Below are positions 1-64,000 of a DNA stretch of 64,000 nucleotides, one piece after another. The first letter of the stretch is position 1; every line of letters begins with the position of its first letter. Source of the stretch: Xestospongia bergquistia (Eukaryota > Porifera > Demospongiae > Haplosclerida > Petrosiidae); assembly GCA_963965975.1 (NCBI GenBank), contig OZ014411.1, positions 16,148,446 through 16,212,445 on the forward strand, given 5' to 3'. A program made the position numbers and the translations under genes. The notes below the pieces were generated by a model. It worked only from the letters and a program-made list of their open reading frames with translations. It was not told where the DNA came from and made no database searches.

Positions 1-424
1 CCTTATGACCTGCAAGATCATAAAGGACAATATTTCCCACCTCATGACTTGAAATGGTATGTGCATTAATTCCAGTAGTAAGTAGTTCTACTGGAATAGG
101 ATCAGATGTGTCAAACTTGTAGTTAGGTGGTTTCGTAGCTCGTTCCATAATGACTGCTGCAAGTGAACTCTTACCAGCACCGGTGTTACCACAAAAAAAG
201 ACTTTGCTGTAGGATTCCACAGGAAAATCTTTTCGACATTGTTCAAATGGCTCAAACATCTTTAAAATACTGAAGTGATTTACATCATTACGATAAGCAA
301 GTTCCATGGCCGTTTGATCATGTTTGTTCTTAGCCATTGGGTTGACCTTTCCTGAAGACAAAAGGGACTTCACAACATCACCATAGCAACCTTGGCAAGC
401 AATGTGAAGAGGCGTATTGCCAAC
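1..424 (-). other. Exon with last ankyrin repeat and Roc-like GTPase core
   Basis: This exon encodes an ankyrin repeat beginning VGNTPLHIACQG, a linker rich in charged residues, then FFCGNTGAGKSS (Walker A/G1) and, about 47 residues on, NIVLYDLAGHK (Walker B/G3). The aspartate-x-x-glycine-histidine G3 in place of DxxGQ is usual for Roc and some other Ras-like P-loop proteins. The NKxD G4 motif and any COR domain would lie beyond the left edge. The 3' splice site is at 425-426 (CT on the plus strand). Confidence 0.85.
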
Positions 425-3400
425 CTAAATTGTAGTAGTTGACATTCCTTTTATTTCAGATAGCAATGTGTAATTGATTGTTAAAATTACTTCATTTATA
501 CTAACACTTTAAAAGTTTACCACATTTACAGTTATAGTATTTTGTGTACATTTTAACAAGTTAGTTATTATGTGGGAAACAAACAATAAATAATTTGTAC
601 TAATTAACAGATTGGTAGAATATTTCTGAAGGAGTGATGATTAGATATATTGAAAATGGCTTAACTCATGTGTATATTCTTGACACAGAAACATCATATG
701 CTGGATTAAAAAGATTTTATTTTCTAATGGAAGTGCATCTACAGCGAGTGAAACTGACTGAAATCAGAGCAAACATTTCAGAAAAGTTTTAAAAGGTTAT
801 CTATAATGCTCAGTTTTCAGAGGCTACCTTCTAATCAGTTGACACCATTCATACATGAGACTGAGCTTTCTAAATAATGACAAAATGGCATATGGCTACT
901 AACTGTTATGCATTACATGGAGATGCCATACTATTTCAATAGTTTTCACATAACATATTTTTGTTAAACAAATCATTTTCTATGTAATAGGCCCTCAATG
1001 ACAGGATAAAACAACTAGGCTATTAGTAATATGAGTAGTCTAACAAGCTACATGCACCTCTTTGCTGATATGGAAAAAGGGAAGGAAGGTCACAATTGAG
1101 TATATTTCAGTTGACCAATCAGATTCAACTACCAAGATTACATGCATAGTTAGTAGGAATTAACACTATTATGGATATCATCTCTTGGCTCACTGATATC
1201 TTGCAAGTACAAAGTGTTTGATGCTTGCAAGGTGAAACTAAAATATATAAATTGATACAACTGGGCTATAAAGCCTCTTAATCTATTAAGGTAGATAACA
1301 TGTATTAAATGTTAACATTGTTGTGTATGTATGGTTTCTTATTATATTTAGCTGAAGTTCCAAAGAGGCCTTTGCTAGGCCTTCTTCTTCATAAGCAAAC
1401 AGGAGAGTCTAGCTCAATAGACTATGAAACCAACAAATTGTTAATTATTGTAAATAAAGTAACTCAATTTATAAAGCAGTAGGAAACTAAGGTAAACATC
1501 AACAATAAGAACATAGATATAGTGGATACTTAAATGATACCAAAGACCATAAAAAGTCAAGAATAGCATAGTTTTATAATATATATGTATTTGATTAGAA
1601 AAGCTAACTTTTTATAGCACTATTGATGTGTGATTTTCTCTTTTCCTTTATAAACATAGTACAATGTTGCTCAGTTGTTATGTCTAATCATTGTACTTCT
1701 ATGAAAGTTAACCTCGCTACGCGTGGGCGGATTACTGTAGTCTGCAGCGTGCGTGTGTTAGTGCGCGCGCGCGCGCGTGTGTGTGTACCTGGGCAAATGG
1801 CTTTAAACTGCTTTAATTCCGCAAACAAGGCACTGGTAGCCACCAAACTATAGTGGCGGGTAGCAAAACTTCTGTATTTCTTAAGAATACTGCCAAAAGG
1901 AGCGTCAAACGAAGAAAAAGCTTTAAAAGTCTGAAAAACCTTTGAAAAAAGCACAGCTTTCAGTGAAGACTCGGTAATTCAATAAAAACCTCCTGCATAC
2001 AGCTTATGACATTTTCCAACTTTTTAAAGTGAGAAGTTTGGCCAAAATAGTTCTTTGGAAAGTTATGACAATTTTACTAACATTTGGCAGTTATCTTTGT
2101 CGATATATTGAGTGCAAACTAAAAATACTAGCATCATAGCTGTCATTGGAGAATCACTAAGTTTTACTAAAAAGTTGGAAAGTTTTGGACCTTTTGTCAA
2201 TGAGAGTGCAGTAGATGCACTAAACAGCAAAGCTTTTTTCCCTTTGATTAAAGAGAAATGCTGAGTCATCAATAATCATCTGGGGCATAGTGTGAGATAT
2301 TTCTTGTCTGTATTCTGTGCATGTGGTATAGGTCACTTGAGGAGGCTAAAAAGAATAAAGAAAATCTCTGGATAAGACTGCAGGGAGGTTAAGCACTTTA
2401 GTGCAATTTGTTATTTTTAGTAGGCTGATGAAAATTGTTTTAGGATATTGTATATGTTACATATCAATCTTGTTTAGTGAATAAACCATGAAATACATCT
2501 CATAACTTATAGGATCAACAATGTCAGGGTTAGCATTGGGTTTAAGAAGAAGCTGAACACATTTATTATTGCCTTTCTCAGATGCAATGTACAAAGCAGT
2601 TTGGCCATTCTATGTATATGTAAAAGGACAAATAACAAATGAATGTTAATATAAATGACATAATAGTGATTGAATGAAATGAAGAAAATTCCTTCTAACT
2701 ATAAACAATTAAGAGATAGATGTAACATGATATTAAACCAACATTAAAGCACTAATAAATAATTCACTAAGAAAAACACTTTTATGTAGTTGATATTCAT
2801 CTACAATCACAATCATCACCTTCATAAATGTAATACAATGTTGCTCAGTTGTTATATGGCAAATCATTGTGTCATTATATTCTATGATAATTTTTTAATA
2901 AGCTGGTAAAAATGTTTTAAGACATTGTATATGTTATATACCAAGTCTGTTTGTGAATAAACCATAAAATGCATATCACAACTTACACAATCAGCAATGT
3001 CAAGGTTAGCACTGCTTTTAAGAAGAAGTTGAACGCATTTGTTATTGTCTTCCTTAGATGCAATATACAAAGCAGTTTGACCATCCTATGTATATGTAAA
3101 AGGACAAATACATATACATAACAAATGTAGGTTATTATCAGACGTTATTGTCACAGATAAGTGGATTGTGATCTAAATGAGTCATAGTCTTCTTTCTTGG
3201 GCTGTCATGTACGTATGTATCGATCCCAACTAAGTCAAACTACACTATCATATTTAATATCAAAGCTTGTTTTTCCATAACATTTTATAAAGGAGTTTAA
3301 ATTGTCAACAAATTGCTTCAATTTATAAAATGCACTGTATCAAAAACAGCATGGCCCTGTATATGATAGAAAGCAGTAACATCACTTTGAACTACCCTGC

Positions 3401-3898
3401 TAATGAACTTGAGCCAAAAACACATTATAATTCAACTCATATCATACTGCACTATGCATGTGGTTGTGCTGTGACATTTGGGTCTGTTGGTCTTTTGGGC
3501 TTGTTTTACATCACATCAGCTGTATATGCCATATAAACCTCATGGTTGTATATATTAAACAATATTAATTACAAGTCAGCATACATGATTTCCAATGTTG
3601 ACATTAGCTCCTCTGGACAAAGCATCCTTAATACCTTCCAATTGTCCTTCTCTTGAAGATTTCAAAAGTAAAGTGTCCTAAATAGAAAAAATAAAATTTC
3701 TTACTGTTCACACTAAAACACAATACTCTTCTGAATTGTAAAATGCATATACATTTGTATAGAACACTTATATTTAGTGTATGTATGTACTTCAAAATGC
3801 ACAAATACCTTGTTACACTATTAAATATTCTTTAACCAAATTGTTCTTCTATTACCCAAACAACATTAACTAAAAATTACTGTACTTATATGATTCAC

Positions 3899-3963
<65 letters not shown>

Positions 3964-6900
3964 TATTTATACATATCTGTATGCTGCAAATGCTATAATT
4001 ACATAAAATGTACATCATAATAAGCATTACAAATAGAAAGCAACTTAAAGAGATTCACTGCATATATACATATGCATATAAACTAAAAACATTATGACTT
4101 ACAGTTTTTACAGCTTCTAAATTGTTGGTATTAGCATTAACTAACATCTTTATAATGACATCATTTTTAGTCCAATATGCTGCATGAAGTGCTGTACGAC
4201 CATACTACATGATATAATAATATAAAAAGATATGATATGAGTCAAAAAAAAACATAGATATAAAGATTAAACCCTAAGTATTGGATATCTCACTGTCAAA
4301 TTTTTAATAAACTACACCATTAGTGCAAAATATTCTCTCCTATGCAAATGCGAATGACGTGCTCATGGACATATCATATGACACTGGTCAGGAATAACTA
4401 GTCAAGACTATCTATCTGTTGATAATAAATAGCAAATATTGTATGATGGAAATATTTTAAGGAAATATTTTCATGAATAGCACAATTTCAGACATTTCAC
4501 AGTAAAAACCTAACTTACATAAGCACTTCTTCCACTATTGGTAAAAGGTGATGGAACATTGTTCCTTTGCAGTTGAAGCCAAAGGTTAAGATATATATAC
4601 TTATCCTCTTTTTGTAAAGCCTGACCTAGAGTTAGCTTCTGCTATTCCAGAAGATAGCATAACATTCAAAAGAGTAGCTCTAGTATCCATTAAATACTGT
4701 CTTTTTCAAAAGTAAGAATAACTATACAAAGCCCTGGCTATAAAGATACTTTGCACAAGGTTTCATCATAGATTGTATTGGTTTGTAGTTTTACATATTC
4801 AAAGAATGATATGATTCACTTAAAAAAGCCAACATACTAGAGATTTGAGAGCTATTCTTTAAGAAAAAAGTCTATTTTAAGAGAAATTGCTACACAGTCT
4901 TCTGCTAAATATGGTATGAATAAAACATCTGAAGATTTATGTTCTTCTGAATTTATAGACAGATATTTATGACTTCTTAAGTATTACTTGATTTTTAATT
5001 CTAGTGGAGGTAAACTTTATCAAAGGTTATATCACCTTCAACCAAATCCATGAACCACCACAAAAGAGGGCATCTCATCAGGTAAGTTCATTGCAGAAGT
5101 ACAAAGACAAATTGATGTATGATCCTTCATGGAAAAAGAAACACCCCTGGATGGAATGCATCCATGATTCAACCATAAAGGAGAATGTTATGATTTGCAC
5201 TGTTTGTAAGGCTTTTGGTAATCCACCAGTACAGGCTCGAGGTGCGTGGGTGACAAGACCTATTAACAACTGGGTAAAGGCTACTGCTCTTTTGAGCAGA
5301 CATGAAAAGTCTGAGTGGCACTTAGCTGCAGTGGAAAATAGGCACTAGCCGTTTCTTCAGTTGAGCACAGAGATGTAGTAGAGCAAATGTTTTCTGTCAA
5401 TGAAGAGGAAAAAAGGCAAATTGTGAACTAATGAAAAAAACTCATTCAATCACTCTATTTCTTAGTGAAACACCATATACCCCATACCACTACATTTGAA
5501 GACCTCGTAACATTGCAGATTGAAAATGAAGATGTTAAGCTACAATCCCATCAAAAAATTGCCAAAAAAATGTTACATATGAATGATATTCAACTGTAGT
5601 TGAATTGGTATTGTGTATCAGCAAGATTCTAGAGCACAAGCTACTTGATAGCTTAAGGGAAAGTTCGCACTGTTAATTACTAGTTGATGAATGCACTGAT
5701 ATAGCGTCAAAAGAAGAGTTGTCAGTGTATGCTCATTGGCTAAATCAAAACAAGCCTGTTGAACATTTTCTTGGCATTATACATGATACAGAAACTATAA
5801 TGCTGAGGCAATTACTGGTTACCTTAACGATTTTCTTCAATCAAAAACCATCAAAATTGAAGAATATACATGGTCTGGGTTTTGATGGTACTAATACTAT
5901 GTCAGGCCACAGTACTGGTGTTTGAAAGCATTTGAGATTCTTATCACCAAGTGCTCTGTATATCCATTGCTGGTGCCATCAACTACAACTAGCTGCCATT
6001 AGTGCTGATAATGATCACACTGAAGTACAAAGAGTACTAGGAATACTCTTAACAATTGGGAAAGCATTTCACTACTTTCCTAAAAAAGCAGAAAAGCTAG
6101 CTTTGATACAAGCTGAGCTTCAGTCACCACAAATAAAAATGGCAAAGCCTAGTGATACTCGCTGGTTGTCTGTGAAAGAGCAGTATGTGCTGTATGTCAA
6201 ACCCTACCTGCTCTTGTGACTACATTTGAGGAAATATAGAGTGAAACAGGTGATGCAGAAGTGCATGGAATTGCTACACTACTAGTGATGTACAAAACAG
6301 TGGCTTCCATTTATATGCTTTGTGATGTCCTCTATACTGTGGCCAAACTACAGGGATCTCTTCAAAGTAAAACTATTGATCTTGCCAGTGTGTGTGGAAT
6401 GGTTGAGGGCACCATTAAATGACTAAAAGAGTTGAAAGAGAAGAGTGATGCTTCAACATGGTTCAAGGATCATATGAACATTTTCGCTGACACTTCATTA
6501 CTTGGATCAAGAAAGATTGTTGTTAAAAATGAGGAGAAAGTGTCATTCCTGTTTATCGACCGTACATTCAAAGTGCCATTGATCATATTAATAATGCAAG
6601 AGTTAAATTCACTGACTTCATCTCGTCTATGTTTGTATTTGATCCACATCACCTTCCAAATTAAGAAGAATTATCTACCTATGATATGGAAAAGATAAAG
6701 GTGCTAACAAGCTTTTATGGTACACCCCAGAAGCTGAAATTTGTTGGAAAGGAAGCAGTTTCTCAACTTGATGTAGACCCAGAGGAGGCTGAGTAAGAAT
6801 AGAACCTGTTTAGAAGAATCATTATTAAACAGTATAGCCAGAGATCATTACAAGACGTCCTTTCAACATTGACTGGGACAGATGACATCAAAGCTGGATT

Positions 6901-8369
6901 TCCTAAATTATCAAAATTGACGGCATTACTGGAAATATTACCTGTATCAACAGCTACAGTTGAGCGATCATTTAGTAGCATGAAATTAATAAATACAAGA
7001 TTGATAAGCAGGATGGGAGAAGAAACATTAGAGCATGCAATGAGAATATGTATTGAAGGATCTGAACGTTTAACAGATGAAACAAAGGAAGAGATTATCG
7101 AAAATTACAAAAAGTCAAGAAAAGAAAAATAGCACTGTAATTAATAATTATTATTTATTCTCTTTAGTTATTTGCAACATGTTATTCAATAAAGCTAAAA
7201 GTGCATTGGAAGTCAACTTCTCCCCACCTCCCCTCTAAAAAAATTCTAGATAGAACCCTGGTAAATCAACTTATTATTACAAAAGAATTCAAGGTTGTAG
7301 GAATAACAGGAACACTTAATTCTTACAATAGTTTATAAACCTTTATAAAAATATTAATATTCAGCACTTTAATTCTCAAGTTTTATTATTAAACAGTAAT
7401 AAATCATTATTACATTGAACTGTAGGGAATGTAATGATTTACAAAAGAATTCAAGGTTGTAGGAATAACAGGAACACTTAATTCTTACAATAGTTTATAA
7501 ACCTTTATAAAAATATTAATATTCAGCACTTTAATTCTCAAGTTTTATTATTAAACAGTAATAAATCATTATTACATTGAACTGTAGGGAATGTAATGAT
7601 TTATCCTTCTACAAAACAATTTACAAAATAAGTCCGTTGAACAAAGTCACCTTAACAGAATCAAAATTGTAGGCCAGTAGAACAAATGTGGCAATTGCAT
7701 ATATAAAGGCCATAATCTTTTTTCTTGCTCGGTTTGTAACTATTGGCAATTTGAGAAAACAACACCACAGCCAAAGGAACACTACATTACGTTTCACTCA
7801 GCTAGATATGAATGCATTTCCTGACTTTCATAATTAAGCTTAGGCTTTTTAGTTAGAGCTTCAACATAGATCCATCATTCTTAGACAGTAACATGTTGTG
7901 ACAAAAGTGAGCTAGCAGATCAAATGGAGGAAGTTTGTGATCAATAAATAATGGACCAATCAGATTCATTGTTTAAAGGACCAATCATATTCATTGTATT
8001 TTATTTTCCCATGCTACATTAACCAATCATATTGTTTTAATCATGAGACCGCTAAGTTCACTATTTAAACCCATTATCATTCATTCCTAGTCAGTCTAGA
8101 GTCTGGATATTATATTTAACTTATTATTTACATCAAGATTATTTTAACCCAAATGGGGTTCAATTAGCTAGCGTTGTGAAGGGCATCTGACACATGTGAT
8201 CAATGATTGCATTCCAGTTGCCATCGCTGCAAGTATAATCTGCACACCATAATGTTAACTTTTCTTTTTGTGTTTAAATTGAAATGATCTTTTTTTAACC
8301 TGGTACATTATGTGAGCCAGGATGTCCTATAATTGTTTTTGACCACCTACACACACACACACACACACA

Positions 8370-8439
<70 letters not shown>

Positions 8440-11400
8440 GACAAAAGTGAGCTAGCGGATCAAATGGAGGAAGTTTATGATCAATAAATATTGGACCAAT
8501 CAGATGTCATATACCTCAATGTAAGAATACTTAGTCAATACTTATTGTACATATCCTAATGTCTTCGATAAACTTAATGGACAAGATGTTGTTCTTTGTA
8601 CTTTTTACACTGGTCAGGTATCACTATTAATTAATACCAACAGAAACATCTAATTATTCATTTATGTACAATACCTTCAATGCCAGTAATCACAGTAAGA
8701 TTCTACTAAATTGACCCTCTTGTAATGGCTATGTGAATAAAATCTCCTCTTTATATGATGTCGTGGGATTGTTAAGAAAAATTGTCCAAAAACATGAGTA
8801 TCTTGTGATTTGACAAAAATGTATAAAGGACCATTAAGTTCCAAAAATGATCTTCTAGTTAATGAATTGTCAGTTTACTACATAAACCTAAACTCAAATC
8901 CTATCATGTAGAAGGAACCTCAAGATCAAACAAAAATTATTGAAAATTTTAATTAGCCATGATATCTTTGTCCAACAAAAAGTGTCAGTAAGACAACAAA
9001 ATCTAAAACAAGGATCTATTTAGTTAATTGATTGATGGTATACAAGATCATTATAACTGAGTGTGTGTGTTAATTAAGTTTGTTTGAGCATACTTAGTGA
9101 TATGTACATCTTTTTATTGCTCTCATTTAACTCTAATGTTGAAAAATTATTTATTGAAGTTCTTTTTACATTGCATCATTTGCAGATCATGTCAAGACTT
9201 AAGTAGCTATCCCAAAAATGTAATTATCTTAAGCAATAATAAAAGAACTGATGTAGATTGTGTTTGGAATTTATTTAGGCTTGCAGTAGTCATTTATCAA
9301 TCTTTGATCAAAGATTAATATTTTCTGAAAATGTTCAAGCAATGATAAGGAGAAACAGTTTTAGAAAGCCTACCTTAAAGACCACTATAATAATATTCAT
9401 TCACAATGCCCCCCATAATTGTATATTCATGGCTATGCAACATTTCTTAAATGAGATAAAACAGTTGACTCAAATTACAAATTTTTACTTTCCTTTGTAT
9501 ATACACAATAATTTGAGAATAGATAAGTTCTTTAAGTCAACAGACTAAAGGTGTCATTATAATACCTAAAAATAAAAATCATTTGGGCTGTAAAACCAAA
9601 ACTGTCATGTTTATTAAAGATATAGAATGAACGTGTGATTTTATATGATTAATTGACATTCATCAAATTATAGTATCAAAAACACATGTTTGATGTGTAT
9701 TGTAAGTATTATAGACAGCTATGATTACATTTATATAGTATACTACTGACCTTGTCTTGAACATTCACTTTAACACCAGCATCTAGAAGGACTTGAACAA
9801 CCTTATCATGACCATTATAACATGATATATAGAGAGCAGTTTTGCCAACCTACATAACAAAAATCATATACATGCAATAATGAAACTAAATTATAAAGTC
9901 AATCATTAATTTTAGTCATCAGTAAATAGTATATGAAATCAATGCCAGAGGCAAAGAGATAATCATATTCAACTATATGACAGAAGTATATAGGTGGTTT
10001 ATTATTTTTTCTAATAAAAATTAAAAATAAATTCAATACTACAGCAATAAATTGTTTACATTTGCTGTCACTAAAGTCTTTACTAACACATAAATTGATA
10101 TAGCATAAAATGATGTAATGGTAAACACAACTCATAATAAATTTAATATAACTTGAAATGATTGTAAAGATATATCTAAACAAGGCCATTATATATCATT
10201 AATTATCTCATTTACATCTTGTTGAAACTTTAGACAGCAGCTGTAAAAAATCCCACTTTGTTGTGAGTTAGACAATGACACTTCATCACAGATATTTCTA
10301 TTTATTGATGATTATAATAGTACAAGTACACAAAAATTTTTTAAAAAAATATGATGTAAAAATGATGGCATAAATATGTAAAACAAGACCAAAGTAGGAA
10401 GACAGTATAAAAATCCTCAGATATTAACCAAAGTCAAGTCATATTAATATTGTATATAATATTAAAGATCATTGTGAAGTAGATGCTATGAAGGGATTTT
10501 TAAAAAAGCCATTCAGACTGTGGTAAGTTTTTATCACTATCCTTACATTCATGAATTTTTACAAATTTTAAAGAACTTGTTTCTGTTGCTTTTATTTATT
10601 AGTAAACAACTTTTTAATGATAATATTATTATCTTTTAAATATGTGTATGTGCATATGTATGAGAAATTAACTGAAATAGTGAACTAACAGGTAGTCAAA
10701 TATTCCAAGTCCATCAGTCAAATGTATGTCCTATCTTTCATTACTAGAAAATTTTGAAATAACTAGAATAATATTCTCTCTTTAAAATGCACCAGGAAAC
10801 ATTTGATCAAGCTCAGGGCTCTTTGTAGGATAGAGACACTGACCAGAATATTAATCTCCTTACTCTCCTACTTCTTGCAGTAAGTATAGATTATTTCTTG
10901 ATGTTCAAGTTAAAGAAGATCCAGGATAATCATTGTATGACTGATAAGCAAATGACTGTAAGCATATAGCTATGATGCAATGAAGCAAGTATCATTATAA
11001 TTTCCTCATTTGTATTGTCCTTGTTAATGGACCATTCAAGGTTTCCAGTTATCACTATAGTCATAATAATTATTATTTCTTCATTACAATATGAAAGAAA
11101 ACTTTTTTGTGAGCTAGTTGAACTTGGAACTTTACTGCTTTGCAACATAATAGATATTTTTCTTTGCTATCAAAACACTTGCATTTAAATAAAATAAGCA
11201 AATAAGTAAATAAAAAATGCTTTTCTTAAACATGAAGTAAATATAGGGTTGGCTTAGATCACTCCATTACAAAGAGTATAAACAAGTTAGTAGGGATGGC
11301 ATTTGCATCATTCTTACATAATAGCACAGAAATAGAATGAAGCAATATATCAGTGATATTATTTAAGTTATTTAAATATAGTTGATGAATATACAAAATT

Positions 11401-14400
11401 GTTTATACCACCTGTGCTATGTTATGTAGGGATGATGTAACTGTCGTTCTATTTTGTTTATTGAACTAATATTAGTTATCTCTACATTTACTTCATTTTT
11501 ACAAAATGGTTTTTATTTTCTTGTATGTGATTAATTTACATGAAGTATCCACTAGCCAATACTTATCAGAACAAGTAAATAAAGACTTCCAAGAAATTCA
11601 TTAAATGCAGGGATGACAATAAAAACATATCAAACAATCCCAAAGTAGGAATGGGAGTATGGATATCCCTACTTAGTTGCCATGATATTATTGGTGAGAT
11701 CTTTATTGTATTTGACAATAGTTGCAACAGAATATTGAAGAAAAGTATTCATGAGAATTTGAGTAAAAGAATTTCAAGACAGGAAAAAATAGTATAAATT
11801 TGTGTTCATATACTTTGATGTCGCTATTATGTAGTAATGAAATTAGTAATTTACAGAGAACTTGAAAGTAGCCCATATGGGAGATGCCATCTTTATGAGT
11901 TATAATCATATTTATGCAGAACAGATCAATTTTATTCTACAACAAGGACTTTTCTAAGTGGTGTTAACTTGAAGTTTTGTCAGTAATCTATATTCCTGTT
12001 TTTAAGGAGATCAGATTAGTCTTATCTTTTGGAAATCAAGAAGCATACATCCATACATAAATTCTACTTTCTGATGCAGATATACCATACAACAAAGCAT
12101 TGCTATAACTTATAATAGGTATTATAAGTTATAGCAATGCTTTGTTGTATGGTATATCTGAGACACTCATCCATTCTATAGTTATAAACAAAGAGACATT
12201 AATTATAAGCATTCTTTAGCTAATTTATAATTCAAATAAAAGTAACAGAAACATGTAAATGAAATTTTTGAAAAAAATATATGAGCTAACCTAAAGTACA
12301 AATGGCAGTATAGATATCCCCACTGAAAGCGCTCAAAATAAGACTTCTAAAAGTGGATACTTCATGTGAAAACAAGCCTTGCAATGTAAACATAATTTTC
12401 AAAAGCCCCCAAATTTATAGTTATTATGGTCTAAAAAGATTAAAGAAGGAAGAACACTACCATCCTACATAGGTGCACTGCTTCCATTTGTCTGACTAAA
12501 GAGAGCCAAAATTTCTACAACTGTTCATGTGTCTTAATCAGGACAAATGATGGAACAAGTAACAAACTTAAATAGGAATAATAAAGGAAAGATAAGGGTA
12601 TGATATAGTAGCAAAAGGGATTATAATTCCAAATAAACATTAGCAGAGATAACAATTAACAAAGAAATATCCTAAATATATTATTATAATTACATTAACA
12701 TGAACCAAGAGAATATATCATAACATCTGTACATTATCTATATCACAACTGCTATATATAAATACAGCATAAACATTATAAACCTAGACAACATTACATA
12801 TAGGTAAACAAAATATGACTCAAATCACTCTCAACAATTAGCAATACATTATAAATATAAATTAAATACTGTGTCAAAAATAAATACTTTTTTCTAACAT
12901 GCAAGAAAAACTTAGGGCAAAAATTAGGGCATAATACAACAATTGTCAATGATATATGTTTTTACAATAAAACAAATATGAAAAGGCACTCTATATACAC
13001 ATACTTAGGTTAAATTATTTGTACAAGTTTAAATAATCATTCATCATCCAGCACTACAAGCTAACTACATAATGATAATAAACAATTATTTGCACAAGGA
13101 TTAACAATCATGCATCATCTTACATTTCATTCTGTGCATTTACAGGGTTTCATTTGGATATTAGAGTAGCCATTTTTTTTCAAGGAATTAATTGGATGTA
13201 ATGAATACAGAACTGAAACTCAGAACAAGGAATATACAGCATAAGATAACTTAGGCTAAACACAAGGAGAATGTACAGTTTTAACCAATAGTCTATGGGT
13301 GTTAAATTACTCCTAAGTGCCTTATCAGCACGAGTATAACTTGGTCTATAGGTGCCAAGTGTTTTATCACCACCAGAAATATGGTCATCTCATCATGTTA
13401 TTTGAAAACCACAAATGGTCTGAAGTAATCTCAGATGGTCTAAAATTTTCTGGGAGGCATGCCTCCAGACCCGAGGGCATTTTGTTGCCTACAGTCCCTT
13501 TGCCCCCCTAAATGCTTATAACCAATTAATGCATAAAAATGGTTTCTCACACAAAGGCTACTTAAAAGGTTAATATAAACTCTAACTGTCATTGTTAAAC
13601 CACTTGAAATAACACTTATAAAGGCATATACATTACATAAAAACATAACTTTTGTATAAAAATGATCATTAAAGCCTTATACTTTTGTAATTATCTTGGT
13701 ACAAACAAAACTAAAAGTAGGATGAAGAAAATACATCATAGTGTAATTACACCAATGCTACCTCCTACATCATATATTGTTTAAGATATGTACAATTGTC
13801 TTGTATCAATATAATGTTGATGCTATGTCTTGTCTAATAGTTACTAGCCATTAACACAGCTTGAAAATTACACTTCATTTTTACAGTCCAAATTACCTTA
13901 GTAACAATATTGATGTCTGCATTTTGGTTGACTAATACATAGACAATATCTGCATATCCTTTGTCACTTGCATAATGAAGGGCTGACCATCCTCTCTATT
14001 AAAGAAAACATACAAATAAACAATTGTAATATAAAACCATTAACTCTATAATAAAAGTACAAACATATAGACCTTGTCTTTTGTCTTATCTTTTTACTTT
14101 GTCGTTATCATTATAACATATTTCATTCATATATCGTGTAAATGTAAGTCACGTTATACATGAAGGACATGACTACATCTGTTACTAATAAATCTTCATT
14201 ACTTAATACACATCTTATAAAAACACTTTTTATTAATATTGTGATAAGAGCTTTGTATCCCTTTCCAATATTCATTATATTTAGCATATTTTAAGAAGAT
14301 ATTATTTCAATCTTTTTTTATAATACTATAACAACTACTGCCAGTTTTAGTAAAAAAAGTTACATTATAATTTCACTTATACAGCTTTTATCATATAACA

Positions 14401-17400
14401 TGTATACATGAACACTTACTTTGTTGACAATGTCTAGATTGGCTCCTTTATGGGTTAAAATCAAAACAACATCTTTGTGTCCATTCATTGCTGCTAACAT
14501 GACTGGAGTAGATCCATCCTAAATATATTATTATAATTACATTAACATGAACCAAGAGAATATATCATAACATCTGTACATTATCAATATCACTACTGCT
14601 ATATATAAATACAGCATAAACATTATAAACCTAGACAACATTACATATACAAACAAAATATGACTCAAATCACTCTCAATAATTGACAAAACATTATAAA
14701 TATAAATTAAATACTGTGTCAAAAATACTTTTTTGTAACATAGAGGAAAAACTTCTACAAAATTAGGGCATAATACAACAATTGTCAATGATATATGATT
14801 TTACAATAAAACAAATATGAAAAGGCACTCTATATACACATACTTAGGTTAAATTATTTGCACAAGTTTAAATAATCATTCATCATCCAGCACTACAAGC
14901 TAATCTCAGAGGGTCTAAAATTTTCTGGGAGGCATGCCTCCAGACCCCTCTAGAGGGCATGTTGTTGCCTACAGTCCCTTTGCCCCCCCTAAATTTTCTT
15001 TAAGTATTATTTTGCCCCCCCCCCCCTTTGTCCATATTTCTAAATAAAACAATGATTTAGAACTAATACTATAATAACATATCACAGTTAACCTATCATA
15101 TTGTAAAGGACACATTCAGAAGGCAAAAATAACAGCAGAAAAGACGTGGAAGAAGAAAACAATAGAGTAAGAAAATCTCAATGTCACAATTAATACTTTT
15201 AGGATATATACTACGTTATATAACACTTACTCTCTATTAGATTTTAAAGGATATAATTCAGATGACAAATAATTACAGCACAATAGATGTGGAAGAAGAA
15301 TACAATAGAGTAAGAAAATCTCAATGTCATAATCAATATTCTTAGGATTTATACTACATTATATAACACTTACCAACTATTAGATTTTAAAGGGCATAAT
15401 TCAGATGACAAGTAATTACAGCACAATAGATGTGGAAAAGAAAACAATAGAGTAAGAAAATCTCAATGTTACAATCAATACTCTTAGGATTTATACTACA
15501 TTATATAACTCTTACCGACTATTATATTTTAAAGAACATAATTTAGATGACAAGTAATTACAGCATAATAGATATGGAAGAAGAAAACAATAGAGTAAGA
15601 AAATGTCAATGTTACAATCAATACTCTTAGGATTTATACGACATTATATAATACTTCCATCATATTATATTTTAAAGGGCATAATTCAGATGACAAGTAA
15701 TTACATTACAATAAATGTGGAAGAAGAAAACAATAGAGTAAGAAAATGTCAATGTCACAATCAATATTCTTAGCATTTATACTACATTATACAACACTTA
15801 CCAACTATTATATTTTAAAGGACATAATTAAGATGACAAGTAATTACAGCACAATTGATATGGAAAAAGAAAACAATAGAGTAAGAAAATCTCAATGTCA
15901 CAATTAATATTCTTAGGATTTATACTACATTATATAACACTTACTGACTATTATATTTTAAAGGACATAATTCAAATGACAAGTAATTACAGCACAATAG
16001 ATGTGGAAGAAGAAAACAATAAAGTAAGAAAAAAATCTCAATGTCACAATCAATATTCTTAGGATTTATAATACATTATATAGCGCTTACAAACTATTAG
16101 ATTTTAAAGGACATAATTCAGATGACAAATAATTACAGCACAATAGATGTGGAAAAAGAAAAGAATAGAGTAAGAAAATGTCAATGTCACAATCAATATT
16201 CTTAGGATTTATACTACAATATATAACACTTACTGACTATTATATTTTAAAGGACATCATTCAGATGACAAGTAATTATAGCACAATAGTTGTGGAAGAA
16301 GAAAACAATAGAGTAAGAAAATGTCAATGTAACAGTCAATATTCTTAGAATTTATACTACATTATATAACACTTACTATCTATTATATTTTAAAGGACAT
16401 AATCCAGATGACAAGTAATTACAGCACAATAGATGTGGAAGAAAACAATAGAGTAAGAAAATGTCAATGTCACAATCATTATTCTTAGGATTTCTACTAC
16501 ATTATATAACACTTACCGGCTATTATATTTTAAAGAACATAATTTAGATGACAAGATATCACAGCAAATAGGGATGGCCAAAAAAAACAATAGAGTAAGA
16601 AAATGTCAATGTCACAATCAATATTCTTAGGATTTTCACAACATTATATAACAGTTACCACCTATTATATTTTAAAGGACATAATTCAGATGACAATTAA
16701 TTACACCCCATGATACAGATGACATGTAATTACAGTGCAATAGTTATGGAAAAAAACAATAGAGTAAACAAAATGTAAACATCGCAAGCACTCTAACAGA
16801 ATAGAACATTGACTTAGTGACATTTCTTTAAATTTATCGTCTGTCTTATGTTCATGTTAATATGCTTATAACCAATTAATGCATAAAAATGGTTTCTCAC
16901 ACAGAGGCTACTTCAAAGGTTAATATAAACTCTAACTGTCATTGTTAAACCACTTGAAATAACACTTATAAAGGCATATACATTACATAAAAACATAACT
17001 TTTGTATAAAAATGATCATTAAAGCCTTATACTTTTGTAATTATCTTGGTACAAACAAAACTAAAAGTAGGATGAAGAAAATACATCATAGTGTAATTAC
17101 ACCAATGCTACCTCCTACATCATATATTGTTTAAGGTAAAGTACAATTGTCTTGTATCATTATAATGTTGAAGCTATGTCTTGTCTAATAGTTACTAGCC
17201 ATTAACACAGCTTGAAAATTACACTTCATTTTTACAGTCCAAATTACCTTAGTAACAATATTGATGTCTGCATTTTGGTTGATTAATACATCGACAATAT
17301 CTGCATATCCTTTGTCACTAGCATAATGAAGGGCTGACCATCCTCTCTATTAAAGAAAACATACAAATAATCAATTGTAATATAAAACCATTAACTCTAT

Positions 17401-20400
17401 AATAAAAGTACAAACATATAGACCTTGTCTTTTGTCTTATCTTTTTACTTTGTCATTATCATTATAACATATTTCATTCATATATCGTGTAAATGTAAGT
17501 CACGTTATACATGAAGGACATGACTACATCTGTTACTAATAAATCTTCATTACTTAATACACATCTTATAAAAACACTTTTTATTAATATTGTGATAAGA
17601 GCTTTGTATCCCTTTCCAATATTCATTATATTTAGCATATTTTAAGAAGATAATATTTCAATCTTTTTTTATAATACTATAACAACTACTGCCAGTTTTA
17701 GTAAAAGAAGTTACATTATAATTTCATTTATACAGCTTTTATCATATAACATGTATACATGAACACTTACTTTGTTGACAATGTCTAGATTGGCTCCTTT
17801 ATGGGTTAAAATCAAAACAACATCTTTGTGTCCATTCATTGCTGCTAACATGACTGGAGTAGATCCATCCTAAATATATTATTATAATTACATTAACATG
17901 AACCAAGAGAATATATCATAACATCTGTACATTATCAATATCACTACTGCTATATATAAATACAACATAAACATTATAAACCTAGACAACATTACATATA
18001 CAAACAAAATATGACTCAAATCACTCTCAATAATTGACAAAACATTATAAATATAAATTAAATACTGTGACAAAAATACTTTTTTTGTAACATAGAGGAA
18101 AAACTTCTACAAAATTAGGGCATAATACAACAATTGTCAATGATATATGTTTTTACAATAAAACAAATATGAAAAGGCACTCTATATACACATACTTAGG
18201 TTAAATTATTTGTACAAGTTTAAATAATCATTCATCATCCAGCACTACAAGCTAACTACATAATGATAATAAACAATTATTTGCACAAGGATTAACAATC
18301 ATGTATCATCTTACATTTCATTCTGTGCATTTACAGGGTTTCATTTGGATATTAGAGTAGCCATTTTTTTTTTCAAGAAATTAATTGGATGTAATGAATA
18401 CAGAACTGAAACTCAGAACAAGGAATATACAGCATAAGATAACCTTAGGCTAAACACAAGGAGAATGTACAGTTTTAACCAATAGTCTATGGGTGTTAAA
18501 TTACTCCTAAGTGCCTTATCAGCATGAGTATAACTTGGTCTATAGGTGCCAAGTGTTTTATCACCACCAGAAATATGGTCATCTCATCATGTTATTTGAA
18601 AACCACAAATGGTTTGAAGTAATCTCAGAGGGTCTAAAATTTTCTGGGAGGCATGCCTCCAGACCCCTCCATAGGGCATTTTGTTGCCTACAGTCCCTTT
18701 GCCCTCCTTAAATTTTCTCTATGTATTATTTTGCCCCCCCCCCCTTTGTCCATTTTTCTAAATAAAACAATGATTTAGAACTAATACTATAATAACATAT
18801 CACAATTAACCTATTATATTGTAAAGGACACATTCAGAAGGCAAAAATAACAGCAGAAAAGATGTGGAAGATAAAAACAATAGAGTAAGAAAATCTCAAT
18901 GTCACAATTAATACTTTTAGGATATATACTACGTTATATAACACTTACCTCGTATTATATTTTAAAGAACATAATTTAGATGACAAGTAATTACAGCACA
19001 ATAGATGTGGAAGAAGAAAACAATAGAGTAAGAAAATCTCAATGTCACACACAATCAATATTCTTAGGATTTATACTACATTATATAACACTTACTGACT
19101 ATTAGATTTTAAAGGACATAATTCAGATGACAAGTAATTACAGCACAATAGATGTGGAAGAAGAAAACAATAGAGTAAGAAAATGTCAATGTAACAATCA
19201 ATATTCTTAGGATTTATACTACATTATATAACACTTATTGACTATTATATTTCAAAGTACATAATTCAGATGACAAGTAATTATGGCACAATAGATGTGG
19301 AAGAAGAAAACAATAGAGTAAGAAAGTCTCAATGTCACAATCAATATTCTTAGGATTTATACTACATTATATAACACTTACCAACTATTATATTTTAAAG
19401 GACATAATTTAAATGACAAGTAATTACAGCACAATAGATGTGGAAGAAGAAAACAATAGAGTAAGAAAATGTCAATGTAACAATCAATACTCTTAGGATT
19501 ATACTACATTATATCACACTTACTATCTATTATATTTTAAAGGACATAATTCAAATGACAAGATATCACAGCACATAGGCATGGAAAAAACCAATAGAGT
19601 AAGAAAATGTCAATGTCACAATCAATATTCTTAGGATTTCTACTACATTATATAACACTTACCTTCTATTATATTTTAAAGGACATAATTCAGATGACAA
19701 GTAATTACAGCACAATAGATATGGAAGAAGAAAACAGTAGAGTAAGAAAATGTCAATGTCACAATTAATATTCTTAGGATTTATACTACATTATATAACA
19801 CTTACCAACTATTAGATTTTAAAGGACATAATTCAGATGACAAGTAATTACAGCACAATAAATGTAGAAGAAGAAAAGAATAGAGTAAGAAAATGTCAAT
19901 GTCACAATCAATATTCTTAGCATTTATACTACATTATACAACACTTACCAACTATTATATTTTAAAGGATATAATTAAGATGACAAGTAATTACAGCACA
20001 ATAGATATGGAAAAAGAAAACAATAGAGTAAGAAAATCTCAATGTCACAATTAATATTCTTAGGATTTATACTACATTATATAACACTTACTGACTATTA
20101 TATTTTAAAGAACATAATTCAAATGACAAGTAATTACAGCACAATAGATGTGGAAGAAGAAAACAATAGAGTAAGAAAATCTCAATGTCACAATCAATAT
20201 TCTTAGGATTTGTACTACATTATATAACACTTACCGTCTATTATATTTAAAAGGACATAATTTAGATGACAAGTAATTACAACACAATAGATGTGGAAGA
20301 AGAAAACAATAGAGTAAGAAAACGTCAATGTCACAACCAATACTCTTAGGATTTGTACTACATTATATAACACTTACCGGCTTTAAAGGACATAATTCAG

Positions 20401-23400
20401 ATAACAAGATATCACAGCACATAGGAATGGACAAAAACAACAATAGAGTAAGAAAATCTCAATGTCACAATCAATATTTTTAGTATTTTTACTACATTAT
20501 ATAACAGTCACCACCTATTATATTTTAAAGGACATAATTCAGATGACAATTAATTATGCCCCATAATACAGACAACATGTAATTACAGCGCAATAGTTAT
20601 GGAAAAAAACAATAGAGTAAACAAAATGTAAACATCGCAAGCACTCTAACAGAATAGAACATTGACTTAGTGACATTTCTTTAAATTTATCGTCTGTCTT
20701 ATGTTCATGTTAATATGCTTATAACCAATTAATGCATAAAAATGGTTTCTCACACAGAGGCTACTTCAAAGGTTAATATAAACTCTAACTGTCATTGTTA
20801 AACCACTTGAAATAACACTTATAAAGGGATATACATTACATAAAAACATTACTTTTGTATAAAAATGATCATTAAAGCCTTATACTTTTGTAATTATCTT
20901 GGTACAAACAAAACTAAAAGTTGGATGAAGAAAATACATCATAGTGTAATTACACCAATGCTACCTCCTACATCATATATTGTTTAAGATATGTACAATG
21001 ATCTTGTATCAATATAATGTTGAAGCTATGTCTTGTCTAATAGTTACTAGCCATTAACACAGCTTGAAAATTACACTTCATTTTTACAGTCCAAATTACC
21101 TTAGTAACAATATTGATGTCTGCATTTTGGTTGATTAATACATCGATAATATCTGCACATCCTTTGTCACTTGCATAATGAAGGGCTGACCATCCTCTCT
21201 ATTAAAGAAAACATACAAATAATCAATTGTAATATTTGTCGTTATCATTATAACATATTTCATTCATATATCGTGTAAATGTAAGTCACGTTATACATGA
21301 AGGACATGACTACATCTGTTACTAATAAATCTTCATTACTTAATACACATCTTATAAAAACACTTTTTATTAATATTGTGATAAGAGCTTTGTATCCCTT
21401 TCCAATATTCATTATATTTAGCATATTTTAAGAAGATAATATTTCAATCTTTTTTTATAATACTATAACAACTACTGCCAGTTTTAGTAAAAGAAGTTAC
21501 ATTATAATTTCACTTATACAGTTTTTATCATATAACATGTATACATGAACACTTACTTTGTTGACAATGTCTAGATTGGCTCCTTTATGGGTTAAAATCA
21601 AAACAACATCTTTGTGTCCATTCATTGCTGCTAACATGACTGGAGTAGATCCATCCTAAATATATTATTATAATTACATTAACATGAACCAAGAGAATAT
21701 ATCATAACATCTGTACATTATCAATATCACTACTGCTATATATAAATACAACATAAACATTATAAACCTAGACAACATTACATATACAAACAAAATATGA
21801 CTCAAATCACTCTCAATAATTGACAAAACATTATAAATATAAATTAAATACTGTGTCAAAAATAAATACTTTTTTGTAACATAGAGGAAAAACTTCAAAA
21901 TTAGGGCATAATACATGTACAACAATTATCAATGCTACATGTTTTTACAATAAAACAAATAAGAAAATAAATACAGCATAAAAATTATAAACCTAGACAA
22001 CATGCAAGAAAAACATCTTCAAAATTTGAGCATAATACATGTACAACAATTGTCCATGATACATGCTTTTACAATAAAACAAATAAGAAAAGGCACTCCA
22101 CTGTATATACACATACTTAGGTTATATTATTTGTACAACTTTAAATAATCATTCATCATCTACCACTACAAGCTAAAAATATATTGATAATAAACAATTA
22201 TTTGCAAAAGTTTAATAGTCATGCATCATCTGACATTTTATTCCAATGCAACTTAGAACTTATAGTATAATATATCACACTTAGCAACCATTATATTGTA
22301 AAGGACACATTCAAATGAGAAGAAATAACAGCATAATAGGTGTGGAAGTAGAAAAAAATAGAGTAAAAAAATGTCAACGTCACATTTAATAAACTTAGGA
22401 TTTTTACTACATTATATAACACCTCCTATTATATTGTAAAGGACACATTCAAATGATAAGTAATTACAGCACATTAGAAGTGGAAAAAATATTAGAGTAA
22501 AAAAATGTCAATGTCAGTTTGATGCACTTAGGATTTATGTAACATTATATCATACATGCATGCCATTATATTGTAAAGGACACATTCTGATGACAAGAAA
22601 CTAGAGCATGAGTAAATGTAAAAACAGAAAACAATTGAGTAAAAAAAAGAATGTAAAAAAAGAACTGAGCAAACAAAAAGTAAACATCACAAGTAATCTA
22701 ATAGAATAGAGTATTACATTTCTTCAAATTTATCATCTGTCTTATGTGAATGTTAATATGGTTATAACTAATTACTGCATTATAATGGCTTCTCACACAG
22801 AGACTGCTTCAAAGGTCAGTATCTACTCTAACTGAGAAATAACACTTATAAAGGTATGTACATCACAAAAATAGCCACTCGCTCAAAATGATCATCAAAG
22901 CCTTATACAATAGATGTGAAAAAAGAAAACAATAGGGTAAAAAATGTCAATATCAAATTCAATGCACTTAGGATTTATACTACATTATATCATACATACT
23001 AAGTATTATATTGTAAAGGACATATTCAGATGATAAGAAATCATAGCACAATAGATGAAGAAAAAAAACCAATAGAGTAAACAAATACAACACAACATTC
23101 AACTTAGGATTTACATTTATAAAAATTATATTACATTACTGATTTATATTACTGATTTATTGACCTCTCTTTATATTAATGATTCTTGTCACATCCTCTG
23201 TATTTGATTACAACTAATTAATTCATGAAAATTGATTCTCACATTGAGGCTACTAGTTGTATAAACTACAATGTTAAGTGTTAAAAAACTCAAAAATAAG
23301 GCCTCAAAAAGCATGTACCTTGCATAACAACAAACAGAACAATAAGCAGAATGTAGAAAGCATAGTTCTGTACACCAGTGCTATTAATTGTCTGATATAC

Positions 23401-24453
23401 TTGTTTAAGTACAGTTGTCTTGTGTCATTATAATGTTTAAGTTATATCTTGTCTAATAGTTACCATCCATTAATTAACAAAGCTAAAGATTACTGTTTGT
23501 TCTCATGATCAAAATTACCTTAGTAATAATATTCATATCAGCATTATGGTTAAGTAATACTTCAACAATGTCTGTATAGCCTTTGTAACTTGCATAATGA
23601 AGGGCTGCCCATCCTCTCTATTATAAAAATAAACTAATAATAAACTATAAAATGAAACTGCTAATATTCTACAATAACAATACAAAATATGGACCTTCTG
23701 TCTTGTCTTATATCTTTCTACTTTGTCGTTATCATTATAATATGATACATTCATACATTGTCTACATATAAGTCATTTGGTACATGTAGGACTAGACTAC
23801 ATATATTATTAATAGAATTTATTACTTGAATAAACTTTTAACACTAATTTAAACCAGATAAGTTGAAGTATATACATGACTGAGGGAATGGTACATAACA
23901 TGTAAACAGAAAATTATTAGAATTTACGACTATACTATTAAGTAAACAGTTCAGCTGACAAAAATATAACATGTAGCATTTTAAGTTGCTCAGCATATAA
24001 AATATGATGAACAGACAATGAATAACAAACATAAGTTATACTTTGATAAAGTCATAATAGTCAAACTACTGTTAGTTACTTTGATTAATTAAACAGTAAG
24101 AAAAAATGAAAATAAAAACTAGTGTTAGTCAAATTCAAAGAAGATATTTTTAGACTAGTGATTCATCTAATAATTGTTAGATTTCAATGTAAAATGATAA
24201 AATAGATTTACCTCATCTGTTTTATTTACATCATCTCCTCTAACAAGAGTATCTTTTACTCCTAACAAGTACCGTTTCTTAGCAGATTCAATTAGACTAT
24301 AATTCTATGGTAAAAGAAAAAAGCATTAATAAATGTATGACAGGATTTCCTTAAACCTAGAAAATGGATAACAGAACAAATACAGTTTAGCTATTATGTT
24401 ATTGTCTTACTTTACTAAACAGTGAAATAGTGCGTATATATATAGATAGATAG

Positions 24454-24490
<37 letters not shown>

Positions 24491-24510
24491 GACAGATAGA
24501 TAGATAGATG

Positions 24511-24569
<59 letters not shown>

Positions 24570-25335
24570 GATAGATAGGACAGATAGATAGATACAACAT
24601 ATATATTATTTGAAGCTGACCATGTCATTCATAAGGTATAACATGTTTTAATCACAAAAGAATAAAAATGTTGAGCATTACAGTTCACAAACCCGAAACT
24701 TGATTGTTTAAGTAAGCACATTGATAACTTCTTATTTCATATTTCATATTGACCACAATATGAATATTTAGACTTGACTCAATCAGAACAATTACTACAC
24801 ATTACGTAACAAAATATTCCAATGTACATTAGACATATAAAAATTCATGGTTGAAGTAAGTCTGCTAAGGCTGCAAAAACTATTTGCCTCAAAATTTGTC
24901 ACTATACATAATTAGTATATTTATTCTTTTATTAATTACAGTAGCTACCAATGACCACTTTAAATTTAATTGTTATATTTTTACTAGACTGCTGTATAAT
25001 TATTTTATGTTATTTGACATAGTTGTAGGTATCCATTTTGAGCAACAATCATAAAATTTTATCACATTTTAAATAAGCGAAAAAGACTAAATCTACTACA
25101 CAAAGCAACAAAATTATCTTAGTATTCAGAGACATTATATAACAGTTATAGGTTAATGAATATATGTGACATACGGACAAGTCCATCTGTTAATGAATAC
25201 AATTGTTATTATGAATAGCAAACAATAGAATACAATGATATCATAGGGACCACCTTAATGTGCATGGAGTGACCCATTTACACAGTAATATATAGTAAAG
25301 GATCATGATGTACTTACCAAGTCCAGCTTGTCCAT
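1..25335 (-). CDS. Ankyrin-repeat protein with C-terminal Roc-like GTPase domain (partial)
   Basis: Sixteen exons are read on the minus strand: 25318-25335 (ATG, MDKLDL), 24212-24304, 23519-23617, 21557-21655, 21100-21198, 17771-17869, 17248-17346, 14420-14518, 13897-13995, 9751-9849, 4519-4620 (weakest), 4103-4204, 3585-3677, 2987-3085, 2511-2609 and 1-424. Each is a multiple of three (93-102 nt) except the last, all are phase 0, and nearly all have AG/GT borders. Most encode one ankyrin repeat (for example DGSTPVMLAA and RGWSALHYAS). The last exon ends the ankyrin stack and enters a P-loop GTPase: G1 is GNTGAGKSS and the G3-like motif is LYDLAGH, the pattern of Roc domains. The protein is truncated by the window edge after about 607 residues. 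Ankyrin repeats bind proteins and Roc GTPases act as switches in signalling scaffolds. The specific role is unknown. Exon 2511-2609 has an odd AT donor. Confidence 0.88.
3903..3960. repeat. (TA)n microsatellite
   Basis: About 29 uninterrupted TA dinucleotides lie in the intron between the ankyrin exons at 3585-3677 and 4103-4204. Confidence 0.98.
4990..7260 (+). mobile_element. Decayed hAT-superfamily DNA transposon (TTF-finger/ZNF862-like transposase)
   Basis: The plus strand of this ankyrin-gene intron holds broken transposase pieces in order. An N-terminal TTF-type zinc finger lies around 5004-5345 (ICTVCKAFG, then a HEKSEWH histidine pair). The core around 5719-6219 shows GLGFDGTNTMSG and CWCHQLQLAA. 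The hAT C-terminal dimerisation region at 6869-7132 shows PVSTATVERSFSSMK and ends at a stop at 7132. Stops after 5345, 5925 and 6219 and several frame changes show it is dead. A right terminal inverted repeat is plausible at about 7230-7260, because its reverse complement starts CAGGGTTCTATCTAG, a normal hAT end. I found no matching left end, so the 5' side may be truncated. It lies antisense to the host gene. Confidence 0.88.
7279..7602. repeat. Perfect 162-bp tandem duplication
   Basis: The block at 7279-7440 is repeated immediately at 7441-7602 with no difference that I can see. It starts just to the right of the hAT terminal repeat. It contains no coding signal and appears to be a recent duplication inside the ankyrin-gene intron. 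Confidence 0.95.
7895..8505. repeat. LTR-like or promoter-bearing repeat, one long and one short copy
   Basis: A segment beginning TGTGACAAAAGTGAGCTAGC at about 7898 recurs at about 8438 with only a few changes over some 65 bp, then diverges. The longer copy continues with three CCAAT boxes (near 7953, 7979 and 8023) and a TATTTAAACCC TATA-like box near 8062, followed by a probable initiator stretch. A 5' TG, CCAAT boxes and a TATA box suit a retrotransposon LTR or a transposon promoter, but I could not define the 3' end or a target-site duplication. Confidence 0.5.
8349..8436. repeat. (CA)n followed by (TA)n microsatellite
   Basis: A CA tract (about 8349-8369) runs into a TA tract (about 8372-8436), placed directly before the second copy of the LTR-like repeat. 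Confidence 0.97.
8506..9750. other. Ankyrin-gene intron sequence without recognised element
   Basis: This is AT-rich intron sequence to the left of the ankyrin exon at 9751-9849. Short open frames near 9097 and 9342 have no recognisable protein character. I see no repeat or gene here. Confidence 0.6.
12077..12160. repeat. Perfect 41-bp inverted repeat with 2-nt loop
   Basis: The arms 12077-12117 and 12120-12160 are exact reverse complements separated by GG. Pairing stops sharply on both sides. RNA from either strand would form a long uninterrupted hairpin, and the DNA could extrude a cruciform. It lies within the long ankyrin-gene intron. Confidence 0.97.
12670..14518. repeat. Module copy 1 (partial intron copy plus RGW and DGST ankyrin exons)
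   Basis: This is the lowest-coordinate copy of the segment that carries the ankyrin exons 13897-13995 and 14420-14518 with their flanks. It runs from the intron sequence at 12,670 through a region shared with 18,173-18,710, then joins directly at about 13,511 to ATGCTTATAACCAATTAATG. In the other two copies, about 1.85 kb of satellite lies between those two sequences. Confidence 0.9.
13434..13511. repeat. GC-rich palindromic transposon-like fragment (copies also near 14,905 and 18,630)
   Basis: The core GGAGGCATGCCTCC is a perfect palindrome followed by CAGACCC and a C-rich run ending TTTGCCCCCC. It recurs near 14,926-15,000 and 18,648-18,740 as part of the module duplication. Its GC content contrasts with the surrounding AT-rich DNA. 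It is probably the end of an old transposon, but I cannot name the family. Confidence 0.45.
14519..17869. repeat. Module copy 2 with satellite array
   Basis: Same organisation as copies 1 and 3: left flank, GC-rich palindromic fragment near 14,905-15,010, satellite array, then exons 17248-17346 and 17771-17869. Its left flank lacks about 0.5 kb that is present at 13,060-13,430 and 18,260-18,630; the join is at CTACAAGCTA/ATCTCAGAGG near 14,903. Exon spacing to copy 1 is 3,351 bp. Confidence 0.9.
15020..16860. repeat. 143-bp satellite array A (about 12 units)
   Basis: Units recur every 141-147 bp, counted by the motif AACAATAGAGTAAG at about 15,160, 15,303, 15,444, 15,588, 15,731, 15,873, 16,016, 16,163, 16,305, 16,446, 16,587 and 16,753. 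Each unit holds TTAGGATTTATACTACATTA, a TAACACTTAC core and CTATTATATTTTAAAGG. On the minus strand, which is the host gene's sense strand, the core reads GTAAGTGTTA, a splice-donor consensus. The array lies in the intron between exons 17248-17346 and 14420-14518. Confidence 0.95.
17870..21655. repeat. Module copy 3 with satellite array
   Basis: This copy has the full left flank, a satellite array, then exons 21100-21198 and 21557-21655. Exon spacing to copy 2 is 3,852 and 3,786 bp. The difference is a deletion of about 66 bp after 21,230, in the intron between the two exons. Nearly identical introns as well as exons indicate recent unequal duplication. Confidence 0.9.
18745..20690. repeat. 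143-bp satellite array B (about 13 units)
   Basis: Same family and orientation as the array at 15,020-16,860, in the equivalent intron of the next module copy (between exons 21100-21198 and 17771-17869). Units differ by scattered substitutions, and one unit near 20,370 has lost part of the CTATTATATTT segment. Confidence 0.95.
22250..23140. repeat. Diverged satellite array C
   Basis: More diverged relatives of the 143-bp units (shared TTATATTGTAAAGGACACATTC and AACAATAGAGTAAA-type segments) are interrupted by a diverged copy of the ATGGTTATAACTAATTA module sequence near 22,760. It lies in the intron between exons 23519-23617 and 21557-21655. Confidence 0.85.
24441..24594. repeat. GATA tetranucleotide microsatellite
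   Basis: About 150 bp of (GATA)n with a few interruptions (GGATA, GGACA, GATGG), in the first intron of the ankyrin gene. Confidence 0.98.
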
Positions 25336-26355
25336 GACAACAGTTCAAATGCATAAACTCACTAACAACAAGAATCATTTACAAATGATAATTTCCTCAA
25401 TAAAAGAATCCTTGGAACTTCAAATTAACTGCTGTAAGAAGTCATTATATTTGGTGTTCAGAGTTTAGCATTAAAAAAATATGTGATCCCAAAGTTTATG
25501 ATAATATTGACATGATGATATTGTTCATGAAATGTGAATGTCGAACTGTGCAATGACAACTGGCATCATAGGAAGAGAGAACAATTTAAAGTGATAATAA
25601 CACTTCTAATCAAGCATATAACTCATAACAGTATTAGACCCCAAATATTGGGAACCCTGCCCCCCCCCCCCCCCCCAAGAAAATATTATACCAAGGAGCA
25701 AGTAACGTCATTCCAACAAAAAGTTCTTCAAAGTTATTGAATGGCAACTTAATCCATTGATAACAGCTCCCCCTATGGAAGGAAATGCACAGTTGTACTA
25801 TCCTCAAACCAAAAAAGAAATTTTTCTTCTATTCATGTTAACAACAAAACTATGGACGTATAATATTTTAGTTGTACATTTACAAGAAACAACCTTCAAT
25901 AGAATTATAAAGAATATTTGTTGAAGTCATTATTTTGTTGCTATAGTAACCATCATGTGACCTCATGTAGATAAAAGATATTTGCTCAGACAGTAAGTAA
26001 TGTTGATACAACTTTACCTCAAATTTTAGATGAGGAAACTATTGATCATGTGACTCTAATTTAATGGGTGTGGTCTCATAGGTATATATTTGATTAAAGG
26101 AAAACTCCGGATGAATATTAAGCCATTACTATGTGTAGTATGTTAATAACTCTTTGTTGAGGTCAGTGGTACATTATTATAAAATAGATTATATCTATAA
26201 TATAAAAATTATTATGTTAATAGGTCTAATTGATATGTGTGTTAAACATACCACTTCAACTGGCTATGACAAAAGTATGCATCCATTATATTATTATGTA
26301 TCCATTTTTTATTGTTTGCGTCTATTGTACTTTATTGTGTGTCCATTTATTATAG
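25336..26355. other. Upstream region of the ankyrin gene
   Basis: No gene is recognised here. The ankyrin start codon is at 25333-25335 (minus). A poly-C run sits at about 25,660-25,677. The interval contains the 5' flank of that gene and the left side of the EFTUD2 pseudogene. I saw no clear TATA box. Confidence 0.5.
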
Positions 26356-27328
26356 ATTGAGCTGACATATTCAGGTGCTCTTGATAAGGAGTTAGAGGAA
26401 GTCATGTTATCATGTGATCACTATGGACCTCATATCACTAAATTATATCCAATACAAAGTGCTACATAATTCCATGCTTTGGGTATGTCATCGCAGACAA
26501 CTATATGCTAGAAAACAACAAAAAAGGACTCAGGGTGTGTCCTGTGTGACATCTTTGGGTTAGTAAGGTGAGGTTAATGGAGTTATTTAATTATTGTTTT
26601 ATTATAGTGGTAGATATTCTGTTTAAATCAATTAAGCTCCAACTGATAATGTTCTAATTGAATGAGATAACACTACAGTTACTAAGACAGTAACAATCAT
26701 ACAAATCAGTAGTTATTATGAGGTCAGAGGTGAAAGGTCATGTTATAATAATATCAATTTTATTATAATAGGCCCAGATATTTCATCTACTTAAAGTTAA
26801 TATACAGTCAATTATTAAAATAGCTGTTGAACCAGTAAATCTCATCAGAATTACCTAAAATATTAGATAGATTAAGGAAATTAACATAAGCTATCCTTTA
26901 CTTGTTACAAATGTCAGTAATATATTATGACAACAATACATGTATGTGTGTTTAGGTAGAGGAGAGTGATAAGCATGTGATATTAGGAACAGGAGAACTA
27001 TACTTGGATTATGTGATACATAATTTGTGTAAAATGTATTCTGACATTGATAAACTCTTCCCTCTCGTAATGAAAGAGTTATGTCCTTATCATTAGATAC
27101 TGAAGTGGCTGATCCAGTAGCTACCTATTGTGAATCAATTGTAGAAATCTCATCTTTAAAATGTTTTGATATGACACCAAACAAGAGGTAACCCCTGTTA
27201 TCATTACTAATTTTTAAAATATATATATATTAACATAGAAAACATTTGACAAAATATGAATAGTTTTATTAGCAACTCATTCTATTTGGGAATTTCTACC
27301 AGACAATACTGATCACAATATTTTAAAT
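26356..27328 (+). pseudogene. EFTUD2: Unprocessed pseudogene of U5 snRNP GTPase EFTUD2/Snu114
   Basis: Four exon-like blocks match the middle of EFTUD2, the GTPase that controls spliceosome activation, in the right order. Block 26356-26563 reads IELTYSGALDKELEE, then FHAL and NYMLE. Block 26772-26935 reads AQIFHLLKVN and IIKIAVEPVN. Block 26956-27187 reads [14 protein letters not shown], then [15 protein letters not shown] and SSLKCF. Block 27269-27328 reads LATHSIWEF. Spacers begin or end with intron-like AG or GT, so this is a genomic duplicate, not a retrocopy. Inactivating changes include a TGA before HLW near 26,550, a frameshift after AVEPVN near 26,845, a TAA near 26,905 and a TAG after an insertion near 27,098. 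The N-terminal GTPase domain and the C terminus are absent. Confidence 0.87.
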
Positions 27329-27990
27329 ACCTATAATTTTGATGCAATTATGTGAGTAGGCAAATGGATGGATGGATTGACGATGGACATATAGATAGTT
27401 GGATATATAAGGTAATTATATAGTAGTGATGTCATATGTGCATTGATCATTACATATTAACTAAGATACATAATATTGTATTTGTATTTTTGTTCTAGAG
27501 ATATTGTTAATGGTACAGGTAATGGTACACCCTCTCCCAAGATTTATAGTCCTAATATTTTGTTATAATTACTAATAAAGTGACTGTTACAACATGTATC
27601 AACTCAATAGGTCAATATCATTGTTATGACAACACTATATATTATCTCTAATCATGAAATAATTTACATGTACAGTATTCTACATTAAATTATTCATATA
27701 ACATTTAGGTTATGATTGAAGACAGTTAATGTTCTTTAGCCTACCAATCTAAAGACACATCCACCCTGTACCCACTGAAATCTCATTGAAGATCCATTGA
27801 TTGTATTAAGATGTTATACTCATGTTTTCAGGTATGTAGGCAAGACTAATTCTCATAATTTGAAGTCTTTGTTATTTCATTCCAGATGTCCTGTAGTCTT
27901 TGAAATTCTTTTAAGAATTTTAACAGTTTATTTATTAGTCTCTTCTATAATTCCATTAGAACATGCAACAATTCAACATAATCCTATCAC
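27329..27990. other. Spacer after the EFTUD2 pseudogene
   Basis: AT-rich DNA with a short open frame at 27,797-27,997 that has no recognisable domain. It may hold more of the decayed pseudogene, but I could not align it. Confidence 0.4.
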
Positions 27991-29000
27991 CTCTTAATAT
28001 TCAATCTGTTGTAATATGATCCATGCTAATCCCATGACATGTACACCCCTCTTATTGCCCAAGCTGTTGTAATAGGATCCAAGCTAGTTCCAAACTGTTG
28101 TAATATGATCCATAGTACTATTATCATCTCCCTCCCCCTTTGTTTGTTCAGCTGTTTGACACCGTCCTTCCTCTTCTGTGTACACCCCTCTTAATACCCA
28201 AGCTGTTGTAGCATGATCCATTGTGCTATTATCTTCCTCCCTCTTTTTTTGTTTAGCTGTAGTGACAGTGTCCTTCCTCTTTTATCTATTTGACATGTAC
28301 ACACCTCTTAATGCTCAAGCTGTTATAATATGATCCAAGCTAGTCCTGTGCAATGTACACACCTCTTAATGCCAAAGCTCTTGTAATGTGATCTAGGCTA
28401 GTCCCATGACAAGTACATACCTCTTAATCCCCAACCTCTCATAATATGATTCAACCTAGTCCTATGACATGTACATACCTTTCATTACTCTACTACAAAA
28501 TGTCTTGTATTATATTGCATTGTACATTATAGAGTTTTTGTTCAATTATAGTTCTATCTTGTGTTATTATTTTCTGTGACTATTATAAACAACTCTGGTA
28601 CTTATAATGACTTTTAGTTCGTAGTAGTTCCTATGTATGTTATCTTACACATCCATCTCCTAAGACAGTTCTGTAACACTTATTGTTTAGGTTTAATGAT
28701 CACTAGTAGTGATAATCTGATGTACATTAACTGATGACTACTGTAAGTTATATCTATTATAATAATATGGACAATCCTGTACTAAATATGCATTTTAATT
28801 GTTTATAGGGAGTTTGATCTACTATATAGGTGTACATAATGTTGAGGTTCTCTAATAACTTAGCTTTAAGTTTCATCTATTAATTTGACAATCTTGTGCT
28901 AAACTATTAACTTTAGTTCTATAGTGAGACATTGATAACTGGACTGAAGAAAGTCTAGTGAGGTTTTCTACTATCTACTCTATGTAAGATTGATCTTTTA
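27990..29000. repeat. Degenerate tandem repeat and segmental repeat, related to 36.9-40.0 kb
   Basis: From 27,990 to 28,490, units of about 60-70 bp share TAATATGATCCAAGCTAGTCC, CATGACATGTACA and CCTCTTAAT. From 28,490 to 29,000 the sequence resembles 37,795-37,945 and then 39,715-40,000 in the same orientation (shared GTGAGACATTGATAACTGGA and GATGACTACTGTAA). It looks like an old segmental duplication of noncoding DNA. Confidence 0.75.
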
Positions 29001-29298
29001 TATATCTTTGTAAATTCTAACTAGTTAAATGTGTTATGTGAAAGTAACACAAGCAAAATAAAAGAAAAAATTATAATAGCTCTTATTCTTACTATTCACT
29101 CTTTAAAATTACTGTATATAGCAGTAATAATTAGAACAAGAATGAGAATTTTGTAATAAAGTCTCATTTCCATATCATAGATCGATCCTGATGCCCTATC
29201 ATAAAGATTGTATGAAAAAAGTCTTATTTCCAATCCTTATGTTTCATTTCATGTATAGAAACTGAGAGATACTTCAAAATTTAAATCTCATGTTTTAG

Positions 29299-31047
29299 AT
29301 TATCCAAACTTGAAGAAGAGAACTATCAAATATCCAATCCTCCCTCATCAGAAATAAAGGAGCAGTGAAAACAAGCTAGAGCACTTATTTAAGATGTAGA
29401 AACTAAAACTAGAGAAGTTAAAATAATGAGAGAACACTTATAGAGAACAGAACAAAGTGGAAGTGTCTCTGAGGTAAGTTAACATCAAATTGTGTCTATC
29501 TGGACATATCATACTAGTGTGTTCATTTATCCATTTACATCATGATCCATCCATTGATGATATAAATTAGATGACATTTCACTTATCTATTAATCCATTC
29601 ATCTCTCAATCCATTGATACACTTATGTATGATCCATTAATCAATCTATTCATCCAGTTTTAGCTGGAGGCACTAGAGATTGAAACTGTTTACAGAAATG
29701 TGATGGTTGGAAACAGAGGGCAGTCAGTTGTCAACAACTTAAAATAGAGGAAGGTCAGAAGTAATTAAAAGATCTTCAAGATGTTAGCGTTAAAATGGAA
29801 ACTGACCGAGATTAGAGAGAACACAGACACTGGAATGTAATGCTCAATTATTGGAAGCTTGTGATCCTAAAACTATGCAAAATTACATAAAGAGGTAATT
29901 GTCTCTTTTCAACCATCCATTCATGCACTACATTCATTCTTCTATTCAAGTACCCATCCATCCATTTATCCATCTCTCTATCTATCTATTTATCCATGCA
30001 ATCATCCATGTACCAATCATCTGTCTATGTACTCATCTCTAATGTACATATAATATATATAATATTATATCATATAATATTATATTATATGTACATTAGA
30101 GAATGTACATATAATATAATATTATATTATATCTACATTAGAGAATTTACATATAATATATATAATATATTATATAATATTATATTATATGTACATTAGA
30201 GAATGTACATATAATATAATTTTATATGTAATATGTACATTCTCTGATTGATATACTCGCCTATCTATCCATTAATCCATCTATCTATCCATTACATACA
30301 TCCATTCAACAGGTGGATTCTCTTAGCAACAAACTCAAAGAGAAGGACGAAGAAATTACAAAACTTCAAGAATCCCTCCAATTCCATTCTGAGGGTAGCA
30401 GAGGACTCCAACAACATCTTGATGTAGTACTAAACAGCTTTAACAAATTGACTCAAGAATTGATAAATATAAAAAACAAAAGAGACACAGCAAAAGAGAA
30501 TTTGAAACGGCTCAAAATAAATTATGAGAAAGACTACAGCTCATACAAACACAAGATGATGCAGCTATCACTATGTTCTATACGAGTTTGAAGCAGACAG
30601 AAGATGATGTACTATTGATGATAAAAGGTGAAGAGTACAAGGCTAAAAGACAAAAGTGTAGTGAATTGAATCAACATTTAGAACAAGAGAGAGATGACTT
30701 AGCTTTGGAACTCTGTCAAAAAAATGATATTATTGATAGTCTACACAAGCAAGTCCAGTTGTGGAAGGGGAAAAGACTGTACCCACAATGAGGGACATAC
30801 CAGTGATTATTCTGGTAAAGATCCTTTGAATGACTATAATAAAGTGGGGAGTGGCTCCAATGACAGAGAGGTGGAGCAACATGTGTCATATGCAATCAAT
30901 TGTCCAAAACCTAAACCAATAAGCAATTTTTCCATGGGGTCAACGGATTTCTTACCTCCAACGATAGCCAAGATTTGGATTACTCAAAACAATACTGAAG
31001 TGTTACCCTTGTCTGGTGATCCCATTTTGACAACACGAATGACATAA
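29299..31047 (+). pseudogene. Broken coiled-coil protein gene
   Basis: Coding-like exons have intron-type borders but inactivating changes. Exon 29299-29472 (starts LSKLEEENYQ, ends before GTAAGT) contains TGA, TAA and TAG in frame. Exon from 29,659 (LEALEIETVYRN) soon meets TAG. The 30,313-30,590 piece (DSLSNKLKEKDEEITKLQES) shifts frame into 30,582-30,788 (LKQTEDDVLL...EQERDDLALELCQK), then into a tail ending at a stop at 31,047. The charged heptad pattern indicates a long coiled coil. I do not recognise the family. It may be a dead duplicate, or an active gene with sequence errors, but three stops in one exon favour decay. Confidence 0.65.
30036..30245. repeat. AT-rich nested palindromes
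   Basis: Segments such as GTACATATAATAT and its complement ATATTATATGTAC alternate several times, joined by TAGAGAATGTACAT. Long hairpins are possible. The block lies in the spacer before the 30,313 coiled-coil piece, flanked by ATCCAT-rich simple sequence (29,515-29,660 and 29,930-30,310). Confidence 0.85.
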
Positions 31048-31319
31048 CTTTAAAACTTCGAACCTTTTCCATTTTCATTGTAGAATTTCTAATTTATTTT
31101 TGGCAAAATTGCTTTAAATTTTTTGGAAGAATTTAGAAATCTAGTAATACATTTTGTAGATAACAAATTGTTAGCTAAATTATTATCTTATACTGATTAA
31201 GATGAGGAGGGTTATTATAAAAAATATAGAATCACTGTAGAAAAGTTGTTTTTTGGAATTCTAGCTCCAGGCAGTTAGATAGGAGACATCTGTGATAAAG
31301 ACATATTAACAATGAAATA

Positions 31320-31700
31320 GATACAGCATCTTGAACATTTAAGATTGCTAGCATACTATTAAGTGTAATGGTATAATAATGAAAATCATCTTGAAATTTC
31401 AAGATACAAAAATATTTAATTAGAATGTGACTAACATGTCTAAATTATCTTGAACTTTCAAGATAACTAGCATACAGAAAAGTATAATGGTAGAACAATG
31501 AAAAGCATCTTGAAATTTCAAGATACCAAACTAGAGTCTAGAATGAAGCAAACATGTCTAAATTATCTTAAAATTTCAAGATTGCTAGTATAGTACTAAG
31601 TGTAACAGTAAAATAATAAAAAGCATCTTGAAATTCAAGAAATCAAACTATGAAGTTAGAATGTGAAAAGCATGTCTAAAATATATTGAAATTTCAAAAC
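31320..31700. repeat. 60-bp array of palindromes (TCTTGAAATTTCAAGA)
   Basis: The palindrome or a close variant occurs at about 31,327, 31,387, 31,447, 31,507, 31,564, 31,625 and 31,684, i.e. every 57-61 bp. The spacers alternate between two types (GCTAGCATA...GTGTAATGGTA and TTAGAATGTGA...AACATGTCTAAA), giving a 120-bp higher-order unit. The core GAAATTTC equals two inverted heat-shock-element half sites, but this may be coincidence. Confidence 0.9.
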
Positions 31701-31814
31701 AGCACACTGTGATGTTTAAAGTAAACAATCTCTATTGATAACTAATCTAAAATTATGTTATGATCTTGATACTCAGACTTATATTTATATACATATTAAT
31801 GTGAAAAGACTTAC

Positions 31815-31931
31815 TTCAGCGGCTGTGCTTACATCTTCACACTCATTTCTAGTATCTTCTTCCGATGTTGTCTTTTTCATCAACTTCTCAACTTTAGTCT
31901 TATTTGAAAATGATTCAACACTGTCGTTCAT
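31815..31931 (-). CDS. Possible first coding exon of an unrecognised gene
   Basis: ATG at 31929-31931 (minus) opens 39 codons rich in Glu, Lys, Ser and Thr (MNDSVESFSNKTKVEKLM), ending exactly at a strong GTAAGT donor. There is an in-frame stop just upstream. I found no convincing partner exon at lower coordinates, where the next region belongs to a plus-strand pseudogene. It could be an orphan exon. Confidence 0.35.
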
Positions 31932-32013
31932 CTTTCAATAAGTAGGCAACATAACCTACAAAATCATGAGAATTATTAGTAAAATTTTGTTTAAAAGTAT
32001 ACATCTGTTAGTA

Positions 32014-32160
32014 CCTAGTGAAGAGTCCATATAAAGTATGCAATCCCCTTTCTCAGTCAACTTATTAGTGAGTTTATAAAAATTGTTTTCATCACTGAAG
32101 ATATTGTCAATCTCCATTGATGGCAATTGTCCATTAACGTGATGAGCAGCAATACTGGTT
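32014..32160 (-). pseudogene. Coding-like fragment of unknown origin
   Basis: The minus strand is open for about 45 codons with a protein-like composition (HHVNGQLPSMEIDNIFSDE, then NKLTEKGDCILYMD) and then enters a possible donor. I cannot assign a family. It may be an upstream exon of the same transcript as the ATG exon at 31,931, or a relic. Confidence 0.3.
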
Positions 32161-32393
32161 TAAGTATCAAACCTTTATAATAAATAAAATAAACAATAAA
32201 TATACAATTTATAACATACTATTTTCAGCTTTAATTATTTATTTGATAAAAGCTACATCCATTGTCAAGAAACTCAAGAAAAGGAGATTGAACATGCTGC
32301 CCATAACATGACTGTGTCTCTTGTCAACCATTTCTGCCATAGTCCTGTACATGACCAAAAGAGTGTCAATTAATATGGGGAGATGAAGTGTTA

Positions 32394-32750
32394 TTAGAGG
32401 ACTACACACCATTCATGTTTCATCCATGGGCAGGATGACAGTGACTTAAGTTCCAACAGTCCAGCCTCAATCTGGGTTTGCTGGATTGCAGCTAAATATG
32501 ATTGAGGTGTTAACCCATCCTTTGCGAGGAAGGCAACAAAGTAGCATAAAAAAGACTCATCAACTGAGAAGGGTTCACATTGGAATACTTGTATATGTAA
32601 GGACCTTCTGAGAAAAAGGTTATAATGTTGTAACAAGACAGGTCATCAGCTAGGGTGTTCATGAGGCTAGATATATGTGAGGCTGTAGTGGTTTGTCTAT
32701 ATGTTGCTTTCAATAAGAATAAAGATCTCAGCAGGTGGATAAGGTACACT
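32394..32750 (-). mobile_element. DIRS/Ngaro-type retrotransposon fragment (RNase H end plus tyrosine recombinase N-terminus)
   Basis: On the minus strand, one frame gives ASHISSLMNTLADDLSCYN, the HIxGxxNxxADxLSR-type end of an RNase H domain, followed by a shift into SVDESFLCYFVAFLAKDGLT and SYLAAIQQTQIEAG. The second part is the SAM-like N-terminal core of a tyrosine recombinase. RNase H followed directly by a tyrosine recombinase is characteristic of DIRS/Ngaro elements. Only about 120 codons survive, across two frames, with no catalytic recombinase residues, so it is a dead fragment. Confidence 0.7.
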
Positions 32751-33766
32751 TGCTAAGAGTAGCGAGAGGCAAGCATGCAATAAGAACTGGAGCAACTACT
32801 GGTTTAAGTATTAAATCTTTGTAATATATATAAATATATTTAAAATATTAAATATACAATTTTTATCACATTACTTTCTGCTTTCATTCTTTATTTACCT
32901 CCACTGTCATATCTCCATTTAGCAGTAACATTGGAACTTCACAAACTTGCTCTTTAACTCTCTTAATTTTTTAACTGTTCACCTGGCATTTAGCAGCTAC
33001 AAAGACAATTCAGCAACTTTAAAGTGCTCTATGCATCCAGGTTTCAAAGACCTCCAAATTTATTACCTTTGCAATTAAATTTTGGGTGACTATCAGTCAT
33101 ATTAGGCTTCACTAAAGTTCCTTCTTCAAACGTTTGATGATATTAATTAGAATGTTGTATTGTGATATGGGAAGTGTAGCAAGAAGAAAGATCATGTTCT
33201 CATCCAGCTGTTTTTTTCTATTAACAGAAAAATAAAACTAAAATACAATTTATAGCAAATTTACTGTCATCATTTATGTTGTAGCACAAGAGTCCCTCCA
33301 CTCTGTTGTTCTCCTCAAGAGGTTCTTCACATATATATTGACATCAATATATAATCTTATTCAACATAATATGCACCTTAAATCAACATTGAAAAATGAA
33401 AGAAGACTAAAGATCAGTTCAATGTTTAATTATACACATAATGTAGAAATCTTTTTTGAATAACTAACATTATTTATTATTATGAAAGTGTAACTACATG
33501 TGACTTAATACCTTATCTTGAGTTGTCATTTTATTACTGAATTCAGTGGTTCTGTTATGCCTGTGAGCTAAATGCTGTGCTAGTTCATCAGTTAGGTCAT
33601 GATAAACACTAATTAAATGATGACTGAAAATATCATATAGATGAGCACATGATTTGTCTTGAATAATTTGATTTAGCACAACCCTATACTAATAGTTTAT
33701 TGTCAGATAAACCACACCTTCCTAGAGAGAAACTGAAAAAGCAACAACACAACAACTTACTACTAG
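32751..33766. other. Intergenic DNA without recognised feature
   Basis: AT-rich sequence. A minus-strand open frame at 33,494-33,679 has no domain that I recognise. Just before 33,767, a plus-strand stretch encoding REKLKKQQHNNLLLG is in another frame from the CAP-Gly exon and may be its decayed or spliced upstream part. Confidence 0.45.
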
Positions 33767-34509
33767 GGGTATCTCCCCTCCAACCAAACCTATAAAAATA
33801 TCCTCGGTGTCGAGAGGAGGCACATCAGTTATAGATACTCAGATACCATAGGATACCAAACTATCAGTTACTGTTCGTATGGGACAAGAGGAAATATCCA
33901 TGTATGTAAAACCTGCCCCTCTCATCAAGTTAATGTTGGTGATAGTATTATTGTAAAGAGACACAATGATAGTTATGATGCTGGAGTTATAAGATATGTG
34001 GGTGTGGAATGGAAAGGAGACAAAATGTGCAGAATTGAATTGCAAGTACCATGTAAGTCTGTATTCCATTTATGAAAAATACCAATCACTTTTTGAATAG
34101 TATAATAAAAACTAGAACAAAAGGAAGGAATTCAATGATTTTAGAAATAACTATTTAGCAAGTAGTATAGCCAAAGTTTGGGTTAAAAATAAGTCTATAA
34201 AGTCAATCCAAAAAGAATATTTAAATAAGTGTCCATTGTTTATATTTATACATTTATTACTATGTTATAGATCCATTACCACACTTATTGATCCATTAAT
34301 ATTGATAAATTTATAGATCTATTACCATGTCTCATACATGTACAATATATCCATTACAACATTTATACATCTATTAATAATTTACCATGCATCCATTGTT
34401 ATTAATCGATTATCTATTTTTAGGGCAAGATGAACAAGGAAAGAACAATGATGGAACACTTAACGATGAAAAAAATATAATATATACATATATGCCTGAC
34501 CTCATATAA
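33767..34509 (+). CDS. CAP-Gly domain coding piece, two exons (partial or relic)
   Basis: Exon 33767-34052 follows a TAG acceptor and ends ...RIELQVP before GTAAGT. Exon 34424-34509 follows TTTTTAG and ends with a TAA at 34507-34509. The joined frame is open. It shows VGDSIIVK, then GVIRYVGVEW, RIEL and, across the junction, a segment ending QGKNNDGTL. This is the CAP-Gly plan, in which the GKNDG motif binds C-terminal EEY/F tails of tubulin or EB proteins; here the motif is GKNNDG, with one extra Asn. A CSYGTRGNIHVCKTC stretch precedes it. I found no ATG exon, and upstream coding-like sequence is out of frame, so it may be the 3' end of a gene or an orphan. Confidence 0.6.
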
Positions 34510-36616
34510 AGTCAAAATTTATACTATAGACCATGTGCTTGAATAGTAACATGCTATTAATAGTACCACAGACTGGTATTAATAGTTGCAAACATTTCTA
34601 ATGTTGTTCTAGTGTTATGTATTATGATGTAAAATCCTCATAATGATATCATACTGCAATTTCCTACTACACTTCAGCATTTGGTATCTCTAACAGAATT
34701 GTAAAGTTACTACCATCCATCATCTTTGTTATTCACTCCTCTCATTTTATGGAACTCCATTCAATAGATGCAGTTCTTGTATTTATTGGTTAATGTTTAG
34801 CTGACAATGAGTATCTTAAAGGAGATGGAACTTTAGCTTAATTCTTTCTCAAGGTATGATGAATTGTTATTAAGCCCACTCTCATTTTAAATGAATTTAT
34901 TTATAAGTTGAATAGTGGAGGTGGCTGAATTAGTGGATGGTGTGGGATTAATAAACGAGCTGTTGACTGACCAATGTCAGAAGTTAATCATGACAAACAG
35001 TTGAAAAACTTATTGAGTTTGGATTCAATCTATTAAACTTTTTATAAGTAAAGTTTATTAATATATCTTTTCTACAATAACCATTATAGTTAACTGATCT
35101 ACCAAAGTCTGAAATCTGATTGGTTGTTCTTCTAAAAGGCGCAAATGTGGCATTGAACTAACCAATAATTTTCTTAATTTCTAATAAAGATCATATTATA
35201 TTGAGCTTATTAAAAATTATTAACATAAGTCTGGTTTGTCTGCTTACTGCAGTAGAAAAACCGGGAAAATGTGTTATAAAAAGTATATCTTCACTTGTGT
35301 CTCGTTTTTCTTACTGGATAACTGAGTTAAACTGACCATCTGGAATGCAGAGAGAAGTGCCCATCATTCTATTTCCTTGAGTGAATCCAGCTATTTAGTA
35401 ACCATATATATATGACAACAATGTCGTTTTACTGTGTGTTATGCCAAATGGACAGTGTAGTACTTATGTGAATTCATGTTTAAAGACAGAGACAGTCAAG
35501 TAAATTTCTTCTTTATATCTCTATGTTCTACTACATAACCACCAGTCTTAACTTTTACACAACAGTTACTAGTTTAGTAACCAGCTTTACCCTTCAAATA
35601 GCTATAGCCTTCATTTTGGCACAACTAACACTAACTACTATAGCCTTTCTTACTGAACAAATAGCTGTTTTAGCCTTCCCCTGACATAGTCCTCAGTTGT
35701 AGTCACTTGGAACAACCAGCCTTCCTTGTTGAACAACTTACAATTCTATTACAAGCATGTATTGGTAGCTTCTTTTCTAACCACTAGTTGTTAGTTTAAT
35801 GACCTGACATCATGATCTTATTTTTCAGTATTTTATCAGTTTCCTTTTTATTCTATAGTAATAAATACAACTCTCTCTGCAAGTTAACTGTTATATCTCT
35901 GTCATCTCTATCAATGATGTCATTGTTATATTGTGGACTGGATTGATCTTTTAAAGAATGCCATAACTACTACTGTTACTGTTGTCTAGTGTCTATGACC
36001 TCCAGTCAAGATACCTTTGATTTTTGCTCACCTCTCATGCAGAAAAATGTAGTAAACATGAATGGAGCCCAACTACAAAGAAAATACACTTTTATTGCAG
36101 CACAAAAAAAGAGAGTCAAAATATTCAGGTCAGAGTAAATGTATGCTATATATGTGTGTGTGAGTGGGGGGGGGGGGGGGGGTGAAGCCTAATCCTGAGC
36201 ATTTTAGCTGTCTGGAGAGATAATTTTTGTCATTAAACATCTGTATAGCCTATTCTAGCTACCTTGTGAGACTCCTTGACTTCTTGTATGAGCCTAATTC
36301 TGTAGTATATTAGCAAAGTCTAGTTCTAGTTCAGTTTTTAAATCAGCCTTCAGTTGGTCATTTTGGCAGCCAAGTAGTAATTTATGCACACAGAAAGCTA
36401 TTATATCAGTGCATTGAGATCATTATGTATTATGTAGAGAGGATTTTGGTGTTGTGATTTAAATACGTACCTAAGCAGAACTAGAATGCTTTGTGCAAAT
36501 CTCTTCCCAGACTGTAAATTTTTTAATGAACCCCACAGCTGATAATAAGCATGGAGACTTAAGTTAAATGGTCCTAGCAACTAGCTTTTATAATACTCAA
36601 CCGCTCATTATATATA

Positions 36617-36652
<36 letters not shown>

Positions 36653-36940
36653 TTCTAACTTACTTTTAAGTCTTATAATTTGTGGTAATATTCAGATATC
36701 CATATGATCAACCTTGTCTATGCAACAAATCTATTATGAGTCCTATAATATGTAATTAAATCAACTCTTGTTGTCCATTATAATATTCCTACATAAATCA
36801 ACTTCTTACAATCATATAAATAGCTTACTGACATATAAATAAACAAACCTTTCATGTATTTTTATACAAATGTCTTATTACTCATACCCTATAATGTCAT
36901 ATAATACAACCTATCTCTGTGACATACTTACACTAACATT
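34510..36940. other. Gene-free stretch with simple repeats
   Basis: No open frame with protein character. A poly-G run lies at about 36,166-36,182 and a CA run at 36,621-36,647. Between 35,560 and 35,800 there is weak repetition of ACTAGTTTAGTAACCAGC- and TAGCCTTC-type words. Confidence 0.5.
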
Positions 36941-39900
36941 TTGTGACCCTTATGATATAATTTAACCCTGTGACATGTTTTATCCTATAATGTAACTTCA
37001 TCCTGTGATGTGTACATGCACAAATATCTTAATACACAGCCTCTTATAATATAATCCAACCCAGTCCTGTGACATGTACATACCTCTTAATATCTAACCA
37101 CTTAAATGTCTTGTATTACAATAAAACTTAGTCCTGTGGTATGTACATAAACCTCTTAATATCCAATGCCATAAAAATATCACTTGTGTAATAATCTAAT
37201 CTGGAAGAGAAATCTTTGTAATCTGTCAATAAGTCATAATTTTTTTATATCTTCATTTGTATAAATTCTGTTTTTTAACAAATCTTTTGTGACCTTATAT
37301 TCTAAAATTATATACTTTTGTAAATCTCTTATTCATACAAATCTACTAGTACGAACAATTTACTAGTATCTTTGTACAAAGTCTTGTTATTTATCTGTCA
37401 CATTATGTTCTTGTTACATTGATTTATACATGAAAGTTTCTACTACTATAGCTGTACTACTGTATTCTAACTTATTATCCAACAATAGCTCCTGTATATG
37501 TTACCTTACATGTAAATTACTGTGACATTGTTCAGTAATAGTTTGTGTTATAATGTTTTCAACTTCCTATTATATTATACATATTGTATGTACTTGTGTT
37601 ACATTTCCTGAAACTGTTATGTCAAGTGTTTTTATTAATGTTTGATCTAATAATAACTCCTGTGTTTCTATCTATTATTTATTGTTAATGTGTTGATATC
37701 ATATATGACTGTATGATATACAATGATGGTCTTGTTAATTTTGTTAATATTATTGCTCCTGTATTCTATCTTGTATTATGATCTGTTGTCACTTTTGTAC
37801 ATTATCAGAGTTTTGTTAAATTATAGTTCTATTTTGTGTTACTATCTCTTGTTACTATTATAAACAACTTTGGTATTTGTTTTAAGTTTTTGTTCCTTCC
37901 TATGTATGTTATCTTGTATACCATCTACTGAGACTATTCTGTAATACTTAGTGTTTCTACTGAGACTACTCTGTAATACTTAGTGTTACATTGTTTTTAA
38001 CTTCTTGTTATATCATATGTCATTGTATGTACTCACTTCATTGATTTTGATGTATTTTTTTATAGGCTAGAAGTTGTTCTATTACAATCATGCATCACGT
38101 ATATTATAGTCTTGTTGTATATGATCTACAGAGTTCATGTATTGTAATATCTATGCATAGTATAGTTTGTCTTGATTTATTTGTTGTGTATTTCCTACAT
38201 ATTACATATTATATTAAATAGTATTATGTAAAGGATGGATTTCTACTAGATAGTTTCATGATGTCAGACCCTTCCATACATAACAACCCTTCCTCATTCT
38301 TCAAACCCTTTGTGTGTATATGTTGTAGTAATCCTGAAATGTTCCCTCTGTGTTTGTCTTGAAATGTTCTATATCTGTGTCTGTTGTATAATCTTGAATT
38401 ATTAACCCCTTGTTAATAATTGTTCTCTTTGTGTGTTTGTTTTAGTATATATTTTGTTTTGTTAACCCTCTGTAATTCTGAAATATTAACCCTTTATATC
38501 TGTCGTATTATCCTGTATTATTAACCCTCTGTGTCTGTAATATTACCCTCTGTTGTTAACACTCTTTTTTGTGGTATTATACTGTATTTTTAATTCTCTG
38601 TATCTTCCATATTATCTTGTATTGTTGACCCTCTGTATCTGTTGCGTTATCCTGTATTGTTAACAACTCTGTGTCTGTTGTATTGTTCTGTAATCCTGTA
38701 TTGTTAACCCTCTGTATATGTAGTGTTGGTTGTCCTGTATTGTTAACTCTCTTTTTGTCATATTATTTTGTATTGTTAACCCCCTGTGTCTATCCTATAG
38801 TTTAGTAATCCTGTATTGTTAACCTCTGTATTTGGAGTATTGTCCTGTATTGTTAACTCTCTGTGTCTGTCATATTATTATGTATTTTTAATCCTCTGTG
38901 TCAGTGTAAACATAGTTTAGAAATGTTAGATGTCTTATGTCTGTTGACAATTTTTATTTCAGCTAGGATAGGTATCTCATTGATATTTACTATCATTAGG
39001 ATTTTTACTGGCATCTGTTTTTTATTGTTTACTTCTAATATCTAGTATTTTACTCGGCTTCTTAACACAAACGATTTTATTAGCATCATTGTTTTTATGC
39101 TGGCATCTAGAATTTTTCATAATTATTTCTGGCCTGGAGGATATGAAGAAATGAATCTCTTAGCATAAAAGGTTTTACATGACAGGTAAAGTTTTTCTGG
39201 TATCTGAATTTGTTTATTCTGAAATCTAGGCTCTTCCCTTTATCCCAAATAAGTGATATGAACTGTTGTAATTTTACTATACAACAGGCTCTTGTCAATT
39301 TATAACAATAACTATTTCAATGTTATAAGTTTTTTTTTATTTTATAGTAGGACTATTGTTTACTAGTCTACTGGAGATGATGATGAACTGGTTGAGAGCT
39401 GTTCTAAACTCAACAATTTAAATGACCTTTTTAGGTTTGAATTACTTTAGAATAGGACAGTTAGATGATTGGAAATGAGTGTTCTGCTGTTAGTATGTTA
39501 ATAGAAAGACTTGATAAATAAAGGTTTTTACTCTTTATTCTCTTATACTATTATCGTAACTTGTTCTACAACAACTTGAGATGAGCTAGATCTGGTGTGG
39601 TCTTATGAAATAGATAGTATATATAAGTCATATCTATTACTTATTACAAATTTACTAACTATTTATTTACAATTGTCTACTGAATGAATTACTTTTATAA
39701 TAGGATGGACAGGTTTAATGGTTACTGGTAATGATGATCTGAACTGATGACTACTGTAACTTATATCTGTTATAATATTATACTAAACATGAATTTTAAT
39801 ACTTTAGAGGGACTTCGATCTACTGTATAATTCTATATAATATTAATGTTCTCTGATAAGTTAGACTGTAAGTTTGATCTATCATTAATTCGACTGTTGT

Positions 39901-40010
39901 ACTAAACTATTTCCTTTAATTTTATAGTGAGACATTGATAACTGGAGTGGAGATGATATAGTGAGGCTCTCTAATATCTACTCAATGTAAGATTGATCTT
40001 TTATATATCT
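36940..40010. repeat. Degenerate repeats and segmental copy related to 28.0-29.0 kb
   Basis: 36,940-37,200 shares the GACATGTACATACCTCTTAAT units of 28.0-28.5 kb. 37,795-37,945 and 39,715-40,000 match 28,490-28,690 and 28,690-29,000. Between them, 38,260-38,900 is a degenerate minisatellite of about 35-40 bp with the words CTCTGTGTCTGTTGTATTAT and CCTGTATTGTTAACC. No gene is supported. Confidence 0.7.
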
Positions 40011-40484
40011 TTAATTCTAATTGATCATTTTATTTTGTAGCTGATATTCTGGCTGAGTGTTCTTTAACTGCTGAGGATGATAATTGTAATATCATGTACT
40101 ATATATACAATACTATTGACTATTTTTGTCTCATTAATAGGTTTTCTATAACACTGGACATTAATAACTGGCTGTGTCTTAATGATCTGGAAAATTATTC
40201 AACATTGATCACTGGTTGTTGTTCTGCTTTGAATCTTGAGATTGATTGGCTTTGCTTGTGTCTTGAGAATGTTTGAACATCAGTTTGTTGGATGTACATA
40301 CGGATATTGTAATATGATTTAGACATTTAACAACAGGTCATATGTTGTCTTGTCATTACTTTCTAATAATCATGTAGTTCTCCTTGTCTTGTGTAACCTC
40401 ACAATTTGTGCATTTTGTCTTTTGTGTAGCTATATATAAAACTATCCCTGTATAACCTCATATAACAGTGACCCATTGTCTTAA

Positions 40485-41000
40485 TGTCAGACCCTTCCAT
40501 ACATATTAACCTTTTCCTCATTCTTCAAACCCTTTGTCTGTGTGTTGTAGTAATCCTGAAATGTTCCCTTTGTGTTTGTCTTAAAATGTTCTATATCTGT
40601 GTCTGTTGTATAATCATGAATTATTAACCCCTTGTTTTGTAATTGTTCCCTTTGTGTGTTTGTTTTAGTATCCTGTTTTGTTAGCTCTCTGTCTTTGTTT
40701 TATCATGTATTGTAATGTTGTATGTATGAGTTGATTCTGAATTCTTAACCCTTTCCCTTTGTGTCTGTTGTATTATCCTGTATTGTTAACCCTCTGTGTT
40801 TATCATATTACCCTAATCATCTTTGTCTGTTATATAATCTTAACAGTCAATCCTCTTATATGAGTGATGTAGGAGTTGATCCTAAAATTCTTAACCCTCT
40901 GTGTCTGTCACCTTATTCTGTATTGTTAATCCTTTGTGCATGTTGTATGTTCCTATATTGTTAATTCTTTGTGTTATTGTCAGTGTAAATATAATTCAGA
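40485..41000. repeat. Second copy of the CTGTGTCTGTTGTATTATCCTG minisatellite region
   Basis: 40,485-40,675 is strongly similar to 38,264-38,460 (shared GTCAGACCCTTCCATACAT, TCCTCATTCTTCAAACCCTT and TGTTCTATATCTGTGTCTGT), followed by more 35-40-bp units. The two copies are direct repeats about 2.2 kb apart. Confidence 0.85.
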
Positions 41001-41679
41001 AATGTTAGTGCTCTGTGTCTATTGTACAATACAAACCATTCTCCTTAATATTTATACATTTTGTTGGCATCTATGATTTTCATTTTATTTCATGATTATT
41101 CTTAAATCTAAAACTGTCATATCAACATTTGATTACATCTAGGACAGGTTTCTCACTAGTGTCTAGGAGTTATCTTCTTGTCTTACTGGCATCAAGAATT
41201 ATTTTACCTTCACTAAGATTTTTACTGACAACTGGTATTTTATTGCTTACTTCTGACAACTAGTATTTTACTCTAGCATCATGAACTATACTTGGTCTCT
41301 TTATAGACATCTAGGATTTTTCTTGCTTATTTATTTCCTAAAGATTTTGACAAATTGGTTTTTCTATCATTTAACTCTTCACATGACATCCTGAATTCTA
41401 CACTCTTCTTTATCCCTAACTTACATGTAGTGTTGTAAACTTGAATTATTAAGTATATAATGTTCTAATGGTTGTGAGTTGTATAGTAACTATAATTTTA
41501 GAACAAAACAAATTCTGTTACATTTAGTAGGTCTATATAATAACACTATTAAGAATGATCTGATGACATTTGTTAATATACCTATTGTAAGTTCAATTGT
41601 CTACTGAATGAATTTTTATGTTTTATAATAGGATGAACAGGTTTAATGGTCACTTGTAGTGATAATCTTATTGTCCAAC

Positions 41680-41775
41680 AATATAACAAAACTATTACAG
41701 AACAATGTCACAGGAATTTACAAGTAAGGTAACATATACAGGAGCTATTGTTGGACAATAAGTTAGAATACAGTT
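41680..41775. repeat. Short inverted-repeat element, inverted copy near 37,450-37,545
   Basis: ATTGTCCAACAATA at about 41,680 and TATTGTTGGACAAT at about 41,747 form inverted ends around some 55 bp. The element and its flank occur in the opposite orientation near 37,450-37,545 (shared CAATAGCTCCTGTATATG). The size and structure suggest a small non-autonomous inverted-repeat element. Confidence 0.6.
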
Positions 41776-41963
41776 GTATAAGTCTTTCCCGGACTGTGAT
41801 AGATAAAGGTTCTCTGGCTCAGATGATTCTAGATAAGAATGAATTCCTTTTTTTATTCTAATTATACGTTAAATTGAAAAAAAAACAAAATCAATGAATA
41901 AGTGAACAACATACACCGCCGGCCAAGACCGGAGGTCTTCAAAGTAACAATAATAATAGTTAA

Positions 41964-44310
41964 CTAATGTTCATAAGGTAATAATAATAGGGCCAATTTG
42001 TGGACTGGTCTCATGTAAATGCTAGTAGACATCTTAATGGTAACAACTCGTACAATGCCATCTTTTCCAGGATGTACTTGTAGAACCTTGGCAAGAGGCC
42101 ACCTTGTACGAGCAAGTTTTTCTCCCTGCAGTACAACTATGTCGCCAACAGACAAATTTCTTGAAGGTCGGTACCATTTAGCAAACTTATTGAGAGTGGG
42201 GAGATATTCTGTAGACCACCTTTACCAAAAAATGTCGAATAAGATTTTGACATAAATGCCAATGACAGAGGAGAGGTATTGAACAATAAGAGAGAGAATG
42301 ATCTAGAAGGGAATCCAGAGACCTACCAATGAGAATATGACCCGTGGTCAACACTTCAAAACTATCCTCATCACAAATTAAGGGAACAAGTGGTCTGTTG
42401 TTAAGACAAGCTTCAATTTGAGTCAATACAGTGGACATTTCCTCAAATGTCAGTTTGACTATGGATACAATGCGTTTTAAAGGATATTTGGTACTCTTCA
42501 CTGCAGCTTCCCAGAAGCCACCAAAATGAGGTGTACATTCAGGGAGAAATTTCCATTCAATATTTTGAGATTTGCAGAATTTTGATATATTTTCTTGAGA
42601 TTTTTGGTGTTCAAAAATCTCACCTAGTTCCTTTAATTCATTTTTTGCTCCAACAAAATCGGTGCCATTGTCACTCCAGACAAGAGTAGGTCTGCCACAT
42701 CTGGCAATAAAACGTCTTAAACTAGCAAGAAATGCTTCAGTAGTCAAATCACTGACCAATTCAATGTGAACGGCTTTGACTGTAAGTGAGACAAAAATAA
42801 GCCTTTACAATGACTGGTTTACGTACATGTCCATGTTTAAGATAGGCAGGACCCGCATAGTCCACACCAACTCTTTCAAAGACTGAATCGGGAGTCACAC
42901 ATTCTAAAGGGAGCTGCCCTGGTAACTGTGGTTTAGGTTAATACGACGACAAGTAACACATCCTCGGGTGATCGAGTGAACTAGTTTCCGACATCCAATG
43001 ATGTGAAACCTCTGACAGAGAGACAAAATGAGGAGTTTTTTTGACCTGCATGAAGCAAACATTGATGTTCTATGTGAACCATCATTTTTGAAACAAAATG
43101 TTTCCCATGAAGAATGACAGGGTGTTGTTGGGAATGATGAAGATTGGAATGTTGCTATCTTCCACCAACTCGGAGGACTTCAGAAAGGGATTCAAAGGTA
43201 AAAGATAACTAGTTTGGGATATAGAACGTTGAGATTTGAGAGCAGTAATTTCTTGTGCAAATGAATTTTCTTGAGACAAAGAAATCCAGTATCTTTCTGC
43301 TAATATCATCTCTTCAACTGCAAGGTGTCCAAATTTCCTTGCATCTTTAAGTTGACAATTGTTAATGAAACAAAGTATCCAGGCAGTGATACATTTCAAG
43401 TAGGTGAAATTGGAATAACGGTTAGGAGATATAACCGGCGTCTTTGAAGGAGTGAGAGTGAGATGACACATTTCTCTTTCTTCGTCAGAGTTAGAAGAGG
43501 AGAATCTCAATTGTTGAGGCCATTGAAATGGAGGAAGTTTGAGCCAAGGAGGTCCTCCCACCATGCTCTACAATCCAACAGTTGTGAGGGAAAAAGTCCT
43601 CGAGATACATGGTCAGCTGGGTTTTCCATACCATGAACATGGTTCCAATGATCTGGTGGAATGTGCTCGATGATAGAAAAGACTCGGTTGTTTACATATA
43701 TCTTGAAGTGCCTCGGATTACCAATCAGCCAGCTGAGGACAATAGTACTGTCTGTCCAAGCATAAATATCATTGAGTGGGAACTGGTACACTTCTTTCAC
43801 ATGATGAAGGAGTTGAGACAGAAGATGAGCTCCGCAGAGCTCAAAACGAGGTATAGTTAATTTCTTGATTGGTGCGACCTTAGATTTTGATATCACAAGA
43901 GCAATATAGACTTGATCAGAAATGTCAACCATATGTAAGTAGATGACACCACAATAGGCGTTTTCAGATATGTCGCAGAAACCATGAAGTTGTGACGGTA
44001 CAATCTGTGTTCCCTTAGGAACATAACATCGAGGTATTCGAACGTCAGACAGGATAGTTAGTTCAGATCTCCATTGCATCTACGTGTCAAATATGTGTTG
44101 AAGTATGGGAGAGTCCCAGTCAACCTTTAGTTCCCAGAGCTGTTGCAAAAGGATCTTGACTTTGACAATGGTGGGAGAAAATCATCCCAATACATCGAAA
44201 GTTTTAGCGATGTCTGATACGAGCATGCGTATGGTCACACCCTCTAAGAATGGTAGTTTTGCAATGGTGATTCTAAGTGATCTAATTGAGGATTCCATTC
44301 GATGCCAAGT
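41964..44310 (-). mobile_element. Decayed BEL/Pao retrotransposon, 3' part of pol
   Basis: Read on the minus strand from 44,310 down, domains come in BEL/Pao order. First is SDIAKTFDVLG-(stop)-FSP (Pao RT-associated region), where TGA replaces a Trp codon. Next is RNase H (LHGFCDISENAY, WTDSTIVLSWL, HGMENPADHVSRG) to 43,507, then a frameshifted segment 43,564-43,082. A zinc-binding GCVTCRRI lies near 42,945. The integrase core at 42,759-42,187 shows VWSDNGTDFVG and FLPECTPHFGGFWE, with D and E catalytic positions. The DUF5641-like end at 42,155-41,964 shows VGDIVVL and WPLAKVLQVHPGKDG. The gag, protease and reverse transcriptase palm are missing. Stops and frameshifts make it inactive. Confidence 0.92.
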
Positions 44311-44319
44311 GTCTTGGTG

Positions 44320-45490
44320 TAGTATATATCACACTTACATGCTATTATATTGCAAAGGACACATTCAAATGATTAACAATGACTGCCCCATAAAAGTGAA
44401 ACAAAAACTATTAATAGATTGATTAAAATGACAAAATTCAATACACTTCCAATTTACATTACAATATATCACACGTACTGACTATTATTTTTTAAAGGAC
44501 AGAATTAGATAATAAGAAATGACATAAATGTGGAAACAAAAGACAATAGATTGATTAAAATGACAAAATTACATTTAATTCAGTTAGAATTTTCATTACA
44601 ATATATAAAAAACTTACCTGCTATTATATTGTAAAAGATACATTCAGATGATGAGTAAGAAGAGTAACATAAATGTAATTAACAAAATCAACAGAATAAA
44701 CAAAAATGATAAAATTGCATTGAATACATTTAAAATTTATATTACAAAATATCACACTTACATTGTAATATGTTTAAAGGACACATTCGGATAACAAGTA
44801 ATGATAATATGAAAAATGCTAGAAAGATCAATAGAATGAACAAAACAACAAAAATAAATTTGATACACATAAAATTGACATTACAGTATATGACACTTAC
44901 CCACTATTATATTGTAAAAGGACACATTCAGATGACAAGTAATAACAGCACCATAAGTGTGGAAACAAAAAACAATAGAGTTAACAAAATGAAAAACTTG
45001 CATTCAATACACATAGAATTACATTAAAATATATCACATTTACCTGCTGTTATATCATAAAAGGGCACATTCAAATGTTGAGTAATGATAGCACCATAAT
45101 TGTAAAAAAAACAAAAAAAGTGAACAAAATGAAACATTGCATTAAATACACTTAGAATTTACATTACAATATATCACACCTACCTCCTATTGTATTGTAA
45201 AAAAATTAGATGATGAGCAATGACAGCATTATAAATGTGGCAACCAAAACAATAGAGTTGACAAAAAGATAACATTGCATTCAATACACTTAGAATTACA
45301 ATATATCACACTTTACCTCCTATTATATTGTAAAGGGAAGATTTAGATAATGAGTAATGACAGCATCATAAATGTTGTAACAAAAAACAATCGAGTTAAC
45401 AAAATGAAAAAATTGCATTCAATCCACATAAACTTTACATTACAATATATTGCACTTACCTTCTATTACATTGTAAAAGACACATATAGA
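44320..45490. repeat. Satellite array D, diverged relatives of the intronic satellite
   Basis: About nine units of roughly 120-145 bp share the TATATCACACTTAC core, CTATTATATTGTAAAGGACACATTC, a GATGAnnAGTAATGACAGCA segment and AACAATAGA. The array abuts the broken 5' side of the BEL/Pao relic at about 44,320. On the minus strand several units read AGCAG|GTAAGT or AGAAG|GTAAGT, a joined acceptor/donor consensus (copies near 44,615, 45,040 and 45,458). Confidence 0.88.
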
Positions 45491-45574
45491 TAACTTCATA
45501 CAAGACCTGTATTGTCATGTCCCAATCAAATACATGTTAAAGAACCCAAATTATGACACTAAAACAGAGAAATA

Positions 45575-45576
<2 letters not shown>

Positions 45577-45633
<57 letters not shown>

Positions 45634-45662
45634 CACACATACAAAAACACACACACACACAC
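45577..45662. repeat. (CA)n microsatellite
   Basis: A CA tract of about 85 bp with a few AA interruptions. Confidence 0.97.
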
Positions 45663-46284
45663 ATATACACAATGTAATCCCAACTTACAATGAATTCAAC
45701 TGAATAGCTAGCTACCATGTGGTATCCCAATGATATTATCAAAATTTAGGAAATTAATCATGAGTACCAGACTACCAGCCAATACATTATTACTGGATTT
45801 ATGGAAGTTTTATTATGATATGAAATAATGAGTCATCATAGCAACAAACACAACAACAAAAACAAAAACAAAAAATAACTACATGCACTTGAACTCTGTA
45901 ATTCCTGATAGTAACATCATTCTTTCTAGGAGACTGAAACTACACTCTGCATTTGTACACTACTCTTTCTCATTCCATAGCCAAAGTACTAAATTTACTT
46001 AAAGACCTAGTAATGGAACAGCCTCATGTGCTCAAGAACAAATGTGAGAAAATCTATAAAAGTTCATTGTCACTGAGTAAATTGGCACTTTTCATTAATT
46101 CATTAGTGGTAGTTTTATAATCATTATACAAACTATTCACATAGCATTCAATAACCTTCACGGTCTTACAGTGGTGCTTTTTATAAATCATGTCACCAAT
46201 GTGTTGACAGAAATTGTACCTTATTGAAAATCAAGTCAGAAATGGATACTAATTAACTCTTGTAAGTACGTTATGATATTGCCA

Positions 46285-46371
46285 ACAGCTCCACCGCCCA
46301 ATGAGGGAGGGGGCGTTATTGTAAGGGGAGTTACCCAGTGACTGTTGATTGTGCACACTACAACTACAAGC
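46285..46371 (+). promoter_or_regulatory. Probable proximal promoter of the Argonaute gene
   Basis: A short GC-rich island in AT-rich DNA holds a CCAAT box (CGCCCAATGAGG near 46,297) and a GGGAGGGGGCG Sp1/KLF-type box near 46,306, 60-75 bp upstream of the ATG at 46,372. There is no clear TATA box. The transcription start is not determined. Confidence 0.5.
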
Positions 46372-49300
46372 ATGGCAGATTGTGGTAACGGAGGAGATAG
46401 AAGGAAAGGACAAGGACAGGGACGTGGACGTGGACGTGGACGTGGACGTGGACAGACTCCTAGTCAAGTGGCTGGAAAAGCTAGAGGTAGAGGACGAGGA
46501 GGACCTAGCCATTATCATACAAGACAACATGGTTTACATCAAGATGATCAATCAAGATCTTCCTCCCAGCAAAACAGTAGAGGAACAAGAGGTGATGATA
46601 GTGCCAGACAAAGTTCAAGTATTGATAGATCAGCTAGTGAACAGCCATCAAGAAATCAGTCATACCCAAATACACGTTCACAACAGAGAACACTTGAACC
46701 AGTTATACCAATCCCTCCTATAGACACCAGACCAAGTGGGACAAGGAGACAACATATAAGTCAGCCAGTTAGTACCTCTAGTCAAACTATTCCTTTAGAG
46801 ACTGCCACTGCAGGTGCTACTCCTGCTATAACTCTACCACAGTCATCTCCTGTCTCTACTACACTCACTGTACGGGATCCTCCTCCTCGTCCAGGGTTTG
46901 GAACAAAGGGACGTCCTATCCAATTAAGAGCTAACCACTTTAAAATTGATATTCCTCGTGGCAATATATATCACTATGATGTTAATATTCAGCCTGGAAA
47001 ATGTCCTCGTCATATAAATCGTCAAGTTATAAAACAGATTGAAACAAAGCACAAAGATAAGTTAGCAGAATGTAAGTTAGCCTATGATGGTGTAGCAAAT
47101 TTGTATACATCAAAGCCACTTCCATCAGTCAATGGACAAAGTAGAGTAAGTTATTATATTTGTATGTTAAATAATTACTTTTTATCAATTAAATTATAAA
47201 TATATTGAACTAGTCTAGCAGTCTATGAATAGAGAAAGCCATGTAACACATATGAATAATGGAATATTAATAAGTCTGTTTATTGGTCTCTTAATATGTT
47301 CCCAAACTAAAATGAAAAGGATTTCTTCACTTTGATTTGAGACAAAACATGATTTTATAAGTGACTATGATATGACTATGACATGTACAACCTATATTTT
47401 AGTTTTAGTCACTTATATTTTATTATAACAATCAAGTTTGTAATCTTAATTTTCTATAAACATTAAAGACCCATAATAGATATGTCTAATAATTTTTGTT
47501 TATCTCTTAGAGTGAACTAAAAGTAACAATTCAAATTGAGAGGGAGAAGGAAAGAGAGTTTACAGTAAGTATATATAAAGTACTTACAATATATTACTAT
47601 AATATGTTAATGTTACCTCAGCATTACAAACAAGTTATGACATCACATCTACATATATATCAATATTAGGGTAATATGTTTGTACTACATATAATATGAA
47701 GTGTTAGTTATATCATACAAGATATTTTGTTCACAGTGCACTTTCAATTTAATAGGTATCACTTAAACTTGTTGCTACCGTATCACTAGATGTTCTACAT
47801 CAGTTATCATCTATGAAGACAACTACATTAGATCAAACACAATCTGCTATTAATGCAATAGATGTTATATTAAGATGGATACCATCATTGAGGTATTGGA
47901 AAATGCAATATTAGTAAATTAGAAATAAGTTAAAAGTTATATGACAAATGCATATAGTAAAGATTGACAATTGATGAGTTTCCAGAAGACCTTATGTTGT
48001 TAATATTACTTATATAGGAAAGTTTATCCTACCTGCTTGTTTGGTTGTAGTGTGTCAGTGATATTAGTATACTTTCAAATACTGTTAAATATCATACAAG
48101 TATTTTCAAAATTTATTTTCTCACAAACAACAAAATATGTGAAAAACTATTTCACTACAAATGAATGACAGTAAATTAATGACAGTACATTTTGTTTAAT
48201 AGTTGAGTACAGTCGTACAATACTATTATTACCTAGTCTGTAAGGATGAGCATTATATGATTATCATTATATTTTACTACAGGTATACTAGTGTTGGTAG
48301 AAGTTTCTTTACTCAACCTAGAGCTACTGAGTGTACTCCACTTGGTGGTGGGAGAGAAGTATGGTATGGTTATTATCAAAGTGTACGTCCTGCCATGTGG
48401 TCAATGACATTGAATTTAGACTGTAAGTTTATGTTAACTAAACCCTATAAATTATATTGACCATTTCACTAAAGTAGACAAAACATGACATTGTTAGCAA
48501 AATAATATTTGGTTAAAAATTAATATGTTTCAATAAAAGAATATGTACAATTGACGGACATCAATAATCACAATATAACAAAATATATAGCTCGATACAA
48601 TTATAGGATTTCATAAAATGTTATATTAACTAGATATTATTATGTACATGTAAATGATGTATTGTCTATTTTTATAGTGTCAGCTACTGCCTTTTATAAA
48701 GAGCAAAGTGTTTTAGATTTTCTTACTGAAATTGTCAGTGGTGGACGTGGTGGTGGGGGTGGGCGTGGTCGAGAAGGCAGTAGAGGTAGGGATAGATATA
48801 GAGATGGACAAGGTGGAGCTAGAGGAGGAGGATTTGAATCAAATACTCCATCTTCTTTATCAGATTCTGACAGACGACAATTTGCAAAGGAAATTAAAGG
48901 TTTGTGACAACATTATATAATATTCTAACACCCAGTAATAGTCCTATTTATATGTCATGGAAAGTTACCTAACACTCAATATCATTGAGTCATTAGCACT
49001 ATAACAGTTAGGAGGTTAAACTTGTGCATATCCTTTTACCAAATAAAACAAACAAACAAACCTTTCCAGTTTACTATTATTATTTAATGTGTTCACTTGT
49101 TATGTTCTAGGACTAAAGGTAGAAGTAACACATCTTTCCTACCCTCGGAAATATAAAGTTAAAGATGTGACTCGTGAACCAGCTACAAAACTAAGGTATA
49201 GATTTTATATTATAGCTAAAGTATTATATGTCATAGCAGTCATTGAAAAAGACAACTAGTAAATGTGATTTGTAAACCATTTGTACAAGATCATAATTAT

Positions 49301-52300
49301 AAAAGGTTATCCTAAGATTATTTTAGTGGTAGATTGCCAAGTGTGAATACTGGAGAGTTGGGAAAGCTATGTTCTCACTAAAAAGAAGTCTGAGCCTTTG
49401 TCAGTCACGCCCAATTTGCAGCACTCATATTAGCAATAATTAAATTCATAGATTGCAATGTGTATTGGGAGCTGCTTTATAAGTGTTAATTTCATTTGTT
49501 AAGGTCAATAGTTGCATTCAACAATATAATTAAACATGGCCTAAAACAATTTGGACCACCTGGCTCACATAACACAGTGTGTCAGACAGATAAATCCCTA
49601 GTTCATACTAAAGGGTTAAAGTAAAATGTATAGAATTATTCAGAGTAATTCTAACAAACAAGCTAATAATAGTGGTCATTATGACTGATATAGATAGAGT
49701 TACAATTTTACATATAGATTTGTTTGTCTTTATAGTTTTGATTTTGAAGGTAGACAATGCACTGTACAAAATTACTTTAAAGAAATGCACAAGAAACCTC
49801 TCAGTTATCCTAATCTACCTTGTCTTCATATGGATGGTAAAAATCCATCAATATATATCCCACTTGAAGTAAGTTATAATAATGTAATGTGAAATAAATT
49901 GCTTTGCTTTAGTTTTGTAAGATATTAGGTCAGAACTGTACAAGAAAACTCACTGGTGACCAGACTAGTGAAATGATAAAAGCAACAGCTAGGCCAGCTT
50001 ATGAAAGAGAGAGAGAGATCAGGGAAAGGGTATGTTTTGTTTTAATTACACAAAACTGAAAACAATTGTTTGAAGATTATGATGACATCTTATTACTTTA
50101 AATGTGATATAGTAACTATAATTTTGATTGTACAATAACAAAATAAAACCATATTTATATATTTGATATACAGTATACATAGGTAACTAGTTGATATATG
50201 ATTCAAAATAGGACCATGTGGAAAACAAGCCTATAGATAAGCTGTATTAATAATTGTAATTTGACTAGAATTGATAATATTGTTATGTATTACCTCAGGT
50301 TAGAGAGGCTGATTTTGCTAGAGATGAATGTCTTCGTGATTTTGGTATCAAGATACATCGGGATATGATGTCAATTGATGGAAGAGTCCTTGATCCACCA
50401 AAATTAGAATACAGAGACAAGAAAAATGTCACCCCAGATAGAGGACAATGGGATATGAGAGGAAATTTTTTCTTTAAAGGAATTAACATTAAATGTTGGG
50501 GTATTATTGTAATTCCAAATCAAAGATTCTTTAATGAAGATGCAGTTCAGTAAGAGTAACACGATTACTGGAGTCACTTACTAATAGTTATAGAATCAAT
50601 GAAACAAACAATGGCTTGTGTGTAGTTGTTGTTTTATCTCACATGTTTGTCTCAGTTTACTACTTTATAACAGTTTTTAAATGTTTCCATTTAAGCAATA
50701 TCTGACATCACAATTCCATGTAGCTTAATGTCAGAAACTTACCCAAACATTATTGACAATACATTTTTCATATAATTGTAATATACAATTAAATTTTTAA
50801 ATGTTTTTTTAGTACATTTGCTCGTGAACTGTCAAAAGCCAGCAGAGAGAAGGGTATGGAAATGACCAACAGGCCAGCAAAGGTCTATTATATCAGATAT
50901 GATGAAGATTTAGAAACTGTGGTCAGGCTATTTCAGCAAAACATTAGTGATCTTCAACTGTTAGTGGTTATTTTGGATGGTACTCGTGGAATTAGTTACA
51001 GTAAGTAAATTGGTTTTTAACTAACTTAATGCATTTATACAAACATTGACTATAGAGAACCTATGATGAATGATACTTTATATGTTCACAATTAAGATGA
51101 CAATGTTGTGTTTTACAATATTTAACCTAGTAAAATGCTTTTATTACAATGAATCATAACAAATGTATTATAAGACTAACTTTTAATAACTTTCTCTCTC
51201 TTTTGTGACTTTGAATTCGTCTCTTTCTTTCCTCACACACGCACACATACATGTACATACACAATACACACACCCACAGATAAAGTGAAGAGAGTATGTG
51301 ATAATTTAGTTGGTGTATGTACTCAATGTGTTCAGGTCAAAAATGCACAAAAGGCACATCCATCTACTATGAAAAATTTGTGTCTTAAAATTAACTCAAA
51401 ATTAGGAGGCACAAATTCTGTTATTCTTAATGAATTCAAGTAAGATTTAAAGACTTTATCTGCACGATTTATAGCTAAATGTTACCTGTAGGCTGCATGT
51501 TTTTGAAAAACCTATAATGATAATGGGAGCTGATGTCACTCATCCAGCTCCTGGAGATACAAGAAGTCCCTCACTAGCAGCAGTAAGATACATAGTGATA
51601 TTCTTCTTAAGACATCAATCTCTCTCTAGCTTACTGCCAGTTTTGATAGACATGCAATGGAATACAGAGCACAAGTAAAAGTACTCAAACATCGACAGGT
51701 ACTTTATAATTTATTATATATTTGACATACATAACACTAGGTACTGTAGTCATTTATACATTATAAGACACAGACCTAAGCCATTTTAGTATACAGTGAT
51801 CTTATTAAAACATTTATAGTATTTTCTCATTGTTTGATATTTACTATACTGATATTTCCTTTAGGAAGTATTTGAGATAGAACAACTTGCTGAGATGATA
51901 AAAGGCATGTTATTGAAATTCTACTTAAAATATAACAAGCAATATAAACCAGAACGTATTATCTTTTATCGAGATGGTGTCAGTGAAGGTCAATTTAAAA
52001 AGGTACCCACAAAACATCCATTGAACTGACACTAAACTACATTTAAATTAGAAGACAGATTAACTGACAGTATAGGTTACAGTATTTACTTTGTGTGTAT
52101 CTAAAATGTAGACACACAGGTTATTTTTATGTTGTTTCTCCTTGTTTTCCATTGTTCTTTAAAGCAGTTAGTCCTGCATTGTCCTAATTTATAGACAAAT
52201 AACAAAAAATGATTTACTTGAACAGCCAATTTGTAATAACTAATTATAACCATCTAAAGCTGTATTGTAATAAGCTATATTTCCTATTAGGTTATTGAAC

Positions 52301-54173
52301 AAGAGATTGCAGCAGTACAGAAAGCTTGTCAAGACCTAGAGTCAGGCTATCAGCCTGGTATCACATTTTTGGTTGTCCAAAAACGCCACCATACAAGATT
52401 ATTCTGTGCTAACAGAGAAGATCAGGTTACTTCTCAATAATATACTTATGTGTGTTTAGTAGTGACTATAAATGAAGTACTCCTCAAGGTTTATTAATAC
52501 TATTAATTTAACAACCAACAATGACCCTTTTACAAAATATTTCCTTATAATGGAAATACAGTACAAACTAAACTGTCAATGGTTTTTTGTGTTTAATGTT
52601 TTGGCAATTTGTTAAACACATTACTTGCAACAAAATCATTCTGTGTGTATTAATTAAATCATTGCTGATTACAAGCAAGTCACTAACATTAGACATGAGA
52701 ACTCTTACTGTAAATAATAAAAATGAAAATAACAAATTACCTCATGTTACTTAAAAAGACCATGTTAGCACAAACAGACTTAATACACTCAATTATCTAA
52801 TGTATATTGTGTTGCTTGGTATAATAATCAACTTTGTGTCAATAATAGCAGTCACAGGAACTGTCATGATAAATATTCCCAAAAACAAAAGCACATTTGA
52901 CAGACATGTTTAATAACAAAAGAAGTGTAATATCTAAATGGAGTGCTTACTTATGTACATATAATAGTATATCTGTATTCGTATATACTAATATATTTGT
53001 AGTCAAAACAATAATGACAGGATCTGTAATGATATAACCTTTTGTCATTTGTTTAGCATGGCAAGGGAAGTAATGTACCAGCTGGTACTACTGTTGACAC
53101 ACATATCACACATCCTACTGAATTTGATTTCTTCCTATGTTCTCATGCTGGAATCCAGGTATATTAGATATGTATAATGTAGGCCATACAACCACATACA
53201 CTAACACTTAAGATTGAAGATAACATGTGAATAGGTGTTATAATAAACTTTGTTACATAGAATAAATGTTGAAAGTGAAACTACTATTACATATTGTATA
53301 TGTAGAACTAAAGTATCATAGTAGCCATATTTGTTAGCCTTCTAATATTGTCACTATAGTGTTAGTTACAAACTAGCTTCATACCAATGCAACATACATT
53401 AATGTATAAGTAATAAACTGTTAACCCTAACAACATGTTTCCATGGTAATTATCTTATTCATAATATGTCATACATTATAGGGTACTAGTAAGCCTTGTC
53501 ATTATCATGTCTTATGGGATGATAACAACTTCACTGCTGATGATCTTCAAACATTAACTTACCAACTTTGTCATTGTTATGTTCGATGTAATCGTAGTGT
53601 GTCCTATCCAGCACCTACTTACTATTCACATCTCGCTGCTTTTAGAGCAAGATATACTTTACAAGACTGGGAGGAAAGGAAAAGGTAACCAGTTAAATAT
53701 AATTACCATATATGTCTTGTTGTCTGTTGTGTTCATGTTATATTACCATAATTGTAGTGATTTGATTTCACAATTCTAACATTTAGAATATATTGATTAT
53801 TCTAAGCAAACTATTAATATTAGCTAATGATGAACATTGAGTTAACTCTTTATAATTATAGTCACTGAGTAATGTAATGATGGTAAATGTAGCTTTATTT
53901 TATTTTACTATTCACCAACTTCAAATCCATTCTAGTGTACTTCATTTAACAAATCAATATGATCAGTAGCAATATCATAATTTGATTATTAATTTTAAAA
54001 TATAATTATATTTTTGTAGACTTATTATTAGTCATTCTTTTTTATTCAGTGGCAGTAGTGATACTGCTAGTTCTGTTAGCTACTCAAGTGAAGATCTTGT
54101 TAAAGTAATTCCTGAATTACAAAGAGCAATAGAAGTCAATGAACACATAAAAGACACAATGTACTTTGTATGA
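46372..54173 (+). CDS. AGO: Argonaute (AGO clade), probable slicer
   Basis: Eighteen exons join to 3,123 nt (1,040 residues plus stop): 46372-47145, 47511-47564, 47756-47892, 48283-48422, 48678-48899, 49111-49195, 49736-49868, 49913-50029, 50299-50549, 50813-51000, 51280-51439, 51492-51582, 51630-51698, 51865-52002, 52291-52425, 53057-53158, 53482-53684 and 54050-54173. All borders are GT-AG. The N terminus has a GRG tract (residues about 13-27). The N domain is [13 protein letters not shown]1785 is [14 protein letters not shown] is [13 protein letters not shown], and MID is [17 protein letters not shown] carries the DEDH set: GADVTHP, the Glu of HRQEVFE, FYRDGV and CHYHVLW. The ending DTMYFV is AGO-type (vertebrate AGOs end TMYFA). 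It binds small RNAs and cleaves or silences targets. The length exceeds vertebrate AGO2 (about 860) through the N-terminal extension and an Arg-Gly insert at residues about 389-421. The first in-frame ATG was chosen as start. Confidence 0.97.
46417..46458 (+). repeat. GGACGT hexamer repeat encoding Arg-Gly
   Basis: A hexanucleotide run (GGACGT about five times) encodes the GRGRGRGRG tract near the Argonaute N terminus. Such a run can change length by slippage without frameshift. Arg-Gly tracts are substrates for arginine methyltransferases and, when methylated, bind Tudor domains. Confidence 0.93.
48738..48839 (+). other. RG-rich insertion at the start of the Argonaute PAZ region
   Basis: Within exon 48678-48899, after the conserved DFLTEIV and before the conserved [10 protein letters not shown], there are about 33 residues dominated by Gly and Arg ([13 protein letters not shown], then [11 protein letters not shown] and GGARGGGF). 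In animal AGO1-4 this place holds a short linker of mainly polar residues. The frame is kept and both sides align with AGO, so it is a genuine insertion and not an intron retained by mistake. Confidence 0.9.
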
Positions 54174-54840
54174 TGTTCAGAAATATAACTGATACATTTC
54201 ATATTTTATCACAGCTATTATTATTCATTTACCGATTTAAGACATGTCTTTGTGTAGTTACAAATGTTGTATCATATTCATGTTATAAAATGTTGGAATT
54301 TAATGTATTAATGTATAAGATTTTCATTCATAATAAGTTCCAACAGACAAGTCCAGTCAAAATGTATTAATATTATATTTTCTTGTAATAATATTAATTT
54401 TGATGTTTTATATAATTATTATAGATATAGGTACATGTGTATATCTGATAGTTTATAGTTCCTTTCAATATCATCGTCCTATTTAAATTGTTACATGTAC
54501 AAGTATATTTAGATATGATCATCTAAGACATAATTATAGTAAATTGTTAAGGTATCCTGACTCCTTATACATAAAAGCTGGATCATCTAAGACATAATTA
54601 TAGTAAATTGTTAAGGTATCCTGACTCCTTATACATAAAAGTCTGGTAATAAGTCCCGATAATGTGGGTAATAAGTGGTTTCTGCAATGTAAAGGCTTCC
54701 TGTCAGATGACCAACTGTATACACTAAAACCTTATCAGTGTTATCATATAGAATAATAGTAATTAGTAGCAGAAAAGAGTATATGATGATGTTACAAAAA
54801 TTATGATAGAAAATAAGCACCATTAATTATTTATTATGAG
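54174..54840. other. Tail-to-tail intergenic region with a 64-bp tandem duplication
   Basis: This lies between the stop codons of Argonaute (plus) and the AP1AR-like gene (minus), so it contains both 3' UTRs. The sequence 54517-54580 is repeated at 54581-54642 almost exactly (GATCATCTAAGACATAATTA...). No AATAAA is evident on the plus strand shortly after the Argonaute stop. Confidence 0.8.
54830..54835 (-). terminator. Polyadenylation signal AATAAA of the AP1AR-like gene
   Basis: On the minus strand AATAAA starts only five bases after the stop codon (54841-54843), which implies a 3' UTR of a few tens of bases. Confidence 0.6.
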
Positions 54841-55783
54841 TTAGAGCAGGTTAAGATCTATGTCCTTTAAGTTTGTTTCAACACGTTTTGATGAAGATGG
54901 TAAAGATGCTGATTCCCAATAACCAAAGTCTACTTCTTCTTCAGATAAGTCATCATCTGAAGTAATGGAATGTAGTGGATTAGGCAGACTACTACTGCCA
55001 CCAGTATCAGCTGAGTTAGTATTAGAGAGATGCTTTGATTTAACACTCTTTAAAAACTTGTCAAAGTCTTCTTCGTCTTCTTTCAGTTTAGAGTATGTCG
55101 TTGATCTTGATGTCCCTATATCAATATAACAATATCTTATTATTTGGTACATATAAGAACATTTAACTAGAGAGAAAAAGTCGAGTGCTAGAAATTAGCA
55201 TTTACAAGAGCATTACTGATCTAGTATACTGTAAACTGTTAATATTTTGAGTTAGAATTACACTATAATGTGGTTTAGTGTGGTCACTAAACACAATACA
55301 ATAGACACAAAGCTTTAAATAAACAAGGTGCCATTATGAGCCAACTAATTTGACTAAGATAATAATTAGCAACTATGGTCTCTTAATTAAAGGCAATTAA
55401 TTACCAAGAACTTTTGAAGTAGGTAATGGCTGAGAAGTGATAGTTGTCAGTCCACGTTTTGTTTTTTTTGCAGCCTCTTTCTTAGCTGCATAATAAGCTT
55501 CTTCCTCTTGTCTGAGTTGTTCTTCCTCTTGACGAAGCTTCTCATCCCTCTCTCTGTCCAATATTATTTGATCTTCAACTAGTTTATCTAGTCTACCTTC
55601 TCTAACATGTTGTAGTTCAGTTTCTGTCAAAACAGGAACACGTGACGCTTTCTCTTGTTCCTCCAACGTTAGCAAGTTCTCAAACTTTATGGTCTCTATC
55701 TGCGACGTGGTGTAATGTGCTCGACGTGGTTCATCGGCTCTGTTGCCTACACAACGAACAAAACTGTACCAGCAACCTGACAT
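54841..55783 (-). CDS. AP1AR: AP1AR/gadkin-like adaptor-associated protein
   Basis: Two exons, 55405-55783 (ATG at 55781-55783) and 54841-55115, join at GT-AG borders to 654 nt (217 residues plus stop). The N terminus has two Cys and aromatics (SGCWYSFVRC), then IETIKFENLLTLEEQE. A charged helix follows (LVEDQIILDRERDEKLRQEE, then EEAYYAAKKEAAKK). The acidic C-terminal exon has DEEDFDKFLKSVKSK and EEVDFGYWESAS. Vertebrate AP1AR (gadkin, gamma-BAR) has the same order: Cys-rich N terminus, IEFENL, the helix with EEALYAAQREAA, and acidic-phenylalanine motifs near the C terminus. That protein links AP-1 on trans-Golgi/endosomal vesicles to kinesin-1 and Arp2/3. This homologue is shorter than the roughly 300-residue human protein. 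Confidence 0.82.
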
Positions 55784-56023
55784 TTTTTGGATATAGGCGT
55801 GGCGGTTTTGCTTTATGACCCAACCCCTTAACGCACGTTTCGCGCTTCTCCGAACACATTGGCAAATGTCCGTAATCTAAACATTGGACACCCCCTAAAT
55901 AATGTCCTTAAACTGACCTCCAACTTTCGTGTTTATGGCGGCTCTGAGCTGTAGTTGGCAAGGAAAAAAGAAACTTTTAATATTTTTATTATTTAATATT
56001 TGGAACTGAAGCCATATTGAAAA
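55784..56023. promoter_or_regulatory. Bidirectional promoter interval (AP1AR-like / HELZ2-like)
   Basis: Only 240 bp separate the two start codons, which are divergent. The interval is richer in CpG than its surroundings (AACGCACGTTTCGCGCTTCTCCG near 55,830) and contains ATGGCGGC, the YY1 core, near 55,935. No TATA box is at a standard place for either gene, although AT-rich sequence precedes the plus-strand ATG. Shared promoter use is inferred from geometry. Confidence 0.6.
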
Positions 56024-59000
56024 ATGGCAGAGATCAACAAGACAAAGGAGGTTTGTAAAATTTGTTTTAATGCATCCAGTCAGAAATCCACTCCTACACT
56101 TATTCCGGAAAGCAGAGTTGTCACAGACTCAAGTAACAAGAAAAGATGCCCCAACTGTAAACAGAACTGGAGTTCGCAGAAAGTAGCATTCGATACCGAT
56201 ACTAACCGTTGGGTGGCAATTAGACAGCGCCCAACAAAAATGAATCCTAATATTGATTACCAAATGTGCTCTAGTGTTCAAAAACGAACTATATGTAATA
56301 AAGGACCAGGTTTATGTACATTTGCTCATAGTCGCATTGAATTAATCATGTGGAGCCAAGAGAGATGGAGAGAACCACGACCCCTACCCACATTGGGTGG
56401 TGCCAACCAGTTCACACTGTGTAAACATGTGTTAACCACAGGGAATTGTCCATACGGCCAACGATGTTCCTTTGCACACAGTGAAGAGGAGCTAGATCAT
56501 TGGGTTAAAAGTATAACCGGTACCAAAACTTCTAGTTTCCCTGATGGGAATGTTCCAGACTTTTATTGTTCAGCATGTGATGTTTCATGTACTGGACAGC
56601 GACAGTATGAGGAGCATTTAAGTGGTGGACGTCATCGTCAGGTGGTGTCCTCTCAACAACAAGCCATGGCTAAGGACCAACATTATGGTAGTCATTATAC
56701 ACCCACTATGCCACCTGGTAAAGCTGAAGGGTCAGGTCGTATTCGACCACGTCCTAATCGTCTACCAGTACAAGGATTTAAAATGTGTTTTAGTGTGCAG
56801 CATCATAGAAGATGTTACTATGGCAACAAATGTACATTTGCACACTCACAGGCTGAGCTAGACAAATGGAATAGTGAAAGAATGTCATTGAGGTAAGCCA
56901 ATGTTTATTATTATTATACAATACCCAGTTAATACCACTATAACAATGGCTATGGTAACTGATATCATTGCTCAATCAATTTATAATAGTACGTGTCATC
57001 CTGTTTTATTCTGTAATAAGTGAGTATTCAAATAGTAATATTCTTAGTCAATGATTACATAGTCTATCTCTTTGGGGTTGATTGAGCAATCAATATATTA
57101 ATATTCCCCATAATTATATACTTCTTAAGATTAAGTTCCTAGTTCACAAACAGATCATTTTAACAACACAGACTGGGAATTGTGATAATCAGTTTTGTCA
57201 TACAATTATGTCATTACTAGACAGTAGACACAATACTATTACTTGAAATGTCATTAATGTTTCTATATTAATGTATTAATCTCAAGTACTTTCTTCTAAA
57301 GGCAAGCTAGATTTGCAGCTGGTCCTGTTAAAATAACACCAGCTAAACCAGTACATGAACAGCCAACACAATCTGGATTAGATGACTTTGAAGCAGACAG
57401 TCACACTACATCATCATCACTACCGATGGAAGCAGCATCAGGTGAACCAGAAGACTTTGCTCAACAACTTAGAACTACTGTGATGTTGGATTATCAGGAA
57501 AAGGATGATGATAAAGATCTTAAAGGATTAGAGGTAGTTAACAAGTCTTGAACACAGTGACTTATTATGACATACTTAATAAGTACTTAATCTTAAACAA
57601 TAGTAAAATTAGTTGATCTGTCATATGTACATTGTACTGGCTTCATAGTATTTACAAAACAGGCATTAAAAGGATTGTCTTAGAACTAAAACTGATACCA
57701 CATTATAGATTCACAAATAATTCACACCTTCAACTTGTAACATATAGTAACTAAACTATTTTCACAATGTCCATGTATTATGACTTGTTCTGTTTGTCTT
57801 TGAATGTTGTTTTGTCTTGGGTATTTTATGACAGGTAATCTATTGTGACCTCATACTCCTACTTACAGTATACATGTTTTTTTATTAGCAATGTCAATGA
57901 AATGGCCAACACAAATTTTAGCATAGACTAGAATAGTCACTAAGATTTGTATTGTGTATTGTCCTGTGCTTTCCAATGTATGTATGTCTTGAGTTGAGTA
58001 TAATGTTGTTAGTTAATGTTATTTTCATGTACTTTGTCTTCTAGTGTCTTTTCTTTCAATATAGAAAACTCTTCAAAATGTAACTATTACTGAGGAGACT
58101 GGTCAAAATGAAACTCAGACTGTACTAGATAATGGTCCTAATATTTCGTGGATATTTCAAGTCTCATCAAATGTATGATATTAATGACAACAACAGTGGT
58201 ATATATATATAATGCTCTTTTCCCTTTAATAGATTGTTAGAACACTACATTCAGTAGTTTTATTTGATGTGTTATCCCCTGACTTTACTATTGATAGTAT
58301 GGAACTTGTTAAATATAATGGACAGAGGACATCATTATTACCATCTGCTAGAGCTAGTCAAGGGGAAGGAATTCAAGTCTCTCAAGTTATTAATCCTCCA
58401 GATAAAATAGTTATTAAGGTACTATATCTTCTTTAACTTCACTTGTGTCTACTCTTATCACAATAATACATCATCATTCTATTGATGTTAATTCTAGATT
58501 TAAATGATGTGTCAAACATATTCAGTTTGTTACTATTGTAATAATGTAATACTTTATTGTGTAACAAGATTATTGTTATCAAGATAGAATGTCAAGATTA
58601 TATTTTAATATACCTAAGATTGGTTTGAAAATAGCAGTATTGTGGCACAGTTGAGCACAGAAGAGCTATGGTAATGCTTTATAAGGTGATAGTCATGTTG
58701 CTTGTGGTGATACAGTGTTCATTGGCAGTCCAAAAATGTGGTTTATTCCATTGTCATCTTTGAAAGTATTGTGCAATATTATGATATAGCAAATATTTCT
58801 AGTTGTCATTAGTATTGTTTGTTTTATTACACAAACACTGGTACATGTACATGTACATTTTGTGTAACTAAATCATTCCATTTTCATAATACATATATAC
58901 CCATGTACATGTACAGCAATGAGACACCTATATTCATAATACATATATACCCATATACATGTACAGCAGTGAGACACCTATATTCATAATATATATATAT

Positions 59001-62000
59001 ATATATCCATGATTGATAAGGAGTATCTGACAATTTATGTAAATTAATATAGAGTGTCTTATTACTGTACATGTACATGGATATAGTTTATTGTGTTTCC
59101 TATTTCTCTCTATACACAGATAGGACTAAAACCACGTACTGGATTATTAGGACAGATTGTACTATTTGATTTTGGATCATTTTACATGTTACGTTGTCTT
59201 AGTATACATGTAATTAATGAACAAGATAGAAGAACTTTAACCTCAACACAAAAGAAAGTTAGAAGAAGACCTGAAAAAATGTAAGTAGTTTTCACATCAT
59301 ATATACGTATTATCTAGCTAGTACATATGAAATTCACTTGACTATATATAATTGAATTACTGAAATATTAATATAACTTTAAATTCATATCTCTATAGAG
59401 ATTTGTTTTGGGATCAACATTATGAAGTCATCCCTTGGACCAAAGATGATGATGACATGTTGCTGGATGAGTATTCATTACCAGAGGCAGTGGAAAACCT
59501 CATTGATGCTGGTAAATACAAGAATGTAGAACAGAAAGTTAAAAAGGTGAGACTGAAAGCAATATTTGATAGTACACTTATGTCATAGAAAATGAATAAT
59601 TAGTCCAGTTATCATAATAGAATATTCATTGTAGCTGTGTCTCTCCCCTTCTCCATAAATCATGCTGGTACATTACACATGTATATTACACTGGTACCAG
59701 CTGGTACATTACACATGTATATTATGGCTTCTTGAAATATTGAAATAAGGTCTACAATTTTTATCTTTCTATAATAATTTTAAAATTTTGTTTGTTGAGC
59801 AGATAAAATTGACTATAAAATCTACTCTCACCAACAATAAGACAAAACTCTTGCAATTCCACCTGTGTTGTTATCACTGCTATTGACACATGTAACAGTG
59901 ATATTGAGGCTATATATTAACATTTGTTTTCATATTATGTACACAGCCTACTTACGGGAGAAGAATGCATAATCTTTTATATCTTGAAGAATATCAACAA
60001 CGAAAGGGCTTCAGCAGGTACATATGAACTTTTTATAAAACAATAACATAACAACTATTGTTATGACCCTTTATTAGATACATAATAACATGTAATTATG
60101 TTGCATTGTAAATGTAGTACAAGTTTGTTGTTTAGAAATGTTATAGTTCCTACAACACCTTTCAAAGATAGGTGACAAACAGTAGTTTTTAAGAGTGATT
60201 TATAGACATTGATTACATGTAGATTGAGTCTCTCCTCTTGTTGCCTACATTTATCACATTACTTATCAATCTTGTTTAAATTCCAATTATCAGTTTCTTA
60301 TAAATCTAACAATAAAACCTTTTAAATTTCTTACTTCTACATTGTGTTACTTACCTGATCAGTCATAACTTTTCTTTCACTGTTTGGTATTATTTTGATA
60401 TCAAACTTTGATGAGTGCAGTTTAAAAATAAAAATTTCAGACAAAGTATTAGTGGCATAGACTGTGTATATTTTGAAATGGAGGAACAAATGTTTAGAAG
60501 AGGTTGATAAGAAAATGTCATATATATTTACATCTTGTCTTTGTTACTATCAGTTTATCAACATTGTATGTCTTGTTATTATTAATAACTTTATCTCTAT
60601 TAGATATGATCTTTATGATGTGGATATTGATGTTAAAGATCGTCTTGAAACTGAAACTGAATGGATTAATAATCCTCACTATAGTTTTGTTACAATTGAA
60701 ATGGATGAAATATTATTTGAAGGTGGACGGTCTATAAGGTGTGTTGTTGAAATCTTATATATTTCATACATTGTATCTATGTTATTACACATATAAGACT
60801 GTGGAATCTATAATATGCATTGTACCCACACATATTATACTGTGACATCTATAATATACATTGTACCCACACATATTATACTGTGACATCTATAATATAT
60901 ATGGTTCTCTGTTGCTGTTACTAAGGACATTAGTTATAACATTGTTGTTATTTGCTTGTAGAATACTAATGTCAACAAACTTTTATAGCAATATTATGTA
61001 TAACTAAAATTGTACTTTGATATATTATAATTATAGGAGCGCATTATATTATTATATTATATTTTCTTTCTATATTAGGCCTACTGATTTAGCTCTCCTG
61101 TTGCCTAGCAACCAGAGGATGGCTTATGAGTGTGTTGTACATGCTGTGCAACGTGATTCTGTTATCTTAAAACTAACTAAGGAAGCTCATAGTGCTTGGT
61201 AAGTAAAATACACTGGACATTGTGTGACTTATTACATATGCATTATAGTTTGTCAAGTCGTAATCGATGTTCTATAAGGTTCTCTCCTTCAAGAACTCCT
61301 ATGAGAACTATGCATCAGGTACATGTGTATGTTAGATTATATAGTAACTTATATATGAGACATACATTGTTATCATTTTAATATGTACTAATATTTTATC
61401 CGTTACATTCAGGCTGTTGATAGTGTAGACTTAGACGTTATATTTCCTGATGAGCAACAAGACCTTCCTATTCCAAATTCTAACAGTATATCTCGTTGTC
61501 TGAATGAACTGGAGGGATTAGTTCTCAATAATCAACAAAAGAATGCTGTACGGAGTGTTATTGAGCCACTCTATCAAGAGGTGAGGCAGGAAAAATCAAT
61601 TGATATCTTTGTTTTAAATATGTACATGTAATTTATGTACATATGTAGATGTAATCACACACCATGTGTCACATAGTTAATAATTGATAGAAACACCATC
61701 CTTTCCCATATACTTAGAAATGTTCAAGTGATATTTGATAAGGTGTACATAACATGTTGACTTGGCTTAACATTATTAGCCCTTGTACTTACCATAGACT
61801 TGTACATTGTGTATCTATTCACTCTCTGATCACTTTTTACAATTCATTATTAAATCTTTGGTTGATATTTCAGTTTATATGTTATTAATTTGTACAGATG
61901 CCTACTCTAATTCTTGGACCATTTGGTTGTGGTAAAACTAGAACTGTATTTGAATGTGTTACTTTATTAACACTATATGTACCTGATGTACATATATTGA

Positions 62001-64000
62001 TCTGTACACACACTAATGCTGCTGCTGATATTTATGTAGAAGCTATTCACAATGAATGGATAAGTAAGTATATAATATAATCTGTGTATTGTAGAATGTG
62101 ATGTATTTATTGTTTATATAGAACGTACCAATAGGAGACCTAACATGTATAGACAGATCTATAAAGAAAGGAGAGTCAACACTGTCTCTTCAATTGTACG
62201 TGATTACTGCAAGTAAGTCCTAACTAATTAGGCACAAGTTGATTGGTATTACTTATCAATACTGTATATATTGTATTTATATCTACTACATGTACTTTTA
62301 AATGTATCTTTCTTGTATTTCTCTAGTATTGTTGATGGTTCTTTTAATGATTTAAGACCTTCTGAAGTTATGTCAAAATCTATTGTTGTTACTACCACAA
62401 TGACATCTAGGTCATTGTGGTTAAATGGTATTGAAAAAGGATTCTTTACATATATATTTATTGATGAGGCTGCCCAGGTAAAGAGAATATAATCAATATT
62501 TCCTGTATGTTATATCATTATAATAGGTTTTTGAAGCAGAACTCCTCATCCCACTTTGTTTAGCTGGTAAAAATACTAAAATTGTATTAGCAGGAGACAC
62601 GATGCAAGTGAGTTCTATTGGCTAAGATTATTTGTCACCTATGAAATGCTTAGTTTTTCCATTATAACTACATAGATATTATAGATGTGTGATTTGTGAT
62701 TGTTTTACATGTTAAAATATAAAATTTGGACACTTAAGATTATTAAATATATAGTATGAGGTATAGTGAGTATTGACATATTTGTATTTTTATATATAGA
62801 TGGACCCTCCAGTATCCTCACCTATAGCCAAACGATATGGTCTACATGTATCATTATTAGAGAGACTTTATGATGATGACTTATATAAGTCAGGTAAAGG
62901 ACTTCATTGTAGATCACATTTAACTGAAAACCACAGATCACATGAAAAGGTACAAAATGATCAGCTTAATTCACTAAACACTACATTTGTAATGATTTTA
63001 TAAAGTACATATTGTCTTTACAAAATTACTGATATCGTAGCAGACTGTTTTAAATTTCTTCATTGTATCTTATAGATCCTCCACTTACCATCTAAATTAT
63101 TTTATGAAGATAAATTGATAGCTAAAGCTCAATTTCCTCCTGATGGTCCTAAACACATACCAGCATTACAGTTTGTAGGTGTGGATGGTCAAGAAAGACA
63201 AGATGAAAGCTCTCCTTCATATTCAAATAATGATGAAGTTTTTAAAATTGCTGAAGAGGTGAGTTACGTATGATTTCCTCCGTATAGCCACGATGAGGTG
63301 TCATTATGAATATATCTGTGCCTTTGAGGTTGTCAAAGGCTTGATTTAATATTGTGACACATGTGGATATTGAAAGGTTATTAATTCTTAGTTCATTTTT
63401 ATAGTTTTTTGCTGCACTCTCATTCCAATCAGTTTTAAATATATATGTTTGTACAGGTGACTCGTCTACATAATGATGGGCGTGGCCTTCAACAAAGAGA
63501 TATATGTGTACTGTCATATTATCGGATGCAGACGCAAATTATTAGGAGTCATTTGAGATCTAAAAGACTTGGACAAGTATGAGCTATTGGTATTTTGATA
63601 TAGCAGCCACAATTATAATATATTGATTACTTGCAGTGCTATCGAAGTAATATCTTGTTATTTATATTAGCAAGCAAAGTGCATTTTATTGGATATCACT
63701 TACCTATAAATGGTAGAATGTTTAATTAATTTAATATAATGTGCCTTCTTGTAGTAGCTCTAGTTTTATCAAAAGTTTCCTGATATCACTTTTTAAGTTT
63801 ACACACAGAAACTAGAAAGTTTACTTGTAATGATAATATAAGTTAATTTTTGGAACAACTATGAGTCTGTGACAATAAAATAAACAAAGTAATACTATGG
63901 ACATTAATCTTCACAAATTGTAACATTCACAAAATTAAACTACTGCGATAATTATCTGATTACAGTATGCTACATTGTTATAGGTCCAAGCTCATAATAT
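56024..64000 (+). CDS. HELZ2: HELZ2-like zinc-finger SF1 RNA helicase (partial, runs off right edge)
   Basis: Nineteen exons are visible: 56024-56892, 57302-57533, 58065-58172, 58233-58418, 59120-59280, 59399-59546, 59947-60017, 60604-60738, 61079-61198, 61249-61318, 61413-61580, 61898-62063, 62122-62212, 62327-62477, 62527-62607, 62800-62949, 63076-63258, 63457-63576 and 63984 onward. The frame stays open for about 1,075 residues. Exon 1 has CxxC pairs (CKICF, CPNC), three CCCH fingers (each ending TFAHS or SFAHS) and a U1-type C2H2 finger (FYCSACDVSC...HLSGGRH). The helicase has LILGPFGCGKT (motif I), ILICTHTNAAAD (Ia), FIDEAAQ (II), VLAGDTMQMDPP (III) and LTENHRSHE (IV). ICTHTNAAAD and the motif around RRVNTVSSIVRDYC are typical of HELZ/HELZ2. 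Members act on mRNA in decay or transcription control. HELZ2 has a second helicase and an RNB domain, which would lie outside the window. Confidence 0.9.
57534..58064. other. HELZ2-like intron 2
   Basis: AT-rich intron with no repeat or nested gene seen. Confidence 0.7.
58883..58990. repeat. 50-bp tandem repeat in intron 4 of the HELZ2-like gene
   Basis: A unit beginning TTCATAATACATATATACCC and ending GAGACACCTA occurs twice and starts a third time at 58,981, where it runs into a TA tract. It lies in the 0.7-kb intron 58419-59119. Confidence 0.9.
60018..60603. other. HELZ2-like intron 7
   Basis: Intron of about 0.6 kb, AT-rich, without a recognised element. An open frame overlapping its right part is read-through from the next exon. 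Confidence 0.65.
60799..60900. repeat. 41-bp tandem repeat in intron 8 of the HELZ2-like gene
   Basis: The unit CTGTGACATCTATAATATAC + ATTGTACCCACACATATTATA occurs about 2.5 times, at 60,799, 60,840 and 60,881. Confidence 0.9.

Follow-up and report, generated by a model that had tools for sequence, protein, structure and literature searches.

An AGO-clade Argonaute gene of the sponge Xestospongia bergquistia, called AGO_A here, codes for an RG-rich tract inside the PAZ domain, in the loop between its first two helices, as well as RG tracts at the N terminus. The whole gene lies in the window, ie the 64,000-nucleotide stretch of DNA that was analysed. The features on which the description rests are as follows.

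46372..54173, + strand: AGO_A gene, coding sequence from ATG to TGA, 18 exons in a GT-AG chain with a single open frame, 1040 aa.
46405..46509, + strand: two RG tracts near the N terminus (aa 12-28 and 33-46); part of the sequence, 46420-46453, is a GGACGT repeat.
48678..48899, + strand: exon 5 (consensus borders), holding the end of L1, the first PAZ helix, the RG tract and the second PAZ helix.
48737..48838, + strand: RG-rich tract of 34 codons, aa 389-422, exon 5 being in frame with the other 17 exons.
49111..49868, + strand: exons 6 and 7, the remainder of PAZ.

The six Argonaute domains occur in order, all above the Pfam curated cut-offs: ArgoN (aa 181-315), ArgoL1 (325-376), PAZ (434-536), ArgoL2 (546-592), ArgoMid (599-678) and Piwi (688-991). 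The top PDB match of the protein is human AGO2 (4ola, E 1.2e-265, 887 bits), while the best PIWI-clade chain among the matches listed is 9s0z (Piwi-like protein 1) at 165 bits, and AGO_A is assigned to the AGO clade, nearer to AGO than to PIWI proteins. All four motifs of the slicer tetrad D-E-D-H were found, at aa 766 (GADVTHP), 805 (HRQE), 842 and 977 (PTYYSH), and with these intact the protein looks slicer-competent. Domain order and slicer motifs are common to AGO_A and human AGO1-4. A His/Tyr/Phe/Tyr/His set in exons 6-7 is identical, in alignment, to its human AGO2 counterparts, His271, Tyr277, Phe294, Tyr311 and His316, which form the guide 3'-end pocket of the human protein.

Several other elements surround the gene in the window. 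Upstream, at 42187-44079 on the minus strand, are the remains of a Pao-type retrotransposon, with a Peptidase_A17 match and, by eye, an integrase-like frame. Just past AGO_A, at 54519-54645, two near-identical copies of about 60 bases were seen by eye to lie head to tail. The start of a gene for a charged, coiled-coil-like protein is found at 55397-55783 on the minus strand. The adjacent gene at 56024-64000 on the plus strand opens with CCCH and C2H2 zinc fingers, and its later exons, judged by eye from their motifs, presumably encode an SF1 RNA helicase; helicases of this type are sometimes tied to RNA silencing.

The sequence-only reading had put a second RG tract at 48738..48839, within a base of the position found, and had assigned it to the L1/PAZ linker. 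The position was right and the assignment was not. The ArgoL1 match stops at aa 376, and the first PAZ profile position to be matched is 17, at aa 434, past the tract; in a paralogue from the same genome, L011, it is position 13, where the equivalent loop ends. From the end of ArgoL1 and these two PAZ starts, the tract is placed within the first dozen or so PAZ positions, close to the N-terminal boundary of that domain and between helices 1 and 2, rather than in the L1 linker. Alignment with human AGO2 covers aa 147-388 and 427-1039 of AGO_A; human AGO2 is aligned to residue 238 and resumes at 248, AGO_A to 388 and resumes at 427, so that the loop is 9 residues long in the human protein and 38 in AGO_A. 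Ser253 of human AGO2, a phosphorylation site, adjoins this loop.

Residues 389-426 include 8 Arg and 16 Gly, with only 4 RG dipeptides in the tract. Within residues 151-1040 of AGO_A there is a 32-residue stretch with 24 Arg or Gly, a count reached in none of 2000 shuffles (maximum 15). The published definition of a GR-rich stretch, at least 50% G/A and at least 30% R across 8-100 aa according to the accessible part of its source (PMC6668577), picks out three stretches of AGO_A, aa 12-28, 33-46 and 389-409; the first two lie upstream of the N domain and the third, in PAZ, does not. A structure model of exon 5 alone gave a helix at residues 2-19, coil at 20-61 and a helix at 62-72, and was least confident over the tract. 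The input was four sequences (AGO_A and three paralogue exons) and the model as a whole is of low confidence (mean pLDDT 57.5, pTM 0.23). The tract is probably a disordered loop, with which the exon model is weakly consistent, and it would be expected to be disordered in the full protein also.

The genome (146 Mb, 21 contigs) was searched for related genes, only the best candidates being scored, and the decayed copy of AGO_A described below is absent from that scoring. There are at least four AGO-type genes: AGO_A, L009, L010 and L011. L011, on C10, is the nearest to human AGO2 of the AGO-type genes compared (1301 bits), and AGO_A, on sequence, is further diverged from human AGO2 than L011 is. 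L009 and L010 are a divergent AGO pair, about 47 kb apart at approximately 16.08 and 16.13 Mb of C1, upstream of AGO_A on the same contig, and are 89% identical across the core. In the core, L011 is 53% identical to AGO_A, and L009 and L010 are 42-43% identical to it; these figures come from automatic spliced alignments in which the L009 and L010 exons past exon 5 are doubtful. Two more loci, on C7 and C9, appear PIWI-like, judging by their PAZ reading frames. The exon-5 peptide is 73 aa long in AGO_A and 43, 40 and 40 aa in the three paralogues, and there is no RG tract in the exon-5 peptides of L009, L010 or L011. Among the four AGO-type genes compared the PAZ tract is thus restricted to AGO_A. 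An N-terminal RG stretch is present in L009 and none was found in L011 under its spliced model; L010 was compared without its first exon. The proposal of a second RG tract in a complete AGO-clade gene is borne out, the corresponding loop being short in human AGO1-4 and in all three paralogues.

The gene set may fit a pattern described for sponges and cnidarians, of one conserved and one fast-evolving AGO class (PMC5569025, as far as the accessible text goes).

A search with the tract region gave a second match at C1:27431545-27431769 on the minus strand, on the same chromosome as AGO_A. It belongs to a decayed duplicate, and this and the repeat structure of the tract bear on its origin.

G000:C1:27425100-27434900, - strand: L019, decayed partial duplicate of AGO_A, introns retained.
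48738..48769, + strand: weak tandem repeat GTGGTGGAC, 3.6 copies, 73% matches (TRF), in the first third of the tract.

L019 covers AGO_A exons 4-6 and 11-16 (11 and 16 in part) and has five in-frame stops together with frame-breaking indels. Its introns are 84.0% identical to those of AGO_A (1952/2324, 372 differences) and exon 5 without the tract is 90.2% identical (111/123). In the tract the figure is 77.4% (65/84, 19 differences), and a further 15 bases are absent from L019; the second half (YRDGQG.A.GGGFE) is recognisable in the duplicate and the first half is not. Since L019 holds a shorter but related tract, the RG insertion is older than the duplication. The 15 missing bases are a multiple of three, which suggests, on little data, a length change in a coding context. 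Outside the tract, differences between AGO_A and L019 by codon position number 41/296, 16/298 and 26/295 (first, second and third), so that they are commonest at the first position, unlike the usual third-position pattern.

It is quite possible that the tract is a neutral expansion, tolerated because the loop is surface-exposed and accepts insertions, arising in slippage-prone, GC-rich coding DNA and having no specific function. Weak repetition of GTGGTGGAC/GTGGGG units over the tract's first third points in that direction, as does the fact that a short loop suffices in three paralogues. So does the comparison with L019: the tract has diverged from the duplicate by no less than the introns have, and hence gives no sign of constraint at the level of residues, in a comparison of two sequences which is unpolarised as to the lineage that changed. 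Against this, the tract is more than a fresh repeat, because its codons are mixed (for Gly, GGT 7, GGA 6, GGG 2 and GGC 1; for Arg, AGA 4, CGT 2, CGA 1 and AGG 1); a related tract was already present before the duplication; and AGO_A has RG tracts at its N terminus too, so that the composition recurs in the protein. The origin of the tract is most simply explained by slippage in its first third and later substitutions.

That the amino acids are a by-product of an RNA-level element, a G-rich coding strand giving a G-quadruplex in the mRNA, is scarcely credible. There are several two-tetrad G4-like patterns in the tract, for example at 48740; however, the three-tetrad pattern is absent from it, RG and GG codons are G-rich in any case, and the first half of the tract differs in L019.

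The tract would disappear from the protein, in whole or in part, if exon 5 contained a cryptic intron, and cDNA evidence of such an intron had been named as grounds for abandoning the sequence-only reading. A splice-site matrix was built from the 17 introns of AGO_A itself and used for a full scan of exon 5. The real introns, each left out in turn, score 5.0-17.1 bits. Pairs that start before 48761 and take out nearly the whole tract reach at most 4.1 bits. For partial removal one pair stands out.

48786..48863, + strand: candidate cryptic intron of 78 nt, in frame, the loss of which would drop aa 405-430; 8.9 bits, 41% GC; not favoured.

The score of this pair (donor 5.5, acceptor 3.4) exceeds that of 4 of the 17 real introns, and genuine introns of the gene are as short as 44 nt. 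With it removed, the exon-5 peptide would shrink to 47 aa, near the length of the paralogue peptides, with only the first half of the tract kept and joined to DSDRRQ, ie a shorter RG stretch in a near-normal loop in some or all transcripts. On the other hand the score is not specific, because three of the other 17 exons (1, 10 and 11) contain 18 pairs of 8.9 bits or more between them; the GC content of the candidate exceeds that of the real introns (22-32%); its removal loses a Leu which all four paralogues share and which belongs to an L-x-D-S motif found also in human AGO2; and the frame of exon 5 is open throughout. Partial splicing of the tract is therefore unlikely but possible, and we infer that the tract is retained in the mature mRNA. 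The acceptor of this pair, a fair acceptor-like AG at 48863, would also keep the frame if joined to the exon-4 donor, but the protein would then lack both the RG tract and the first helix of PAZ.

RG-rich tracts as such are known in Argonautes. In the accessible part of a survey of 7026 AGO sequences, GR-rich AGOs come mostly from fungi, chromalveolates and plants and have the tract ahead of the N domain, nematodes being the only animals for which a long one is given; Chlamydomonas AGO2/3 have a further GR-rich stretch of about 20 aa within the N domain (PMC6668577). Toxoplasma AGO requires its N-terminal RGG region for association with polysomes and Tudor-SN but not for small-RNA loading (PMC2877743, accessible portion), and in Arabidopsis AGO2, according to the sections at hand of PMC6381116, PRMT5 methylates the RG repeats and Tudor-SN proteins bind them. 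Entamoeba histolytica EhAgo2-2 has a C-terminal Arg-rich repeat region and an RGG/RG stretch, the D/R-rich repeats serving as a nuclear localisation signal (PMC6796981, from the text available). To the extent that these partial sources allow, the tracts of Chlamydomonas AGO2/3, Toxoplasma AGO and Arabidopsis AGO1/AGO2 resemble those of AGO_A, including its N-terminal ones. The tracts of protist, algal, fungal and plant AGOs are mostly upstream of the N domain, whereas the additional one of AGO_A is in PAZ; the RGG/RG stretch of EhAgo2-2 is, like that of AGO_A, outside the N terminus, but it is C-terminal and follows PIWI. The 'only' in the earlier statement that RG motifs of AGOs usually lie only at the N terminus was too strong: most do, but Chlamydomonas AGO2/3 have an internal stretch and EhAgo2-2 a C-terminal one.

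Paralogue-specific insertions are also found in human AGO3 and AGO4; they are not known to be RG-rich. In the part of PMC9262622 that is accessible they are named 3SI, which lies elsewhere, in L1 (L152-N159), and 4SI. The 9-residue loop of human AGO2 is unlike that of AGO_A. In PIWI proteins the disordered N-terminal RG arginines are read by Tudor proteins, and in Drosophila Aub guide loading triggers their methylation (PMC8249470, accessible text); AGO_A differs in belonging to the AGO clade and in having the tract in PAZ.

The literature searched, with partial coverage, contained no RG tract in the PAZ domain of any AGO. Relatives of the exon-5 peptide were sought among prokaryote genome contigs (585 pattern matches) and viral contigs (272 pattern matches), and none was confirmed in either set; as those collections are of prokaryotes and viruses, the lack of relatives means little. 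The RG tract in the PAZ helix loop is, on present sequence, a variant of the known AGO RG tracts, from one gene of one genome.

The account which we tentatively prefer, and hold at a little short of an even chance, is that in-frame slippage, together with small indels, enlarged the flexible loop that joins PAZ helices 1 and 2 and turned it into a disordered RG tract. This tract would act jointly with its N-terminal counterpart as a further, positively charged site of low specificity. The tract might contact RNA or the RNP environment, and it might be a substrate of an arginine methyltransferase, so tuning localisation or partner binding and thereby affecting silencing; it would probably lie outside guide-end recognition proper. 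An accessory site for RNA binding or methylation is favoured only slightly over an absence of function, by analogy with published tracts that are situated elsewhere in the protein.

Candidate components for methylation and its reading are encoded in the genome. PRMT5 exons gave 7 matches, at three places on C15, and there are 34 TUDOR matches in the genome. Two long open frames are rich in the latter, one of 2808 aa with 11 TUDOR matches at G000:C6:1918819-1926798 (minus strand) and one of 1758 aa with 6 at C5:5868199-5872074 (plus strand); being very long, they indicate stretches of these TUDOR genes without introns. For a putative Tudor-SN gene, the SNase search yielded just one matching exon; it lies on C13, and none of the TUDOR matches listed is on that contig. 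It is conceivable, if decidedly improbable, that the tract is a methylation switch which signals, or itself controls, the state of the 3' end of the guide. Movement of PAZ on guide loading and release would then expose the tract to PRMT5 and Tudor readers or hide it from them, and the AGO clade would have a loading-dependent coupling to Tudor proteins like that at PIWI N termini.

The gene suggests that the loop between helix 1 and helix 2 of PAZ, in an AGO that looks catalytically intact, can accommodate about 30 extra, disordered residues rich in Arg and Gly, and that an animal-type AGO may have RG tracts away from the N terminus. Were the tract functional, the mobile PAZ domain, in which the 3' end of the guide is bound, would bear a site for arginine methylation or RNA binding, with the paralogues of the same genome as natural controls. 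If it is not, it would be a clear case of growth by slippage in an insertion-tolerant loop.
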